NCBI GenBank assembly: GCA_020445605.1
Contig: JAGRGH010000003.1
Span: forward strand, 1 to 64,000
DNA: 64,000 nt
Direction of reading: 5' to 3'
Source of the DNA: Chromatiales bacterium
Lineage (GTDB): Bacteria > Pseudomonadota > Gammaproteobacteria > JAGRGH01
Under the pieces are notes generated by a model. That model ran no database searches. It was not told the origin of the DNA and saw only the letters and a list, made by a program, of their open reading frames with translations. Shown piece after piece: positions 1-64,000 of the stretch. Both the position numbers and the translations under genes were made by a program. Each line of letters begins with the position of its first letter. Within the stretch, counting starts at the first letter, position 1.

Positions 1-125
1 ACGCCACCTTCCCCGTAGGCAAGGCCGACCGGACAAGGTCGGGCATGCAACCGGACAGGCGAATTTCCCGGTTGTCACGACGCCCGCACGCGACAGTGTA
101 TTCGTAGGGTGCGCACTGCGCACCG
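1..125 (+). repeat. Long direct repeat, copy 1 (pairs with 262-386)
   Basis: About 125 bp starting ACGCCACCTTCCCCGTAGG recurs at 262-386 with about two mismatches, an offset of 261 bp. Each copy ends in a GTAGGGTGCGCA palindrome. The first copy begins at the window edge, so the repeat may extend further left. Near-identity implies a recent duplication or ongoing homogenisation. Confidence 0.9.
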
Positions 126-261
126 TCATGTGTTTCCATGCGCCGAAAAAGGTGCGCATTGCGCACCCTACGTGTGCCGGGGCTTGTGGTTTGGGTAGGG
201 TGCGCACGGCGCACCGATTCGAACGTTTGGGCGTGGTGAATGGTGCGGGCGCCGAGGGGGT

Positions 262-386
262 ACGCCACCTTCCCCGTAGGCAAGGCCGACCGGACAAGGT
301 CGGGCATGCAACCGGACAGGCGAATTTCCCGGTTGTCACGACGCCCGCGCGCGACAGTGTATTCGTAGGGTGCGCACCGCGCACCG
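262..386 (+). repeat. Long direct repeat, copy 2 (pairs with 1-125)
   Basis: Second copy of the 125-bp direct repeat. It differs from copy 1 by an A/G change in the CGCCCGC stretch and a T/C change inside the terminal palindrome (GCACTGCG versus GCACCGCG). Confidence 0.9.
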
Positions 387-678
387 GTAGGAAGGTTTCG
401 GCGTGGTCAATGGTGCGTGATATGCACCCGCGAGGCGGCGAGTAGGGTGCGCACCGCGCACCGGTACGAATGGTTGGGCGTGGTCAACGGTGCGCGATAC
501 GCACCCTGCGTGTGCCGGGGGCTTGTGGTTTGTGGTGCGCACCGCGCACCGTCATGTTTTCCGGGCGCCGCAAATGGTGCGCATTGCGCACCCTACGTGT
601 GCCGGGGTTTGTGATTTGTGTGCGCACCGCGCACCGTCATGTGTTTGCATGCGCCGCAAATGGTGCGCATTGCGCATC

Positions 679-2202
679 CTACGCGTTGCCCGCGGCGAGG
701 CGGAACACGCCGCCGCGGCGCGGGTCACCGGCGCCGCTGAATTCGCGACCGTCGAACGCGACGGTGTGCACACCGCCGAAGAACAGGTTCAGATCGTTCC
801 ACTGGTGATGGCGTTCGAACCGCGCCAGCAACGGCGCGATGGCGTCGGGCGTGAAGCCCGGTTCCAGGCTCAGCAGACCGTCCTCGACATGCAGTCGCGG
901 TGCGGCGACCGCGGCATCGGGTGGCAGGCCGTGATCGAGCAGATTCAAGATCACTTGCAGCACCGCACTGCGCAGCCGGTTCGAGCCGCCGGAACCGAGT
1001 GCGACGATGCGCTCGCGCGAAACCAGCAGGCTCGGCGCCATCATCGAGGCAAGCCGCACATCCGTGCGCCAGCGACCAAAACCCAGCGGGTTCAGGTCGG
1101 CCTCGCCGAGCATGTTGTTCGGCATGATGCCGGTGCCCGGAATCACCCAGCCGCAACCCTCGCCATTGGTCAGGGTGATGGAGGCGGCGTTGCCGTCGCC
1201 GTCGATCACGCTGATGTGCGTCGTGCCGCGCGTCGCGGGGGCGTGCTGCCTGAGCCGTTCGCGCAGTGCCGCAAGCGTGCTTTTTTCGGAACCGGTCTGT
1301 TCAAGCCAGTGACGCGCAAGCTGTGTGCGTTCCATCGCGTGCGCGAGGAGTGCAAGTTCTGTGTCCTCGCCGAATCGTCCACGTCGCGGCACGTCCTCGA
1401 TCAGGCCGAGCGCGAGCGCGATGAGTGTGCCGCCGGCCGCGGGCAGGGGGTTGGTCAGCAGCCGTGTGCCACGGTGGCTGTGTTGCAGCGGCTCGCGTTC
1501 GACGAGCCGGTAGCGTTCGAGATCATCGCGGCGCAGATGACCGCCTTGCGATGCACAGGCATCGGTCAGCAGGCGACCGATCTCGCCCTCGTAGAACAGG
1601 CGCTCGCCCTCGATCGCGAGCAGTTCCAGCGTGTCGGCCAGTGCCGGCTGGCGCATGCATTCACCGGCAATGAAGGTGCGGTCCGCTGCATCCGGTGAGG
1701 CGAAGATCGCGCGGGCCGAATCGGTTGCGAGATAGATCGGCGCGACGATCGAGAAGATGTACGCCTGCAGCGGGTTCAGAACGACGCCTTCGCGTGCGAT
1801 CTCGATCGCCGGTGCGACGATCTCGCGCATCGGCAGCGCGCCCAGCGCGCGATGCGCCTCGAACAGGCCGCGCACGATACCGGGTGTCGCGACCGATCCG
1901 AGACCGATGTGGAACTCCTGGGTCGCGGTGCCGAAGTCGGCCGTGATCGGATAGAAGTCGGTCGGGTCGGGCGCGCGCGTGCGTGGCGTCTGCGCAAAGA
2001 AGTCGAACACGCGTTCGCGTGAACCGCTGCGTGCAAGCAGAAAGCCACCGCCGCCAAGCGAGCAGAGTACGGGCTCGGCGACGCAGGCCGCGCACATTGC
2101 CGCGAGTGCCGCGTCGAAGGCATTGCCGCCGGAGGCGAGGATGCGTTCGCCGGCGCGCGCAGTCGCGTCGTGACCGGCGGCGATTGCGCCGCGAACCTGC
2201 AT
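679..2202 (-). CDS. ggt: Gamma-glutamyltransferase family protein
   Basis: An Ntn-hydrolase of the gamma-glutamyltranspeptidase family, which cleaves or transfers the gamma-glutamyl group of glutathione and related compounds after self-processing. About 507 residues from the chosen ATG. The family's processing site and nucleophile is seen as GTTHISVIDGDGNA, with the likely nucleophile Thr327, followed by NGEGCGWVIPGTG. The N-terminus (MQVRGAIAAGHDATARAGER) starts directly in the family domain and shows no signal peptide, unlike periplasmic E. coli Ggt, so a cytoplasmic location is possible. A longer open frame to 2316 overlaps ygfB and adds nothing family-like. The TAG stop (679-681) lies inside a GTGCGCA-type repeat. 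Last gene of a co-directional minus-strand run, 28 bp after ygfB. Confidence 0.9.
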   Translation of the reverse strand: MQVRGAIAAGHDATARAGERILASGGNAFDAALAAMCAACVAEPVLCSLGGGGFLLARSGSRERVFDFFAQTPRTRAPDPTDFYPITADFGTATQEFHIGLGSVATPGIVRGLFEAHRALGALPMREIVAPAIEIAREGVVLNPLQAYIFSIVAPIYLATDSARAIFASPDAADRTFIAGECMRQPALADTLELLAIEGERLFYEGEIGRLLTDACASQGGHLRRDDLERYRLVEREPLQHSHRGTRLLTNPLPAAGGTLIALALGLIEDVPRRGRFGEDTELALLAHAMERTQLARHWLEQTGSEKSTLAALRERLRQHAPATRGTTHISVIDGDGNAASITLTNGEGCGWVIPGTGIMPNNMLGEADLNPLGFGRWRTDVRLASMMAPSLLVSRERIVALGSGGSNRLRSAVLQVILNLLDHGLPPDAAVAAPRLHVEDGLLSLEPGFTPDAIAPLLARFERHHQWNDLNLFFGGVHTVAFDGREFSGAGDPRRGGVFRLAAGNA

Positions 2203-2230
2203 GTGGATTGTGGGCGGGTGTGAACCGACC

Positions 2231-2779
2231 CTAGTTCGTTCGGCTGGCGAACTCGCCGTGCAGATAGGCCACGGCCACACGCAGGAATTCGACGATCTGC
2301 ATGAACGCCTGTTCATGGGCCTCGTCGTTGGTCAGGGCGATTTCGTCGGCCTGGGTGATCTTGCCGAGGTTTGCGATGATTTCCTGCGCGTCGGTGGTGA
2401 GCTGTTCGCGCTGCGTGAATGCGGCGCTGACCGCAAGCCCGTAGAGAAAGCCGCTGGTCCAGTTCACGAGGGCCGCCACGCGATCGCCGATCGGCTCGTC
2501 GTCGTCGGGCAGGAGCGGCTCGAAGGTGATGGCATCTTCCTCGAACAGCGCCTCGGTCTGTTCGAACCACTCATGCAGCTGTCCGCGCAGTTCGGGGCCG
2601 AGAACATGGGTGACTTCCGCATCATCGGCGAGTTCGTCGAGCCAGACCTGTTCAGCGTGTACGCGCCGACCGGTCAACAGCCCCGCAAGCAGCCCGTCGG
2701 ACTCGGCTGCGCCGCGCGCCAGGCCGTGATCGGCGAGCAAGGTGTCGAGTTCATCGTGGTCGCGTGCGCTGGTCATCAT
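2231..2779 (-). CDS. ygfB: UPF0149 family protein YgfB/YecA-like
   Basis: A 182-residue acidic all-helical protein of the UPF0149 (YgfB) family. The recognisable features are the N-terminal pattern with SDGLLAGLLTG and the C-terminal block ALVNWTSGFLYGLAV. Gammaproteobacterial homologues commonly lie near ubiquinone or peptidase genes; in Pseudomonas, YgfB has been linked to control of an amidase regulator, which cannot be tested here. Two adjacent ATG codons (2779 and 2776) precede TSARDHDE, with no clear ribosome binding site for either. It sits 88 bp after polA and 28 bp before ggt on the same strand. Confidence 0.88.
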   Translation of the reverse strand: MMTSARDHDELDTLLADHGLARGAAESDGLLAGLLTGRRVHAEQVWLDELADDAEVTHVLGPELRGQLHEWFEQTEALFEEDAITFEPLLPDDDEPIGDRVAALVNWTSGFLYGLAVSAAFTQREQLTTDAQEIIANLGKITQADEIALTNDEAHEQAFMQIVEFLRVAVAYLHGEFASRTN

Positions 2780-2867
2780 GCGTGGTCAATCCGATGGAGT
2801 TCGCCTAGTCGAGCGCGCACCGTATCACCCCGGACGAAGCGAGCGCATGCGCGCGACGGCGACCCGT

Positions 2868-5567
2868 TCAATGCGCCTCGTCCCAGTTCGCGCCGACGCC
2901 GGCATCGACGACCAGCGGCACGGCCAGCTCGGCCGCTCCGCTCATGCGGGCGCGGATCTGCTCGATGCTGGCTTCGACGGCGTCCTCGCGGACCTCGAAC
3001 ACGAGTTCGTCGTGGACCTGGAGCACCATGCGCACCGGCGGCCTGCTCGCTTCAATCCATGCATCGACGTCAATCATCGCGCGCTTGATGATGTCCGCGG
3101 CGGTGCCCTGCATGGGCGCGTTGATCGCGGTGCGCTCGGCGTACTGCCGACGCTGCGCATTCGAGGAGTTGATCTCCGGCAGGTGCAGGCGTCGGCCGAA
3201 AACGGTCTCCACATAACCGGTCTCATGCGCACGCTTGCGCGTCGCGTCCATGAACTCGCGCACGCCCGGGTAGCGTGCAAAGTAGCGCTCGATGTAGCTG
3301 GCGGCCTCGTCACGTTCGATGCCGAGGTTGCGCGCCAGCCCGAACGCGGACATGCCGTAGATCAGCCCGAAGTTGATCGCCTTCGCCGAACGGCGCTGAT
3401 CGTTCGTGACCGCGTCCGGTTCGGCACCGAACACTTCGGCGGCCGTCGCGCGGTGGATGTCCAGGCCCTTCGCAAACGCGCGGCGCAGCCCTTCGTCGCC
3501 CGACAGGTGGGCCATGATGCGAAGTTCGATCTGCGAGTAATCGGCCGAGACGATGCGCCAGCCGTCCTCGGCGACGAAGGCCTGGCGGATGCGTCGACCC
3601 TCGGCCGTGCGGACCGGGATGTTCTGCAGGTTCGGTTCCGATGACGACAGGCGTCCCGTCGCGGCCACGGCCTGATGAAAGCTCGTGTGCACGCGACCGC
3701 TGCGCGCGCTGATCTGCGCGGGCAGTTTGTCGGTATAGGTGGACTTGAGCTTTGCGAGCGAGCGGTGGTCGAGGATCAGCCGTGGCAGTTCGTAGTCCTC
3801 GGCGAGTTGTTCGAGTACGGACTCGGCAGTCGACGGCTGGCCCTTCGGCGTCTTGGCGAGCGAGGGCAGCTTCAGACGATCGAACAGGATTTCCTGCAAC
3901 TGCTTCGGCGAGCCCAGATTGAACGGCCCGCCGGCCGCCTCATGGGCCTGTTTCTCCAGCACGCCGAGCTGCTTTTCGATTTCGGCGCTCTGTTTCGCCA
4001 GCATGCCGGCGTCGATGCGCACGCCGGTGCGCTCCATGCGTGAGAGCACGGGAATCAGTGGAATCTCGATTTCCCGGTAAACGCGCGCCTGAGCTTCGAG
4101 CGGTTCGAGCTTCGGCCACAGCGCTTCGTGCAGCCGCAACGTCACGTCTGCATCTTCGGCCGCGTATTGCGCGGCCTCAGCGACGCCGATCTCGTCGAAG
4201 CGCAGCTGCGACTTGCCGCGTCCGGCGATGTCCTCGAAGTGGATGGTCTTGTAGCCGAGGTACTTCAGCGCCAGCGAATCCATGTCGTGTCGCGTGGCGG
4301 TGGAATCCAGCACATAGGATTCCAGCATGGTGTCGTGCGCCACGCCGGCGAGCCGGATGTCGTGGTTCACGAGCACGTTCATGTCGTACTTGGCGTTCTG
4401 CAGCAGCTTGCCGCGCCCGGGGTCTTCGAGCAGGGGCTTCAGCCGGGCGAGCACCTGTTCACGATCGAGCTGGTCGGGCACGTCGACGCCGCGATGCGCC
4501 AGCGGTACGTAGGCCGCGTGGCCGGGTTCGACGGCAAAGGAAACGCCGACGATCTCGGCCTCCATGTAGTCGAGGCTCGTGGTTTCGGTGTCGAACGCGA
4601 AAAGCTTGGCCTGGTTCAGCCGTTTGATCCAGCCATCCAGGGCTGTTTCGCTCGCGATGGTTTCGTAGCGTGCGCCCTGATCCGGGGTGTTGTTTGCTTC
4701 GGGCGCCGCGGACAGGGCCTCATCGAGCCATGTGCGGAATTCGAGTTCGGCATACAGCCGCGCGAGCGCTGCATGATCCGGCGCGCCGGGCTTCAGTTCG
4801 TCGAGACCGACCGGCAGTTCGCAGTGGGTACGGATGGTCACCAGTTCGCGCGACAGCGGCAGCTGCTCGAGACTGGCACGCAGATTCTCGCCGACCTTGC
4901 CGCCGACGGCATCGGCCTGTTCGACCAGTGCATCCAGCGAGCCGTATTCGGCGAGCCACTTCGCCGCGGTCTTCGGTCCAACCTTGGGCACCCCCGGCAC
5001 GTTGTCCACGGTGTCGCCGATCAGGGTCAGGTAGTCGATGATCTGTTCGGGTGTGACGCCGAACTTTGCCTGTACGCCGTCGCGGTCGAGCTCGACGTTT
5101 TTCATCGTGTCCACGAGCACGATGTCGTCGCCGACGAGCTGGGCGAAATCCTTGTCGCTGGTGATGATGCGCGTGTGCCAGCCACGGGCGCGTGCGGACA
5201 CAGCGAAGGTGCCGATGACGTCATCGGCCTCGACACCGTGGATCATGACCAGCGGAATGCCCAGTGCCCGCACGAGATCGTGCAGCGGCTGGATCTGCGC
5301 GACCAGATCCTCCGGCGTCGGCGGACGATTCGCCTTGTACTGCGGATAGATCGCGTCGCGAAAGGTCTTGCCAGGCGCGTCGAACACCACGGCGACATGT
5401 CGCGGGTGTTCGGATTCGAGCAGGCGCTTGAGCATCGCGACGACGCCGTACACGGCGCCGGTCGGCTGACCCTTGGAATTGGTCAGCGGCGGCAGGGCGT
5501 GGTAGGCCCGGAACAGATACGACGAGCCGTCGACGAGGACCAGCGCCTCGTCGTCCGCGCCGCTCAT
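2868..5567 (-). CDS. polA: DNA polymerase I
   Basis: Full-length family A polymerase of about 899 residues, acting in Okazaki fragment processing and repair synthesis. In order: an N-terminal 5'-3' nuclease domain starting LVLVDGSSYLFRAYHALPP; a 3'-5' exonuclease domain with DTETTSLD, NAKYDMN and the acidic EDADVT; and the polymerase domain with motif A DYSQIELRIMAHLSGD, motif B RRSAKAINFGLIYGMS and motif C QVHDELVFE. The proofreading residues look intact. The open frame begins with TTG at 5576, but ATG at 5567 (MSGADDEALVLV) gives the usual short N-terminus. No strong Shine-Dalgarno is visible for either. It follows speE by 30 bp. Confidence 0.97.
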   Translation of the reverse strand: MSGADDEALVLVDGSSYLFRAYHALPPLTNSKGQPTGAVYGVVAMLKRLLESEHPRHVAVVFDAPGKTFRDAIYPQYKANRPPTPEDLVAQIQPLHDLVRALGIPLVMIHGVEADDVIGTFAVSARARGWHTRIITSDKDFAQLVGDDIVLVDTMKNVELDRDGVQAKFGVTPEQIIDYLTLIGDTVDNVPGVPKVGPKTAAKWLAEYGSLDALVEQADAVGGKVGENLRASLEQLPLSRELVTIRTHCELPVGLDELKPGAPDHAALARLYAELEFRTWLDEALSAAPEANNTPDQGARYETIASETALDGWIKRLNQAKLFAFDTETTSLDYMEAEIVGVSFAVEPGHAAYVPLAHRGVDVPDQLDREQVLARLKPLLEDPGRGKLLQNAKYDMNVLVNHDIRLAGVAHDTMLESYVLDSTATRHDMDSLALKYLGYKTIHFEDIAGRGKSQLRFDEIGVAEAAQYAAEDADVTLRLHEALWPKLEPLEAQARVYREIEIPLIPVLSRMERTGVRIDAGMLAKQSAEIEKQLGVLEKQAHEAAGGPFNLGSPKQLQEILFDRLKLPSLAKTPKGQPSTAESVLEQLAEDYELPRLILDHRSLAKLKSTYTDKLPAQISARSGRVHTSFHQAVAATGRLSSSEPNLQNIPVRTAEGRRIRQAFVAEDGWRIVSADYSQIELRIMAHLSGDEGLRRAFAKGLDIHRATAAEVFGAEPDAVTNDQRRSAKAINFGLIYGMSAFGLARNLGIERDEAASYIERYFARYPGVREFMDATRKRAHETGYVETVFGRRLHLPEINSSNAQRRQYAERTAINAPMQGTAADIIKRAMIDVDAWIEASRPPVRMVLQVHDELVFEVREDAVEASIEQIRARMSGAAELAVPLVVDAGVGANWDEAH

Positions 5568-5597
5568 CGCCGACAACCGCCCACGTGACCGGGCGTG

Positions 5598-6470
5598 TTA
5601 TTCGGCAATGAGTGCCTGCACATAGTTGGGCAGCGCGAACGCGGCGCGATGCAGGTCCGCGTTGTAACAGCGCAGGCCCGCAAGGTTGACGCGCGCGGCG
5701 TCGAATTTTTCCATCGGCTCGTACTTCTTCGAGCAGAAGCAGAAGCTCCACACCACGCCGGGGTAGGCCGGAATCGTCGCGGTATACATGCGCACGATCG
5801 GGAACACCTCGCGCAGGTTGCGGTAGATCTTCGGCACGCTGTCGGTGTGATAGAACGGCGATTCGGTCTGCGCGACGAAAATGCCATCGTCGCTCAGCCG
5901 GTCGTGGACGTTGCGGTAGAACTGGCCCTGAAACAGCACCTCGGCCGGCCCGACGGGGTCGGACGAATCGCTCATGATCACATCGAAGCTACGCTCGCTC
6001 TCAGCGACGAATTTCGCGCCGTCGTCGAACACCAGCGTCGCGCGTGGATCGTCAAAGCCCGCGCCGAGCTGCGGAAAGAATTCCTTGCTGACCTCGACGA
6101 CCTGCGGGTCGATCTCGACCATGGTCGCGTTTTCGATGCCCGGGTGCTTGAGCGTTTCGGTCAGGGCGCCGCCGTCGCCGCCGCCGATGATGAGCACGTT
6201 CTTCGGGTTCGGATGTGCGAACAGCGGTACGTGCGAAATCATCTCGGGATAGATGAAGCAGTCACGGTCGGTCAGCATGATGGAGCCGTAGAGCACCAGC
6301 GCGCGGCCGTAGACCTCGGTGTCGACCACGTCGATGCGCTGGAAATCCGAGTGCTTGCTGTAGAGCACCTGTTTGACCTTCAGGGTCAGGCCGGCGCCGC
6401 CATGGTGAAGCTCGGTGAACCACATGTTCCAGAGGTTCAGCATGGATGGTTCGTGTACGCGTTCGCTCAC
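5598..6470 (-). CDS. speE: Spermidine synthase (polyamine aminopropyltransferase)
   Basis: Transfers the aminopropyl group from decarboxylated S-adenosylmethionine to putrescine to make spermidine. The body shows MWFTELH near the start, YPEMISHVPLF, the nucleotide-binding GGGDGGALTE and the catalytic DSSDPVGPAEVLF, all typical of SpeE. Start choice: GTG at 6470 (MSERVHEPSMLN) has GGGGA upstream at good spacing. The next ATG at 6443 lacks any Shine-Dalgarno, and the longer frame to 6776 runs into the upstream decarboxylase and is rejected. About 290 residues. It lies 32 bp after the ornithine decarboxylase gene, the enzyme that would supply putrescine, so the two very likely form one polyamine unit. 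Confidence 0.95.
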   Translation of the reverse strand: MSERVHEPSMLNLWNMWFTELHHGGAGLTLKVKQVLYSKHSDFQRIDVVDTEVYGRALVLYGSIMLTDRDCFIYPEMISHVPLFAHPNPKNVLIIGGGDGGALTETLKHPGIENATMVEIDPQVVEVSKEFFPQLGAGFDDPRATLVFDDGAKFVAESERSFDVIMSDSSDPVGPAEVLFQGQFYRNVHDRLSDDGIFVAQTESPFYHTDSVPKIYRNLREVFPIVRMYTATIPAYPGVVWSFCFCSKKYEPMEKFDAARVNLAGLRCYNADLHRAAFALPNYVQALIAE

Positions 6471-6502
6471 AGTGAATTCCCCGTTTTTGTCTGGAACGGA
6501 AA

Positions 6503-7606
6503 TCAGACCTCGACGACCGGCGTCAGCGGAATGCCGTTGAACGTGGTGGCCGAGGCGTTGGTATAGGCGCCCATCTCGTGGGCAAACAGCAGGTCGCCGA
6601 CTGCCAGTTCCGGCAGATAGGCATCGCGTGCGATGACGTCGAACGAGTCGCAGGTCGGCCCGGCGATGATGCACGGTCGTGGCGGGCCCTGCACCTGCGT
6701 CGAGAAGCGGTACTTCGCGTGATCGAACACATGTCCCGAGAACGCGCCATAGACGCCGTCCTCGACGTAATACCACATGAGCCCGTTGCGTTCGGCGTGG
6801 GAGATGACGCGCAGGGCGAGGGTCGCCGCGTCGGCGACGACGAACCGGCCCGGCTCGGCGATCACGCGCGTGCTCGGAAAGTAGGTTTGCAGGGCCGCGC
6901 GGATCGGCGCGCAGAACAGTTCGAAGTCCATGACCATGCCGCGGCCGTAGTCGACCGGGAATCCGCCGCCGATGTCCAGCAGTTCGAGCGGATGCCCGCG
7001 CACCTGCATGTGGTCGAAGATGCGCTTGGCGGTCGTGATCATGTCCACGTACGGCTGCGGGATCGAGGTCTGCGAGCCGACATGGAACGCGAGCCCGACC
7101 GGCTTGAGCCCCTTGTCGATCGCCAGCCCGAGCAGGCCCTCGGCCTCGTCGGGGGCGGTGCCGAATTTTTCCGAAAGGTCGACGACACAGTCCGGATTCG
7201 CCGCGCGCACGCGCAGCACCACCCGCGACCCCGGCGCCATGGCGGCGAGCTTGTCGAGTTCCGATGCGTTGTCGAAAAACCAGGTCTTGATGCCGGCGGC
7301 GAGCATGCGCTCGATCTCGTCCGGCCGCTTGGTCGGATGGGTGTACAGGCAGCGCTCGAGGGGGCCACGGCTGTCGAGCACGGTACGCAGTTCGTCGTAG
7401 GACGCCACGTCGAAGCCGCAGCCCATGTCGCGCATGGTCTCCAGCACGATCGGGTGCGGATTCGCCTTGACCGCGTAATAGATCTCGACGCCGGGCAGTT
7501 CGCGGCGCAGCAGCTCGACGTTCGCGCGCAGGCGACGGCGGTCCAGCGCGAGCAGGGGTGTCCCGTGCTTGGCGATGAGTTCTTCGAATCTTCGTGGTTC
7601 GACCAT
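6503..7606 (-). CDS. Ornithine decarboxylase-like, fold-type III PLP enzyme
   Basis: A 367-residue PLP decarboxylase of the alanine-racemase fold (eukaryotic ODC/LysA group). Residues visible: the PLP lysine K47 in YYAVKANP, FHVGSQ (H175), the phosphate-binding ELLDIGGGFPVDYG, EPGR (251-254) and the second-subunit catalytic Cys319-Asp320 in GPTCDSFD, followed by DLLFAHEMGAYT. The CDSFD signature and the short length favour ornithine (or lysine/ornithine) decarboxylase over diaminopimelate decarboxylase. The neighbouring speE supports putrescine supply. Three bases separate it from the upstream DUF4124 gene. Precise substrate preference cannot be read from sequence. Confidence 0.9.
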   Translation of the reverse strand: MVEPRRFEELIAKHGTPLLALDRRRLRANVELLRRELPGVEIYYAVKANPHPIVLETMRDMGCGFDVASYDELRTVLDSRGPLERCLYTHPTKRPDEIERMLAAGIKTWFFDNASELDKLAAMAPGSRVVLRVRAANPDCVVDLSEKFGTAPDEAEGLLGLAIDKGLKPVGLAFHVGSQTSIPQPYVDMITTAKRIFDHMQVRGHPLELLDIGGGFPVDYGRGMVMDFELFCAPIRAALQTYFPSTRVIAEPGRFVVADAATLALRVISHAERNGLMWYYVEDGVYGAFSGHVFDHAKYRFSTQVQGPPRPCIIAGPTCDSFDVIARDAYLPELAVGDLLFAHEMGAYTNASATTFNGIPLTPVVEV

Positions 7607-7609
7607 GGA

Positions 7610-8098
7610 TCAGTTCAGGTGGCGACAGTGTTTGGCGATGTCCTGCTCGAGCTCGGTGATCGCCCGTTGGCGTTCGGATTCGGGCAGGATCTTGCGTTCA
7701 CCGCCCGGCAGGGGGTCGTAGAGGTACTGGGCACGGCGATACTGGCCGAGCTGGTCTTCCCAGTGAGCGCATTCGCGCCTTTTGGCCTCGCGGGCCTCGG
7801 CTTGTTGCCTGCGCTTGCTCATCTCCGCGTCGTACTCGGCATTGCGCACATCGACGCGATGCTGCTGGCGCTGCGTGCGTGCGCGCGCCTGTGCGGCGGC
7901 CTCGGGGTCGTACGGTGCGGTTGGTGTCATGTCTACGTCGGTTGCGCTGGTGCCCTGCGGCGGCCGGTCTCCGAAATGGGTGTTCCCGTCGGCGTCCGTC
8001 CAGCGATAGACCCCGCCGCCGGCGCTCGTCGAAAACAGCGCGACAGCGAGGGTTGCTAGAATCGCGGTCCTTCCAAATTTCGACGAGATCGTGCCCAT
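7610..8098 (-). CDS. DUF4124 domain exported protein
   Basis: About 162 residues. A short hydrophobic signal-like segment (TAILATLAVALFSTSAGG) is followed immediately by the DUF4124 signature VYRWTDADGNTHFGDRPPQ, then a charged helical stretch rich in Arg, Gln and Glu (about residues 75-130). DUF4124 proteins are periplasmic or cell-envelope proteins of unknown function common in proteobacteria. The ATG start (8098-8096) shares the tetranucleotide CATG with the start codon of the divergent CDGSH gene. A GTG six bases further out (8104) is the only other start. The gene ends 3 bp before the ornithine decarboxylase start, implying co-transcription with the polyamine genes. Confidence 0.85.
   Translation of the reverse strand: MGTISSKFGRTAILATLAVALFSTSAGGGVYRWTDADGNTHFGDRPPQGTSATDVDMTPTAPYDPEAAAQARARTQRQQHRVDVRNAEYDAEMSKRRQQAEAREAKRRECAHWEDQLGQYRRAQYLYDPLPGGERKILPESERQRAITELEQDIAKHCRHLN
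8057..8062 (+). promoter_or_regulatory. Extended -10 promoter element for the CDGSH gene
   Basis: TAGAAT preceded by TGC (an extended -10, TGnTAnnnT type) lies about 35 bp before the ATG at 8097 and inside the divergent DUF4124 coding sequence. Closely similar TGCTAGCAT boxes stand before the kinase gene at 13372 and pepN at 58720, which supports the call. No good -35 was found. Confidence 0.5.
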
Positions 8099-8336
8099 GT
8101 CCACCCCCGAGATCCCGCAGAAACAACCCTATGGCCTGGAACTCGAACCCGGCACCTACTGGTGGTGCAGCTGCGGCCGTTCGAAGCATCAGCCGTTCTG
8201 CGACGGCAGCCACAAGGGCACGCAGTTTACCCCAGTCGAGTTCCGGATCGCAGAGAAGAAAATGGTCTGGCTGTGCGGCTGCAAGCACACCGGGGACGCG
8301 CCGTTTTGCGACGGCACGCACAGCACGCTGGAGTGA
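8097..8336 (+). CDS. Double CDGSH iron-sulfur protein
   Basis: A 79-residue protein with two complete CDGSH-type 2Fe-2S ligand sets: C24-x-C26...C35DGSH39 and C60-x-C62...C71DGTH75. The tandem arrangement without a membrane segment matches bacterial mitoNEET-like proteins, proposed to act in electron transfer or cluster trafficking; the partner here is unknown. ATG at 8097 is preferred; a GTG at 8091 is in frame. The start codon overlaps the start of the divergent DUF4124 gene, so its ribosome binding region lies in that gene's coding sequence. Repeat copy A, with several stem-loops, follows the stop codon. Confidence 0.92.
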   Translation: MSTPEIPQKQPYGLELEPGTYWWCSCGRSKHQPFCDGSHKGTQFTPVEFRIAEKKMVWLCGCKHTGDAPFCDGTHSTLE

Positions 8337-8381
8337 CTTGACGGGGAGTCCGGCGGTACTCGCAACCGGGAACCGCGGAAT

Positions 8382-8515
8382 ATTTCAGAGCTGCCCGCGG
8401 CACCGGGACGTGCCGCCATTTTCGGCGCGTGAGCGGCCGAAAATGTAAGAAAACGAAAAATCGTACTTTTTCGTTTTCGCTAGTCTGGCGATCCAGGATG
8501 GATCGATCAGACATC
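8382..8515 (+). repeat. Structured dispersed repeat, copy A (plus orientation)
   Basis: The gap 8337-8835 contains no gene but two copies of a structured repeat. In copy A the visible stems are GCGGCAC/GTGCCGC (8397-8416), CATTTTCGGC/GCCGAAAATG (8417-8445) and AACGAAAAA/TTTTTCGTT (8452-8475). A CTGGCGATCC...GATGGATCGATCAGA tail follows. The last T-rich stem could also end transcription of the CDGSH gene. A smaller GC hairpin (GGGGCG/CGCCCC, about 8529-8550) lies just outside the copy. Confidence 0.75.
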
Positions 8516-8683
8516 CAAACAATAGAAAAGGGGCGCCATCCGGACGCCCCCCGTGAGCTTCGAATCGCATTGGGAAAACCGGCGGGTTGCGGACGCCGGC
8601 GTGACGATTCTTGACTAAGGTCGCTTCCTGCGCCCGGGCGCAATCCCTGCGCCCGGTCAATCCATCGGTATGGGTCTGGTTTA

Positions 8684-8836
8684 GGGAAGGTCTGAATAAG
8701 TCCATCCGGGACTTCTCAGACCACGCCGCGGCGCAAATGCGATTTGCGCCTTGCTGCAAATTCCAAGACTTGTCGTCGTGGATTTTGGCGACACTTCCCT
8801 GTGTCGCGGTAACTCTGAACCTGTTCAGAGTTCCCC
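8684..8836 (-). repeat. Structured dispersed repeat, copy B (minus orientation)
   Basis: Read on the minus strand it has the layout of copy A: AACTCTGAA/TTCAGAGTT; then GCGACAC-agggaa-GTGTCGC followed by CAAAATCC; then GGCGCAA-atcgca-TTTGCGCC; then a terminal stem built around GGTCTGA/TCAGACC (8690-8722). Stem bases differ from copy A but are paired. The element abuts the amtB stop codon. Confidence 0.7.
8811..8832 (-). terminator. Stem-loop directly after amtB
   Basis: AACTCTGAA-loop-TTCAGAGTT, a perfect 9-bp stem with a 4-base loop, begins 3 bases after the amtB stop codon on the minus strand. It has no U-tract and is part of repeat copy B, so it may protect the 3' end as much as terminate. 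Confidence 0.5.
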
Positions 8837-10107
8837 TAGTTGGAACCCTTGACGAACTCCGGATAGGCCTCGAGGCCACACTCGGCGAGGTCGACGCCGG
8901 CGTATTCCTCTTCCTCGCTGACCCGGATACCCATCACGAGCTTGATGATCAGCCACACGACCAGGCTCGCCACGAAGGTCCAGGCGAAAATCATGCCGAC
9001 GCCGAGCAACTGGGCGGCCATCGTGCCGTCCGAGTTGGTGATCGGCACCGCAAGCAGACCCCAGATGCCGACCACGCCGTGCACGGAGATCGCGCCGACC
9101 GGATCGTCGATGCGCAGCTTGTCCAGCGTGATGATCGCGAACACCACGATCACGCCGCCAATTGCGCCGATGACCGTCGCCCAGCCCGCGGTCGGGGTCA
9201 GCGGCTCGGCCGTGATCGCGACCAGACCGGCCAGCGCGCCGTTCAGGGCCATCGTGAGGTCAGCCTTGCCGAACATCAGCCGCGCAATGATCAGCGCCGC
9301 GACCACGCCACCGGCCGCCGCCGCGTTGGTGTTCACGAACACCTTGGCGACCGCGTTGGCCTCATCGACGTTGGAAACGATCAGTTCCGAACCGCCGTTG
9401 AACCCGAACCAGCCCATCCACAGGATGAAGGTGCCGAGCGTTGCCAGCGGCAGGTTCGCGCCGGGGATCGCGTTGATGCGGCCGTCCGAACCGTACTTGC
9501 CCTTGCGTGCACCGAGCAGCAGGACGCCGGCCAGAGCCGCCGTGGCACCGCACAGGTGCACCACACCCGAGCCTGCAAAGTCCAGGAAGCCGTTCTGGTC
9601 GAGATAGCCGCCGCCCCACTTCCAGAAGCCCTGGACCGGGTAGATCACGCCCGTCATGACGACCGCGAAGACCAGGAATGCCCACAGCTTCATGCGCTCG
9701 GCCACCGCGCCCGAGACGATCGACATTGCCGTCGCCACGAACACGACCTGGAAGAAGAAGTCGGCATACGACGAGTAGTAGTCGCCGTCGGTCCAGCTTT
9801 CCATGGACTGCGCCAGCACGGCATCGCGTGCGTTGTCGTCGCCCAGGAAGAACGAGATCGCCGGAATCAGCGCGCTTTCCGACTCGCCGTACATGATGTT
9901 GTAGCCAACCAGCATGTACATGATCGAGGCGACCGCGAACAGAACGATGTTCTTGGTCAGAATTTCGGCCGTGTTTTTCGCACGAACCAGACCGGCCTCG
10001 AGCATTGCAAAGCCCGCGGCCATCCACATGACCAGTACGCCCGTCACCAGAAAGTAGAAGGTGTCGAGTGCGTATGAGAGGTCTTTTATACCGTTGAGTG
10101 CTTCCAC
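8836..10107 (-). CDS. amtB: Ammonium transporter AmtB
   Basis: Inner-membrane ammonium channel of about 423 residues with the expected run of about 11 transmembrane helices. The twin histidines of the pore are seen in VVHLCGATAAL and SVHGVVGIWG; GGSELIVSNVDEANAVAKVFVNTN is interrupted here only by the quoting limit and is family-typical in part (NTNAAAAGG). The acidic C-terminal tail (EEEEYAGVDLAECGLEAYPE) is where GlnK docks. Start: the frame is open to 10170 and would overlap glnK, but GTG at 10107 (MEALNGIKDLSYALD) has AGAGGG about 8 bases upstream and is preferred. Same strand as, and 37 bp after, glnK, as in the widespread glnK-amtB pair. Confidence 0.95.
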   Translation of the reverse strand: MEALNGIKDLSYALDTFYFLVTGVLVMWMAAGFAMLEAGLVRAKNTAEILTKNIVLFAVASIMYMLVGYNIMYGESESALIPAISFFLGDDNARDAVLAQSMESWTDGDYYSSYADFFFQVVFVATAMSIVSGAVAERMKLWAFLVFAVVMTGVIYPVQGFWKWGGGYLDQNGFLDFAGSGVVHLCGATAALAGVLLLGARKGKYGSDGRINAIPGANLPLATLGTFILWMGWFGFNGGSELIVSNVDEANAVAKVFVNTNAAAAGGVVAALIIARLMFGKADLTMALNGALAGLVAITAEPLTPTAGWATVIGAIGGVIVVFAIITLDKLRIDDPVGAISVHGVVGIWGLLAVPITNSDGTMAAQLLGVGMIFAWTFVASLVVWLIIKLVMGIRVSEEEEYAGVDLAECGLEAYPEFVKGSN

Positions 10108-10144
10108 CGAAGTGCCCTCTGCTAGAAATGAATTGACGAGACCG

Positions 10145-10489
<345 letters not shown>

Positions 10490-10513
10490 CTACTGCTCCG
10501 TTTGATCGGTTCA

Positions 10514-10536
10514 CACGGCCCGCAACGCGGGCCGTG
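10514..10536 (-). terminator. Strong stem-loop between porin gene and glnK
   Basis: CACGGCCCGC and GCGGGCCGTG form a perfect 10-bp stem with a 3-base loop in the 79-bp gap between the porin stop and the glnK start. There is no U-tract. It could act as a partial terminator or 3' stabiliser that makes porin mRNA more abundant than glnK-amtB mRNA. Confidence 0.6.
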
Positions 10537-10562
10537 CGTAGAGTTGGATCGTTCGGATCGAC

Positions 10563-11210
10563 TTACATCGACTTGGAGATCGTGAACACGATGCGGCTGT
10601 CGGCGGTGTCGACGTCATCGATATCCGTGTCGGTGTAGGCCAGTTCGAAACCAAACCCGCCGTATTCCTTGGAGACGGCCAGCTTCCAGTCGGTGTATTC
10701 GTCACCGCCGTCAAAGTCGTAGTAGCCGACGTGGGCGCCGAGTCCGAAACCGGCGACTTCAAAGTCGGCACCGGCCTCGTAGTAGGTGTTGTCATTGTCG
10801 AAGTCGTGGGAGATCTTCGCGGATGCCGGGCCGAAGCCGACACCGACGTAGACTTCCTCGAAGTTCAGGTCGGATTCGTCCGGGTAGTTGTAGTGGATGA
10901 AGCCGACGTCAAAGCTGAAGCCGCTTTCGAGTTCCTTGGCGAAGCCGCCATAGAGGTCGACCTCGATGGTGGCGTCGTCGCCGAAGTCGACGTTCGAGCC
11001 CCAGATGCCGGCGTAGAAGCCGGATTCGTGGCCGTAGTCGAAGCCACCGGAGATCGCCGGGTTCTCGTCGGTCTGCGAGATGCCGCGCCAGACGTAGTCG
11101 GTACCGAGCGCGACGTTCGCGGAAAACGAGTGCGGGCCTTCGGCAAAGGCGCTGGTCGCGCTGGCCAGAACGATGGCCGCCGAGAGTGGGGCGAGGATGC
11201 GTGATTTCAT
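10563..11210 (-). CDS. TorF-family putative outer-membrane porin
   Basis: About 215 residues. A clear signal peptide (MKSRILAPLSAAIVLASATSAFAE) is followed by a short beta-barrel of the TorF/TIGR02001 type, marked by SANVALGTDYVWRGISQTD, alternating aromatic strands and a terminal strand ending FTISKSM. These proteins are thought to be small porins, often induced with nitrogen-assimilation genes. ATG at 11210 has GGAGA seven bases upstream; the longer open frame to 11348 covers the promoter region and is rejected. First gene of the porin-glnK-amtB unit, with a sigma-54-type promoter about 100 bp upstream. Confidence 0.88.
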   Translation of the reverse strand: MKSRILAPLSAAIVLASATSAFAEGPHSFSANVALGTDYVWRGISQTDENPAISGGFDYGHESGFYAGIWGSNVDFGDDATIEVDLYGGFAKELESGFSFDVGFIHYNYPDESDLNFEEVYVGVGFGPASAKISHDFDNDNTYYEAGADFEVAGFGLGAHVGYYDFDGGDEYTDWKLAVSKEYGGFGFELAYTDTDIDDVDTADSRIVFTISKSM

Positions 11211-11312
11211 GTCGGTCTCCCGTAAAACAGGTTGTGTAGGGTCGTGTTCTGAAAACTGGCCCGGCGACTGGCTGATTCGTGCGATTGCCGCCACACCGTT
11301 GCGCCCCTGCCT

Positions 11313-11328
11313 TGCAGCAACCGTGCCA
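11313..11328 (-). promoter_or_regulatory. Sigma-54 (RpoN) promoter of the porin-glnK-amtB operon
   Basis: On the minus strand TGGCACGGTTGCTGCA matches the sigma-54 consensus TGGCACGnnnnTTGCA at every fixed base except one, with the GG and GC dinucleotides spaced by ten bases as required. The start point would lie near 11302, leaving a leader of about 90 bases before the porin ATG. The 317-base gap 11211-11527 contains this site, the NtrC site and no gene. Confidence 0.75.
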
Positions 11329-11433
11329 CTCGTTTCAAACCTATTCAAAACAGCGACTTATTGGGATTCGCGGTGCCGGGGGCGGGCCAGATTCCGCGCA
11401 CAGCCGGCCGAACCCCTGCGACAGTTGGCGATT

Positions 11434-11450
11434 TGCACCGGAACGGTGCG
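11434..11450. promoter_or_regulatory. NtrC-type enhancer site
   Basis: TGCACC-GGAAC-GGTGCG matches the NtrC palindrome TGCACC-N5-GGTGCA with one mismatch and correct spacing. It lies about 115 bp upstream of the sigma-54 promoter, a normal enhancer distance, and about 80 bp upstream of ubiK on the other side. Confidence 0.7.
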
Positions 11451-11527
11451 TTACTGGCGGGCGCATGCCTCGTTTCGGCGCGCCTGATTGGGTGCAAGCC
11501 CGGTGTCGATTGCCGTATCGTGAACAA

Positions 11528-11764
11528 ATGGGTGCAAACCAACACCGCGCGCCGCCGGATTCGGACCCGATCGGGGAGTTCGCGCGCGAACTGAAGGCGG
11601 TCGGACGTGAACTTGCCCAGGGGCAGTTCGCCAGCATGGGTCTGGTCGGCCGAGCGGAGTTCGATGCGGCGGTGCGGGTGCTCGAACGCCTGCGCGAGCG
11701 GCTCGCCGCTATCGACGCCCGCCTCGCGACCCTTGAACCTGAACCGGGCGACAGACCCGACTGA
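11528..11764 (+). CDS. ubiK: Ubiquinone biosynthesis accessory factor UbiK (BMFP family)
   Basis: A 78-residue helical protein whose core EFDAAVRVLERLRERLAAID is the typical C-terminal coiled-coil of the YqiC/UbiK (BMFP) family; these form trimers and assist the aerobic ubiquinone biosynthesis complex. The frame is open much further upstream, but MGANQHRAPPDSDPIGEFAREL gives the usual family length and the upstream part overlaps the nitrogen control region. No clear Shine-Dalgarno. It sits 30 bp before comM in the same direction, an arrangement common in gammaproteobacteria. Confidence 0.85.
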   Translation: MGANQHRAPPDSDPIGEFARELKAVGRELAQGQFASMGLVGRAEFDAAVRVLERLRERLAAIDARLATLEPEPGDRPD

Positions 11765-11794
11765 CCCACCAGATTCCAGCGTCAGGGAACGACG

Positions 11795-13303
11795 ATGTCG
11801 CTTGCAGTCCTCTACAGCCGTGCCGCCAGCGGCATCGACGCGCCGCTGGTCACCGTCGAGGTGCACCTTTCCAACGGCCTGCCGTCGTTCACGATCGTCG
11901 GGCTGCCCGAGGCGGCCGTCAAAGAGGCGCGCGACCGGGTGCGCAGCGCGCTGATCAATTCGAGCTTCTCGTACCCGGCCCGAAAGATCACCTGCAATCT
12001 GGCGCCGGCCGATCTACCGAAGGAAGGTGGCCGGTTCGATCTGGCAATTGCGCTGGGTATTCTCGCGGCCTCCGGACAGATTCCGCCGGAACGCCTGCGA
12101 GACTACGAGTTCGTCGGCGAACTTGCGCTGACCGGCGAACTGCGTCCGGTGCCCGGTGTGCTGCCGGCGGCGCTGGCGACCGCTCGCGCCGGGCGCGGTC
12201 TGGTCGTCGCGCGCGCGAACGGTCCCGAGGCCGCACTGGCGGCCGCTGCCGAAGTCCGCGTGGCCGGTCATCTGCTCGAGGTCAGCGCCTTCCTGCTCGA
12301 GTCAGGCACGCTGGAGCCGGCCGTTGCCCCCGCGGTCGGGGCGTCCGTGACGGCGCCGGACTTGGCCGATGTGCGCGGCCAGGTCGCCGCCAAGCGCGCG
12401 CTGGAGATCGCCGCGGCCGGCGGACATCATCTGCTGCTGATCGGTCCGCCGGGGACGGGCAAGTCCATGCTCGCGGCACGGCTCGCCGGCATTGCGCCGG
12501 CGCCGGATACCCGCGCGGCGCTGGAGATCGCCGCGGTCGCCTCGGTCAGCGACGCGGGCTTCGACCCCGCGCGCTGGGCGCAACGACCCGTGCGTGCCCC
12601 GCACCACACGGCGTCGGCGGTCGCGTTGGTCGGCGGTGGTTCGATCCCGCGACCGGGCGAAATTTCGCTGGCGCACGAGGGCGTGCTGTTTCTGGATGAA
12701 TTTCCGGAGTTCGACCGGCGTGTGCTCGAGGCCCTGCGCGAGCCGCTCGAGACCGGCCGCGTGACCGTCTCGCGGGCGGCCCGCCAGGCCGAATTTCCGG
12801 CGCGCTTCCAGCTCGTCGCGGCGATGAATCCCTGTCCCTGTGGTTATTACGGCGAGCGGTCCCGGCGCTGTCAGTGCAGCGCGCAGCAGGTGCAGCGCTA
12901 CCGCGCCCGGATCTCCGGTCCGCTGCTGGACCGCATCGACCTGCACGTCGAGGTGCCGGCCGTGGACCCGGCCGAGCTGCGGCAGCCGGCGGCGGGTGAG
13001 ACCAGCGGCGAGGTCCGCCAGCGCGTCGAGCAGGCCCGCGCACGCATGCTCAAGCGGCAGGGCGCGGCGAACGCGCTGCTCGCCCCGGGTGCGATCGCCG
13101 AACAGGCCCGCCTCGGCGAGGACGCCGCGCGTCTGCTCGGCCAGGCCATGCAGCGGCTGGGGCTGTCCGCGCGGGCCTATCATCGGGTGCTGCGGGTCGC
13201 GCGCACCATTGCGGACCTCGATTCGGCCGAGACGATTGCGGCCCCGCACGTGGCCGAGGCCCTGCAATATCGGCAGCTCGATCGCGCCGTCTCGGCGGCC
13301 TGA
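11795..13303 (+). CDS. comM: YifB/ComM family Mg-chelatase-like AAA+ ATPase
   Basis: A 502-residue protein with the three-part ComM layout: an N-terminal Lon-protease-like domain (PSFTIVGLPEAAVKEARDRV, DLPKEGGRFDLAIALGIL), the central AAA+ domain with Walker A GPPGTGKSMLA and Walker B LFLDEFPEF, the cysteine-rich NPCPCGYYG...CQC segment, and a C-terminal Mg-chelatase-like bundle. ComM is a helicase promoting branch migration during natural transformation, although many carriers are not known to be competent. AGGGAA seven bases upstream supports the ATG at 11795. Likely co-transcribed with ubiK. Confidence 0.95.
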   Translation: MSLAVLYSRAASGIDAPLVTVEVHLSNGLPSFTIVGLPEAAVKEARDRVRSALINSSFSYPARKITCNLAPADLPKEGGRFDLAIALGILAASGQIPPERLRDYEFVGELALTGELRPVPGVLPAALATARAGRGLVVARANGPEAALAAAAEVRVAGHLLEVSAFLLESGTLEPAVAPAVGASVTAPDLADVRGQVAAKRALEIAAAGGHHLLLIGPPGTGKSMLAARLAGIAPAPDTRAALEIAAVASVSDAGFDPARWAQRPVRAPHHTASAVALVGGGSIPRPGEISLAHEGVLFLDEFPEFDRRVLEALREPLETGRVTVSRAARQAEFPARFQLVAAMNPCPCGYYGERSRRCQCSAQQVQRYRARISGPLLDRIDLHVEVPAVDPAELRQPAAGETSGEVRQRVEQARARMLKRQGAANALLAPGAIAEQARLGEDAARLLGQAMQRLGLSARAYHRVLRVARTIADLDSAETIAAPHVAEALQYRQLDRAVSAA

Positions 13304-13352
13304 ACGGGCGGCGACCGCGACACGGTCCGTTCCGGCCCGGCGCAAAGGTTGC

Positions 13353-13358
13353 TAGCAT
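13353..13358 (+). promoter_or_regulatory. Extended -10 element before the Ser/Thr kinase gene
   Basis: TGCTAGCAT (13350-13358) ends 13 bases before the kinase ATG at 13372. A start about seven bases downstream of the box would leave a very short leader. There is no recognisable Shine-Dalgarno, so near-leaderless translation is possible. Confidence 0.45.
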
Positions 13359-13371
13359 CCGTTCTGATTCT

Positions 13372-15408
13372 ATGGATGCAACCGACAACACTGTCGATCT
13401 GGCCGCCGCGACCGATGGCTCGTTCCCGGGCTACGAGGTCGTGCGCCCGCTCGCGCGTGGCTCCATGGGCGCGGTGTTCGTCGCGCGCCAGGTCTCGCTG
13501 GACCGCCTGGTTGCGCTGAAGGTCTTCAGCGCCGACTACGATCCGGAGTTCGCGCAGCGCTTCGTCAACGAGGCGCGCGGTATCGCCGAGCTGACGCATT
13601 CGTCGGTGGTGCCCATCTACGACGTCGGCGTGATCGGCCGGCGACCGTATTTCACGATGGAGTATCTGACCGGCGGCGATCTCACGCGGCACATCCGTCG
13701 CGGGCTGCCTCCGCTGCGTGCCGTGCGGGTCATCGTGCGTCTGGCGCGATGCCTGGATTTCGTGCACAAGCGCGGGGTCGTGCATCGCGACATCAAGCCC
13801 GCGAACATCCTGTTCCGGCGCGACCGCACACCGGTATTGACGGATTTCGGCGTCGCGCGCTGGCAGTCCGGTGCGCCGGAGCTGACCATTGCCGGCTCCG
13901 TGCTGGGCAGTCCGCACTATCTGAGCCCCGAACAGGCCCGTGGCGATACCGAGATTCGCGGCGCGGCGGATTTCTACAGCATGGGCTGCGTGTTCTACGA
14001 AATGCTCACCGGCGAGCGGCCGTTCACCGGCGCGAACATGGCCGCGGTCATGCGCGCGCACATCGAGGCGCCGATCCCGCGGCTGCCCGAACCGGTCGCG
14101 ATGTGGCAGCCGGCGATCGACTTGCTGCTGGTGAAGGAGCCGGCCGACCGGCTCGCGAACGGGGCGCAGCTGGTCGCGCTGCTGCGCAACATTTACGAGT
14201 CCATCGAAAGCGAGGTTGACGACGAGGTCGCCGATCCCACCGAGCCGGTCTCGCCGGCCGATGCTGCCGCCGCCGAGGCGCTGGCGAAGACCATCATCAT
14301 GCGCCCGACCGCCGATCCGCTGCCCCTGCACCCGCCGACACCCAAGCGCCCGTCCCGCTTCCCTCCGTGGCTGGAGGGCGTGGCGGTGCTGGCCGTGTTT
14401 CTGGGCTTCGCCGTGGCGCTGGCGTTGTGGCTGCCCGGCGGCAAGCACCGCGACGCTGCGACCGAAACGCCGGCCGTGGTGCCTGCGCCGTCGGCCGCGC
14501 CGGCCGTCGCCGGCGCCGGCGAGCCAACGCCGGCCGTGGCACCAGCCGAGCCCGCCGCGCCCCCGGAACCGGCCGCGCCGTCCGCAGCCAGGGGCGAACC
14601 GGTGGCCGATCCAGTACCGCTCGCGGTCACGGAAACCCCGGTAGAGCCCCAGCCTGACGCGCAGGCGGCGCCCGAGCCGACGCCGATGGTCGAACCCGAT
14701 GTTCTGGCACGGGAACCGGCGGCCCTGGCTCTGTCGTCTCCCGGGCTCGGGGGCGGCGACGGCGCGCCGCCGGCGCCGGTTGCTGCGGAGCCGGTGGCCG
14801 AATCCGAGTCAGCGCCGGCGTCGCTCGACGCAATTCCTGCCGAACAAGGCCCCGCGGCCGCCGTAGCGCCTGAGCCAGCGACCGCTGCGCTCGAGCCCGC
14901 CGCACCCGCGCCCCCGGCGCCGTCGCGCGCCGACCTCGTGCAGCAGTGGCTCGCGGCCGGGCGCGCGGCGCTCGCCGAATATCGCCTGACCACGCCGCCG
15001 GGGGACAACGCCGAGGCGTATTTCTCGCAGGTGCTGGAGATCGAGCCGGGCAATGCCGAGGCACTGGATGGTCGTGAGCGGATCGTGCGCCGCTACGGGC
15101 TGCTCGCGCGGCGCGCCGTCGGCGACCGGCAGTTCGACCGCGCGCGTGTGTACATCGATCGCGGCGCGCAGATCACGCCGGGGCACCCGGATCTGGTCAG
15201 GGCCGAACAGGCCCTGGCGCAGGCGCTGGCGCCGCCACGCGTTGAGGCAAAGTCGGAACGTCCTGCGGCGCGCACGCCGTCTGCTGCGCGCGTGGCAGCC
15301 CCGCCGCCGTCGCGATCAGAGCCCGATGAGCCGGAACCCCCGGCGGGGTTCTGGGATGGCTTCCGGCGCTGGGTCAGCCAGCCGCCCGGGAAGGTGTTCG
15401 AGCGTTAA
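13372..15408 (+). CDS. Membrane-anchored Ser/Thr protein kinase (PknB-like)
   Basis: A 678-residue Hanks-type kinase. The cytoplasmic catalytic domain (about 20-275) has the glycine loop LARGSMGAVFVA, K50 in VALK, HRD at 138-140 followed by IKPAN, DFG at 158-160 and SPEQAR. A single transmembrane helix lies at about 336-354. It is followed by a long Ala/Pro/Glu-rich low-complexity region (about 360-515) and a C-terminal segment resembling TPR-type repeats (DNAEAYFSQVLEIEPGNAEAL, FDRARVYIDRGAQITPGHPDL; each under twenty-two residues and only key parts meant). The substrate is unknown. It stands alone between comM and a convergent metallo-hydrolase gene; a hairpin follows its stop. Confidence 0.92.
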   Translation: MDATDNTVDLAAATDGSFPGYEVVRPLARGSMGAVFVARQVSLDRLVALKVFSADYDPEFAQRFVNEARGIAELTHSSVVPIYDVGVIGRRPYFTMEYLTGGDLTRHIRRGLPPLRAVRVIVRLARCLDFVHKRGVVHRDIKPANILFRRDRTPVLTDFGVARWQSGAPELTIAGSVLGSPHYLSPEQARGDTEIRGAADFYSMGCVFYEMLTGERPFTGANMAAVMRAHIEAPIPRLPEPVAMWQPAIDLLLVKEPADRLANGAQLVALLRNIYESIESEVDDEVADPTEPVSPADAAAAEALAKTIIMRPTADPLPLHPPTPKRPSRFPPWLEGVAVLAVFLGFAVALALWLPGGKHRDAATETPAVVPAPSAAPAVAGAGEPTPAVAPAEPAAPPEPAAPSAARGEPVADPVPLAVTETPVEPQPDAQAAPEPTPMVEPDVLAREPAALALSSPGLGGGDGAPPAPVAAEPVAESESAPASLDAIPAEQGPAAAVAPEPATAALEPAAPAPPAPSRADLVQQWLAAGRAALAEYRLTTPPGDNAEAYFSQVLEIEPGNAEALDGRERIVRRYGLLARRAVGDRQFDRARVYIDRGAQITPGHPDLVRAEQALAQALAPPRVEAKSERPAARTPSAARVAAPPPSRSEPDEPEPPAGFWDGFRRWVSQPPGKVFER

Positions 15409-15424
15409 CCGGCCACGCCGGCAA

Positions 15425-15445
15425 GTCCGGAGCGCCTGCTCGGAC
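15425..15445. terminator. Stem-loop between convergent kinase and ODP genes
   Basis: GTCCG(g)AGC-gcct-GCTCGGAC forms an 8-bp stem with one bulge in the 42-bp gap between two convergent stop codons. There is no U-tract; probably a bidirectional termination region. Confidence 0.45.
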
Positions 15446-15450
15446 CCCGT

Positions 15451-16218
15451 CTACGGCACCTGAAAATCGCGCTGGCTGAACAGGTCCACGCCGCAGGGCA
15501 GTTCGGCGATCCAGTTGATGAACCGCTGCACCATCTCGCGGCCGACGAACGGCTGGCCGTGCTGCGGCACCATCATCTCGATGTCGAGGTTGCTAACCAT
15601 CTCGGCCCACAGTCGGCACATCTTGTTCGAGGCCATGTAGCGCTGGTGGAAGCCCTTCATGCGCGCGACGTGACGGTCGAAATCGTCGACCGCGTGGCTT
15701 GGGTCCTTGTCGGTCAGCGAAGCGCCCATGTCGCCGGAGAACAGGATCTTGGACGTCACGTCGTAGACGTGCAGGTTGCCGGTCGAATGCAGGAAGTGCG
15801 CCGGCAGGATCTTCAGGACTGAACCGCCCAGCCGCACTTCGCCGCCGTTGTCCGGGATCAGCACGTAGCGGTCCATGCCTTTTTCTTTCATGTAGCCGGG
15901 CACCAGGTGCGGCACGAACCGGCCCCACAGTCGCGATACGACGATCTTGCAGTTCGTGTAGAGGAACCAGCGGTCGACCGAGGCGATGATGTCCGGATCC
16001 TGGTGCGAGGCAAACACATAGGTGAGCTGCTTCGGCCGCACGAACGGCGCCATGGCCATGGTCAGCGGGGTGTAGGTCAGCGCGCCCCCCGGGTCGAGCA
16101 GCATGCTTTCGTTGCCATCCACGATCAGGAACTGGTTGGACTGGATGCCGTCGCCGGTCACCAGATCGTAGAAGCCCAGGCAGGTGTGTTCCCCCGAGCG
16201 GTAGAGTTCAACGGCCAT
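15451..16218 (-). CDS. ODP-type metallo-beta-lactamase-fold protein
   Basis: A 255-residue stand-alone MBL-fold protein resembling the oxygen-binding di-iron (ODP) domain of flavodiiron proteins, without the flavodoxin part. Metal-ligand motifs: FASHQDPDI in place of the usual HxHxDH, LPAHFLHSTGN, FSGDMGA and a late histidine in VPQHGQPF. The HxDxD-type first motif is the ODP signature. A role in oxygen or nitric-oxide sensing or reduction is suggested for the family but is not established here. The start has an excellent ribosome binding site (AAAGGAG). It is divergent from aceK. Confidence 0.8.
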   Translation of the reverse strand: MAVELYRSGEHTCLGFYDLVTGDGIQSNQFLIVDGNESMLLDPGGALTYTPLTMAMAPFVRPKQLTYVFASHQDPDIIASVDRWFLYTNCKIVVSRLWGRFVPHLVPGYMKEKGMDRYVLIPDNGGEVRLGGSVLKILPAHFLHSTGNLHVYDVTSKILFSGDMGASLTDKDPSHAVDDFDRHVARMKGFHQRYMASNKMCRLWAEMVSNLDIEMMVPQHGQPFVGREMVQRFINWIAELPCGVDLFSQRDFQVP

Positions 16219-16362
16219 TCAACTTCTCCTTTCCTTTTTCGGTGGTGGTTGCACACCTGTTTTGGTGGCATTGTTGTCGAACGTTCTGATTTTCCGTTTG
16301 ATCTGTGTCATATTCCGACGCGCGCCGATTCGGTGCGTGCCGCGCTACGCCAAAATCCATCG

Positions 16363-18114
16363 ATGCCCCACAGGCTCGCCAAGCAGATCGCCACGACCAT
16401 CGCCCAGGGCTTCGAGCGTCACTTCACGCTGTTCCAGAAGATCACGGCCGGCGCCCGTGACCGTTTCGAGAATGCCGAGTGGAACGCCGTGCAGGCGACC
16501 TCGCGCGAACGCATCGACTTCTACGACCAGCGTGTAGTGGAAACCATAGACCTCCTGCGCGCGGCTTTCCACATTTCCCGGCTCGACGAACCGCTGTGGA
16601 AGCGGGTCAAGGTCGAATATGCGCGGCTGCTGCACGAGCACCGTCAGCCCGAACTCGCCGAGACCTTCTACAATTCGGTGTTCTGCCGGATGTTTCACCG
16701 GCGCTACTACAACAACGACAACATTTTCGTGCGACCGGCCGTTTCCACGGCCTATCTGGAGGGCGCGCAGCCGACCTACCGGACCTACTTCCCGCGCCGC
16801 GACGGAATTCGCGCCACTTTGGTGCGGGCGTTTTCCGATTTCGGTTTCCGGCGGCCCTGGGAGAACCTGCGGCGCGATCTGCGCAATTGCGTGCGCGTGC
16901 TGCGCGGGCGCTATCCGCGGCGGCGGCGTGCGAACCTGAACAACCGCACGGTGATCCTCGCGCCGGTGTTCTATCGCAACAAGGCCGGTTACATCATCGG
17001 CAAATTCGTCGACGGATTCGACGAGGAACCGTTCGTGCTGGCCGTGCTGAACAACGAGCAAGGCGCGCTGTACCTGGACGCCGTCGTGCTTGGCGAACAG
17101 GACACCGCAGCTGTGTTCAGCTTCGCGCGGGCGTACTTCATGGTGCGTACCGAGGTGCCTTCGGCGGTCGTCGACTTCCTGCTGGCGCTGATGCCGTCGA
17201 AGACGCGGGCCGATCTCTACACCGCAATCGGCCTGCAAAAATACGGCAAGACCGAGTTCTACCGGGATTTTCTGCGCCATCTTCGGCATACCGACGATGA
17301 ACTCATCGTCGCGCCCGGAATTCGCGGCATGGTCATGCTGGTGTTCACGCTGCCCTCCTACCCGTATGTGTTCAAGGTCATCAAGGACCGCTTCCCGGCC
17401 CCGAAGGACACCGACCGCGCCACCGTCATGGCGAAGTACCGGCTCGTCAAGCAGCACGACCGCGTCGGACGCATGGCCGATTCGCTGGAGTATTCGGAAG
17501 CCGCGTTTCCGGTGTCGCGCTTCTCCGCGGAGCTGTTCGACGAATTGCAGCGCGAGGCGGCCGAGAACATCTATGTCGACGGCGACCAGCTCGTGATCCG
17601 GCATTTCTACATCGAGCGCCGCATGGTGCCGCTGAATCTCTACATCGCCGAGGCCGACGACGGGCAGTTGCTCCACGCGATGGTCGAGTATGGCAATGCG
17701 ATCCGCGAACTCGCCAGCGCGAACGTCTTTCCCGGTGATCTGTTGTTCAAGAATTTCGGCGTGACGCGCCAGAACCGCGTCGTGTTCTACGACTACGACG
17801 AAATCCAGTATCTGACCGAGTGCAACTTCCGGCGCATTCCGCCGCCGCGTACGCCCGAGGACGAGTTCGCCGCCGAGCCCTGGTATACGGTCGGTCCGCT
17901 GGACGTGTTCCCGGAGGAGTTCTCGACCTTCCTGCTTGGCGACCCGCGCCTGCGCAAGGCGTTTCTCAAGGTCAACGCGGACCTGCTCGACGTCGAGTTT
18001 TGGACCGACACCCAGGCGCGCATCCGTGCCGGGCAGGTCGGCGACGTGTTTCCGTACCCGCAGGCGATCCGCCTGCCCCGTGGGCTGCGGTCCGCCACGG
18101 ACTCATCGCTATAA
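16363..18114 (+). CDS. aceK: Isocitrate dehydrogenase kinase/phosphatase
   Basis: A 583-residue bifunctional enzyme that phosphorylates and dephosphorylates isocitrate dehydrogenase to divert carbon to the glyoxylate shunt. The nucleotide-binding region [20 protein letters not shown] is followed by FKVIKDRF, and the catalytic [14 protein letters not shown] is conserved. Length matches E. coli AceK (578). The open frame extends to 15907, but ATG at 16363 ([20 protein letters not shown]) is the family start. It lies 70 bp upstream of icd, its substrate gene; aceA and aceB are not in the window. Confidence 0.97.
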
Positions 18115-18184
18115 TGCCCCGTCTTTCGCCCGCGCCAGCGCCGCGCACGGGCGTCCCAGCTTTCCGGTCCCGGAGGTTTCCACT

Positions 18185-19441
18185 ATGAGTTTCGACAAGA
18201 TCGTGCTGCCGTCTGACGGCGAACGGATCGGCGTTGCAGCGGATTTTTCCCTCGAAGTTCCCGATCGGCCGATCGTGCCGTTCATCGAGGGCGACGGCAT
18301 TGGCGTGGACATCACGCCGGTGATGCGCCGGGTCGTCGATGCCGCGGTGGAAAAGTGCTACGGCGGCAAGCGCCAGATCGCCTGGATGGAGGTCTACGCC
18401 GGCGAGAAGGCGAACCAGGTCTATGGCGCCGATGTCTGGCTGCCCGATGAAACGCTCGAGGCCGTGCGCGACTATGTCGTCTCGATCAAGGGGCCGCTGA
18501 CGACGCCCGTCGGTGGCGGCATCCGTTCGCTGAACGTCGCACTGCGGCAGAAGCTGGATCTGTACGTCTGTCTGCGTCCGATCCGCTACTTCGACGGCAC
18601 GCCGAGCCCGCTGCGCGATCCGAGCAAGACCGACATGGTCATCTTCCGCGAGAACTCCGAGGACATCTACGCCGGCATCGAGTGGCCGGCGGAGAGCGCC
18701 GAGGCCAAAAAGCTCATCGAATTCCTGCGGCAGGAAATGGGCGTTTCCAAGATTCGTTTTCCGGCGACCTCCGGCATCGGCGTCAAGCCGGTGTCACGCG
18801 AGGGCACCGAACGCCTCGTGCGCAAGGCCATCCAGTACGCGATCGACAACGACCGCGCCTCGGTGACCTTCGTGCACAAGGGCAACATCATGAAATTCAC
18901 CGAGGGTGCGTTCAAGAACTGGGGCTACGAACTCGCCCAGCGCGAGTTCGGCGCCGAGCTCTGGGACGGCGGTCCGTGGTGTCGCATGAAAAACCCGCGT
19001 ACCGGCAACACCATCGTGTTCAAGGATGTGATCGCCGACGCGTTCCTGCAGCAGATCCTGCTGCGTCCGCAGGACTACGACGTCATTGCCACGATGAACC
19101 TGAACGGCGATTACATCTCCGACGCGCTGGCCGCGCAGGTCGGCGGCATCGGCATCGCGCCCGGCGCGAATCTTTCGGACACCGTTGCGATGTTCGAGGC
19201 CACGCACGGCACGGCGCCGAAATACGCCGGGCAGGACAAGGTCAACCCGAGTTCGCTGATTCTTTCCGCCGAAATGATGCTCCGGCACATGGGCTGGGTC
19301 GAGGCGGCCGATGCCGTCATCAACGGTGTCGGTGGCGCAATCTCCGCGCAGACCGTGACCTATGATCTCGCGCGGCTCATGCCGGGTCCAACCGAAGTCA
19401 GCTGTTCGGGTTTCGGCGAGGCCGTGATCGCCAAGATGTAG
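18185..19441 (+). CDS. icd: NADP-dependent isocitrate dehydrogenase
   Basis: TCA-cycle enzyme of 418 residues making 2-oxoglutarate, CO2 and NADPH. GGAGG eight bases before ATG 18185 fixes the start. The substrate and AceK phosphorylation site is seen in [13 protein letters not shown] (the serine that AceK modifies). Further family blocks are [31 protein letters not shown] and [14 protein letters not shown]; the last gives NADP specificity in the dimeric E. coli type. It follows aceK directly, and a strong hairpin follows the stop. Confidence 0.97.
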
Positions 19442-19450
19442 CCGGCCGAT

Positions 19451-19477
19451 GGTCGCCGCGGTTCGCACGCGGCGACC
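19451..19477. terminator. Bidirectional stem-loop between icd and rdgB
   Basis: GGTCGCCGCG and CGCGGCGACC form a perfect 10-bp stem with a 7-base loop, centred in the 40-bp gap between convergent stop codons. No long U-tract on either side. Confidence 0.65.
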
Positions 19478-19481
19478 GTCT

Positions 19482-20075
19482 TCAGCCGGTCAGTCGCGCG
19501 ACGAGTTCGCGCAGGGCCTGGCCGCGGTGGCTGAGGCGGTTCTTGGTCTCGCTGTCGAGTTCCGCTGCCGTGCAGCCGCGATCGGGCAGCCAGAACACCG
19601 GGTCGTAGCCAAAGCCGTTCGTGCCGCGCGGGGCCGTGGCGATCTCGCCCTCCCAGACCCCTGCGCAGATCAGTGGCGCGGGGTCTTCGGCATGCCGCAG
19701 ATACACCATCAGGCAGCGAAAACGCGCGGTGCGCGGCGCGTCTTCGCGCGCGCTGAGTGCATCGAGCAGTTTGTTGAGATTGTCCGCATCGCTTGCAGCC
19801 GGTCCGGCATAACGCGCCGAACGCACGCCGGGCGCGCCCATCAGCGCGTCGACCTCGATACCCGAATCGTCAGCGATCGCCGGCAGCCCGGTGTGCGCGG
19901 CGGCGTTGCGGGCCTTGAGAATGGCGTTTTCGACGAACGTGAGCCCGGTCTCCTCGGCCTCGGGCACGCCATATTCCGACTGCGGCCGGATGTCGAAGGC
20001 ACTGCCGGACAGCAGCTGGCCGAGTTCGCGAACCTTGCCGGCATTGCCGGTCGCGAGCACGATCGTCGTGCTCAT
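19482..20075 (-). CDS. rdgB: XTP/dITP diphosphatase (non-canonical purine NTPase)
   Basis: A 197-residue Ham1/RdgB pyrophosphatase that removes ITP, dITP and XTP from nucleotide pools. Visible signatures: the N-terminal [46 protein letters not shown] and [10 protein letters not shown], with the C-terminal [11 protein letters not shown]. Its ATG overlaps the stop of rph (ATGA, 20072-20075), indicating translational coupling, an arrangement seen in many proteobacteria. Confidence 0.96.
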
Positions 20076-20782
20076 TGCGCGAGCGCCGACTTCTGCAGTT
20101 CGATGATGTGTCGAATGCCGGCGCCGGCGAGGTCGAGCATCGAATCGAGTTCCGCGCGCGGGAATGCCTTGCCCTCGGCGGTGCCCTGGACCTCGATGAA
20201 TCCGCCGGCCTCGTCCATGACCACGTTCATGTCGGTCTCCGCCGTGGAGTCTTCGGCATAGTCCAGATCCAGCACGGGCGTGCCGTCGACGATGCCGACT
20301 GACACCGACGCGACGTGTTGGGTCAGTGCGCCGGAGGCCGCGTCTCCGAGGCTCGCGACGGCATCGGCCAGCGCGACGAACCCGCCGCTGATCGACGCGG
20401 TGCGCGTGCCGCCATCGGCCTGGATGACGTCGCAGTCGATGATGATGGTGTGCTCGCCGAGCCGTGCGAGGTCGGCCGCGGCACGCAGCGAGCGGCCGAT
20501 CAGGCGCTGGATTTCCATCGTGCGTCCGCCTTGGCGGCCGCGCGCGGCCTCGCGCCCGAGTCGGGTGTTCGTCGAGCGCGGCAGCATGCCGTATTCAGCC
20601 GTGATCCAGCCGCAGCCCGAGTCACGCCGCCACGGCGGCAGGCGGTGTTCCACCGTGGCCGTGCAGATGACCTGGGTGTCGCCGAACTCGACCAGCACCG
20701 AACCCTCGGCATGGCGTGTATAGCGGCGGGTAAATCGGATCGGGCGCAGCGCATCGGCCGCGCGGCCACTGGGACGCGTCAC
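20072..20782 (-). CDS. rph: Ribonuclease PH
   Basis: A 236-residue phosphorolytic 3'-5' exoribonuclease that trims tRNA 3' ends. Family blocks: [56 protein letters not shown] and [18 protein letters not shown]. Start: GTG at 20782 has GGAG five bases upstream; a second GTG six bases further out (20788) is too close to that site, and the frame open to 21136 overlaps the phosphatase gene. It is in line with the kinase-phosphatase pair upstream (18-bp gap) and overlaps rdgB. Confidence 0.96.
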
Positions 20783-20799
20783 GGGCACTCCGGGATCTG

Positions 20800-21717
20800 T
20801 CAGCGTTGGGGGGATTTGTTCGTTTGGCGCAGGCGCTGCAATCCGGTCTCGAGTTCCTGCATCGCGGAATTGAGCTGGTGGATCGCCTCGTCCACGGCGC
20901 CGTTCTTGCGCGTGCCCACGGCGGCCTTTGCCGCGGCCTCGGTTGGGTCGGTCTGGGCCATGGAACGCGGCGCGAGCCAGCGCAGTGCGGCGGCCGTGAC
21001 GTTGTCGCTGTTCGGAAAACTCGCGGCCTCGGCGCGGTGGACCATGTTGCTCACTGCGCTGGGCAGCGGCACCGGGTCGCTGAGCGCGCCGCTGAGCGGT
21101 TCGCGTTCCAGCACCGACCACAGGCCGTCGGTGCACAGCAGCAGCACATCACCGGGTTCCAGGCGCTGTGTTTCGCTGATGGTGGGTTCGGGCTGCTTTT
21201 CGGCGCCGCCGACGCAGCGCGTGACGAAGTTGCGAAACGGGTGTTCGTTGGCCTGTCCTGCGGCCAGCAATCCCGATCCGCACAGCTCCTGCACGTAGGA
21301 ATGGTCCTCGGTCTGGATCAGCACCTGGCCCGCGCGAAACACATACAGGCGGCTGTCACCGACATGCAGCCACCGCGCGACGCCGGCCTGCACCACGCAG
21401 ACCACGCCGGTGGTGCGCGGGGCGATCGGCGGGTTCTGGCGGATGCCGTATTCGACGATCTCGCGGTGCGCCTGCTGCAGCACGCGGCTGAAAAAACCCG
21501 GCAGGTCGGCGATCGGCTTGGTCGCGTGGTTGAAGGCGCGCCGGTAGGTGTCAACGAAAATCTCGGCGGCGACCTCGCCGCGCGGATGCCCGCCCATGCC
21601 GTCGGCGACGGCGATCATCACGTGTTCCTTCGCGCGCACGATCGCCGAGCGATCCTGGTTCGTCGAGCGATTGCCGAGCAGGCTGGTCTGCGCCACTTCG
21701 TACGGGGCGGCGCTCAC
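20800..21717 (-). CDS. PP2C-type Ser/Thr protein phosphatase
   Basis: A 305-residue Stp1-like phosphatase. Metal-binding motifs are intact: NQD (20-22), [11 protein letters not shown] (D39), [15 protein letters not shown] and SDNVTAAAL. The last 50 residues (about 255-305) form a charged helical tail after the catalytic domain. It starts with GTG overlapping the stop of the upstream kinase gene (GTGA, 21714-21717). It is therefore translationally coupled to its likely antagonist kinase. Confidence 0.93.
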
Positions 21718-22658
21718 GAGCCGGCCTCCGTCAGGATGTCCTCAAGCGGCTTGCGCCGCGAGAATGGCGCGCGCTTGACGCTGGTCGGCAGCACGTTGAG
21801 CAGGGCGTCGACCGTCTGTGGCCGGGCGTGCGGGTCGATCGACATGGCCCAGTCCAGCGCCTCGAGCAGCGAGGCCGAGTAGTCGCGGCGGAATTTCGTC
21901 GCGGCCGGTTCCATCTCGTCGTCGGCGTCACGCCGGATCGCCGGCGGTGGCGGTTTGCCCTCGATGCAGGCGCGCATGGTCGCGCCGATGGCATACAGAT
22001 CACTCCACGGCCCGACATTGCCGGAGCTGTAGTACTGCTCGACCGGCGCGAAGCCCGGCGTGACGACCGGCCCGATCAGCCGCTTGCCGCGACTCATCTG
22101 GTGGACGGCGCCAAAGTCCAGCAGCAGCGGGTGGCCGCCGGGGCGCACGTGGATGTTCGCGGGCTTGATGTCCAGATGCAGAAACGACTTGGAATGGATC
22201 AGCCGCAGCGCGTCGAGCAGCGGCGGAAACACCTTCAGCAGAAACTCCTCGCTGAGCCCGCCCTGCTGCTCCTTGACGTAGGTCGCGAGGTTCTTGCCCG
22301 TGTGGTAGTCCATGACCAGGAACGCCGATTCGTCGATGCAGAAAAAGCTGCGCACGTTGACGATGTTCGGATGGTGCAGGGCAGCGAGCGCCTTGGCCTC
22401 TTCGTAGAAGTGATCGCGTCCGACGTCGATCTGGCGCGGCTTCTGGTCCTTGCGCGCTGCGCCGTTCTCGTCGACCTGCTTGCGCGTGAAGCGCTCGGGC
22501 AGGAACTGCTTGATGACCACCGGCGAGAGGTCGTGCAGGTCTTCGCCGAGGTAGATCAGGCTGAAACCGCCCGAGCCGAGCAGCTTCTGGATCGCATAGC
22601 CGTCGACGACCGTCCCGATCGGCAGCTGGTTGCGGTTGATGGTTCCCGTATTGGCCAT
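21714..22658 (-). CDS. Soluble Ser/Thr protein kinase paired with PP2C
   Basis: A 314-residue Hanks-type kinase domain without any transmembrane segment. Residues: glycine-rich loop LLGSGGFSLIYLGED, K50 in VVIKQF, HLD at 161-163 (Leu replaces the Arg of the usual HRD, so a non-RD kinase) with IKPANIHV, and DFG at 181-183. A bulky hydrophobic replaces the RD arginine, suggesting activity that does not need activation-loop phosphorylation. This kinase/PP2C/rph/rdgB order suggests a conserved signalling pair whose target is not evident. Divergent from yicC. Confidence 0.92.
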   Translation of the reverse strand: MANTGTINRNQLPIGTVVDGYAIQKLLGSGGFSLIYLGEDLHDLSPVVIKQFLPERFTRKQVDENGAARKDQKPRQIDVGRDHFYEEAKALAALHHPNIVNVRSFFCIDESAFLVMDYHTGKNLATYVKEQQGGLSEEFLLKVFPPLLDALRLIHSKSFLHLDIKPANIHVRPGGHPLLLDFGAVHQMSRGKRLIGPVVTPGFAPVEQYYSSGNVGPWSDLYAIGATMRACIEGKPPPPAIRRDADDEMEPAATKFRRDYSASLLEALDWAMSIDPHARPQTVDALLNVLPTSVKRAPFSRRKPLEDILTEAGS

Positions 22659-22761
22659 GGGTGTGTCAGGCGTTCAAGGCCGGAATCTTAGCACTGGAAC
22701 TGCCACCTGCATGGGCCGGGCGCGGTACCATCGCGGTTTTATCCGGGCAATCCCGCAAGCA

Positions 22762-23625
22762 ATGATTCGCAGCATGACCGGCTTTGGCCGGGCCGAAGGG
22801 TCCGGCACCTGGGGCACCGTCACCTGGGAGGTGCGCACCGTCAACCATCGCTACCTCGAGGTCAGCCTGCGCCTGCCCGAGGCGCTGCGCGAACTGGATA
22901 CCGAGGTCCGTGCGCGCATGCGCGATGCGCTCGGACGTGGCAAGGTCGACGCGCAGCTCAGGCTCGACCTGACCGTGGCCGAGGCGCCGGATCTGCGCAT
23001 CAACTCGGCCCTGGCCGATGCCCTGATCGCCGTCGCCCGCGACCTGTCCACCCGGCTCGGCACGGCGCTGCCGGGTGTCGACACGGTGCTGCGCTGGCCG
23101 GGCGTCGTCGATGTCGTCGCCCCGGATGCCGAGGTGCTCGCGGCGGTGGCGCTCGAAACCCTGGATGCCGCCCTCGGCCAGCTCGACGCCGCGCGTGCGA
23201 GCGAGGGCGAGCGCCTCGCGCAGTTCCTGCGCCAGCGGCTGGAAGGTCTGCGTGAACAGACCGCGCTGGCCCGCGCGCGCCGGCCGCTGATGCTCGAGAG
23301 TCGCCGCACGCGGCTGGCCGAGCGGCTTGCGGAACTACGCACCGAGGTCGATCCCGCGCGGCTCGAACGGGAGCTCGTGCTGTTCGCCCAGCCCGTGGAT
23401 GTGGATGAAGAGATCGACCGTCTGGGTGCGCACCTCGACGAGATCGATGGCTTGGTGAACTCGAAACAACCGGTCGGTCGACGCTTGGATTTCCTCGTGC
23501 AGGAACTCAACCGCGAGGCCAACACCCTGGGCTCCAAGGCCAATGATCTGGAAACCACGCGCGCGGCGGTCGAGATGAAGGTGCTGATCGAGCAGATGCG
23601 CGAGCAGGTACAGAACATCGAATGA
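22762..23625 (+). CDS. yicC: YicC family endoribonuclease
   Basis: A 287-residue YicC/YloC protein, now known as a family of endoribonucleases acting in RNA decay. Signature blocks: MIRSMTGFGRAEG at the start, EVRTVNHRYLEVSLRLPE, RGKVDAQLRL, and the C-terminal EEIDRLGAHLDEI with KPVGRRLDFLVQELNREANT (here QPVGRRLDF). The stop overlaps the gmk ATG (ATGA). The frame is open further upstream to 22630, but that part overlaps the kinase promoter region. Confidence 0.95.
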   Translation: MIRSMTGFGRAEGSGTWGTVTWEVRTVNHRYLEVSLRLPEALRELDTEVRARMRDALGRGKVDAQLRLDLTVAEAPDLRINSALADALIAVARDLSTRLGTALPGVDTVLRWPGVVDVVAPDAEVLAAVALETLDAALGQLDAARASEGERLAQFLRQRLEGLREQTALARARRPLMLESRRTRLAERLAELRTEVDPARLERELVLFAQPVDVDEEIDRLGAHLDEIDGLVNSKQPVGRRLDFLVQELNREANTLGSKANDLETTRAAVEMKVLIEQMREQVQNIE

Positions 23626-24242
23626 ACAGGGGCGCGCCGTCCGGTCACGCGTTCGTGATCACCGCGCCGTCCGGTGCCGGCAAGACCAGCCTGATCGACG
23701 CGCTGATGCAACGGCTGCCGGGACTCGAGCGCGGGATTTCCTACACGACCCGCGCACCGGGTCCGGGCGAGGTCGATGGCCGGGACTACCATTTCGTGAC
23801 CGATGCCCGGTTTGACGAACTGTTCGTGACTGGCGCGCTGCTGGAGTCGACCGCGGCCTACGGCAACCGCTATGGCACAGGCCGCGACGCACTCGCCACG
23901 CAGCTCGCCCGCGCCGACGTGTTGCTGGCGCTGGATCGGCACGGCGCGCTCGCCCTGCGCGCGGCCCTGTCGGAACTCGTGCGCACGATCTTCGTCGTGC
24001 CGCCATCGGCACAGGCACTGCGCGCGCGGCTGCGTGCGCGCGGACGCGACGATGACCAGAGCGTGGAGCGTCGTCTGGCCGCCGCCGCGGCCGAACTGCG
24101 CGGCTGGCGCGAGTTCGACTACGTCGTCGTCAACGACGACTTCGAACAGGCCGTGGAAGAACTCGCCACAATCGTCAGCGCCGCCCGCTGCGAGCGCGTG
24201 GCCCGTTCCGGGCTGATCGCGGACATCGAAGCCGGGTTCTGA
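23622..24242 (+). CDS. gmk: Guanylate kinase
   Basis: Converts GMP and ATP to GDP and ADP. 206 residues with the P-loop [34 protein letters not shown] (GMP binding), the [12 protein letters not shown] segment and [18 protein letters not shown]. It is translationally coupled to yicC and lies upstream of rpoZ-spoT, the standard gammaproteobacterial order. Confidence 0.97.
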
Positions 24243-24307
24243 TCGCGCTGGATGCGCGGCGCGCAAACCCGTACCATATCCGGTCCGCACGTGTGACCGT
24301 GCCGCAT

Positions 24308-24328
24308 GCGCGCCCGCCCGGGGCGCGC
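24308..24328 (+). terminator. GC-rich stem-loop between gmk and rpoZ
   Basis: GCGCGCCC-gcccg-GGGCGCGC forms a perfect 8-bp stem in the 115-bp gap between gmk and rpoZ. It lacks a U-tract and may only attenuate read-through. Confidence 0.4.
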
Positions 24329-24357
24329 GCCCATCCCCAAGTACCCGGATTGATTGC

Positions 24358-24684
24358 ATGGCCAGAGTAACCGTCGAAGACTGCCTCGAACAGGTCAACA
24401 ACCGTTTCGAGCTGGTGTTGATTGCCGCCAAGCGCGCGCGTCAGATTGCCAATGGCGCGGACCCGATGGTGCCCTGGGAAAACGACAAGCCCACGGTCGT
24501 GGCGCTGCGCGAAATCGCCGAGGGGCTGGTCGATCACGCGGTGCTCGAGGACGAGCCGCAGGAAGTGGATGTCGACGAACTGCTCATGGAGGAACTGGCC
24601 GTGGCCGAGGCCGCCGCCGCCGCGGCCCGTGCGAACGCCGAGGCCGTGCAGAACCTGCACGACGCCGGCCCCTCCGAGGACTGA
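24358..24684 (+). CDS. rpoZ: RNA polymerase omega subunit
   Basis: A 108-residue small RNA polymerase subunit. The conserved region is [31 protein letters not shown] and [15 protein letters not shown]. The C-terminal third is an Ala/Glu-rich helical tail, somewhat longer than in E. coli (91 residues). Upstream of spoT, as is usual. Confidence 0.96.
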
Positions 24685-24707
24685 TCCGCCCGCTCGCGGG
24701 CAGCAAC

Positions 24708-26954
24708 ATGGCCGTGCCGCTGGGCGATCCGGCCGAGCCTGCACAAACGCCGCCGAATGCCGGGCAGGCTGGCGAAGAACGCCTGCTCATCTCCCAGCTC
24801 TGCGAAGTCCTGGACGCGTACCTGCCGCCCGAGGCGGTCCGCGATGTCTACCGTGCCTACCTGTTCGCGGCCGAGGCGCATATCGACCAGATGCGCAAGT
24901 CGGGTGAGCCGTACATCTATCACCCGATCGCCGTCGCCCGCATCCTCGCGGGCATGCACATGGATCACCAGACCCTGGTTGCGGCGATCCTGCACGATGT
25001 CATCGAGGACACCCCGACCGCCAAGGAACACCTCGCGGAGCAGTTCGGCGCCGAGGTTGCCGAACTCGTCGACGGTGTCAGCAAGCTCGACCACGTCGGG
25101 TTTTCCAGCCGCAAGGAGGCGCAGGCGGAGAACTTCCGCAAGATGCTGCTGGCGATGTCGCGCGATGTGCGCGTCATCCTGATCAAGCTCGCCGACCGGT
25201 TGCACAACATGCGCACGCTCGGCGTGATGACGCCGGAGAAGCGTCGGCGCATCGCCCACGAAACGCTCGAGATCTACGCGCCGATCGCCTACCGGCTGGG
25301 CATGAACGACGTGCGTCTCGAACTCGAGGACCACGGTTTTCGCCATCTCTATCCGAAACGCTATTTCGTGATCGAGCGCGAGGTCGAGCGTGTGCGCGGC
25401 CACCGTCGCCAGGTGCTCGACAAGATCAAGCAGGCGTTGCGCGCCAGCCTGCGTCAGGACGGCATCGACGCGCAGGTCATCGGCCGCGAGAAGCACCTCT
25501 ACAGCGTGTTTCGCAAGATGCAGGAAAAGCGTCTGCGCTTCGAGGATGTTTCAGACCTGTTCGGTTTCCGGGTCGTGACGGCCTCGGCCGCGGACTGTTA
25601 CCGCGCGCTCGGGGTCGTGCATTCGACCTACAAGCCCCTGCCCGGCAAGTTCAAGGACTACATCGCCATCCCGAAGGCGAACGGCTACCAGTCGCTGCAC
25701 ACCGTGCTGGTCGGCCCGTACGGCTTTCCGATCGAGGTGCAGATCCGCTCCAGCGAAATGCAGCATCTGGCCGATTCCGGCATCGCCGCGCACTGGCACT
25801 ACAAGGGCGGCGAATCGGGCCGCGCGGCGAACACGCGCGCCTACGAATGGCTGCAGAGCCTGCTCGAGATGCAGCGTGACGCCGGCACCTCCGTCGAGTT
25901 CCTCGACAGCGTGCGCGTCGACCTGTTTCCGGACGAGACCTATGTGTTCACGCCGGCCGGCGACATCGTCAAGCTGCCACGCGGCGCGACGGTGCTGGAC
26001 TTCGCGTTCGCCGTGCACAGCGAACTCGGCCGCTACTGTTCAGGCGCGCGCATCGACCACAAGCTGGTGTCGCTGCGCACCGAGTTGTCCAGCGGCCAGA
26101 TGGTGGAAGTCCTGACCTCGCCGAACGCCCGGCCGAACGCGAGCTGGCTGAACTTCGTCGTCACCGCGAAGGCACGCACGAACATCCGCGGGTTCCTCAA
26201 GAACATCCAGCGTGACGAGGCGATTTCGCTCGGTCGGCGCCTGCTCGATCGCCAGCTCACCCGCCACGGCCGGCACCTGGCCGATGTGCCCGGCGGCGAA
26301 CGCGAGACCGTCGTCAGGAGCCTGGGCTATGCGCGCTGCGACGACCTGCTGGCCGACATCGGTCTGGGCAATCGCATGGCGCAGCTGGTCGCGCGGCATT
26401 TCCTGCCGGCGGACGGCGAAGCACCGCCGGACCGCGGCGCGGCGCTCGCGATCGAGGGCACCGAAGGCATGGTCGTGCAGTTTGCGCGCTGTTGCCGGCC
26501 GATCCCGGGCGATCCGGTCATCGGCGTGTTCCGGCCGGGCCGCGGGCTGGTCGTGCATGTCGACGGCTGCGCGAACCTCGGTGGCCGGCTGAGCAGCGCC
26601 GACGACGTGATCAACCTGCAATGGTCGGCCGACCCCAAGCGCGAATTCACGACCGACCTGCGCATCGAGGTCGGCAACCAGCGCGGCGTGCTCGCGCGCG
26701 TCGCTTCGGCGATTTCGGAACTCGGCTCGAACATCGAGAACGTCGCGGTCGAGGGCCGCGACGGCCTGACGTCGACCATGCATCTGAGCATCACGGTGCG
26801 CGACCGCAAGCACATGGCGGCGATCCTGCGCGCGGTTCGTGCCGAGCGCGAGGTGCTGAAGATTCATCGCACCCGCGCCCGTGCCGGCGGTTTGCGTCGC
26901 GACGACGGGCGTTGGCAACATAGCGCCCCGACCGACACCGACAGTTCCATCTGA
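24708..26954 (+). CDS. spoT: Bifunctional (p)ppGpp synthetase/hydrolase
   Basis: A 748-residue RelA/SpoT homologue. Domains in order: HD hydrolase with YIYHPIAVARILAGM, ILHDVIEDT (the catalytic HD) and KLADRLHNMRT; synthetase with REKHLYSVFRKMQ, GFRVVT and GYQSLHTVLVGP; TGS domain with VFTPAGDIVKLPRGATVLDF; and a C-terminal ACT region with TSTMHLSITVRD. The intact HD motif points to SpoT/Rel rather than hydrolase-dead RelA. ATG at 24708 follows rpoZ by 23 bp; an open frame extends further upstream but overlaps rpoZ. Confidence 0.96.
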   Translation: MAVPLGDPAEPAQTPPNAGQAGEERLLISQLCEVLDAYLPPEAVRDVYRAYLFAAEAHIDQMRKSGEPYIYHPIAVARILAGMHMDHQTLVAAILHDVIEDTPTAKEHLAEQFGAEVAELVDGVSKLDHVGFSSRKEAQAENFRKMLLAMSRDVRVILIKLADRLHNMRTLGVMTPEKRRRIAHETLEIYAPIAYRLGMNDVRLELEDHGFRHLYPKRYFVIEREVERVRGHRRQVLDKIKQALRASLRQDGIDAQVIGREKHLYSVFRKMQEKRLRFEDVSDLFGFRVVTASAADCYRALGVVHSTYKPLPGKFKDYIAIPKANGYQSLHTVLVGPYGFPIEVQIRSSEMQHLADSGIAAHWHYKGGESGRAANTRAYEWLQSLLEMQRDAGTSVEFLDSVRVDLFPDETYVFTPAGDIVKLPRGATVLDFAFAVHSELGRYCSGARIDHKLVSLRTELSSGQMVEVLTSPNARPNASWLNFVVTAKARTNIRGFLKNIQRDEAISLGRRLLDRQLTRHGRHLADVPGGERETVVRSLGYARCDDLLADIGLGNRMAQLVARHFLPADGEAPPDRGAALAIEGTEGMVVQFARCCRPIPGDPVIGVFRPGRGLVVHVDGCANLGGRLSSADDVINLQWSADPKREFTTDLRIEVGNQRGVLARVASAISELGSNIENVAVEGRDGLTSTMHLSITVRDRKHMAAILRAVRAEREVLKIHRTRARAGGLRRDDGRWQHSAPTDTDSSI

Positions 26955-26966
26955 GCACAACAGAAC

Positions 26967-27350
26967 ATGAGTCGAATCACGATCCAGACTGACCGCGCGC
27001 CCGCGGCAATCGGCACCTACTCACAGGCGGTGCGCGCCGGGGACACGGTGTATCTGTCCGGCCAGATCCCGCTCGATCCGGCCACCATGCAGATGGTCGC
27101 CGGTCCGATCGAGGTGCACATCCGGCGCGTGTTCGACAATCTCGCCGCGGTTGCCGAGGCCGCCGGCGCGCGTCTGAGCGATGCCGTCAAACTCAATGTC
27201 TACCTGCCGGATCTCAACAACTTCGCGGCCGTGAACACCGTCATGGCGGAGTATTTCGAACAACCCTATCCGGCGCGCGCCGCGGTTGGCGTGGCGGCGC
27301 TGCCCAAGGGTGCACGCGTCGAGGTCGACGCGGTCCTCTGCACCGGCTGA
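26967..27350 (+). CDS. ridA: RidA family enamine/imine deaminase
   Basis: A 127-residue protein of the RidA/YjgF family, which hydrolyses reactive 2-aminoacrylate and related imines. Family features: [24 protein letters not shown] (key GTYSQAV and SGQIPLDP), [12 protein letters not shown] and the C-terminal [20 protein letters not shown]. The active-site arginine is in YPARAAVGV. It lies 12 bp after spoT, its usual neighbour, and is followed by repeat copy C. Confidence 0.95.
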
Positions 27351-27359
27351 GCGGCTTGT

Positions 27360-27536
27360 CCAACAGCTTGTTGAAAAAGGCCCATCCATGGCCTTTTCAA
27401 CGTCGCAACCGAAACGCGCGGTCTTCGGTTGCTCAAGAAGATCAAACACTTGAGTGTTCGATTTTCGGGCGGGACGTCCCTGTCTCGCGCCACCAGGCCG
27501 TTGAAAAGAAAATCTCAACAGCCTGCTGAGACCGGC
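27360..27536 (-). repeat. Structured dispersed repeat, copy C (minus orientation)
   Basis: Read on the minus strand: a TCTCAGCAGGCTGTTGAGA-type stem, then GGCGCGAGAC-agggac-GTCCCGCC followed by CGAAAATC, then GCAACCGA...TTCGGTTGC, then a terminal TTGAAAAGGCC/GGCCTTTTTCAA stem around CATGGATGG. The order of stems and the agggac loop match the other copies while the stem sequences differ. The last part overlaps the probable recG start codon. Confidence 0.65.
27371..27400 (+). terminator. Stem-loop after ridA
   Basis: TTGAAAAAGGCC-catccat-GGCCTTTTCAA forms a long stem 20 bp after the ridA stop, with T-rich sequence in the distal arm. It is part of repeat copy C and could separate spoT-ridA from recG. 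Confidence 0.5.
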
Positions 27537-29615
27537 CACGCGGGCGACGCGCAGCCGGTCGGGTCGCTGCCCCGGGTCGGGCCGGCACTGGCGAAACGCC
27601 TCGCGCGGCTTGGGCTGCTGACCGACTTCGACCTCGCCACGCATCTGCCGCTGCGCTACGAAGACCGAACCCGTCTGTGGCCGATCGGCAGCGTGCGCCC
27701 CGGCGACACGGTCAGCGTGGAAGGTGTCGTCGAACATGCCGCCGTCCTGCAACGGCGCCGGCGCATGCTCATCGTCCAGATCGCCGACGGCACGGGCTCG
27801 CTGCAGCTCAGGTTCTTTCATTTCAGTGTCGCGCAACAGCGTGCGTACGAGGCCGGCACGCGGCTGCGCTGCTACGGCGAGGCGCGGCCCGGCGCGATCG
27901 GTGTCGAGCTGATCCATCCCGAGACCCGCCGCATCGGTGCGGACAGCCCGGCGGCGGTCGACGACACGCTCACGCCCGTCTATCCGACCACTGAAGGCGT
28001 TCAGCAGCACCAGCTGCGTCGGCTGGCCGACAGCGCCCGGCTGCGCGTGGCGCGCGCCGATGATCCGGGCGACGCGCTGCTGGTGCGTGTTGCCCCTGAT
28101 CTCGAGGCAATCCGCTTCTCCGCGGCGCTCGCCGAGGTCCACACCCCGAACCCGGAGTCGCCGCCGCCCGCCGACCTGGCGCTGCCCTGGGCGCCGCGCG
28201 ACCGGCTCGCATTCGAGGAACTGCTGGCGCAGCAACTGAGCCTGCGGCGACTGCGTCGCGGCGCGCAGCAGCTGTCCGCGCCGGCGCTGGGCGGCGGACC
28301 GCGGGTGCGGGCGTTTCTCGATGGCCTGCCGTTCCGGCCAACCGGAGCGCAGTCACGCGTGATCGCCGAGATCGCCACGGACCTCGCCCGAACACGGCCG
28401 ATGCTGCGGCTCGTGCAGGGCGATGTCGGTGCCGGCAAGACGGTCGTGGCCTGCGCTGCCTTGCTCGCCGCGGTCGAATCCGGTCATCAGGCCGTGCTCA
28501 TGGCGCCAACGGAACTGCTGGCCGGTCAGCACGCGCGCACCCTGGTCGACTGGCTCGATCCGCTCGGCGTTACGGCCGTGGATCTGACCGGTCGGCACAA
28601 GGGGCGAGCGCGGGCCGAGCGCGTCGCGCAGCTCGCCGACGGCCGGGCCCGCGTGGCGATCGGCACCCATGCGCTGTTTCAGGACGCCGTGGAGTTCGAG
28701 AACCTCGGCCTGGTCATCGTCGACGAGCAGCACCGCTTCGGCGTGCATCAGCGTCTGGCGTTGCGCGACAAGGGGCGGGCCGGTGACCAGGTGCCGCATC
28801 AGCTGGTCATGACCGCGACGCCGATCCCGCGCTCGCTGGCGATGACCGCGTATGCCGATCTCGATCTGTCGGTGATCGACGAACTGCCGCCGGGGCGTAC
28901 GCCGGTCGAAACCGTCGCGGTGCCGGACGCCCGCCGCGCCGATGTCGTCGAGCGCATCGCCGCGACCTGCGGCGCGGGGCGGCGGCAGTGCTACTGGGTC
29001 TGCGCGCTGGTCGAGGAATCCGAAACCCTTGACGCCGAGGCCGCCGAGGCGACCGCCTCACGACTGGCCGAGGCGCTGCCCGAGCTGCGCATCGGGCTCG
29101 TGCACGGTCGCCTGCGCATCGACGCGAAGGAGCAGGCGATGGCGGCGTTTGCGCGCGGCGAGACCGACGTGCTCGTTGCGACGACGGTGATCGAGGTCGG
29201 TGTCGATGTGCCGAACGCGAGCCTGATGGTCATCGAGAACGCCGAACGCTTCGGGCTGGCGCAGCTGCACCAGTTGCGCGGGCGGGTCGGGCGCGGCGCG
29301 GTCGCCAGCCATTGTGTGCTGCTCTACCGGCCGCCGCTTTCCGACACCGCTGCGCGCCGGCTGCGCGCCCTGCGCGAGTCGAACGACGGCTTCGCGCTCG
29401 CCCAGATCGATCTGGAGATGCGCGGCCCGGGCGAACTGCTCGGCACGCGCCAGTCCGGAGCGCTGGGTTTTCGCGTCGCGAATCTCGGTCGTGACGCCGG
29501 CATGCTCGCGGCCGTGCGCAAGGCGGCCGATCGCGCGCTGGTCGAGGCCCCCGAACTCGCGGCACGCGTGGAGGCGCGCTGGCTCGCCGCGCGTGCCCGC
29601 TATGGCGCGGTATGA
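27501..29615 (+). CDS. recG: ATP-dependent DNA helicase RecG
   Basis: Branch-migration helicase for stalled forks and Holliday junctions, about 704 residues. N-terminal wedge domain (VGSLPRVGPALAKRLARLG, LPLRYEDRTRLWPI), helicase motif I GDVGAGKTVVACAALL, motif II DEQH in VIVDEQHRFGVHQRL, motif III TATPIPRSLAMT, and QLHQLRGRVGRG near the end. No ATG or GTG occurs at the expected start. TTG at 27501, with AGG six bases upstream, gives a length close to E. coli RecG (693); TTG at 27429 is the alternative. The first ten or so residues are encoded by repeat copy C. The stop overlaps an ATGA. Confidence 0.93.
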   Translation: MKRKSQQPAETGHAGDAQPVGSLPRVGPALAKRLARLGLLTDFDLATHLPLRYEDRTRLWPIGSVRPGDTVSVEGVVEHAAVLQRRRRMLIVQIADGTGSLQLRFFHFSVAQQRAYEAGTRLRCYGEARPGAIGVELIHPETRRIGADSPAAVDDTLTPVYPTTEGVQQHQLRRLADSARLRVARADDPGDALLVRVAPDLEAIRFSAALAEVHTPNPESPPPADLALPWAPRDRLAFEELLAQQLSLRRLRRGAQQLSAPALGGGPRVRAFLDGLPFRPTGAQSRVIAEIATDLARTRPMLRLVQGDVGAGKTVVACAALLAAVESGHQAVLMAPTELLAGQHARTLVDWLDPLGVTAVDLTGRHKGRARAERVAQLADGRARVAIGTHALFQDAVEFENLGLVIVDEQHRFGVHQRLALRDKGRAGDQVPHQLVMTATPIPRSLAMTAYADLDLSVIDELPPGRTPVETVAVPDARRADVVERIAATCGAGRRQCYWVCALVEESETLDAEAAEATASRLAEALPELRIGLVHGRLRIDAKEQAMAAFARGETDVLVATTVIEVGVDVPNASLMVIENAERFGLAQLHQLRGRVGRGAVASHCVLLYRPPLSDTAARRLRALRESNDGFALAQIDLEMRGPGELLGTRQSGALGFRVANLGRDAGMLAAVRKAADRALVEAPELAARVEARWLAARARYGAV

Positions 29616-29620
29616 CGTGC

Positions 29621-29626
29621 GATAAT
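29621..29626 (+). promoter_or_regulatory. Extended -10 element before ubiC
   Basis: GATAAT preceded by TGC lies about 38 bases before the proposed ubiC TTG start, overlapping the very end of recG. No clear -35 was found. Confidence 0.45.
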
Positions 29627-29663
29627 CGCGCGCCCGCCGCCGGTTGCCGTTCTGCACACGTCC

Positions 29664-30224
29664 TTGTCGTCGCGATCCGAATCCACGCACTGGCATGCGC
29701 GCGCCGCCGCGCTCGCGCCCCGACCCGATGCACAGGATCGTGCCTGGCTGTTCGATCCAGGATCGCTGACGCGCCGCCTGGTGGCGGCCTGTCCCGGGCG
29801 TTTCCGCGTTGATCTGGTCTCGCAGCGCCGCGCCCGCCCGACCGCCGGAGAGTCGCGGCGGCTCGGGCTTCGCGCAGGCCGGTGGGCGATCGTGCGCGAG
29901 GTCGTGCTGCGCTGTGACGAGCGCCCCTGGGTGTTCGCGCGTACCGTCATTCCCCTGGTGTCGATCCGTGGCCGGCTGCGTCGCTTCACCCGTCTGGGCA
30001 CGCGCCCGCTCGGTGCCGTGCTGTTCGCGCAGCGCGGACTCGAGCGCGAGCCGTTCGAGATCGCCCGCGTGCGCCCCGGTCATGCCCTGCACGTGCGCAT
30101 GCGCTCCGCGGTCGGGGTGACCTCACCGGTCTGGGCGCGGCGCGCGGTCTACCGGCTCGATGCCGGACGTTTGCTCGTGACCGAGGCCTATCTGCCGGAA
30201 CGCCCCGCATGGCGCGCGCGCTAG
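29664..30224 (+). CDS. ubiC: Chorismate lyase
   Basis: Produces 4-hydroxybenzoate and pyruvate from chorismate, the first committed step of ubiquinone synthesis. 186 residues; recognised by WLFDPGSLTRRLVAAC, REVVLRCDERPWVFARTVIP and LGTRPLGAVLFA, with the LLVTEAYLPE end. The start is uncertain: TTG at 29664 is the most plausible because no ATG or GTG in frame precedes STHWHARAAAL. Arg-rich and divergent compared with E. coli UbiC. It overlaps ubiA by 16 bp, the next enzyme in the pathway. Confidence 0.88.
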   Translation: MSSRSESTHWHARAAALAPRPDAQDRAWLFDPGSLTRRLVAACPGRFRVDLVSQRRARPTAGESRRLGLRAGRWAIVREVVLRCDERPWVFARTVIPLVSIRGRLRRFTRLGTRPLGAVLFAQRGLEREPFEIARVRPGHALHVRMRSAVGVTSPVWARRAVYRLDAGRLLVTEAYLPERPAWRAR

Positions 30225-31222
30225 ACCGCCTGTTCGCACGCCTGCGCAGTCGCAGCGACATCGCACAGCTGCGCGATGGCGCGCGCTCGCGTGCCGCCGC
30301 ACTGCATCGCGTCGCGGTGCGCCCGCGCGACCCGGCCACCGAACGGCCGCCGACCACGCTGGGCGCCTATCTGCGCCTGATGCGTTTCGACCGGCCGATC
30401 GGCTTTTTCCTGCTCGGCTGGCCGACCCTGTGGGCGCTGTGGATCGCCGCGGAGGGCCCGCCGCCGCTGTGGCTGCTGTTGGTGTTCATCGCCGGGATCA
30501 TCGTCACGCGCGCGGCCGGCTGTGTGATCAACGACTACGCCGATCGCGACATCGACCCGCACGTTGCGCGCACGGCGTCACGCCCGATCGCCAGCGGGCA
30601 GATCAAGCCCGAGAATGCGCTGGCCCTGTTCGGCGTGCTGATGCTCATCGCCTTGATTCTGGTGCTGACCTTGCCAGCGCTGGCCTGGCTGCTTGCGGTC
30701 GCCGGCGCGCTGCTTGCCGCGACCTATCCGTTCATGAAGCGCTTTCACCACCTGCCGCAGGTGCATCTCGGCGCGGCGTTCGGCGTGGCCGTGCCGATGG
30801 CGTATGCGGCGGTGCAGGATTCGCTGCCGCCGATCGCATGGCTGCTGTTCACCGCGACGCTGGTGTGGACCGTGGCCTACGACACGATGTATGCGATGGC
30901 CGATCGCGAGGAAGACCTGCGGATCGGCGTGAAATCCACGGCCATCCTGTTCGGCGAGGCCGACCGGGTCGCCGTCGGCGTGCTTCAGATTACAACGCTG
31001 GGCGCGCTTGCGCTGGTGGGGCAGAACGCACAGCTCGGGCCGTGGTTCTACGCGGGGCTCGGTGTCGCCGCGCTGCTTGCCGGCTTTCAGCAGTGGCTGA
31101 TCCGCGGGCGCGATCCGGCAGCCTGCTTTCGCGCGTTTCTGAACAACAACTGGTTCGGCCTTGCCGTGTTCGCGGGCATTGCGCTGGACTTTGCGATGTC
31201 TGCCACGCGCGTGGCGGTCTAG
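30209..31222 (+). CDS. ubiA: 4-hydroxybenzoate polyprenyltransferase
   Basis: Integral membrane prenyltransferase joining 4-hydroxybenzoate to polyprenyl diphosphate. 337 residues, slightly longer than E. coli UbiA (290) because of an Arg-rich N-terminal extension of about 45 residues. Both Asp-rich motifs are present: NDYADRDIDPHVART (first) and DREEDLRIGVKSTAI (second), with about eight to nine membrane segments. The ATG at 30209 lies inside ubiC, implying coupling; a later start near RPPTTLGAYLRLMRFDRP cannot be excluded. Last gene of the plus-strand run before repeat copy D. Confidence 0.95.
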   Translation: MARALDRLFARLRSRSDIAQLRDGARSRAAALHRVAVRPRDPATERPPTTLGAYLRLMRFDRPIGFFLLGWPTLWALWIAAEGPPPLWLLLVFIAGIIVTRAAGCVINDYADRDIDPHVARTASRPIASGQIKPENALALFGVLMLIALILVLTLPALAWLLAVAGALLAATYPFMKRFHHLPQVHLGAAFGVAVPMAYAAVQDSLPPIAWLLFTATLVWTVAYDTMYAMADREEDLRIGVKSTAILFGEADRVAVGVLQITTLGALALVGQNAQLGPWFYAGLGVAALLAGFQQWLIRGRDPAACFRAFLNNNWFGLAVFAGIALDFAMSATRVAV

Positions 31223-31235
31223 CGAAACTCTTGAG

Positions 31236-31397
31236 GAAGCTCTGATCAATCCATCGAAGGATTGCTAGAGCAGCGATAACGAAAAAGTGCGATTTTTCGT
31301 TTTCTTTCGCTTTCTTTCATGTTCAACGTCTTACATCCGTTGAAAATGGCGGCACGTCCATGTGCCGCGGGAAACTCTGACAATTGAGAGTTTCCTT
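31236..31397 (-). repeat. Structured dispersed repeat, copy D (minus orientation)
   Basis: Most complete copy. On the minus strand: GGAAACTCT/AGAGTTTCC; GCGGCAC-atggac-GTGCCGC; CATTTTCAACG...CGTTGAACATG; AACGAAAAA-tcgcac-TTTTTCGTT; then a terminal CAATCC/GGATTG stem (31247-31262). It occupies most of the 264-bp gap between convergent ubiA and the TRAP-type gene, followed by GTGCGCA palindromes. Confidence 0.78.
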
Positions 31398-31409
31398 CTG
31401 AGTTACCCG

Positions 31410-31473
31410 GGCGCGGTGCGCACCCTGTCTTCGGCAACTCGTAGGGTGCGTACCACGCACCGTTAGCGCTAAC
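31410..31473. repeat. GTGCGCA/GTGCGTA palindromes and a 12-bp palindrome
   Basis: GCGCGGTGCGCACCC and TAGGGTGCGTACCACGCACC, relatives of the array at 1-690, are followed by a perfect 12-bp palindrome GTTAGCGCTAAC at 31462-31473, just beyond the stop of the TRAP-type gene. Confidence 0.7.
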
Positions 31474-31486
31474 CGTCTATAGTTGT

Positions 31487-32575
31487 TCAAATGGCCGTCG
31501 CGGCGCGGGCGTTCAGGTAGGCGCGGTCCGAAAGTTCACTCCAGCGCATGACCTGTTTGCGGAATTTTTCGTAGGACGCGAACACGCGTCGCGAGAACTC
31601 GTCCTTGTTCGCGAGTTCGGCGACGACTTCCAGCGACAGCGCGTGCAGCTTCTTCAGTACGTCGTCGGGCAGTCGGCGGACATCGACATGGTGTTCGTTG
31701 ACCAGTGTCTCGAGCGCCGCGTTGTTGCGCGCGGTGTACTCCTCGATCATGCGCTGGTTCGCGATCGCGCAGGCGCCTTCGACGATGGCCTTCAGGTCAT
31801 CGGGCAGTGCATCCCAGGCGGCCTTGTTCACGATGAGTTCCATGGCCGTACCGGGCTCGTGCCAGCCCGGGTAGTAGTAGTACTTCGCGGCCTTGTGCAG
31901 CCCGAAGGCCAGATCGTTGTATGGGCCGACCCATTCGGTCGCATCGATCGTGCCGCTCTTCAGTGCCGTGAACAATTCGCCACCCGGCAGGTTCACCGGC
32001 GTGCCGCCGGCGCGCTGCAAAACCTCGCCGCCGAGTCCGGGGATGCGCATTTTCAGTCCCGAGAGGTCGGCCAGCGAATTGATCTCGCGATTGAACCAGC
32101 CGGCCATCTGCACGGTGGAGTTGCCGGCGGCGATCGGCACCAGTCCGAAACCCGTGTACAACTCGCGCCAGAGTTCCATGCCGCCGCCGAATTCGAGCCA
32201 GGCGCCCATCTCCTGCGCGGTCAGTCCGAACGGTACGGTCGAGAAGAACTGCGCGGACTCGACCTTGCCCTTCCAGTAGTAGGCCGAGCCGTGGCCCAGT
32301 TCGACCGTGCCGCGCGAGCAGGCGTCAAAGGTCTCGAACGGCGGAACGAGTTCGCCCGCGCCGTAGACCTTCACCCGGATGCGGCCGTCGCTCATGGATT
32401 CGATCAGCTGGCCGACGCGGTTCGCCGTCGTGCCCAGGCCGGGGAAGTTCTTCGGCCAGGTCGTGACCATCTTCCACTTGTGTTCGGCCTTCGCAAACGT
32501 GCGAGTGCTGACGGCACCGGCGCCCAGCGCGACGGAGCCCGCGCCGAGCCCCCTGAGGAAGTTTCTGCGTTGCAT
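31487..32575 (-). CDS. TRAP-type (DctP family) substrate-binding protein, orphan
   Basis: About 362 residues. A twin-arginine export signal (MQRRNFLRGLGAGSVALGAG) is followed by a DctP/TRAP solute-binding fold: [52 protein letters not shown] and ATEWVGPYNDLAFGLHKAAK. The AEWVGPYND region and the YYYPGWHEPG segment resemble TRAP binding proteins for 2-oxo acids. No TRAP permease genes (DctQ, DctM) lie in the window, so it may work with a distant permease. ATG 32575 is preferred to the frame start at 32731 because the Tat motif sits at the proper place. Confidence 0.85.
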   Translation of the reverse strand: MQRRNFLRGLGAGSVALGAGAVSTRTFAKAEHKWKMVTTWPKNFPGLGTTANRVGQLIESMSDGRIRVKVYGAGELVPPFETFDACSRGTVELGHGSAYYWKGKVESAQFFSTVPFGLTAQEMGAWLEFGGGMELWRELYTGFGLVPIAAGNSTVQMAGWFNREINSLADLSGLKMRIPGLGGEVLQRAGGTPVNLPGGELFTALKSGTIDATEWVGPYNDLAFGLHKAAKYYYYPGWHEPGTAMELIVNKAAWDALPDDLKAIVEGACAIANQRMIEEYTARNNAALETLVNEHHVDVRRLPDDVLKKLHALSLEVVAELANKDEFSRRVFASYEKFRKQVMRWSELSDRAYLNARAATAI

Positions 32576-32770
32576 GGTCTGGAGGCTCCGTGGATTGCGC
32601 TCGGCGCGACGGGCGCAGGAGACGCGAGGCGCGCCAGTTTCGCAGGCTGCGGGGGCGTTTCGCAAAGCCCGAACCGCTGGAAACCATGGGACGATCGGCT
32701 GAAGGTGTATACATGCAGCAGTCCGGGTCATACGATGCGGTCTCGCCGCCCGCGGGATTGTGGGATTCCA

Positions 32771-33907
32771 GTGAATGCTCGATTGTCACCTGAGCCGCAC
32801 GACGTTGCCGCCCTGCGGCGCCGCCTGCAGGCCGAACTGAAGGCACGCTATGCGGAATTCCTGCAGGGCGCCCGGCGGGTTGTGCTGGTTGACTTCCCGA
32901 ACGTTCCGAACGTCGGTGACAGCGCGATATGGCTCGGGCAAAAGGCGATGCTCGCCGAGCTCGGGGTCGAGGTGCTGTCGCAAACCGAGCGCCGGACCTA
33001 TTCGGCGGCGCGGCTGCGGCGCTTTCCGCGCGAGGTGCCCATCCTGATCCACGGCGGCGGCAACATGGGCGACATCTGGCCCGCACATGAGCGACTGCGT
33101 CTTTCCGTCGTGCGCGATTTTCCCCGTCGGCGCATCGTTCAGTTGCCGCAGAGCGTGCACTATTCGTCGGAGCGGGCTCGCGATGAGTCCGCGCGAGTGC
33201 TGCGCGCACATGGGAATTTCACGCCGCTGGCGCGGGATCGAAACAGCCTCGCGATCCTGGCCGGCCCCATGGGCCTGGATGCGGCGTTGTGTCCGGATTC
33301 CGCGCTCGCGATCGATATTGCGCGACGCCGTGAGCCGGTCGTCAACGTGCTGTGTCTGAAACGCACGGATCGCGAGAGCGATTCGGCTGAGCGGATCGAA
33401 GGGCCGGACGTCGAGGTCGTGGACTGGCTTGAAGATGCCCCGTGGTGGGGGCTGACGCTGATCCGGCAGCTGGAACGGATTCGCGTCAACTATCCGCGGC
33501 GCCTTGCGTTCATCGGCGATGCGATTTCGCTCGCCTACAACAGCCTGGCCTCGCGGCGACTCGAACGTGGGCTCGGGCTGCTGAGCCGTGGCAGGGTCGT
33601 CGTTACGGATCGTCTGCACGCGCACCTGCTGTGTCTGCTGTGCGGGATTCCGCACGTGCTGGTCGACAACAACTACGGCAAGCTCAGCGCATTTCATGAG
33701 GCGTGGACCGCTGCGTCACCCCTCACCTGGTGGGCAGATGATTTCCGACACGCTGTTGCGCTCGCCCGCGAACTGGCGCAGTCGCCCGTGGGGCTGAGAT
33801 CATCGCTTGCAGAGACGGGCACGTTACCGGTTCATGCCCGGGCGGAACCGGCCCGCGCAGCAAAATCCCGACCCCTGGCTGGAGGAAGCCTGAATGGCAA
33901 ATCGTGA
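32771..33907 (+). CDS. Polysaccharide pyruvyl transferase family protein
   Basis: About 378 residues. Marked by VVLVDFPNVPNVGDSAIWLGQ near the N-terminus, LIHGGGNMGDIWP, IVQLPQSVHYSSER and the C-terminal VVTDRLHAHLLCLLCGIPHV, the pattern of the polysaccharide pyruvyl transferase fold used for ketal-pyruvate decoration of exopolysaccharides. The start is uncertain: GTG 32771 (MNARLSPEPHDVAALRR) is used; ATG 32735 is in frame. The long frame from 31643 is antisense to the TRAP-type gene. No polysaccharide cluster accompanies it, and its stop overlaps the thiolase start by 14 bp. The acceptor is unknown. Confidence 0.82.
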   Translation: MNARLSPEPHDVAALRRRLQAELKARYAEFLQGARRVVLVDFPNVPNVGDSAIWLGQKAMLAELGVEVLSQTERRTYSAARLRRFPREVPILIHGGGNMGDIWPAHERLRLSVVRDFPRRRIVQLPQSVHYSSERARDESARVLRAHGNFTPLARDRNSLAILAGPMGLDAALCPDSALAIDIARRREPVVNVLCLKRTDRESDSAERIEGPDVEVVDWLEDAPWWGLTLIRQLERIRVNYPRRLAFIGDAISLAYNSLASRRLERGLGLLSRGRVVVTDRLHAHLLCLLCGIPHVLVDNNYGKLSAFHEAWTAASPLTWWADDFRHAVALARELAQSPVGLRSSLAETGTLPVHARAEPARAAKSRPLAGGSLNGKS

Positions 33908-35078
33908 TGTCGTTGTCTTGAGTGCCGTGCGCACCGCGATCGGTGGCTACGGCGGTTCGCTGAAAGAGGTCGAGGCGGCTGATCTGGGGGGCATGGTTGT
34001 AAAAGAAGCCGTCGCCCGTGCCGGCGTTGACCCGGCGAAGATCAACTACGTGACCGTGGGCAGCTGCATTCCGTGCGAGTCGCGCTCGCCGTATGTCTCC
34101 CGGGTTGCCGCGATCAATGGCGGATTGTCGGATGAATCGGTCGCCGTCACCGTCAATCGGCTGTGCGGTTCCGGGTTGCAGGCGGTGGTCAGCACGGCGC
34201 AGTCCATCCTGCTCGGCGATTGCGATTTCGGCATCGGCGGCGGTGCCGAGGTCATGTCGCGCGGCGCGTATATTTCCCCGGCGACGCGCCACGGCGCGCG
34301 CATGGGTGATACCCAGATGGTCGACATGATGGTCGCGACCCTGACTGACCCGTTCGGCGTCGGCCACATGGGCGTGACCGCGGAGAACCTCGCCGAGAAG
34401 TGGGGCTTTACGCGCGAGGACCAGGACGCCTTCGCGGTCGAATCCCAGCGCCGCGCGGCGGCCGCGATCGAAGCCGGACATTTCAAGTCTCAGATCATGC
34501 CCGTTGTGATGAAGACCCGCAAAGGCGATGTCGTGTTCGACACCGACGAACATCCCAAGCCCGGTACGACGATGGAAACGCTGGCGAAACTGCGCCCGGC
34601 GTTCAAGAAAGACGGCACGGTCACGGCCGGCAATGCCTCGGGCATCAACGATGCCGCGGCGATGGTCGTGCTGGCCGAAGCCGGCGCGGCCGAGCGTGCG
34701 GGCTGCAAGCCCATGGCGCGGCTCGTTGCCTACGGCATCGCCGGTGTGCCGCATCACATCATGGGCGAAGGGCCGATCCCGGCATCGAAGATTGCGCTGG
34801 AGCGCAGTGGCCTGAAGCTCGACCAGATGGATGTGATCGAATCCAACGAGGCGTTTGCCGCGCAGGCGCTGACCGTGCTGAAGGCGCTGGACATGGACCC
34901 GGCCAGGACCAACCCGAACGGCGGCGCGATCGCGCTGGGCCATCCGGTCGGTGCAACCGGCGCGATCCTGACCACCAAGGCGCTTTACGAACTCGAACGC
35001 ATCGGCGGCAGGTACGCGCTGGTGACCATGTGCATCGGCGGCGGGCAGGGTATTTCGGCGATCTTCGAGCGTCTTTAG
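33894..35078 (+). CDS. Acetyl-CoA acetyltransferase (thiolase)
   Basis: A 394-residue thiolase. All catalytic residues are in place: C91 in NRLCGSGLQAV, the NEAFA motif (318-322), H350 in GHPVGATGA and C380 in CIGGGQG. It condenses two acetyl-CoA or cleaves 3-ketoacyl-CoA; the lack of neighbouring beta-oxidation or PHB genes leaves the direction open. The ATG at 33894 lies inside the upstream pyruvyltransferase-like gene (14-bp overlap), an unusual pairing. RBS-like GGAGG is 10 bases upstream (CTGGAGGAAGCCTGA). Confidence 0.95.
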   Translation: MANRDVVVLSAVRTAIGGYGGSLKEVEAADLGGMVVKEAVARAGVDPAKINYVTVGSCIPCESRSPYVSRVAAINGGLSDESVAVTVNRLCGSGLQAVVSTAQSILLGDCDFGIGGGAEVMSRGAYISPATRHGARMGDTQMVDMMVATLTDPFGVGHMGVTAENLAEKWGFTREDQDAFAVESQRRAAAAIEAGHFKSQIMPVVMKTRKGDVVFDTDEHPKPGTTMETLAKLRPAFKKDGTVTAGNASGINDAAAMVVLAEAGAAERAGCKPMARLVAYGIAGVPHHIMGEGPIPASKIALERSGLKLDQMDVIESNEAFAAQALTVLKALDMDPARTNPNGGAIALGHPVGATGAILTTKALYELERIGGRYALVTMCIGGGQGISAIFERL

Positions 35079-35257
35079 TCAGCGCTTGTAGACGGTGCGC
35101 CAGGAGGCGGGCGAATCGTTGGCGTCAAACAGCATCGAGCGATCCCGCACCTCCTGACTCGCGCTATCTTGAGTCGCCCGTGTGGAGCATTGCTTGCGCA
35201 GGCGTGAGCGGCGCATGGCTCCGAACCTCTCAGGTTGCGTCCGTATTGGGGATGACG

Positions 35258-36190
35258 ATGTCGCGAGTCCGACCGATCCTGCGCGCGTTTGTGGGCCGTG
35301 TGCTTGCCGGGCGCCGGGCGACACATTTGTGGCTTTCGCGCCAGGGTGCAGAGTGGATCGGCGTCATTGGCGTCTTCGGCGTGGCCCTGGTCTTTGGCGT
35401 GGACATTGCCGCAGGAGCGGAGATCTCTACGTCCGTGTTCTACCTTGCGCCCGTGGCCGTCGCGGCCTGGTACGGCGGGCGGCGTATGGGCATCGCGATC
35501 GCACTGTTGTCGTGCATCGCCTGGTATCTGGCGGACACGATTTCCGTGCGAGCGTACTCGCACCCGGCGATCCCGGTCTGGAACGCCATCGTACGACTGG
35601 GGTTTTTCCTGACCTGCGCGTTGCTGCTCACAACACTGCGGGAGAAGGCCGAGAACGATCGGCGTCTGGCACGTACCGATGCCCTGACCGGACTGTGCAC
35701 CCGCCGTGCGTTCGAGGACCGGCTCGCGCACGACCTGGCGCTGGCGCGGCGCAGCCGGCGGCCCATCACCCTGGCCTATGTCGATCTCGACAACTTCAAG
35801 CACGTCAACGATCGTCACGGCCACGCCCGCGGCGACGATTTGCTGAGAACCGTCGGAGCAGCACTCGCCGCGGGTGTCCGCCAGGTGGACACGGCCGCGC
35901 GCCTCGGCGGCGACGAGTTTGCGGTGGTGCTTCCGGAGACGGGCGAGAGCGTGGCGCGCGAAACCATGGAGGTTCTGCTGAACTCCCTGCGCGCTCGCGT
36001 GGATGCCATGGGTTTTGGCGTGGGGTGCAGTGTCGGCGTCGTCACCTTCACGCAGGCACCGCAATCGGTCGCCGTGGCCGTGGCGGTGGCTGACGCACTG
36101 ATGTACGAGGTCAAAAACGGCGGCAAGGGTGCCGCCGGCTACCGTGTGTTCGGGGATTCCGCTAGCAACGAAATTGTGGCACCGGGGTAG
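35258..36190 (+). CDS. Membrane-bound diguanylate cyclase (GGDEF)
   Basis: About 310 residues. N-terminal hydrophobic region with three or more transmembrane helices (WIGVIGVFGVALVFGVDIA, ISTSVFYLAPVAVAAWYGG, LGFFLTCALLLTTL), then a GGDEF domain starting ARTDALTGLCTRRAFEDRL. The catalytic RLGGDEF is intact, and an RxxD inhibitory site (RQVD) stands five residues before it, so product-feedback control by c-di-GMP is expected. ATG 35258 has GGGGA five bases upstream; ATG 35252 is the alternative. The long frame beginning at 34400 overlaps the thiolase out of frame. No EAL domain. The gene is followed by GTGCGTA palindromes. Confidence 0.93.
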   Translation: MSRVRPILRAFVGRVLAGRRATHLWLSRQGAEWIGVIGVFGVALVFGVDIAAGAEISTSVFYLAPVAVAAWYGGRRMGIAIALLSCIAWYLADTISVRAYSHPAIPVWNAIVRLGFFLTCALLLTTLREKAENDRRLARTDALTGLCTRRAFEDRLAHDLALARRSRRPITLAYVDLDNFKHVNDRHGHARGDDLLRTVGAALAAGVRQVDTAARLGGDEFAVVLPETGESVARETMEVLLNSLRARVDAMGFGVGCSVGVVTFTQAPQSVAVAVAVADALMYEVKNGGKGAAGYRVFGDSASNEIVAPG

Positions 36191-36194
36191 TACC

Positions 36195-36335
36195 GTAGGG
36201 TGCGTACCACGCACCGCATACGGCATTTCAATCGCCTACCGGTGCGCGGTGCGCACCCTACTCACACCGCACATGGGTGCCTACCACGCACCGCATACGG
36301 CATTTCAGGAGACTTTCGGTGCGCGGTGCACCCCG
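36195..36335. repeat. Palindromic repeat cluster between diguanylate cyclase and uvrD
   Basis: Four GTGCGCA/GTGCGTA palindromes near 36195, 36239, 36275 and 36318. A 26-bp unit containing ACGCACCGCATACGGCATTT occurs at 36205-36230 and again at 36282-36307. Relative of the array at 1-690, occupying a convergent gene gap. Confidence 0.85.
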
Positions 36336-36370
36336 GTCAACAATCCCGGCACGCGTGTGCCCTGCGAACG

Positions 36371-38524
36371 TCAGATTGCGCGCAGGTTCGCGTAGCCGAC
36401 CACCAGCCACTTGGTGCCGGAGGCCTCGAAGTTGACCTGCACACGGGCGCTGGCGCCGGCGCCTTCGGCGTTGGTAACGACGCCTTCGCCAAAGCGCGCG
36501 TGTTCCACTCGCTGTCCGAGCCGGAAACCGCTCTCGCCCATCTGGCCCGCTGCGGCGGGTTTCGGTGCTGACGTGAATCCACGTCCCCGAGCGCGCACTT
36601 CGTCGGTCAAGGCGGCCGGAATCTCACCGAGAAACCGTGACGGCAACGGAAACACCTCACGCCCGTGCAGGCGCCGGTGTTCGGCGAGCGTCAGGTACAG
36701 CTCGCGTCGCGCGCGTGTGATTCCGACGTAACAGAGCCTTCTCTCTTCTTCCAGGCGACCCGGTTCATCGATGGACATCTGGTGCGGGAAGAGACCTTCC
36801 TCCACGCCGCAGATCAACACCAGCGGAAACTCCAGCCCCTTGGCCGAATGCAGGGTCATGAGCTGCACGGCATCGGTGAACGCATCGGCCTGGGTCTCGC
36901 CGGCCTCCAGCGCCGCATGCGCGAGAAACTGATCCAGCGGTGCCAGGGTTTCGTCGTTCTCGGACTCGAACTGTGAAGTGGCGTTGATCAGTTCGTCGAG
37001 GTTTTCGTTGCGCGACTGCGCCTTCTCGCCACCTTCCTTCTGATAGTGATCGCGCAGGCCGCTGGTTTCGATCGCCAGTGCGGCCTGTTCGTGCAGCTCC
37101 ATCCCTTCGCAGCGTGCGGCGAGTTCGTCGATGAGCGTCAGGAACGCGTCGAGTGCGCCACCCGCGCGCGCGCCGAGTGCGCCGCTGGTAACGAGTGCGC
37201 GTGCCGTATCCCACATTGAACGGTCCTGCGCGCGGGCCTGTTCGCGCACGATCTCCAGCGTGCGCGCACCGATGCCACGCGTGGGCAGATTCACGACGCG
37301 CTCGAACGAGGGATCGTCGTCGCGATTCGACACGAGGCGCAGGTAGGCGACGGCGTCCTTGATCTCGGCGCGCTCGAAGAATCGCAGGCCGCCATACACG
37401 CGATAGGCGATGCCCGTGCGCAGCAGCGCGTCTTCGAGCACGCGCGACTGGGCGTTCGAGCGATACAGCACCGCGCAGTCGGCGGCGCGACCCTCGGTCT
37501 CGATCCAGCGCCGGATGCGCTCGACGATGAACGCGGCTTCATCGAGATCGGTGTTCGCGCGATAGATGTGGATCGGCGCGCCGTCGCCGGCGTCGGTCCA
37601 CAGGTGCTTGCCCAGACGTCCGTCGTTGTGTGCGATCAGCGCGTTCGCGGCCGCGAGAATGGTGCCCGTGGAGCGGTAGTTCTGTTCCAGCCGCGTGAGT
37701 TTTACGTCGGGCATCTCGCGCTGAAAGCTCAGGATGTTTTCCACGCGCGCGCCACGCCAGCCATAGATCGACTGGTCGTCGTCGCCGACGGCGAACAGAC
37801 GTCCGCGCCGACCGTCGAGCAGGCGCAGCCAGGCGTACTGGATGGCGTTGGTGTCCTGGAATTCGTCGACGAGGATGTGCTCGAAGCGCTCCTGGTACTG
37901 CGCGAGCAGGGGCGGGTTGTCGCGCCACAGTTCGTGTGCACGCAGCAGGAGTTCCGCGAAATCCACCACACCCGCGCGTTCACAGGCGCTCTGATAGGTC
38001 GCGTAGATCCGCGACAACTGGCGTTGCCACGGATCATTGCCGGGCTCGATGTGCTCGGCGCGCAGGCCCTCGTCCTTGCGGTCGTTGATGAACCATTGCG
38101 CCTTGCGTGGCGGCCAGCGGGCCTCGTCGAGTTCGAGATCACGCAGCACGCGGCGCACCAGGCGGTACTGGTCGTCGCTGTCGAGAATCTGGAAATTCTG
38201 CGGCAGCTTCGCCTCGGCCCAGTGCTGGCGCAGCAGCCGGTGCGCAAGACCATGAAACGTTCCGGCCCACAGGCCGCCGAGCGGCTGACCGAGCAGTTCC
38301 TCGATGCGGATGCGCATCTCGCGCGCGGCCTTGTTCGTGAACGTGACCGCGAGAATGTTGTAGGGCGAAACGCCCTCCACGCGCAGCAGCCAGGCGATGC
38401 GGTGCACGAGCACGCGGGTCTTGCCGCTGCCCGCGCCGGCGAGCACCAGATGCGCACCAGCCGGTGCGGCAACGGCCTCGCGCTGCGCATCGTTCAGGGG
38501 ATCGAGAATGTCGGATACGTCCAT
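36371..38524 (-). CDS. uvrD: DNA helicase II (UvrD family)
   Basis: A 717-residue superfamily 1A helicase for excision and mismatch repair. Motif I AGAGSGKTRVLVHRIAWL, motif II DEFQDTN, motif III VGDDDQSIYGWRGA, motif IV LEQNYRST, motif V LMTLHSAKGLEFP and motif VI VGITRARR are all present, with the C-terminal Tudor-like segment RVEHARFGEGVV. The start LNDAQREAVAAPAG and length match UvrD better than Rep. Its ATG region overlaps upstream sequence on the opposite strand where a small zinc-ribbon gene may be transcribed divergently. Confidence 0.96.
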   Translation of the reverse strand: MDVSDILDPLNDAQREAVAAPAGAHLVLAGAGSGKTRVLVHRIAWLLRVEGVSPYNILAVTFTNKAAREMRIRIEELLGQPLGGLWAGTFHGLAHRLLRQHWAEAKLPQNFQILDSDDQYRLVRRVLRDLELDEARWPPRKAQWFINDRKDEGLRAEHIEPGNDPWQRQLSRIYATYQSACERAGVVDFAELLLRAHELWRDNPPLLAQYQERFEHILVDEFQDTNAIQYAWLRLLDGRRGRLFAVGDDDQSIYGWRGARVENILSFQREMPDVKLTRLEQNYRSTGTILAAANALIAHNDGRLGKHLWTDAGDGAPIHIYRANTDLDEAAFIVERIRRWIETEGRAADCAVLYRSNAQSRVLEDALLRTGIAYRVYGGLRFFERAEIKDAVAYLRLVSNRDDDPSFERVVNLPTRGIGARTLEIVREQARAQDRSMWDTARALVTSGALGARAGGALDAFLTLIDELAARCEGMELHEQAALAIETSGLRDHYQKEGGEKAQSRNENLDELINATSQFESENDETLAPLDQFLAHAALEAGETQADAFTDAVQLMTLHSAKGLEFPLVLICGVEEGLFPHQMSIDEPGRLEEERRLCYVGITRARRELYLTLAEHRRLHGREVFPLPSRFLGEIPAALTDEVRARGRGFTSAPKPAAAGQMGESGFRLGQRVEHARFGEGVVTNAEGAGASARVQVNFEASGTKWLVVGYANLRAI

Positions 38525-38586
38525 CGCGGCGGGATTCTACCTGCTCGCGTTGGCGCTGGTTTCCGGCTCGGGACGTGCGGCCGGCC

Positions 38587-38592
38587 TATACT
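38587..38592 (+). promoter_or_regulatory. -10 box TATACT before the zinc-ribbon gene
   Basis: TATACT lies 29 bases before the GTG start at 38622 and about 65 bases into the upstream flank of uvrD. The -35 is poor (TTCCGG at 38561). Confidence 0.4.
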
Positions 38593-38621
38593 CGGGCTTT
38601 GGCCGGTCGCTGGAGCATCGC

Positions 38622-38849
38622 GTGGAGTGGGCTTTTCTGGCTGTCTTCATCGTCGCGGCGATCGTGGTGGGCGGGTTGTTCCGTTCGCGGTGCCCGAAAT
38701 GCCGCCGTTTCGCGGCCTTTCTGCCGACCGGTGAAACCCGCTCGCCCGCGAAGACCGGAAAGCTGCGCTGGCAGGAACAGGTGCGCTGCAAGCATTGCGG
38801 ACATGAGCGCTGGCGTGACCGCCAGAGCGAGTCCACAGGAGTGAACTGA
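38622..38849 (+). CDS. Small membrane protein with a zinc-ribbon
   Basis: A 75-residue protein with one N-terminal transmembrane helix (AFLAVFIVAAIVVGGLF) followed by a cytoplasmic zinc-ribbon-like pair, CPKC and CKHC, 36 residues apart. GTG 38622 is chosen because GGAG lies seven bases upstream and TATACT further up. A longer frame from ATG 38508 (MSDTSIAAGFYLLALALVSG) would add a second hydrophobic segment but overlap the uvrD start. The family was not recognised. Convergent with the SLC13 gene. Confidence 0.6.
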   Translation: MEWAFLAVFIVAAIVVGGLFRSRCPKCRRFAAFLPTGETRSPAKTGKLRWQEQVRCKHCGHERWRDRQSESTGVN

Positions 38850-38883
38850 ACGAGGGCGTTGTGTCTGAGTCTGACGCCGGCAA

Positions 38884-40704
38884 TCAGGAACCGGCAATTG
38901 GATAGAGCATCGGCAGCAGGAACGAGAACACCGCCCACATCAGCAGCGTCAGCGGCAGGCCGGCGCGCAGAAAATCGCCGAAGGAATAGCCGCCGGCGTT
39001 CATGACCAGCAGGTTGGTCTTGTAAGCCATGGGCGTTGCGAAGCTCATGTTCGCGCCGAACAGGATTGCGAGCACGAAGGGCTCCGGCGGCAGCGCGAGA
39101 TCGTTCGCGATGGAGATCGCGATGGGCGTGCCGATCACCGCGGCCGCGTTGTTCGACACCACGTTGGTGACCAGCGCCATCAGCAGCATCAGTGCCGACA
39201 GCAGCACGGCTGGTGATGCGCCCTGCATGACGATGACCAGTTGCTCGGCGAGGTAACGCGTCGCGCCCGTGCGCGTCATGGCAATGCCCAGCGCCAGACT
39301 CGCGACGATGATGAGAATGACCGCGGGACTCAGCGCGCGGCCGACATCGGGCCAGCTCAGACAGCGCGTGATCAGCATCAGCAGCACGCCGACGACGGCG
39401 GCGACGGCGATCGACAGCAGGCCGAACGCGGCCGCTGCGACGATGCCGATCATGATGGCCGCGGCGATCGGCGCGCGTCTCGAGCGCGGCAGGTCCGCCG
39501 TGGCATCGAGCAGCAGCAGTTCGCCGTTGCGCTTGATCTCGGCCAGCCGTTCACGCGCGCCCTGCACGAGCAGCACGTCGCCGGGCCGCAGCGGCGTGTC
39601 GTTGAGGTGCCGGCCCTGCCCGGACAGCGCGCGTCCGCTGCGATGCAGGGCCAGCGTCGTCAGACGGAAGCGGTCGGCGAAGCGTGCGCCGCGCAGGGTC
39701 ATGCCCACGAACGGCGAACCGGTCGTGATCACGACCTCGGCAATCTGCTCGTCGTCCTGTTTCTTGACCGCATCGAAATCCAGCCGCTCGTCGCCGGAGT
39801 ACAGCGGCGTACCGAGCGCGGCTTCGTAGGCCTTCAGGCGGTCCGGCGTATCGCGCACGATGAGGCGGTCGCCCGGCCTCACGCGCACGTCGGGCAGCGG
39901 GGCGACCTCGACGCCCGCGCCGCGCTGCACATGGGCGATGCGCAGTTCGCTGCCGGCACGTTCGAGCAGTTCGCGAATTTTTTTCTCGGCCGCGAAGCTC
40001 GTTTCCTCGATGACCAGCGCGGCCTCGAACACGCGTGGCGAGGTGTCGGCCATCGGTGCCGTGCGCGCCGGCAGCAGCCGTGGCGCGACGAGCCAGAGAT
40101 ACACGATGCCGATGCCCCCGGCGATCGCGGCCGGCAGCAAAAAGTCGAACAGTTCGAGCCGGCGCATGCCGAGGTCCGCGGCGACCGCGACGACGAGCAG
40201 GTTCGTCGAGGTGCCGATGGTCGTCGCCATGCCGCCGACGAGGGTCGCGAAACCCATGGGCATCAGCACGTCCGACGGCGGTCTGCCCGCGCGCAGCGAC
40301 ACGCCGACGAGGATCGGCAGCAGCAGCACGACCACCGGCGTGTTGTTGACGAAGGCGCTGAGCACGGCACCGAACAGCAGGGTTGCGAGCAGCGACAGCG
40401 CTGGTGCCACGCTCCACAGCCTGCCGAGGGCGCGGCCGACCGGTTCCAGCGCGCCGGTGCGCACCAGCCCCTGCCCGGCGATCATCAGCGCGGAGACCGC
40501 GACCAGCGCCTCGTGGCCGAAGCCGAGAAACAGGTCCGTGGCGTGCAGCACGCCGTCGGCATCGTGAAACGGCACGAGTTCGAAACCGATCGCGAGCACC
40601 GCGAGCACGGCCAGTGCCGAGGTCTCGATCGGGATGCGCTCGCGCGAGAACAGCACCAGTGCGATGCCGGTCAGCGCCAGTACAAAAATCGCGTGGGGAT
40701 TCAT
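38884..40704 (-). CDS. SLC13-type anion permease with two RCK_C domains
   Basis: A 606-residue inner-membrane transporter. Two hydrophobic halves flank a soluble middle (about 210-410) that holds two TrkA-C/RCK_C-like units (VRPGDRLIVRDTPDRLKAYE and LRPGDVLLVQGARERLAEIK). The membrane halves carry AFVNNTPVVVLLLPILVG and VVSNNAAAVIGTPIAISIA, the paired asparagine-proline/serine-asparagine hairpins of DASS/SLC13 sodium-coupled permeases (SAC1/YbhI-like sulfate or dicarboxylate carriers). The ligand cannot be told. Convergent with the zinc-ribbon gene and divergent from the DUF4282-like gene. Confidence 0.9.
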   Translation of the reverse strand: MNPHAIFVLALTGIALVLFSRERIPIETSALAVLAVLAIGFELVPFHDADGVLHATDLFLGFGHEALVAVSALMIAGQGLVRTGALEPVGRALGRLWSVAPALSLLATLLFGAVLSAFVNNTPVVVLLLPILVGVSLRAGRPPSDVLMPMGFATLVGGMATTIGTSTNLLVVAVAADLGMRRLELFDFLLPAAIAGGIGIVYLWLVAPRLLPARTAPMADTSPRVFEAALVIEETSFAAEKKIRELLERAGSELRIAHVQRGAGVEVAPLPDVRVRPGDRLIVRDTPDRLKAYEAALGTPLYSGDERLDFDAVKKQDDEQIAEVVITTGSPFVGMTLRGARFADRFRLTTLALHRSGRALSGQGRHLNDTPLRPGDVLLVQGARERLAEIKRNGELLLLDATADLPRSRRAPIAAAIMIGIVAAAAFGLLSIAVAAVVGVLLMLITRCLSWPDVGRALSPAVILIIVASLALGIAMTRTGATRYLAEQLVIVMQGASPAVLLSALMLLMALVTNVVSNNAAAVIGTPIAISIANDLALPPEPFVLAILFGANMSFATPMAYKTNLLVMNAGGYSFGDFLRAGLPLTLLMWAVFSFLLPMLYPIAGS

Positions 40705-40769
40705 GGCCGGATCGAGCGTAGCAGGATTCGTATCCCCGGATGACCACGCGCGCGGCGCCGGGGCCGCGC

Positions 40770-40775
40770 TATGCT
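40770..40775 (+). promoter_or_regulatory. -10 box immediately before an ATG (possible leaderless start)
   Basis: TATGCT ends eight bases before ATG 40784. A normal start point about seven bases after the box would fall on or next to the A of the start codon, so the mRNA may be leaderless. No Shine-Dalgarno precedes the ATG, which is consistent. Confidence 0.4.
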
Positions 40776-40783
40776 AGCCACCT

Positions 40784-41116
40784 ATGCACGATCTGTTTCA
40801 AATGCTTTCGGACGTCGCGACGTTTCGCGTCATGATCGGCGAGCCGCTGCTGTTCGTCGTCTACTACGTGGGCGCCGTGGTGCTGCCCGTGCTGACCTTC
40901 ATGTTCGTGCGCTGGGCCACGCGGCGCGAGCCGGCCCGAGTGCCGGTCGGTGCGCGCAGCGCCGCGCATGCGGCCGCGGAGAAGGCGCCGCGGCCGGCGC
41001 TGGTCGTGACACTGTTCATCGTGTTCTTCACGATCGGCGAACTCGTCTGGCGGCTGATGTTCGAGATCCTGATCGCTTACTTCCAGATTCACGCCGTGCT
41101 CACGGCGGCACACTGA
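40784..41116 (+). CDS. Small membrane protein, DUF4282-like
   Basis: A 110-residue protein with two membrane helices (about 21-40, PLLFVVYYVGAVVLPVLTF; and about 71-92, LVVTLFIVFFTIGELVWRL) separated by a basic loop. The pattern TFRVMIGEPLLFVVYYVG and RLMFEILIAYFQIHAVL resembles DUF4282 proteins (FKxMITPxxIxxxYxxG ... RxxxELxIVxFxIxExL). Function unknown. Confidence 0.7.
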   Translation: MHDLFQMLSDVATFRVMIGEPLLFVVYYVGAVVLPVLTFMFVRWATRREPARVPVGARSAAHAAAEKAPRPALVVTLFIVFFTIGELVWRLMFEILIAYFQIHAVLTAAH

Positions 41117-41270
41117 AGCGAGTTTCGGCCAGGTCCGAGCGCGAGTTCCGGAATTGCGACCGTGTTCCCGGTTTGTTCGCACCGCCGTGTGCAAACCTCG
41201 TTCTCCAGTGCCGCACGCGCTTGCGGATGAACCAGCCGAATGTCCGGGCAGGGGTTGCCGGGGAGGCAAA

Positions 41271-42065
41271 GTGGAGAAACTCATCGTGGGGTGTAGAGAG
41301 ATCGTCGCTGCGTGCGTGCTGGTCTTTTCAGCCCTGTTCGCCGCCTGCGCTCAGGCCGTCGCTGTTCCGGTCGTCAATCCGGGGTTCGAGGCCGAGGTCC
41401 ATGGGCCAAACACGTTCACTTTCACGGCGCCGACCGGCTGGGCGGACTACAACACCGCCGCGGTCGCCGGCGAAACCGTTGGCACCCTGAACCCGGCGAC
41501 GACAACGTACTTTGCTCCGGGCCAGTGGGGCGGCAGCAACGTGGCGATTGCCTACATGGATGCGGGTGGAACGGCCAATGTCGAATTTGGCATTCGCCAG
41601 ACCCTGGGTGCCGTACTCGCAGCCGACACGATTTACACGCTGACCGTTGGCGTCGGCAACATCGCCTCCGGGACTTCGGACCTTGGCGGTGGCCCGATCT
41701 TTTTCGACCTGGATGGATTTCCGGGTTATCGGGTCGAACTGCTGGCGGGCACGACTCTGCTCGCGGCTGATCTGAATAGCCTGGTCATTCCCGAAGGCGA
41801 GTTTCGCCTGAGTCAGATCGTATTCGACAGCACCGGCGTCAACCCGCTTTTGATCGGACAGCCGCTGGTGATCGGGCTGGTGAATCTCAACGTGCCGGAC
41901 CCGGTCGATCCGGTCGCGCATCGCGAAGTCGATTTTGACGATGTCGCACTGGATGCTTCGCCGGCGGCGCTGCCGGCGCCGGCCACGCTGGCATTGTTGA
42001 TTGCGGGGCTTGCGCTGGCAGGTCTGCGTTCGCGCGGGGCTCGCCAGGGCGATCACATCTCGTAA
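41271..42065 (+). CDS. PEP-CTERM-like exported protein
   Basis: About 264 residues. GTG 41271 has a near-perfect GGGAGG four bases upstream. Signal peptide (IVAACVLVFSALFAACAQAVA) followed by a beta-rich secreted domain beginning VPVVNPGFEAEVHGPNTFTF and reminiscent of DUF642/HAF-type PEP-CTERM proteins. It ends LPAPATLALLIAGLALAGL followed by RSRGAR, a PxPAT-transmembrane-Arg tail like the PEP-CTERM sorting signal recognised by exosortase. No exosortase gene lies in the window. Convergent with the DUF1501-DUF1800 pair; a hairpin lies in the gap. Confidence 0.82.
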   Translation: MEKLIVGCREIVAACVLVFSALFAACAQAVAVPVVNPGFEAEVHGPNTFTFTAPTGWADYNTAAVAGETVGTLNPATTTYFAPGQWGGSNVAIAYMDAGGTANVEFGIRQTLGAVLAADTIYTLTVGVGNIASGTSDLGGGPIFFDLDGFPGYRVELLAGTTLLAADLNSLVIPEGEFRLSQIVFDSTGVNPLLIGQPLVIGLVNLNVPDPVDPVAHREVDFDDVALDASPAALPAPATLALLIAGLALAGLRSRGARQGDHIS

Positions 42066-42181
42066 CGCAGGCCCGGCGTTAGGGCGTTCAAGCCGCCAGG
42101 GTTGAGCCCATGGTGCTGCTTCGGCGTGCCCGGGTCACCCACGGCCAGCCATCCGAGTTTCACACTGGGCGCGTTGCACGC

Positions 42182-42203
42182 TGGACCCAGAGCGCCGGGT
42201 CCA
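42182..42203. terminator. Stem-loop between convergent PEP-CTERM and DUF1501 genes
   Basis: TGGACCC-agagcgcc-GGGTCCA forms a 7-bp perfect stem 5 bases beyond the DUF1501 stop. The rest of the 142-bp gap shows nothing recognisable. Confidence 0.5.
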
Positions 42204-42207
42204 CCGG

Positions 42208-43428
42208 TCAGCCAATCAGGCCGATTGGTGTCGGGGTAAAGCCCGGCAGGATCAGACCGGTGTCGGCGACGCCGAGGAAGCGCGTCAGCACCTCGGCCAT
42301 GACGTCGCGAAAATCGATGCTGTGGTCGAGGTAGCGACCGTCGTGGAGATTCGCCGGGGCGAGCCCGGGCCAAGCACCATGCACACCGCCGTGGATGCCG
42401 TTGCCGGCCGCGAACCAGGCCGCGGCATGGCCGTGATCGGTGCCGCCGCTGGCATTCTCCTCGGCGGTGCGGCCGAACTCGGTCATGCTCAGGATCAGCA
42501 CGTCGTCCATGCGGGTGCCGAGGTCCGTGACCAGCGCGGCAATGCCGGCGGCGAAGTCCGCATGCCGACCGGCCTGTGGACCCTGGGCGCCGCCTTGGCC
42601 CGAATGCGTATCCCAGCCGCCGATGTCGGCGGTCGCGACCTCGAGCCCCACGTCCGCCTTGATCAGGGCCGCGACCTGGCGCAATGAAGTGCCAAAGCCC
42701 GACTCCGGGTACTCGGCACCGTTTTCGGGCACGTAGTTCGAGATGTCGATCGCGGCAAGCGTCTCGAGGTTGTCGAGAAAGGTCAGCCCGGCCTGATGCA
42801 GGGCCGCACGGTGGCGGTCTTCGGCGTCGATCGACTGTTCGTAGACCGTGGCCAGCGCGTTCACCAGAACCTCGCCGTCACCGCCGCCGAACCCGAGATT
42901 GCCGATGTCGTCGAGCGTGGCGACCGGCACCTCGCCGCGCAGCGCATGCGCGAGCGAGCCGCCCATGCTGACCGCGCGCACGGCGGCGTCGATGGAGGTC
43001 TGGGCCAGGTAGCGGTTCAGCCAGCCGTCGATCGACGATTCGGGCTGGCCGCTTTCGATCCAGCGCTGGCCATCGAAATGCGACTGCGAGGCGTCCGGAT
43101 ACTGCACGGCCGGCAGCACGCCGAGACGGCCGTCGAGATACAGGGCATGCAGCGGCGCGAGCGCCGGATGCAGGCCGAGGAAGCCGTTCAGGTTCAGCGC
43201 GGCCGCCGGGTTGCCGGCGTTCGGCGGCGCGATGCCGATGCCCGGACGCAGACCGGCGTAGTACGGATCGCCAAATGGCACCACCGTGTTCAGGCCGTCG
43301 CAGCCGCCGCGCTGAAACACGACGACCAGGGTCGTCGGGTTCGCTTCGGCGGCCTGCGCGAAACGCAGCCGCAGCGCGCCGGTTGCGAGCGCGCCGGCGG
43401 TGAATTTCAGGAAGCGACGTCGCTGCAT
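42208..43428 (-). CDS. DUF1501 family Tat-exported protein
   Basis: About 406 residues with a twin-arginine signal (MQRRRFLKFTAGALATGAL). The DUF1501 domain is marked by VVFQRGGCDGLNTVVPFGDP, the family's SMGGSLAHALRGEVPVATLD region, and DVLILSMTEFGRTAEENAS with GGTDHGHAAAWF. The family has a sulfatase/phosphatase-like fold, activity unknown, and almost always neighbours a DUF1800 gene, as here. ATG 43428 has GGGG upstream. ATG 43446, overlapping the DUF1800 stop as ATGA, is the alternative and would imply coupling. Confidence 0.92.
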   Translation of the reverse strand: MQRRRFLKFTAGALATGALRLRFAQAAEANPTTLVVVFQRGGCDGLNTVVPFGDPYYAGLRPGIGIAPPNAGNPAAALNLNGFLGLHPALAPLHALYLDGRLGVLPAVQYPDASQSHFDGQRWIESGQPESSIDGWLNRYLAQTSIDAAVRAVSMGGSLAHALRGEVPVATLDDIGNLGFGGGDGEVLVNALATVYEQSIDAEDRHRAALHQAGLTFLDNLETLAAIDISNYVPENGAEYPESGFGTSLRQVAALIKADVGLEVATADIGGWDTHSGQGGAQGPQAGRHADFAAGIAALVTDLGTRMDDVLILSMTEFGRTAEENASGGTDHGHAAAWFAAGNGIHGGVHGAWPGLAPANLHDGRYLDHSIDFRDVMAEVLTRFLGVADTGLILPGFTPTPIGLIG

Positions 43429-43442
43429 GCTGTGACCCCGTG

Positions 43443-46400
43443 TCATTGCAGGTGGAACGCCGGGAAGCCCAGCGCCAGCGCGATCGCGGTGCGCACGCGC
43501 TCGTCGGCCGCTTCAGCGTCGAGGTGGCCGAACGGCAGGTCATTGGCCGGCGCGAGCGCGCCGCGCAGAACCGACCATTCGACGTCCGAGTAGTCGTGCG
43601 CGAACAGGCGTTCGGCGAGCGCCCCGGCGATGCCGTCGGCGGTCGTATGGCCCTGCGCGTTCAATGCGCCGAGCGGATCCAGCAGATGGTTGCGATACTC
43701 GCCGGGGCGGGCGAACGCCAGCTCCGAACCAAGGCGCACCCGCGCGAGCAGCTGGTTGGAATGCGTCCAGCGTTCGCCAGTCTCGGCGTAACCGGTCGGC
43801 ACCGGGTTCTGCATCAGCGGCATGCCGAGGTCTTCCAGTGCCGCGCGCATGCCGTTGCGACCCTGCACGACGCCGAGCGCACGCGAGGTTGCCAGCACCG
43901 ACTCCAGTGGCGTGCGCACCTTCATCTGCGCATTGGCCAGATCGCTGAACGCCGGCGAATGCAGGATGTGCGACACGACCGTGCCGATGTGGCCGTCGGT
44001 GTCCATGAACACCCCGGCGCATTCGTCGATCGCGTCCGCGTGCGGGTCGTCGCGCACGAACAGTTGCAGCAGCTTCGTGCAGACGTGGTGCGCGGTGGAC
44101 GGATGCGCGGCGAGGATGTCCAGCACGTCCTCGCCGTCCTCAACCCCGCGTCCGGCGGCGAGCACATGACCCAGCACGGTTTTCTCACCGTTGTCGTGCC
44201 AGTGCGAGCGAAACTGGAACGCACCCTCGCGCACCGTCCAGCCGGTCAGCGCGCGGGCGACCTCCTCGACATCGTCCTGGGTGTAGCCGCCATCGACGCC
44301 CATGGTGTGCAGTTCGAGCAGCTCGCGCGGGTAGTTCTCGTTCGGGTTTTCCTTGCGGCTGGTGGCGTTGTCCAGGTACTTCAGCATCGCCGGGCTCTTC
44401 GCGCTGATCCCGAGCAGGGTGCGGAACCCACCGAATGCGTTCGCGCGGAACGCCTCGATTTCGGCGAGCTCCCAGCCCCAGTTGCCGTGCTTGTTCAGAT
44501 CGGTGTTGAAGTGGTTGTCCCAGAACCAGGTCATGAGCTCACGCAGCTGCGCTGCGCTGAGCCGCATGTGCGTGAGCCACCAGTTCTGCAGGTCCGAACG
44601 TGAATCCACCGGCCCGAGTTCGGCGAGCGCCGCTGCAAGTTCGGCACCGGGATCGAGGTTCGGATCCAGCTGTCCGTTCAGCCAGTCTTCGACGCCCGTT
44701 GCACGGATCGCCGCGAGCAGTTCCGGCGTCGGGCCAAAGCTCGCGCGCCGGGCCAGCTGCATGGAATCGATCGGCTCCTCGACGACCGCGAGTGTCACCG
44801 AGCGCGTGCGTCGGTTGCCGCTGAAATCGGTTGCCTCCACGCGCAGATCGAGCGTCTCGCCGGGCGCGGCCACGCCGGACGGCAGTGGCACCTGAAACGC
44901 TCCGCCGCGTGGCGGAAAGTCGAGTTCCAGACTGCGGGTTTGGCTGCCGGTGAGCGTCGCGCGCAGGTTCGCGATCTGGCTGTTGTCGCTGATGCTGCCG
45001 CTGATCACGGCGCCGCCCGTCCAGCTGACATCCGGCGCAGCGAGGCTGAGGTCTGGCGCCGCACCGTCTTCGAAAACCTCGACTGCAACTTCGGCGACCG
45101 CGCCGTTCTTGGCGGCATCCCAGGCGAACGCGCGCACCGACACCGGGCCGGGGCCGCCGATGGCGGCCGCCGGCACGGTCGCGCGCCAGAAGCCGGTGTC
45201 CGCAAACAGCTCGGCGTGAACGAACTCCACCACGTCGCCACGCGCGATGCGCAGCCGCACGCCGTCGACGCCGACGCGGTCGTGGGCGACGCCCAGCACG
45301 CGCATGCCGCCGGTTCCGATGCGTGCGCCGGCGACCGGCTCGATCAGCGTGATCTGCGGCGGGCGGAAGTCCGGCTGCAGCGGCTGGTCGCGCGTCAGCT
45401 CGAAGTCGAATTTGGCCGGGGCCGTGATCCAGTCGCTGTAGTAGTGCTCGCCGTCGCCGAACGGATTGACGGCTTTGATGACATAGATCGGCCCGCCGCC
45501 GAGGTCGGTCGGGTCGAAGCGCACCGTGCCGCCCGCGTCCGTCATACCGTCGTTCTGCCACTTGCGTTCGCCGTTCCATTCCTTGCGGATGACGACCAGC
45601 TGCACGCCGGCCAGCGCCTGGCCGGTGTCGCCCGCGACCAGCCGCACGGGGAGCTTGCCGAGCCGGAATCGGTATTCGCCGGTCGCCGTCAGCGCGTCGC
45701 TGACCGCCCAGCCGCCGTTGTAGGGCTGTGCCTTGAGCTCGTAGACGCGGCCGGCGCCGAGCCCGTCGAGGTCCAGGGTCAGGCGGCCGTCGGCGTCGGC
45801 GGTCCGTCGCGTGACCCAGTGCGTGCCGTCGGCGACGCGCTCACGCACCGTGATTTCGATCCCGGCCAGCGCAGCGCCGCTGTGGAAGTCCTCGACCCGC
45901 ACTGCGAGCGGCGCATTGCCGACCGTGAAGCGGAACGCCCCCGCGGTCTCGAGGATGGCGCTGTATTTCCAGGATTGATCGATCGTGCTTTGCGCCTTGA
46001 GCCGGTAGCGTCGGCCCTGGCCGAGCCCCGGGGCGTCGAACACGGCCTGGCCGCTGGCATCGGTCTCGACCCGGCTGATCCAGCGCTGTTCGTCGTTGGC
46101 GAGGACTTCGACGAGGGTGATGTCACGGTTCGCGAGCGGTTCGCCGTCGGCGCCGGAGACCGCGGTCACCGGCAGCTGCCCGACCTCCAGCCGCACCCGT
46201 CCCGGCGCGGTGATCTCCGCCGATTCCAGCCAGCCGCTGTCGCTGGCGTTGGCGAGAAAGTAGTAGCGTGCTCCGCTGCCGAGTCCGGCGAGTTCGAAGC
46301 GGGCGATGCCGTCGGCGCCGGTTGCCGTTTTCGCGCGCCACGTGGACTTGCCGTCGCCGAGCCGCTCGCGCGCATGCACATCGACACCTGAGCGCGGCGT

Positions 46401-46592
46401 GCCGCTGAGCGCATCGACCAGCAGCACCTCGGCCTGGCCCGCGGCGGCGGGTGCCGGTGCAGACAGTGCGCACAGTGCGCCAAAGCAGAGGAAACTCCGA
46501 AAAATTCCGGAGTTTCCCGCGGCACAGGGGCGTGCTGCTCTGGCAATCCGGGACCGATGGATCAGTGCTTCCCAGAGACCACGTACACCCAC
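43443..46592 (-). CDS. DUF1800 protein with tandem Ig-like repeats
   Basis: About 1049 residues, exported. A signal-like hydrophobic segment (FRSFLCFGALCALSAPAPAAA) comes after an unusually long basic leader (MGVRGLWEALIHRSRIARAA). Then follow about four tandem repeats of about 85 residues, each with LPVxxVxxxxGxPLAGxxI-type starts and GLGxGRxYxLKA ends (for instance DGLGAGRVYELKAQPYNGG), carboxypeptidase-regulatory-like beta domains. Two further beta domains come next, then the C-terminal DUF1800 domain (from about 650: MQLARRASFGPTPELL, ELMTWFWDNHFNTD, ENYPRELLELHTMGVDGGYT, VARALTGWTVREGAF). The start is GTG 46592 with GGAGCAGGA upstream. Part of the leader is encoded by repeat copy E. Operon with DUF1501. 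Confidence 0.88.
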   Translation of the reverse strand: MGVRGLWEALIHRSRIARAARPCAAGNSGIFRSFLCFGALCALSAPAPAAAGQAEVLLVDALSGTPRSGVDVHARERLGDGKSTWRAKTATGADGIARFELAGLGSGARYYFLANASDSGWLESAEITAPGRVRLEVGQLPVTAVSGADGEPLANRDITLVEVLANDEQRWISRVETDASGQAVFDAPGLGQGRRYRLKAQSTIDQSWKYSAILETAGAFRFTVGNAPLAVRVEDFHSGAALAGIEITVRERVADGTHWVTRRTADADGRLTLDLDGLGAGRVYELKAQPYNGGWAVSDALTATGEYRFRLGKLPVRLVAGDTGQALAGVQLVVIRKEWNGERKWQNDGMTDAGGTVRFDPTDLGGGPIYVIKAVNPFGDGEHYYSDWITAPAKFDFELTRDQPLQPDFRPPQITLIEPVAGARIGTGGMRVLGVAHDRVGVDGVRLRIARGDVVEFVHAELFADTGFWRATVPAAAIGGPGPVSVRAFAWDAAKNGAVAEVAVEVFEDGAAPDLSLAAPDVSWTGGAVISGSISDNSQIANLRATLTGSQTRSLELDFPPRGGAFQVPLPSGVAAPGETLDLRVEATDFSGNRRTRSVTLAVVEEPIDSMQLARRASFGPTPELLAAIRATGVEDWLNGQLDPNLDPGAELAAALAELGPVDSRSDLQNWWLTHMRLSAAQLRELMTWFWDNHFNTDLNKHGNWGWELAEIEAFRANAFGGFRTLLGISAKSPAMLKYLDNATSRKENPNENYPRELLELHTMGVDGGYTQDDVEEVARALTGWTVREGAFQFRSHWHDNGEKTVLGHVLAAGRGVEDGEDVLDILAAHPSTAHHVCTKLLQLFVRDDPHADAIDECAGVFMDTDGHIGTVVSHILHSPAFSDLANAQMKVRTPLESVLATSRALGVVQGRNGMRAALEDLGMPLMQNPVPTGYAETGERWTHSNQLLARVRLGSELAFARPGEYRNHLLDPLGALNAQGHTTADGIAGALAERLFAHDYSDVEWSVLRGALAPANDLPFGHLDAEAADERVRTAIALALGFPAFHLQ
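46490..46575 (+). repeat. Structured dispersed repeat, copy E (shortened)
   Basis: GGAAACTCCG/CGGAGTTTCC (46490-46517), then CGGCAC-aggggc-GTGC, then CTGGCAATCC...GATGGATCAG. The two middle stems found in copies A, D and F are absent. It lies inside the 5' part of the DUF1800 gene and contributes in-frame codons to its leader. Confidence 0.65.
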
Positions 46593-46761
46593 GTTTCCTG
46601 CTCCCGATGACCTGTATGCGTCGGGCGCTGCTGCCCGCAACCGCGCTTTTGATGAATAATCGCGGCCGTCTTGGCCGCTGGATGCGACGCGGTTCGCAAA
46701 CGGTGGTCGTCAGGGTGGAGTCAGTGCATGTTTTTGTCGGAACTGTGAGCGCGTTCACGCG

Positions 46762-47784
46762 ATGCGACTGAGACCGGAACAGATCGAATCGCAGCTGCAC
46801 GAGCCGTTTGCGCCCGTGTGGGTCGTCAGCGGCGACGAACCCCTGCAGTGCGGCGAGGTGCTCGATGCGATCCGTGCGGCGACCCGTGCCGCCGGCTTCT
46901 CCGAGCGCATCGTGCTGGATGCCGATACCGGCTTCGACTGGGCCGAGCTCTACGCCTGCGCCGAATCGATGTCGCTGTTCGCCGAGCGGCGACTGATCGA
47001 GCTGCGTTTGCCCTCGGGCAAGCCCGGCAAGACCGGCGCGGAGGCATTCGTCGCCTGGACAGCGCGCCTGCCCGCGGACACGATCCTGGTCGTGAGCCTG
47101 CCGCGCATCGAAAAGCGCGCTCGCGGCAAGTGGTTCGATGCGCTGGAAGCCGCCGGCGTGCTCGTCGAGGTGTGGCCGGTCGGGCCGGACACGCTGCCGC
47201 GCTGGATCGGCGCGCGTGCGCGTCGTCTCGGACTCAAGCCCGATGCGGCCCTGGTCGCGATGCTCGCCGAGCGCACCGAGGGCAATCTGCTGGCCTGCGC
47301 GCAGGAGCTCGACAAGCTCCTGATGTTGCGCGGGCCCGGCGCCGTGTCGGCCGCCGAGGCCGAGGCCGGGCTCGCGGACGCCGCGCGATTCGATGCGTTC
47401 ACGCTCGCCGAGGCCGTGCGCGGTGGCGATGCCGCGCGCGCGGTGCGCATCTGCCGTGGCATCGAAGCCGAGGGTCAGGAACTGCCGATGGTCGTCGGCG
47501 CGCTGGCGCGGGAGATCCGCATTCTCGCGCAGCTCGCCGCGGGCGAACCGGCGCAGGCGGTGTTTCGCGAACACAAGGTGTTCGGGGACCGGGCGCAGGC
47601 CTACAGCCGGGCCGCGCGGCGCTTGACGGCGCGGCGCTGGCTCGGACTGCTCGGCCAGCTCGGTGGCGTGGATCGCGCCGCAAAGGGCCGGGCGGGTGGC
47701 GTCAGCGGCTGGGCGGCACTGGCGGCACTGGTGGCCGCGGCCTGCGGTGTCGGCGAGGGGGCGGCGACGGCCGATCCGGTATAG
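46762..47784 (+). CDS. holA: DNA polymerase III delta subunit (clamp loader)
   Basis: A 340-residue clamp-loader subunit that opens the beta clamp. Recognised from MRLRPEQIESQLHEPFAPVW, VVSGDEPLQCGEVLDAIR, the LSLFAERRLIELRLP-type block (here MSLFAERRLIELRLPSGKPG), TEGNLLACAQELDKLLML and LAREIRILAQLAAG, in the order of E. coli HolA (343 residues). Ends with TAG immediately followed by a perfect hairpin. Confidence 0.93.
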   Translation: MRLRPEQIESQLHEPFAPVWVVSGDEPLQCGEVLDAIRAATRAAGFSERIVLDADTGFDWAELYACAESMSLFAERRLIELRLPSGKPGKTGAEAFVAWTARLPADTILVVSLPRIEKRARGKWFDALEAAGVLVEVWPVGPDTLPRWIGARARRLGLKPDAALVAMLAERTEGNLLACAQELDKLLMLRGPGAVSAAEAEAGLADAARFDAFTLAEAVRGGDAARAVRICRGIEAEGQELPMVVGALAREIRILAQLAAGEPAQAVFREHKVFGDRAQAYSRAARRLTARRWLGLLGQLGGVDRAAKGRAGGVSGWAALAALVAAACGVGEGAATADPV

Positions 47785-47804
47785 TTGCTCGGTGCGCCGA
47801 GCAA
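47785..47804 (+). terminator. Stem-loop directly after holA
   Basis: TTGCTCGG-tgcg-CCGAGCAA, an 8-bp perfect stem, starts at the base after the holA stop and merges into repeat copy F. Confidence 0.55.
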
Positions 47805-47928
47805 TCCGTCCGGGACTGACGGCGGCGCGAAGCTGAAAAAAGCGCGGTTTTTCGGCTTCCTGCATTTTCAGGCGCTTTCGCGCATTGAAAATGTCGGCAC
47901 GGCCATGTGCCGAACCGATTCTTGAGTT
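47797..47928 (-). repeat. Structured dispersed repeat, copy F (minus orientation)
   Basis: On the minus strand: CGGCAC-atggcc-GTGCCG (47895-47912); CATTTTC...GCGC-loop-GCGC...GAAAATG (47863-47893); GAAGC-c-GAAAAA-ccgcgct-TTTTTC-a-GCTTC (47829-47859). It fills the gap between holA and proA. The third stem pairs with changed bases relative to copies A and D. Confidence 0.75.
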
Positions 47929-47961
47929 CACCTCAACCCACTCACTTGCGTGAACACCGTC

Positions 47962-49242
47962 ATGAACGTTCCGGCTGAACTTGATCTGTCCGTCGAAGAC
48001 TATGTCCGCCAGCTCGGGCGCGAGGCCCGCGCGGCGGCCGCCGCCATGGCGCGCGCGGAGACCGGCGCCAAGAACGCCGCGCTCGAGGCGATGGCGCATG
48101 CGATCGAAACCGGCGCGAAAACGCTGACCAGCGAGAACGCGCGCGACCTCAAGGCCGGTCGTGCGAACGGGCTCGACGATGCGCTGCTCGACCGGCTGGA
48201 ACTCACCCCGGCGCGGATCGGCGCCATGGCGCAGGGTCTGCGCGAGATCGCCGCGCTGCCCGACCCGGTGGGCGCCGTCACCGATCTCAACTATCGGCCG
48301 AGCGGCATCCGCGTCGGGCGCATGCGCGTGCCGCTCGGCGTGATCGGCATCATCTACGAATCCCGTCCGAATGTGACCGCGGATGCCGCCGGGCTGTGCC
48401 TGAAGGCTGGCAACGCCACCATTCTGCGCGGGGGCTCCGAGGCGATTCACTCCAACCAGGCGATCGCCGCCTGCGTCGCGAACGGGCTGGCTTCGGCCGG
48501 CCTGCCGGAGACGGCGGTGCAGGTCGTTGCCACGACCGATCGTGCGGCGGTCGGTGCGCTGCTGACCATGCCGGAGTATGTCGATGTCATCATCCCGCGC
48601 GGTGGCAAGGGCCTGATCGAGCGCATCAGCCGCGAGTCGCGCATCCCGGTGATCAAACACCTCGACGGTATTTGCCACGTCTACATCGACGCCTCGGCCG
48701 ACCCCGCCAAGGCCATCGCGATCGCGGACAACGCCAAGACCCATCGCTATGGGGTGTGCAATGCCATGGAAACCCTGCTCGTGGATGTCGCGATCGCAGC
48801 GGATGTGCTGCCGCAGCTGGGCAAGATCTACACCGGCAAGGGTGTGGAGCTGCGCGGCTGCGCGCGTACCCGCGCCATCCTGCCGACGGCGAAACCGGCG
48901 ACCGAACAGGACTGGGGCACGGAGTATCTGGCGCCGATCCTCGCCATCCGCATCGTCGACGGACTGGATGCGGCGATCGAGCACATTGAAACGCATAGCT
49001 CGCACCACACCGACAGCATCGTCACGCAGGACTGGACGCGCGCGCAGCGCTTCCTGCGCGAGGTGGATTCCAGTTCCGTGATGGTCAACGCCTCGACGCG
49101 CTTCGCCGACGGCTTCGAATACGGGCTCGGCGCCGAGATCGGCATTTCCACCGACAAGCTGCATGCACGCGGCCCAGTCGGGCTCGAGGGCCTGACCACG
49201 CAGAAATTCGTCGTGATGGGCGACGGCCACGTGCGCAAATGA
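47962..49242 (+). CDS. proA: Gamma-glutamyl phosphate reductase
   Basis: Second enzyme of proline synthesis, 426 residues. Family blocks: [57 protein letters not shown] and the catalytic cysteine in [16 protein letters not shown] preceded by [14 protein letters not shown] (GVCNAMET). ATG 47962 is used; GTG 47950 is in frame. Neither has a good ribosome binding site, perhaps because repeat copy F lies just upstream. In Pseudomonas proA is followed directly by nadD; here five exported-protein genes intervene. Confidence 0.95.
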
Positions 49243-49369
49243 CGCGCCGCAATACCATCGCGCCTTGACCTGACCGGCAGCGGCTGCAAGACTCCGGGTA
49301 AGAACCACCGGTACAGCACGGTGGACGTCGCCGCCGGATGAACGGCAGCGACACGCAGAACTGGGGGCG

Positions 49370-51397
49370 ATGATTCAGAACTCGCGCACCGCGACAGGTC
49401 ACGCGCGAGCGTCCGGTTGGACCGGGCGCTGGGTGCTTCTGTGGTTGGCCGTTCTGGCCGGGCCGTTCGCGGTTGTGCCGAACGCGCACGCCGACCCCCG
49501 CGCCTGGATCGCGACCCAGCTCGACGGTCGCTGGCAGGTCGGGACCAACTGCGCCCCCTGCCGGCCACTCGCCCAGTCGCTCGAGCAGGCCTACAACAAC
49601 GCCGCTGTGCTCCAGCAGCGTTTCCGCAACGCGCTCATCGCGGCCCGTGACATCCAAGCCCGGGCCAACGCGAATCCTGACGACCCTGCGGCGCAGCGCG
49701 CGGCACGCAAGGCCAACGGCGATGCGCTGGCCATCCAGAACCAGCTGTTCCGCATCGAGGGGTTGGTCGAGCAACTCGAGCGTCAGCTATCGGACTGCGA
49801 GAAACAGTGCGGTATCGAGGGGCCTGGCGAGGGCGGCCAGACCTTCCGTTTCAGTCCCTCCGGACACAACGAATTCAACGGCTGGCATGTGCCAGTCGAA
49901 CTCCCGGGGGACGCGAGCCGCGCGGCCGGCGTTCCGGGTACGCCGCCACCGCCGCGCGCATTGACGCAGCTGAACCTCACCACCGACTGCGCGGCGTGCA
50001 ACCAGATCGTCGCCGAGGCCAACGAATGGCTGCGCGTCCAGCGCGTGATCCACAACGCCTGGATCAACAGCCTGAGCGATGCGGAGAAAAACCAGATCGA
50101 CATCGGCGGTTCACACTGGCCGATGTACCGCAACTACAGCGCGCGCCTGTGGGGGCAGTGGCAGAATTTCAAGTCCGCGTTGCGGAGCTGCGAATTACGC
50201 AATTGCGGGAGGTTGGGTGGTCTGGGCCTGTTATTGGGCGGGATACCGAATGACCTGTTGCAGCTGGTGAGCACGAACTGCGCTCCGTGCCGCGATCTGG
50301 CCCGCGAGATCAATTCCCTGATCAGTTTCATCCAGCTCGACTACGATCCGGACGAATTCTGGGACGACCCGCCCCCACACGAGATGCGCGACGAACTCGA
50401 GCGGCTGCGGGCGCTGCTTGCGGCCTGCGAACGGCGCCGCTGCCCGCCGCCGACCACGCCCGGCGGGGCGCTGACACCGGGTGGTGCGACCACGCCAGGC
50501 AGTGGTTCGACACCGGGTGGCGCCGGCGGCAGCGTGAACCCGGGCGGCTCGAAATCCGGCGGCGGCTCGACCGGCAAGGACCACGGCTTTTATCTGGGCC
50601 CGAAACTCGGTTACGACTATGCCTATGGCCTGCGCGCGGACTACCTCGACCAGCGCGAGGACAAGCCGCCGGTGATCCGCTACACCTCGCCCACCATCGC
50701 CGGCTTTTCGCTGGGCACCTCGTGGGGCGAGGAAGACGGCTGGGATAAGGCGCTGCGCTACGCCGAGGACTTCGGCACCTTCCGGGTCAAGACCGAATCC
50801 GTGCGCGGCATCAACGGTTTCAACCAGTTCGATTCTTGGGGCATTCAGGACCGCTTCGCGCACCCGCCGCCGTTCTCCGGCAGCGGCTCCGGCGGTTCGA
50901 GCGGCAGTTCCGGCATTTCGACGAGTTCCAGCGGCGGATCGTCCTCTTCGAGCAGCAGCTCGGGCAGCAGCTCCGGCAGCAGCAGTTCCAGCGGCAGTTC
51001 GAGCAGCAGTTCGGGTGGATCGTCGGGCATCGGCATGACGCCGTTCGGCGGCAGCTACAACACCGTCTGCACGGCTGCACCGGGCAATCCGCACAGCGCA
51101 TTCGACGAGTTCGGCCAGCAGACGAGCTTCACGCTCAATGTGCAGATCTCGGGCTCGCTGCTGAGCCTGAGCGGCTCGGCCGCGTTCGGCTCGAAGACCG
51201 GCAATCTGAACAACGGGCAGTTCACGGCCTCCGGCGTGAACACGGTGGCGGGATTCCAGAACGTCTCGACCTACAGCATGGGGCAGTTCCAGGCCAACGG
51301 TGTGAACACGATCGAGTTCGCCGAACATCGTGGCTGGAATATGGAGCTTCCCGGCGGTCAGCCGTCGTCCTACAACTGCCTGGGTACGCAATTTTGA
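49370..51397 (+). CDS. Exported protein with three CxxC/Cx3-4C helical modules and Ser-rich linker
   Basis: Family not recognised. 675 residues. A signal peptide (about 1-42, ending PNAHA) is followed by three similar modules, each opening with TNCAPC or TDCAAC and closing with C-x3/4-C about 50-85 residues later: C61/C64...C143/C147, C207/C210...C274/C279 and C304/C307...C353/C358. The sequence between is helical, Gln/Arg/Leu-rich and coiled-coil-like. Then come a TPGG-rich linker (about 360-400), a segment with YLGPKLGYDYAYGLRADYL, a strongly Ser/Gly low-complexity stretch (about 500-560) and a beta-type C-terminus with two cysteines. GGGGG precedes ATG 49370. The stop overlaps the next start (TTGA). 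Disulfide-pinned hairpins or metal sites in the envelope are likely; no enzyme motif is seen. Confidence 0.8.
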   Translation: MIQNSRTATGHARASGWTGRWVLLWLAVLAGPFAVVPNAHADPRAWIATQLDGRWQVGTNCAPCRPLAQSLEQAYNNAAVLQQRFRNALIAARDIQARANANPDDPAAQRAARKANGDALAIQNQLFRIEGLVEQLERQLSDCEKQCGIEGPGEGGQTFRFSPSGHNEFNGWHVPVELPGDASRAAGVPGTPPPPRALTQLNLTTDCAACNQIVAEANEWLRVQRVIHNAWINSLSDAEKNQIDIGGSHWPMYRNYSARLWGQWQNFKSALRSCELRNCGRLGGLGLLLGGIPNDLLQLVSTNCAPCRDLAREINSLISFIQLDYDPDEFWDDPPPHEMRDELERLRALLAACERRRCPPPTTPGGALTPGGATTPGSGSTPGGAGGSVNPGGSKSGGGSTGKDHGFYLGPKLGYDYAYGLRADYLDQREDKPPVIRYTSPTIAGFSLGTSWGEEDGWDKALRYAEDFGTFRVKTESVRGINGFNQFDSWGIQDRFAHPPPFSGSGSGGSSGSSGISTSSSGGSSSSSSSSGSSSGSSSSSGSSSSSSGGSSGIGMTPFGGSYNTVCTAAPGNPHSAFDEFGQQTSFTLNVQISGSLLSLSGSAAFGSKTGNLNNGQFTASGVNTVAGFQNVSTYSMGQFQANGVNTIEFAEHRGWNMELPGGQPSSYNCLGTQF

Positions 51398-51894
51398 ACG
51401 CGCTGGGGCGAATTCTCGGGCTTGCCGCGCTGGCCGCAGCGTTTGCCGCGCATGCCAGCGAGTTCCGCATGCTGAACCCGATCGCGCAGCCGGAGGTGCT
51501 GCCCGAGGGCGCCATTGCGGTCGATCGCATTCGTCCGGTCTCGCCACGCGTGATCGAAAAGGCCGTCGACAATCTCATGGCCGCATGGAACACCGCGCAG
51601 CTCGGCGAGCTGATCAGCGACCGCTTCTACGACAAGGACCGCCTGCTCGACAACATCGCGGCCTTCGTTCCGCGCGATGCGACGGTGCGGGTGCTCGGCG
51701 TGCAGTCTTCCGATACCGTCAGCCAGTACATTCTGCCGAACCAGCTTGATCCGAACCGCGCCATGCGGATCAGCAAGGTCGTGGTGAACGTGCGCACGCA
51801 GGTCGAGTACACGGACGCGAACGGGCAGTTGCAGCGCCTCGATGGCCTGAACGAATACACCTTCGAGGTTGAACAGCGGTTGCGCAAGAAATGA
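51394..51894 (+). CDS. Small periplasmic protein of the exported-protein block
   Basis: 166 residues, family not recognised. A signal peptide (MNALGRILGLAALAAAFAAHA) is followed by EFRMLNPIAQPEVLPEGAIA and an alpha+beta region. One helix-rich part (VIEKAVDNLMAAWNTAQLGE) precedes several strands (TVRVLGVQSSDTV, ISKVVVNVRTQVEYTDANG), a pattern compatible with an NTF2-like fold but not proof of it. The start is TTG at 51394, overlapping the previous stop, and its own TGA overlaps the next ATG (ATGA). The three genes should be translated as a coupled unit. Confidence 0.75.
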   Translation: MNALGRILGLAALAAAFAAHASEFRMLNPIAQPEVLPEGAIAVDRIRPVSPRVIEKAVDNLMAAWNTAQLGELISDRFYDKDRLLDNIAAFVPRDATVRVLGVQSSDTVSQYILPNQLDPNRAMRISKVVVNVRTQVEYTDANGQLQRLDGLNEYTFEVEQRLRKK

Positions 51895-54056
51895 GCCACT
51901 CGCGCACCGTCGCCGGCGTTTTTTTCGCTGCCGCGCTTGCGGGGCCGGCTGCCGCGTGGTCGCCAAGCGAGCTGTTCGGCGATGCGCTCGGTGAGTGGGA
52001 CATCCGCGGGACGAACACCGCGCGCATCGAGTACTACGAGAACCACGGCGATACCTCGCAAAGCCCGTATCCGCATGAGGGCAGGCAGCTCTACGACGAG
52101 TTCGACATCAGCTTTGCACGGCGCTTCTCGCGTTACGAGAACGTCTTTGCCCATGTCAGCGGCGTGCTCAACGATTCCGAATACCGCGCACCGGACGAGG
52201 GCATCGTGCCCGAGCGCATGTCGCTGCGCTGGGAAAAGGGCGACGCCGCCGTGCCGTTTCGGGCGGAGTTCGGCGACTACTACGGCTACCTGAGCTATCG
52301 CACCCTGCAGCGCTCGCTGAAAGGTGTGCAGGTCGACCTGCAGCCGAGTTTTGACGCAGCGTCGACCATGCGTCATTCGATCCTGCTGCTGGCCGGCATG
52401 GATCAGCCGTTCTGGCGCGAGGTCAACGTCGATGAAAACGCCTACCTCGCCGCGTCCTGGCTCGTGGAAGACCCGAAGCTCGGCCGCTTCAGCGCGAACA
52501 CCGTGCACAACACGCGCAGCACCGCCGCCGGTGATCTCGAACAGTGGGTGCAGACCTTCGCGGGCGAACACGAATTCCGTTTCGACCGGCACCGGCTGAC
52601 GGTCGAGGGCGAACTCGGTTATTTCAACGGCGAACACACGACGCCGGGTGACGATGAATCCGGCATCGGCTGGTTCCTCGAGGCACGCGGCCAGCACGGC
52701 CGTCAGTTCACCTATCGCCTGCGCCACGAGGACTACGACGGCGACTACCGGCCGACCGGCGCGGTCATCAGCTATGACCGGCGTTCGAACGAGGCGCATG
52801 TCGGCTGGCGGTTCAACCAGGGGCTGCAACTGCGTGGACGCTGGCAGCAGTGGATCGATTTCAACGACAGCGCAGATTCGCAGACCACCGACACCATTGG
52901 CCTGAACCTGACCGGACCGTTCGGCGCCGGGTTGACCGGCAGCCTGCAGGCGTTCCGGCAGGAGATCGACAACGACACCAACACCGTCCAGCGCGACACC
53001 GATTCGGTGCAGCTCGATCTGGCCCGGGCGTTCGGTGGCGGCTGGCTCGGACGGCTGGCGTTGCTGTATCAGGATGTCGACGACCGCACCGCGACGAACG
53101 CCGACAGCGAGACCCGCCAGGTGCACGTGAGCGCGAGCCATGCGGTGCGTTACGGGCGCGTGACCGGGCAGTTCACCCCGGGCCTCCTGTATCGCGATGT
53201 CGATGCGACCACGGGCGACAGCGAGGACTGGAACCCGACGCTGAACCTGCAACTCGCCGCCGGCGCGCACAGCCTGGGCGTGAGCTACGGGTATCTGTCG
53301 CAGAATCGCGATGCATCGGGTGATCTGGTCACGCAGACCGCGGCACTCGACTACCGCTTCACGACCGGTCCGCACACCTTCGGCGTCGAGGCGAATCTGT
53401 TCGATCGCTGGATCGACGGTCCGGCGGATGTCGACGCCTGGCGCGTGGGTCTGTTCTGGACCTTCCGCTTCGACAAGCCCGCGCTCGGCGCCGCCAGGCC
53501 CGGCGCGCTGGCCGCGACGTTTGCGCCGTCGACCGGTGCGCTGCCCGACGGTGTGCGCCTGCTGGCCGGACTGGCGCCAGGCGAACGCATGGCGCGCGCG
53601 ACCGGGCGTCTGACCGAGGCCGGTTATGGCGCGCCGCTCGAACTCGTCGACGCGGTGACCTACGACGCGGTGGTCCTGCCCGCGATCGACCAGCGTCAGC
53701 GGCTGGTGCTGGAGCGCCGTGGTCCGATCGTCGAGCGCAGCGCGCTGGTGATCGATCTCGATCCGAACGGTGGCCCGGACAATGCCGCGCAGACCTTCGA
53801 GCGGGTGCGCGAGACGCTGATCGAGACCTACGGCCGACCGGGCCGCACGCTCGATGACGGCGAGTTCTCGGCCGAGTTTGTTGCCGATGTGAACGCGGGT
53901 CGCCTGACGCGCGTCAGCGACTGGAACTTCGCCGACGGCGTGCTGCGTCTGGGTATTCCGCGTCGTCTCGATGGCGCCGTGCGCATCGAAGTGCAGCATG
54001 CGCGTTCGCTGCCGCCGCCGACCGAGCCGCTGTGGAGCATCGAGTCTGTGCCGTAA
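51891..54056 (+). CDS. Predicted outer-membrane beta-barrel protein with C-terminal periplasmic-type domain
   Basis: 721 residues, family not recognised. A signal peptide (MSHSRTVAGVFFAAALAGPAAA) is followed by about 450 residues of alternating, aromatic- and charge-rich strands separated by short polar turns (for example FTYRLRHEDYDGDYRPTGAV, EAHVGWRFNQGLQLRGRW, WRVGLFWTFRFDKPA), as in a large outer-membrane barrel. After the last barrel-like strand (about residue 525) comes a separate domain of about 190 residues including LVIDLDPNGGPDNAAQTFER and ending with LRLGIPRRLDGAVRIEVQ. It could be a secretion or adhesion pore for the cysteine-module protein encoded upstream. ATG overlaps the previous stop. 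Confidence 0.75.
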   Translation: MSHSRTVAGVFFAAALAGPAAAWSPSELFGDALGEWDIRGTNTARIEYYENHGDTSQSPYPHEGRQLYDEFDISFARRFSRYENVFAHVSGVLNDSEYRAPDEGIVPERMSLRWEKGDAAVPFRAEFGDYYGYLSYRTLQRSLKGVQVDLQPSFDAASTMRHSILLLAGMDQPFWREVNVDENAYLAASWLVEDPKLGRFSANTVHNTRSTAAGDLEQWVQTFAGEHEFRFDRHRLTVEGELGYFNGEHTTPGDDESGIGWFLEARGQHGRQFTYRLRHEDYDGDYRPTGAVISYDRRSNEAHVGWRFNQGLQLRGRWQQWIDFNDSADSQTTDTIGLNLTGPFGAGLTGSLQAFRQEIDNDTNTVQRDTDSVQLDLARAFGGGWLGRLALLYQDVDDRTATNADSETRQVHVSASHAVRYGRVTGQFTPGLLYRDVDATTGDSEDWNPTLNLQLAAGAHSLGVSYGYLSQNRDASGDLVTQTAALDYRFTTGPHTFGVEANLFDRWIDGPADVDAWRVGLFWTFRFDKPALGAARPGALAATFAPSTGALPDGVRLLAGLAPGERMARATGRLTEAGYGAPLELVDAVTYDAVVLPAIDQRQRLVLERRGPIVERSALVIDLDPNGGPDNAAQTFERVRETLIETYGRPGRTLDDGEFSAEFVADVNAGRLTRVSDWNFADGVLRLGIPRRLDGAVRIEVQHARSLPPPTEPLWSIESVP

Positions 54057-54155
54057 CGGCCCGCCAGCCAACGCAGATCGCGCGACTGGCGGCTAGACTC
54101 AGAAGACAAGACTCCGGCGCACGCTGGAGTTCCGCGACCGACTGGAGGTGCATCC

Positions 54156-56135
54156 ATGCGGGCACCACGCAATGCAATTCGCCGCGCCGCCACTGTCGTG
54201 GCCAGCGTTCTGTTGCTCGGCCCGACACTCGCAGTGGCCGGCAGCATTTCGGGCGATCTGGAAAGACACCTGGATGTCATCGCCCAGAAGCTCACCGAGT
54301 CCGGCCTTTCCGAACTGGTCACGCGCGACCGTGATCTCTCGCGCACCGAGCGTGACGAGATCGTTCGCGCCCGTGACGCGCTGACCGACTGGCTGTCGGG
54401 TCCGACCTTCGGTGGCGACAAACTCGGCGACATCGAACGAGCCAACGATGAGCGTGAAAAAAACGGTGCGACCACGCGCACCTCTGTGAGCTGGACACCA
54501 CCGAACGGCGAGATCCATCTGCATCTGTCAAATGATTACGAATGCGGTACCGGGCTGCGGCAGGTCCGTATCGTGCTGCGGATTTCAATCGCCGGGCCTG
54601 ATGCGCGCGGTCGTTACCAGGTGAACCGCATTGAGGAGATGCGTGTCACGCGAGTCTATTGCGATCGTTCGCGCGTGACGGCGGAAAGTCGGCTGTTTAC
54701 GACCGGGGCTGGGCAGCTCGCGGTCAGGGCAACGCCGCGGGAGGCGGACCCACAGGCCCAATCCGAGCGCGAACGCCAGCAGGCAGCGGCAGCGGCGGAG
54801 GCGCGACAACTCGCCGCGGATGTCGAGTACGAGCGCCAGCGCAAGGCCGACGAAGCGCGCCGTCAGCGCGACGCGCAACAGGCCCGTGATCGTGTGCGCC
54901 AGCAGGCCATTGAAGCGCGTAATCAGAAGTGTCAGCAGTGCGAGGAACTCAAGCGCCAGCTTGCCGCCGCCCGCGGCCGCCTGCAGCGGGTCGAGGGCGA
55001 CATGACGGCGAAGGATGCCGAGGTCAACGCCAAGAACGCCGAGATCGGCCGTGTGCGCGGGCAGATCGCCGCGCTCGAAGGTCAGCTTTCGGCAACGACC
55101 GGCGACTGGGCCGAGTCGACCGATCCGCGCACGGGGGTGCGCATCCGCTCGGTCGGCAATGCCGACGGTAGCCATACGATCTATCGCTGGGATGCCCGCG
55201 GCCGTCCGATCGGCGAGCCCGAGCGCGTGGACACCGGCAATCGCGAACGCTTGCAGCAGCGCCTCGCGGGCCTGCGCACAACGCTGCAACGGCTTACCGG
55301 CGAACGTGATCGATTGGCCGCCGAGTGGCGACGTCTGCGTGACCGGCGCCACGAGATTCGCGACGAGATCGGTCGGCTGGAACGCGAACTGGCGGAGTGC
55401 ATGCGCAGTTGCGACAAACAGTCGCGCGACCTCGGGATGCGCGCGCCCTACAACACGCCCATCGATCGCGGCACCGCGATGGCCCCGGCTGACGGCTGGG
55501 TCGAGGAGTCCGAAGATGCGCAGATTGCACTCCTCGGTACGCAGCAACGCGGCGGCGAGAATCCGTTTGCCGCTGGCAGTGTCGGACAGGGACCGACCCT
55601 GCGCGGTGTCCAGCCCGAACCGCGCGAACCGGTCATCGGGCCGAAGATTCAGGTGCCGCAGGGCGGCGATCCGAACCTGCGGCAGGAGGCCATCGAGCCT
55701 CGCGATACGACCGTGGTGGTCCGTACACCGAGCCCACGCGAGCCCGTCCCGATGCCAATGCCGAGCGATCGGGAGATCATGCTCGCGACGATCTCCGCGT
55801 GGACGATCGGGATTGCACACGGCGCCAATTCCAGCGACCTGTGCGCGGCGATGGACTTCCTGTACTCCGCCGCGCTGGCACGCGATCTCATGGGTTCGGT
55901 GCTGACCGTGCTGCATACCGATCCCACCGGTCGCAGCCAGACATTGCGCTACCCGCTGCTTTCCCCTGATACGCGCATACTCGCAAAGGCGCGCATCTTC
56001 ACCTACGGTCTGCACATCATGCGGGTGCTGTCGTTCATAACCCCGACCGGGCAGTCCGTGCAGCTGCGTGGCGAGCTGGAAGGACGCATCCGCGTCGACG
56101 CAACGGAGCCTAATCGCCAGGTGTGCTCGCAGTAG
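54156..56135 (+). CDS. Exported coiled-coil protein with one CxxC/Cx3C module
   Basis: 659 residues, family not recognised. GGAGGTG is nine bases before ATG 54156. A signal peptide (VVASVLLLGPTLAVAG) precedes a small N-terminal domain with C130 and C169. A Gln/Arg/Ala coiled coil (about 200-258) follows, then C259QQC262, a broken coiled coil (about 263-410) and C415MRSC419: the same CxxC...CxxxC plan as the three modules of the 49370 gene. Between the coils is DGSHTIYRWDARGRPIGEPE, resembling an RHS/YD-like turn. A Pro-rich linker precedes a C-terminal domain (about 545-659) with MLATISAWTIGIAHGANSSD. Separated by 99 bp from the barrel gene and possibly with its own promoter. Confidence 0.78.
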   Translation: MRAPRNAIRRAATVVASVLLLGPTLAVAGSISGDLERHLDVIAQKLTESGLSELVTRDRDLSRTERDEIVRARDALTDWLSGPTFGGDKLGDIERANDEREKNGATTRTSVSWTPPNGEIHLHLSNDYECGTGLRQVRIVLRISIAGPDARGRYQVNRIEEMRVTRVYCDRSRVTAESRLFTTGAGQLAVRATPREADPQAQSERERQQAAAAAEARQLAADVEYERQRKADEARRQRDAQQARDRVRQQAIEARNQKCQQCEELKRQLAAARGRLQRVEGDMTAKDAEVNAKNAEIGRVRGQIAALEGQLSATTGDWAESTDPRTGVRIRSVGNADGSHTIYRWDARGRPIGEPERVDTGNRERLQQRLAGLRTTLQRLTGERDRLAAEWRRLRDRRHEIRDEIGRLERELAECMRSCDKQSRDLGMRAPYNTPIDRGTAMAPADGWVEESEDAQIALLGTQQRGGENPFAAGSVGQGPTLRGVQPEPREPVIGPKIQVPQGGDPNLRQEAIEPRDTTVVVRTPSPREPVPMPMPSDREIMLATISAWTIGIAHGANSSDLCAAMDFLYSAALARDLMGSVLTVLHTDPTGRSQTLRYPLLSPDTRILAKARIFTYGLHIMRVLSFITPTGQSVQLRGELEGRIRVDATEPNRQVCSQ

Positions 56136-57073
56136 TGCGACGCAGGTTTGCGGCAGTCGCACTGGCGTTCGCGACCAGTGCGGGCGCGGTCGTGCCCATC
56201 CCCGACGGGGCGGCGCGTGCCTACGCGATGAGCCTGCCGGCCTGCGATGCGGGGTATGAGCCGGTCGCGCGGGAACTCGTGTCGCTGGCCCGGCGCGTTG
56301 CGGCGTTCCGCCCCGTGCGGGTGTTCACGCCCGAGGCGTGCAGGCAGCGTTTCGCCGGCATTGCGCACGTCAGCACGCATTGGGCGCAGCCCGATTCACA
56401 CTGGATTCGCGACTACGCGCCCGTCTGGGTGCGCGACGGCGCGCGGGCTGTACTCGTGGACCTGCCGTACCCGGCCGCCAACGACGACGGCATCCCCGGC
56501 CGACTCGGTGCTTTACTGAAACTGCCAGTGAAGACGATCGACGACCGCGCCGTGACGTTTCTCGGCGGTGCGTTCGAGGCCGATCATCTCGCGCGTTGCC
56601 TCGTTACCCGCTGGGGCAAGGACTGGCAGAATCAGCTGATGGCCGATCGCGCGCGCGAATGGTTTGGCTGCCGCGCGGTGATCGCACTGGAACCGCTGCC
56701 CGGCGAATCCACACGCCACGTGGACATGCACACGCTTCTGCTCGACGACGGGCGCGCCTTTGTCGCCGACTATCCTGACGGTGAGTTGCGCGAGGTCATG
56801 CGGCGCAACGCTGCCCGGCTTGCGGCGGCCGGTATTGTGCCGCTCCCCGTCCCGCAGCCAGCGCCGGACGACGGCGTGTACCTGAGCTACGTGAATGCCC
56901 TGGTGCTCGGTCGCAACGTGCTGATGCCGGTGTATGGCGACCCGACTACGGATGGCCCGGCCGCCGCCGCGTATCAAGGTGCCGGTTTTCGTGTGATCGG
57001 CTCGCCGGCGCGCGAGCTGATCCGTTATGGCGGCGCGCTGCGCTGCTCGACCGCGCCGATCCATGCCGACTGA
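56123..57073 (+). CDS. Exported agmatine/peptidylarginine deiminase-family protein
   Basis: 316 residues with an N-terminal export-type signal (AAVALAFATSAGAVV). Despite divergence the guanidine-modifying family's catalytic residues can be placed: W94IRD97YAPVW, H199 and D201 in GESTRHVDMHTLLL, and Cys308 in GGALRCSTAPIH. Agmatine deiminases are normally cytoplasmic; a signal peptide fits the peptidylarginine-deiminase (PAD_porph) branch. Substrate could be agmatine or arginine in exported proteins. Starts are GTG 56123 or GTG 56135, both overlapping the previous stop. Its 3' end overlaps nadD by 11 bp. Confidence 0.78.
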   Translation: MLAVVRRRFAAVALAFATSAGAVVPIPDGAARAYAMSLPACDAGYEPVARELVSLARRVAAFRPVRVFTPEACRQRFAGIAHVSTHWAQPDSHWIRDYAPVWVRDGARAVLVDLPYPAANDDGIPGRLGALLKLPVKTIDDRAVTFLGGAFEADHLARCLVTRWGKDWQNQLMADRAREWFGCRAVIALEPLPGESTRHVDMHTLLLDDGRAFVADYPDGELREVMRRNAARLAAAGIVPLPVPQPAPDDGVYLSYVNALVLGRNVLMPVYGDPTTDGPAAAAYQGAGFRVIGSPARELIRYGGALRCSTAPIHAD

Positions 57074-57710
57074 TCCGCGACTGATCGGGGTATTCGGCGG
57101 CACGTTCGACCCGGTCCACCGCGGCCACGTCGAGACCGTGCGCGAGTTGCGCGGGAAACTGCGGCTCGATGCCGTGCGGGTCATTCCGCTGCGCGCGCCA
57201 CCGCATCGGTCGCCACCGCTCGCGTCGGGTGCGGATCGCGTGCGCATGCTGGAACTCGCCTTCGCCGACCTCGACGGCTTCGTGATCGATCCGCGCGAAC
57301 TCGAACGCGAAGGCACGACCTACACGGTGGACACGCTGCGCGAGTTGCACGCGGAGTTTCCGGACGACCGCTGGGTGCTGATCGTCGGCGCGGATGCGTA
57401 CGCGGGCCTCGAGACCTGGTCGCGCTGGCGGGAGATTCCGCGGCTCGCGCACCTCGCGGTCATGCAGCGCAACGGCGCGCCGTTGCCCGCTGAGGCCGTG
57501 CGCGATGCGTTTGTGCCTGTGACCGATCCGGCTGAGTTGCGCCAACGCGGCAGCGGCCTGCGAATCGAGGTGACCATCACACCCGTGGAGGTTTCGGCGA
57601 CCGACATCCGTCGCAGGCTCGCAAGCGGCACGACCGCGGAGGAAGAGCTTCCATCCGCGGTCGCGGCCTACATCGCTGAACACGGTTTATACGGTTCAGG
57701 CGCTGCTTGA
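57063..57710 (+). CDS. nadD: Nicotinate-nucleotide adenylyltransferase
   Basis: NAD synthesis enzyme of 215 residues. The nucleotidyltransferase motif GVFGGTFDPVHRGHVETV (GGTFDPVHxGH) and the C-terminal PVEVSATDIRRRLASG (SATxIRxRL) are intact, with VLIVGADAYAGLETWSRWRE between. Starts within the last codons of the deiminase gene. rsfS and rlmH, which often follow nadD, are absent here; a palindromic element follows instead. Confidence 0.96.
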   Translation: MPTDPRLIGVFGGTFDPVHRGHVETVRELRGKLRLDAVRVIPLRAPPHRSPPLASGADRVRMLELAFADLDGFVIDPRELEREGTTYTVDTLRELHAEFPDDRWVLIVGADAYAGLETWSRWREIPRLAHLAVMQRNGAPLPAEAVRDAFVPVTDPAELRQRGSGLRIEVTITPVEVSATDIRRRLASGTTAEEELPSAVAAYIAEHGLYGSGAA

Positions 57711-57740
57711 ATACAGCGGCTGGTCGGGGACAGGACGCGA

Positions 57741-57990
57741 GTGGGCCAAGTGGCAAGATCTGTAACGCTCAGCCACGCCGCAAGTCTTGTGGGCAAGGCG
57801 CAGTCCGCAGGGAATGGCAGGCCCTTTCCAAGGACCGCGACACAGCCCACGATGCTTGTGGCGCGGCCCTTCGGGAGCGCGACTGGGTGTTGCGTTCCTT
57901 GGCAAGGGCGGGGCCATTGCCCGCGAAACGCGCCTTGATTCGCGCTCGCACGGTGACTCTGAGTGTCACAGAACCTTCCACTTGGCCCAC
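57741..57990. mobile_element. 250-bp near-palindromic element (MITE-like or structured RNA)
   Basis: GTGGGCCAAGTGG at 57741 is answered by its exact complement CCACTTGGCCCAC ending at 57990. The two arms, about 105 bases each, remain alignable along their length with mismatches (for example CCAAGGACCGCGACAC against CCAAGGAACGCAACAC). The centre, about 57851-57883, folds again around CTTCGG. The outer end coincides with the stop codon of the macro-domain gene. No convincing target-site duplication was seen and no transposase is encoded. Confidence 0.75.
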
Positions 57991-58481
57991 TAGGCCCCAG
58001 GTTCCTGTGCCTGCTGGCCCTTGTGGTAGGTCGTATAGATGTAGACCGGTGTCGAAATATCCCCGAGCGCCTGGTCGATCACCGGCTTGACCTCGCTCCA
58101 GTCGAGCCCACCGACCCCGGTGGCCACCTTCGGTAGCGCCAGCGACGCAATCGCGGATTTCTCCAGCTCATGTCGCAGCCGCTTGAAACAATGGCTCACG
58201 TTGCTCAGCGTGGCACGGCCGGGTTTCGCGCCCGGATGGTGCTCGCCTTCCTGCGTCAGCAGGTTATAGATTCGTACACCGCCAACACCGCCCCATTCCC
58301 ACAGTTCGCCCGGCTGCGGATGGGTCTGGTGTGCGTAGTGACGAAAGTCCTTGACCATGGCCGGCCACATCTCCCGCAACGCGAGTGCCAGACCGGAATC
58401 GAAATGGTCGTTCGGCGCCACCCCGTGTGCGATTGCCTGAGCCTTCGTCAACAAGATATCGCCCGTCACTTCATGAATCAC
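57990..58481 (-). CDS. Macro-domain protein
   Basis: A 163-residue single macro domain, binding ADP-ribose or its derivatives. MIHEVTGDILLTKAQAIAHG is the domain start, with APNDHFDSGLALALREMWP replacing the classical NAAN/GGGVA loop, then IYNLLTQEG and LPKVATGVGGLDWSEVKPVI. The HGVAPNDHF type loop resembles the ADP-ribose-1''-phosphate hydrolase/TARG1 branch, so de-ADP-ribosylation is plausible. No DarT-like toxin partner is adjacent. The TAG stop overlaps the last base of the palindromic element. Confidence 0.88.
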   Translation of the reverse strand: MIHEVTGDILLTKAQAIAHGVAPNDHFDSGLALALREMWPAMVKDFRHYAHQTHPQPGELWEWGGVGGVRIYNLLTQEGEHHPGAKPGRATLSNVSHCFKRLRHELEKSAIASLALPKVATGVGGLDWSEVKPVIDQALGDISTPVYIYTTYHKGQQAQEPGA

Positions 58482-58683
58482 GTCGCCTGCTCCGAATGTG
58501 GATGAATAACGTCCATCTCAACATCCGGGGAGAGCGTCCGGGATGACGCTGATCAACAAATCGCGAGGGCTTGATTCAACTGGTGTGGCAGGCCGGATGC
58601 GGCGAGTGTCCCCGCTGGGACCGGATCTCCGCGGGATTCAATCCGGGGATTGGACTGGCGCTGGTGCGCGGTCGGCGCCGTGC

Positions 58684-58689
58684 TAGCAT
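58684..58689 (+). promoter_or_regulatory. Extended -10 element before pepN
   Basis: TGCTAGCAT (58681-58689) lies 30 bases before ATG 58720. The same box stands before the kinase gene at 13372. The -35 (CTGGTG at the right distance) is weak. Confidence 0.5.
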
Positions 58690-58719
58690 TTGCGACTCCC
58701 GACTGCGCGGTGTTCACCG

Positions 58720-61365
58720 ATGCGCGAAGGTAATCCCAAAACCGTCCGTCTGCGTGATTACACGCAGCCGCCCTACCGCGTCGCGAGGGTCGAACTGCGC
58801 TTCGAACTGGAGTCGCCGGAAACCCGCGTGCACGCGAAGCTCTCGATCCTGGCGGCGCCGCAGACACCGACCGGCGCGCCACTGCGTCTGGACGGCGAAG
58901 GTCTGCGACTGGAACGCATCGCCGTGGATGGCCGCTCGCTCGCGCCTTCCGACTACACGCGGGATACGAACGGCCTGACCCTGCACGTGCCGCCCGCGGA
59001 GTTCGAGCTCGAGACCGAGGTCACGATCCGCCCGGACGAGAACACCGCGCTCGAGGGCCTGTACCGTTCCGGGCCGAGCTACTGCACGCAGTGCGAGGCC
59101 GAAGGGTTCCGGCGCATCACGTTCTATCCGGACCGTCCCGATGTCCTCGCCGTCTATACGACGACGGTGGTGGCCGATCGCCAGGAATGTCCGGTGCTGT
59201 TGTCCAATGGCAATCGGGTGGATTCAGGCACGTTGCCGGGTGGTCGGCATTTCGCGACCTGGCACGATCCGTTCCCGAAACCGAGTTATCTGTTCGCGCT
59301 CGTCGCCGGTGATCTCGCCGAGGTGCGCGATGTGTTCACGACGCGTTCCGGGCGCAAGGTCGACCTGCATGTCTATGTCGACCCGGGCAACGAGGATCGC
59401 GCCAGTCATGCGCTCGCTTCACTGGCACGTTCGATGCGCTGGGACGAGGAGGTCTTCGGCCGCGAATACGATCTGGATATCTACATGATCGTCGCGGTGG
59501 ACTTCTTCAACATGGGCGCGATGGAGAACAAGGGGTTGAACATCTTCAACTCCAAGTACGTGCTGGCGCGTCCCGATACCGCGACTGACGACGACTACGA
59601 GCACATCGAGGGTGTGATCGCGCACGAGTACTTCCACAACTGGTCGGGCAATCGCGTGACCTGCCGCGACTGGTTCCAGCTGAGTCTCAAGGAAGGCTTC
59701 ACCGTGTTTCGCGACCAGGAATACACGGCCGACCAGACCTCGCGCGCGGTCAAGCGCATCGGCGACGTGCGCCTGCTGCGCAGTCACCAGTTTCCCGAGG
59801 ATGCCGGCCCCATGGCGCATCCGGTGCGGCCTGATTCGTATGTGGAAATCAATAATTTCTACACCGTGACCGTCTACGAGAAGGGCGCGGAGCTGATCCG
59901 CATGCTGCATCGACTGGTCGGCGCCGAAGGCTTCCGGCGCGGCACCGACCTGTATTTCGAGCGACACGACGGCCAGGCCGTGACGACCGATGACTTCGTC
60001 GCCGCGATTGCCGATGCGAACGGCGCGGACCTCGCGCAGTTCAAACGCTGGTACACGCAGGCCGGCACGCCGGTCGTGCGGGTGCAGGCGCAATACGATG
60101 CCAATACGCGGGAATATCGCCTGGGCTTCGAACAGCACACGCCCGACACGCCGGGCCAGCATCGCAAGCTGCCCCTGCACATGCCGATTGCCGTGGCGCT
60201 GCTGGGGCCGGACGGTCTGCCGCGCGCGCTGCGCATGCAGGGTGAATCAACCGCCGGTGCAACCGAGCGTGTGCTTGAGCTGCGCGAGGCGCGTGAGACA
60301 TTCGTGTTCGTGGATGTCGCGGAGCCGCCCGTGCCTTCGCTGCTGCGCGGTTTCTCGGCGCCGGTGCGGCTCGAATACGAATGTCTGGATGATGAACTCG
60401 CCTTTCGTGCGGCACACGATGATGATCCGTTCAACCGCTGGGATGCCGGTCAGCAATATGCCGAACGGCTGTTGCTGCGCGAGATCGAGGACCCGGCGAA
60501 CTTCGGTGCGCCGCCGGCGGTGTTCATCGAAGGGCTTCGGCGCACTCTGCTGGACAACGCGCTGGATGGTCGGCTGCGCGCCGAGGCGCTGACCCTGCCC
60601 GGCGAGGCCTGGCTTGCGGAATGCGTGCGCCCGGTCGATCCGCTCGCGATTCACATCGCGCGGCGGCGGCTGCATCGAACTGTCGCCGACGCACTGGCCG
60701 GCAGATTCGCGGAGGTCTGGGCGGCGCTTGCGCCGCGCGGCGCGTATTCGAATGCCCCGGCGGAAATCGCGCGCCGGCGGCTGCGCAATGTCTGTCTCGC
60801 ATATCTGGTCGACACCGGCGAGCAGGACTGGATCGAGGCCGCGCACACCCAGTTCCGCGATGCCGACAACATGACCGATCAGCTCGCCGCGCTGGAGGCG
60901 CTCAGCCACACCGACGTGCCTGAACGCGACGCGGCCCTGGCCGCGTTCCACACGCGCTGGCGGGATGACCCGCTGGTGCTCGACAAGTGGTTCAACGTAC
61001 AGGCGCGGTCGCAGCGCAGCGACACGTTCGAGGCGGTGCAGGCGCTGGTCGAACATGCGGATTTTGACTATCGCAATCCGAATCGCGTGCGCTCCGTGGT
61101 CGGCGCGTTTGCGGCCGGCAACCCCGCGCGATTCCATGCGATCGACGGCGCGCCGTACCGCTGGTTCGCCACACAGATCCTCCAGCTCAACGCAAGCAAC
61201 CCGCAGATCGCCGCGCGTCTGCTCGGCCCGATCCGCAACTGGCGGCGGCTCGAACCGGTACGCCGGTCGATGGTCGAGGCGCAGTGGCAGCGCATCCTTG
61301 CGCACGAGGGCCTGTCACGCGACGTCTACGAGATCGCGTCGAAAAGCCTCGCTGAACCCGCCTGA
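58720..61365 (+). CDS. pepN: Aminopeptidase N (M1 family)
   Basis: An 881-residue zinc metallopeptidase for cytoplasmic peptide turnover. Exopeptidase motif GAMENKGLNIF and zinc site HEYFHNWSGNRVTC, with the third ligand Glu in LKEG 19 residues after the second His. The C-terminal half matches the PepN (DUF3458) type. Length is near E. coli PepN (870). An in-frame TTG lies upstream at 58690, but ATG 58720 (MREGNPKTVRLRDY) is preferred given the promoter position. A rho-independent terminator follows. Confidence 0.97.
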   Translation: MREGNPKTVRLRDYTQPPYRVARVELRFELESPETRVHAKLSILAAPQTPTGAPLRLDGEGLRLERIAVDGRSLAPSDYTRDTNGLTLHVPPAEFELETEVTIRPDENTALEGLYRSGPSYCTQCEAEGFRRITFYPDRPDVLAVYTTTVVADRQECPVLLSNGNRVDSGTLPGGRHFATWHDPFPKPSYLFALVAGDLAEVRDVFTTRSGRKVDLHVYVDPGNEDRASHALASLARSMRWDEEVFGREYDLDIYMIVAVDFFNMGAMENKGLNIFNSKYVLARPDTATDDDYEHIEGVIAHEYFHNWSGNRVTCRDWFQLSLKEGFTVFRDQEYTADQTSRAVKRIGDVRLLRSHQFPEDAGPMAHPVRPDSYVEINNFYTVTVYEKGAELIRMLHRLVGAEGFRRGTDLYFERHDGQAVTTDDFVAAIADANGADLAQFKRWYTQAGTPVVRVQAQYDANTREYRLGFEQHTPDTPGQHRKLPLHMPIAVALLGPDGLPRALRMQGESTAGATERVLELREARETFVFVDVAEPPVPSLLRGFSAPVRLEYECLDDELAFRAAHDDDPFNRWDAGQQYAERLLLREIEDPANFGAPPAVFIEGLRRTLLDNALDGRLRAEALTLPGEAWLAECVRPVDPLAIHIARRRLHRTVADALAGRFAEVWAALAPRGAYSNAPAEIARRRLRNVCLAYLVDTGEQDWIEAAHTQFRDADNMTDQLAALEALSHTDVPERDAALAAFHTRWRDDPLVLDKWFNVQARSQRSDTFEAVQALVEHADFDYRNPNRVRSVVGAFAAGNPARFHAIDGAPYRWFATQILQLNASNPQIAARLLGPIRNWRRLEPVRRSMVEAQWQRILAHEGLSRDVYEIASKSLAEPA

Positions 61366-61389
61366 CCCCGCGCGCGCGACGCGCCACGG

Positions 61390-61410
61390 CGGTGCGCGCC
61401 GCACCGTTTT
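61390..61410 (+). terminator. Rho-independent terminator of pepN
   Basis: CGGTGCG-cgc-CGCACCG followed by TTTT, 24 bases after the pepN stop: a perfect 7-bp GC stem with a short U-tract. Confidence 0.75.
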
Positions 61411-61429
61411 GTAGCGCTATCGCAACACT

Positions 61430-61524
61430 GTTGTAAATTGACAATTCGCAATGCGGGGGTGGCTTTTCGCAGCGCACAATGACCGCCACTTGATCAGTAA
61501 TTGGTTAATTACTGAATTTACAAC
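61430..61524. promoter_or_regulatory. AT-rich leader with nested inverted repeats (operator candidate)
   Basis: In an otherwise GC-rich genome this leader carries GTTGTAAATT (61430-61439) matched by AATTTACAAC (61515-61524), and between them the perfect palindrome CAGTAATT-ggtt-AATTACTG (61495-61514). TTGACA at 61438 could be a -35. The arrangement suggests a repressor or activator site controlling the small membrane protein gene. Confidence 0.55.
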
Positions 61525-61537
61525 GGAGGTCGTCGAA

Positions 61538-61765
61538 ATGCGCTACATCCTGACGAGTCTGATCGTGGCGTCGCTGTTCGGGATTGCGACGGTGTTCGCC
61601 TACGGTGCCGGCTCGATCCAGAGCCCGCTGTGGGTGGATGCCGTGTTCTGGTCGATGATCGGCGCTGGTTCACTGCTGGCCGCGATCGACTGGACTGCCT
61701 GCCATCTGTGTGCGCACTCGGCGCCGGGCCGGCATCCGCTGGCGTGCCGTCTCGCGCGCTGCTGA
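61538..61765 (+). CDS. Small two-helix membrane protein with C-terminal cysteines
   Basis: 75 residues. ATG 61538 has GGAGG at an ideal distance. Two hydrophobic segments (LTSLIVASLFGIATVFAYGAG and DAVFWSMIGAGSLLAAIDW) are followed by a short cytoplasmic or periplasmic tail with CHLC and a final CRLARC. Family not recognised. Preceded by an operator-like leader, so it is probably a regulated gene. Convergent with yqcC. Confidence 0.7.
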   Translation: MRYILTSLIVASLFGIATVFAYGAGSIQSPLWVDAVFWSMIGAGSLLAAIDWTACHLCAHSAPGRHPLACRLARC

Positions 61766-61796
61766 CCGAAATGATCGCCAGGCAGTCGCTGCTGTG

Positions 61797-62123
61797 TCAG
61801 CGACTGCCCATGCGGTTCAGTACTTCATCGAGCGCGCCGATGTGGCGCTCGAGTGCGCCGGTATCGGCCGCGACTTCGGCAAAACGCAGTTCGGCCACCG
61901 GGCGGATCTCGCAACGCCCGGGCAGTGCCGTGCCTTGCGCGAGCAGGACGCGGGCGCGCGGGATGAAGATCCACTGCAACCACTGTTCGAGCCTGAGGGT
62001 GTCGTAACAGAACGGCGTCGCGCTCTGCAGTGCCCGCACGGGTGGCGGCTCGTCGTCCCACAGCGAAAGTCGCTGTAATTCACGCTCGATATCGTCCAGC
62101 AGCTGGAGCGGGTCGGCGCTCAC
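61797..62123 (-). CDS. yqcC: YqcC family protein
   Basis: 108 residues matching the small helical YqcC family: LLDDIERELQRLSLWDDEPP, ALQSATPFCYDTLRLEQWLQ and WIFIPRARVLLAQGTALP. Function unknown; in enterobacteria it neighbours truC. It starts within the last codons of the TAXI-type gene (ATGA-type overlap at 62120-62123), so the two are likely translated together. Confidence 0.88.
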   Translation of the reverse strand: MSADPLQLLDDIERELQRLSLWDDEPPPVRALQSATPFCYDTLRLEQWLQWIFIPRARVLLAQGTALPGRCEIRPVAELRFAEVAADTGALERHIGALDEVLNRMGSR

Positions 62124-63409
62124 GCGCAGTCACCGCGCACCTTGCGGCGCACGAGTTCGATGTGCGCACGCAGGTGGTAGACCTCGTCGGTATACGACAG
62201 CGGCACGGGTACGCCCATGATGTCACGCGCAATGCGGTCAAGGCGGTCTTCGAGCGTCTGCGGGTCGACGCCCGGGATATCCGCATCGCTGTCGATCGCC
62301 TCGAGCTGTTCGTACCAGCGGAACACGCGCGAGCGAACGCGCCAGCGATACACCGGCGGCAGGAAGCGTGCGAGCGGAATCATCAGCGTCAGCAGTGGCA
62401 GCAGCAGCACCGCGATGCGGTCGAGCAGGGTCGCGGCCCAGAACGGCAGATAGCGCTGCAGGAACGGCACGCCGCGCTCAAAAAACCGTTTCGCCTCGGG
62501 TGCCAGCGGCAGGTCCATGCCCTTCGCGGACGGGTAGTCGTCGGGTTCGCTGAGCAGGTCGCCGTCGTGAAACAGCCGGTGGGCGTACTGCATCGCGAGC
62601 GAGCGCAGCGCCGGGTGCAGATCGGCGTTGACGGCCAGCAGCGCCGGGGTCGCGAGCAGCCTGACGTGTGCCGACGGCAGGTCGGTGGCCGGGTCGATGA
62701 CGCCGGCCGGCAGGTCGACGACCTTCAGGTAGTGGTGTCGACGCGGGTAGGTCTCGATGCGCGCAAGCTGCATCGGCGCGACCGCCGGTGCGCGCAGCAG
62801 CCGGTCGACGGCGTCGGCGCGATACGAGGCGACGATGAATGCGACGTCTGCCGTGCCGGCGAGCAGGGCCGCAGCCGCGTCATTCGAGTTGAGTTCCAGC
62901 AGCGTTGCCGAACTGGCGTCGATGCCGTTGTCGGCGAGCAGCGCGCGCGCGACGACCTGCGTGCCGCTGCCCGGTGCGCCGACGGCGATGCGCCGCCCGC
63001 GCAGCCGGTTGAGCCGGTCCGGTGCCGGAGAGATGCGCGAGAACACCCAGACGGGTTCGAGATAGAGGCTGGCCAGCCCCTCGACGCGGTCGTCGTCCGG
63101 CGGCCGTGTGGCGGCCAGGCCTGACTGCACGAAACCCAGCGCGGCGCGGCCGTCGGCGAGGCGCTCGAGGTTGTCCATGCTGCCGGCGGTCTCCAGCACC
63201 GTGGCCTGGATGCCCTCGGACGCGAACAGCTTCGCCAGTTCAGTCGCCCAGCGGTGATAGGCGCCACCGGGCGCGCCGCCAGCGATGGCGATCTCTTTGG
63301 GCGGCGCCGGCTTGACGAACTGGAAGGTGATCGCGAACGCGACGACGGTGATCAGCAGCGCCGGCAGGCCGATGCGGCGCAGATCTTGCGAGCGGTTCTT
63401 GCTTTTCAA
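62120..63409 (-). CDS. TAXI-type TRAP substrate-binding protein, membrane-anchored
   Basis: 429 residues. An N-terminal membrane anchor or uncleaved signal ([18 protein letters not shown]) is followed by a TAXI domain: [40 protein letters not shown] and [20 protein letters not shown]. After the binding domain comes a C-terminal membrane segment ([20 protein letters not shown]) and a basic tail, so the protein is probably anchored at both ends rather than free in the periplasm. No TRAP permease lies nearby. The start is TTG at 63409 with no good ribosome binding site; no ATG or GTG alternative fits. Confidence 0.82.
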
Positions 63410-63496
63410 GGTGATTCAGGCGGTTCGAAACGATGGGCGCGATTGTATCCCGGTGTCTGCGTCGGGGCCGAAGGGCGATACGTTTTTACAATCGAG

Positions 63497-63526
63497 TTGT
63501 TTTAATCAATTCATTAGATTTATTTA
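63497..63526 (+). promoter_or_regulatory. Candidate promoter upstream of dps
   Basis: TTGTTT (63497-63502), 18 bases, TATTTA (63521-63526) in an AT-rich stretch that contrasts with the surrounding sequence. About 65 bases before the preferred ATG. Confidence 0.35.
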
Positions 63527-63590
63527 CGACGCGACCCTATCCTCCATAGCCATGAAGAACCGTTCTCACCCAAACGCGGAGATTTCAGTC

Positions 63591-64000
63591 ATGGCCGCCA
63601 CCCCGAAGATCGATATTGGCATCAGCGAAAGCGACCGACAGGCGATTGGCGCGGGTCTCGCGCGCCTGCTTGCAGACACCTACACCCTGTACCTCAAGAC
63701 CCACAACTTCCACTGGAACGTGACCGGGCCGATGTTCAACACCCTGCATCTGATGTTCGAGACGCAGTACAACGAGCTCGCGCTGGCCGTGGACTCGATC
63801 GCCGAGCGCATCCGCGCGCTGGGGCTGCCCGCGCCTGGCTCGTACGCGCAGTTCGCGAAGCTGACCTCGATCGCCGAGGAGACCGGCACGCCGAACGCCG
63901 AACAGATGATCGCCCAGCTCGTGCGTGATCAGGAGGCCGTCGTTCGCACGGCGCGTGGCATCTTCCCGACGGTGGACGACGCGCACGACGAGCCCACCGC
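63591..64000 (+). CDS. dps: Dps family DNA-binding/ferritin-like protein (partial)
   Basis: The 5' part (about 136 residues) of a Dps/starvation protein that runs off the window. The ferroxidase signature is seen in [20 protein letters not shown] and the following helix [20 protein letters not shown], with [12 protein letters not shown]. Dps dodecamers oxidise Fe(II) with hydrogen peroxide and protect DNA. GGAG nine bases before ATG 63591 supports that start; an in-frame ATG at 63552 would add 13 residues. Confidence 0.93.

Follow-up and report, generated by a model that had tools for sequence, protein, structure and literature searches.

A recurrent proteobacterial gene module of a predicted wide outer-membrane barrel, an NTF2-like protein and a variable exported scaffold: a candidate export or anchoring device

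Between proA and nadD in a Chromatiales bacterium lie five genes for predicted exported proteins, and the question they raise is whether they form a single envelope system and what such a system might do. We analysed 64,000 nucleotides around them (GenBank assembly GCA_020445605.1, contig JAGRGH010000003.1, positions 1 to 64,000; hereafter the window). The five genes, P1 to P5, fill the proA-nadD interval on the plus strand (Table 1), with intergenic gaps of 127 bp between proA and P1 and of 99 bp between P3 and P4. P1 and P2 overlap by TTGA (51394-51397), P2 and P3 by ATGA (51891-51894), and P4 and P5 by 13 bp. The nadD frame is open from 57027, and the ATG at 57063 (MPTDPRLIGVFGGTFDP) is its likelier start; from this ATG, nadD overlaps P5 by 11 bp. 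All five products have a signal-peptide-like hydrophobic N-terminus, with 12-residue Kyte-Doolittle maxima of 1.9-2.4, compared with 0.9 for proA and 1.3 for nadD. The order of the five genes, their export signals, the TTGA and ATGA overlaps and the P5-nadD overlap had all been read from the sequence in a preliminary description, and each was confirmed. No sigma-70 promoters were found in a search that is uninformative at this GC content. The window also encodes a DUF1501 protein (42208-43446, minus strand) and, just downstream of nadD, a Macro-domain protein (57990-58481, minus strand) scoring 22.6 bits, barely above the Pfam cut-off.

Table 1. The five-gene block and its flanking genes (positions in the window)
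Feature	Position	Strand	Description
proA	47950-49242	+	left flank of insertion site; NCBIfam match
P1	49370-51397	+	675 aa; 'A'-type exported scaffold
P2	51394-51894	+	TTG start, 166 aa; small exported protein, NTF2-like in AlphaFold2 model
P3	51891-54056	+	721 aa; outer-membrane barrel (model) and C-terminal alpha/beta domain
P4	54156-56135	+	659 aa; second exported Cys-hairpin coiled-coil protein
P5	56123-57073	+	GTG start, 316 aa; exported PAD_porph (agmatine/peptidylarginine deiminase-like) protein
nadD	57063-57710	+	right flank; NCBIfam match

Of 30 nadD loci sampled from Gammaproteobacteria, 25 have proA immediately upstream and the other five have holA there, so the five-gene block is an insertion. 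Its GC content is close to that of the rest of the window (66.8% vs 66.6%), so a recent acquisition has no compositional support. Thus, of the earlier proposal that the block was acquired or expanded at a conserved site, the insertion at a conserved site stands, while the GC content gives no sign of recent acquisition. The gene rsfS normally adjoins nadD. Here it is found on another contig (G000:C37:88794-89087) rather than beside nadD, so the right flank of nadD has also been rearranged in this lineage.

We compared 18 loci in detail (designated by L and a number), using 'A' for the variable exported protein gene that is linked to P2 and P3, which in the window is P1. P2 and P3 were linked in these loci and an exported A gene lay beside P2; P2 and P3 overlapped by 4 bp in 11/18, and P3 was upstream of A in four. 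The 18 loci span Gammaproteobacteria, Zetaproteobacteria and MAGs labelled Alphaproteobacteria or Desulfobacteraceae and occupy unrelated sites, with none of the other loci inspected located between proA and nadD. No other broadly recurring partner besides P2, P3 and A emerged from an all-against-all comparison of the neighbours. In two loci of one family from the phylum sample, a FecR-domain gene lies between P3 and A (L085:6011-7141 and L088:5134-6264, both on the minus strand). Few genomes carry the module, and these are scattered: 4/75 sampled genomes (own genome included), 14 genome contigs and 7/398 genomes of the phylum had P3 relatives, and 8/369 genomes of the class had P2 relatives. 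At L043, an additional copy of P2 is accompanied by an A gene but P3 is not nearby, and P2 was not found in one genome carrying P3 fragments. The co-occurrence of Cys-module, small periplasmic and barrel genes away from proA-nadD, which the preliminary description had proposed as a check, was thus found in distant bacteria, and we are all but certain that the A-P2-P3 module is real and recurrent.

The same comparison separates P5 from the module. P5 scores 87 bits against Pfam PAD_porph (cut-off 25), and Asp, His and Cys match in its alignment to 6b10, a solved structure of the deiminase family; family score and predicted catalytic residues identify it as a putative PAD_porph/agmatine deiminase-like protein, in agreement with its first assignment to the deiminase family. 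However, no P5 relatives were found at E <= 1e-15 in 368 other genomes of the class or at E <= 1e-3 in related module loci, so the five genes do not form a single unit. Judged by sequence comparison, the recurrent unit is P1-P2-P3.

The AlphaFold2 model of P3 (pLDDT 81) has 26 strands in residues 37-529, an even number, and both barrel termini are on the same side. The modelled barrel begins at residue 37, straight after the signal peptide, has a longest inter-strand gap of ~14 residues and is followed by an alpha/beta domain (residues 553-705) that is predicted to be periplasmic; P3 is therefore modelled as an unusually wide outer-membrane barrel. The nearest solved barrels were generic (MtrB, FimD, AlgE and OccK), with MtrB having the top query-normalised TM-score among the Foldseek matches listed (0.42). 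Pfam and NCBIfam gave a Porin_4 match for P3 of the window; among 14 P3 members scanned, one had Porin_4 and one a SPOR (peptidoglycan-binding) domain. The latter is N-terminal in P3 of a Mariprofundus MAG (L024:310-3246), a locus in which one gene downstream of P3 is made of near-identical 20-residue repeats. In another genome, a 232-aa protein with an LAGC lipobox-like start (L014:9609-10307, minus strand) has the C-terminal domain of P3 on its own.

P2 was modelled with a pLDDT of 84.6 as helices lying against a curved sheet of long strands, and its best matches were NTF2-like domains (Z 8.0-8.8, with an rmsd of 2.1-3.4 for most), pointing to an NTF2-like fold; P2 has no lipobox. The small periplasmic protein and the barrel-like protein of the preliminary description are therefore both retained, as a predicted NTF2-like protein and a predicted 26-strand barrel, respectively. 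Neither has a curated family of its own in Pfam or NCBIfam, and sequence searches against solved structures returned nothing meaningful for either. P3 had no match in plasmids or in viral contigs.

A proteins are far more variable. Their typical plan is a signal peptide, a variable body, a junction, a Gly/Ser/Thr-rich linker and a C-terminal domain. The bodies consist of one to three CX2C...CX3-4C helical hairpins, of 14-20-residue tandem repeats or of acidic repeats, and the N-termini have extracellular-type content, namely HYR domains, GEVED and tandem repeats. Where hairpins are present, their four Cys are invariant in the alignment, while several A proteins have no Cys hairpin at all. The C-terminal domains fall into several unrelated types and often contain Cys; one type, GPDxC...HYH...CxG...DPAPGxCGxG, is common to A of L015, L016, L017, L018 and L026 and has no Pfam match in any of the five. 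The junction, a segment of ~30 residues of the form VxLIxVxxxxGxNPFDxxDP, occurs in most of the other loci: its profile detected 15/18 A proteins at E < 0.01 in leave-one-out searches and gave an independent match in L085 (E 4e-9), in its A gene, the ORF between P3 and P2.

A was the least conserved of the three proteins in 153/153 locus pairs, with mean identities of 0.14 for A, 0.35 for P2 and 0.37 for P3, and the divergence of P2 correlated with that of P3 (Spearman 0.63), in contrast with that of A (0.02 vs P3); these statistics are descriptive, since related pairs are not independent. L018 and L019 have P3 proteins that are 66% identical, and their A proteins align over the 33-residue junction only (E 2e-6). 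For L018 and L026, P3 is 79% identical (one sequence being partial), and the similarity of the A proteins is limited to the C-terminal domain and to one hairpin arm together with the junction. Taken together, the variation of A beside conserved P2 and P3 looks as if passenger bodies were swapped while the machinery stayed the same.

In the window, the signal peptide of P1 is followed by three CX2C...CX3-4C helical hairpins (residues 61-147, 207-279 and 304-358), a Gly/Ser-rich linker and a C-terminal segment with two Cys, and P4 has a single hairpin of this type, which spans residues 259-419 and carries an RHS-like beta insert at its tip. A hairpin profile built with the window excluded matched P4 (E 4e-15) and P1 (E 2e-8), with all shuffles and other ORFs under the threshold. 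The triple cysteine module originally noticed in P1 and the same module in P4 are thus confirmed. When the hairpin profile was run against 369 genomes of the class, four matched, all P2-positive; since all four had contributed profile rows, this search shows specificity only. Against solved structures it found generic coiled coils only. P1, P2 and P4 have no family in Pfam or NCBIfam, and P4 had no match in plasmids. P4 is most readily interpreted as another scaffold paralogue, resembling the A proteins of other loci.

The window thus has the P2-P3 linkage and the exported A gene that define the module, without a junction-profile match in A. The junction profile gave no score on P1 or P4, suggesting that in this genome the proposed signal has degenerated or is missing; P1 has a look-alike, GINGFNQFD, at the expected place before its Ser-rich linker. 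Homology of the P1 C-terminus to the C-termini of L020, L023 and L042 was rejected after a negative profile test, and where the DNA of the Ser-rich region matched other parts of the genome, the matches were low-complexity.

What might such a module do? Our preferred reading, which we rate at slightly below an even chance, is that P1-P2-P3 exports surface scaffold proteins through the outer membrane or anchors them in it. With more reserve, we suggest that it represents a new protein export system of several proteobacterial lineages, in which a 26-strand barrel and its NTF2-like partner recognise a GxNPFD-type junction and thread exchangeable scaffolds to the surface. Sec would export A, P2 and P3, and P3 would fold in the outer membrane as a very wide barrel. 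Periplasmic P2 and the C-terminal domain of P3 would then engage A, probably at the junction, as a recognition or anchor site. The flexible linker might remain inside the barrel with bodies on either side of the membrane, or all of A might pass through. A (P1, with P4 as a second) would end up on the surface as a coiled-coil scaffold or adhesin braced by disulfides, and its Cys hairpins, if oxidised, would be rigid struts. We infer the surface exposure of A, the passage of its linker through the barrel and the role of the junction; surface exposure is suggested by the variability of A, its HYR and GEVED content, its long Gly/Thr linkers and its tandem repeats, which resemble surface proteins. 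Three observations count against the export reading: the silence of the junction profile on P1 and P4, the A C-termini not being one family and the generic nature of the PDB barrel matches.

Periplasmic tethering or solute/polysaccharide transport would account for the same gene linkage. The main rival, which we consider unlikely, is a tether across the periplasm: A would remain there, its coiled-coil hairpins bracing the P3 barrel against either the cell wall or the inner membrane, and P2 would be the connector. Disulfide-type coiled-coil hairpins suit periplasmic struts, P3 of the Mariprofundus MAG carries its SPOR domain, and the C-terminal domain of P3 is predicted to be periplasmic. However, the surface-type features of A listed above argue otherwise, no peptidoglycan-binding domain was detected in the A proteins scanned against Pfam, and SPOR is confined to 1/14 P3 proteins. 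A transport pore, with P3 carrying a polysaccharide or large solute and A and P2 being accessory or regulatory, is quite improbable in our view: the generic porin matches of P3 (Porin_4, and the AlgE and OccK structures) are consistent with it, but genes for glycan synthesis or transport are not recurrent in the neighbourhoods and Porin_4 is restricted to a single member.

We give very little credence to a single five-gene system with P5 as a deiminase acting on arginines of P4 or P1. Although P4 is rich in Arg (13.5%), its gene shares 13 bp with that of P5, and P5 aligns to 6b10 with the three residues in register, P5 was found neither in other module loci nor in the 368 class genomes at the E values given above. 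The one-system proposal of the preliminary description, modifying enzyme included, is therefore not upheld, with P5 not conserved with the module and P4 a probable second scaffold; of its envelope structure or secretion/adhesion device, the envelope proteins, the barrel and the disulfide-type scaffold remain, and the five-gene assembly with an enzyme does not. Least credible of all is an MtrB-like electron conduit with redox centres held by the four Cys of A, for which the shared number of modelled strands, the top MtrB score, the invariant hairpin Cys and the module's presence in a MAG of Mariprofundus, an iron-oxidiser genus, could be cited, but CXXCH haem motifs number 0 in the A proteins of the 18 loci, several of which lack the hairpin, and the structural match is weak.

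We also asked whether a named system describes the module. Like chaperone-usher systems (FimD/PapC), it is an operon of a large barrel with a periplasmic C-terminal domain, a small periplasmic partner and exported scaffolds, and FimD is among the top structural matches of P3. However, ushers are defined by a 24-stranded barrel (PMC8410936), whereas P3 is modelled with 26 strands, with neither room for a plug domain nor an N-terminal periplasmic domain; P2 is NTF2-like rather than an Ig-fold chaperone and matches no chaperone family, and A lacks pilin or donor-strand features. Two-partner secretion (TpsB/TpsA, Omp85) likewise pairs a dedicated barrel with a large exported passenger of variable sequence, but no POTRA or ShlB family match was found in 14 P3 members, the modelled strands number 26 rather than 16, there is an extra NTF2-like partner, and the common segment of A is near the C-terminal end instead of being an N-terminal TPS domain.

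MtrB is itself a 26-strand barrel (PMC7198977), and the P3 model shares with the MtrAB porin-cytochrome complex this size and a barrel that could house a partner; the partners are unrelated, A has no haem motifs, the structural similarity is weak, and none of the 14 P3 members matched the NCBIfam MtrB model. LptD-LptE also has a 26-strand barrel, but P3 has no Pfam match to an N-terminal OstA-type jellyroll, and P2 is NTF2-like and lacks a lipobox. GfcD/YjbH belongs to the group 4 capsule operon, GfcD being two barrels with a domain between them (PMC11494523). That operon similarly combines a small exported protein, a periplasmic partner and a large barrel protein, but identity was rejected since P3 is one barrel with no match to the GfcD family. 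VirB8, a membrane-anchored type IV secretion component, is an NTF2-like periplasmic subunit (PMC8012802) and so a precedent for this domain in an envelope secretion machine, although type IV secretion genes are not recurrent at module loci. The zetaproteobacterial stalk cluster sfz was rejected because it is for exopolysaccharide synthesis. No such module was found among the open-access papers searched. The module is apparently unnamed, the usher, two-partner, MtrB and LptD features tested being absent except for strand count, and the initial impression that it is not any described system holds in that no named system fits P1-P2-P3.

If the export or anchoring reading is right, the module would add, in mostly uncultured bacteria, a way of exporting or anchoring large surface proteins that is built on a barrel. 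It would add two conserved families without a curated model, together with a short putative sorting motif, and would offer a handle on the role of many hypothetical coiled-coil, Cys-rich exported proteins.
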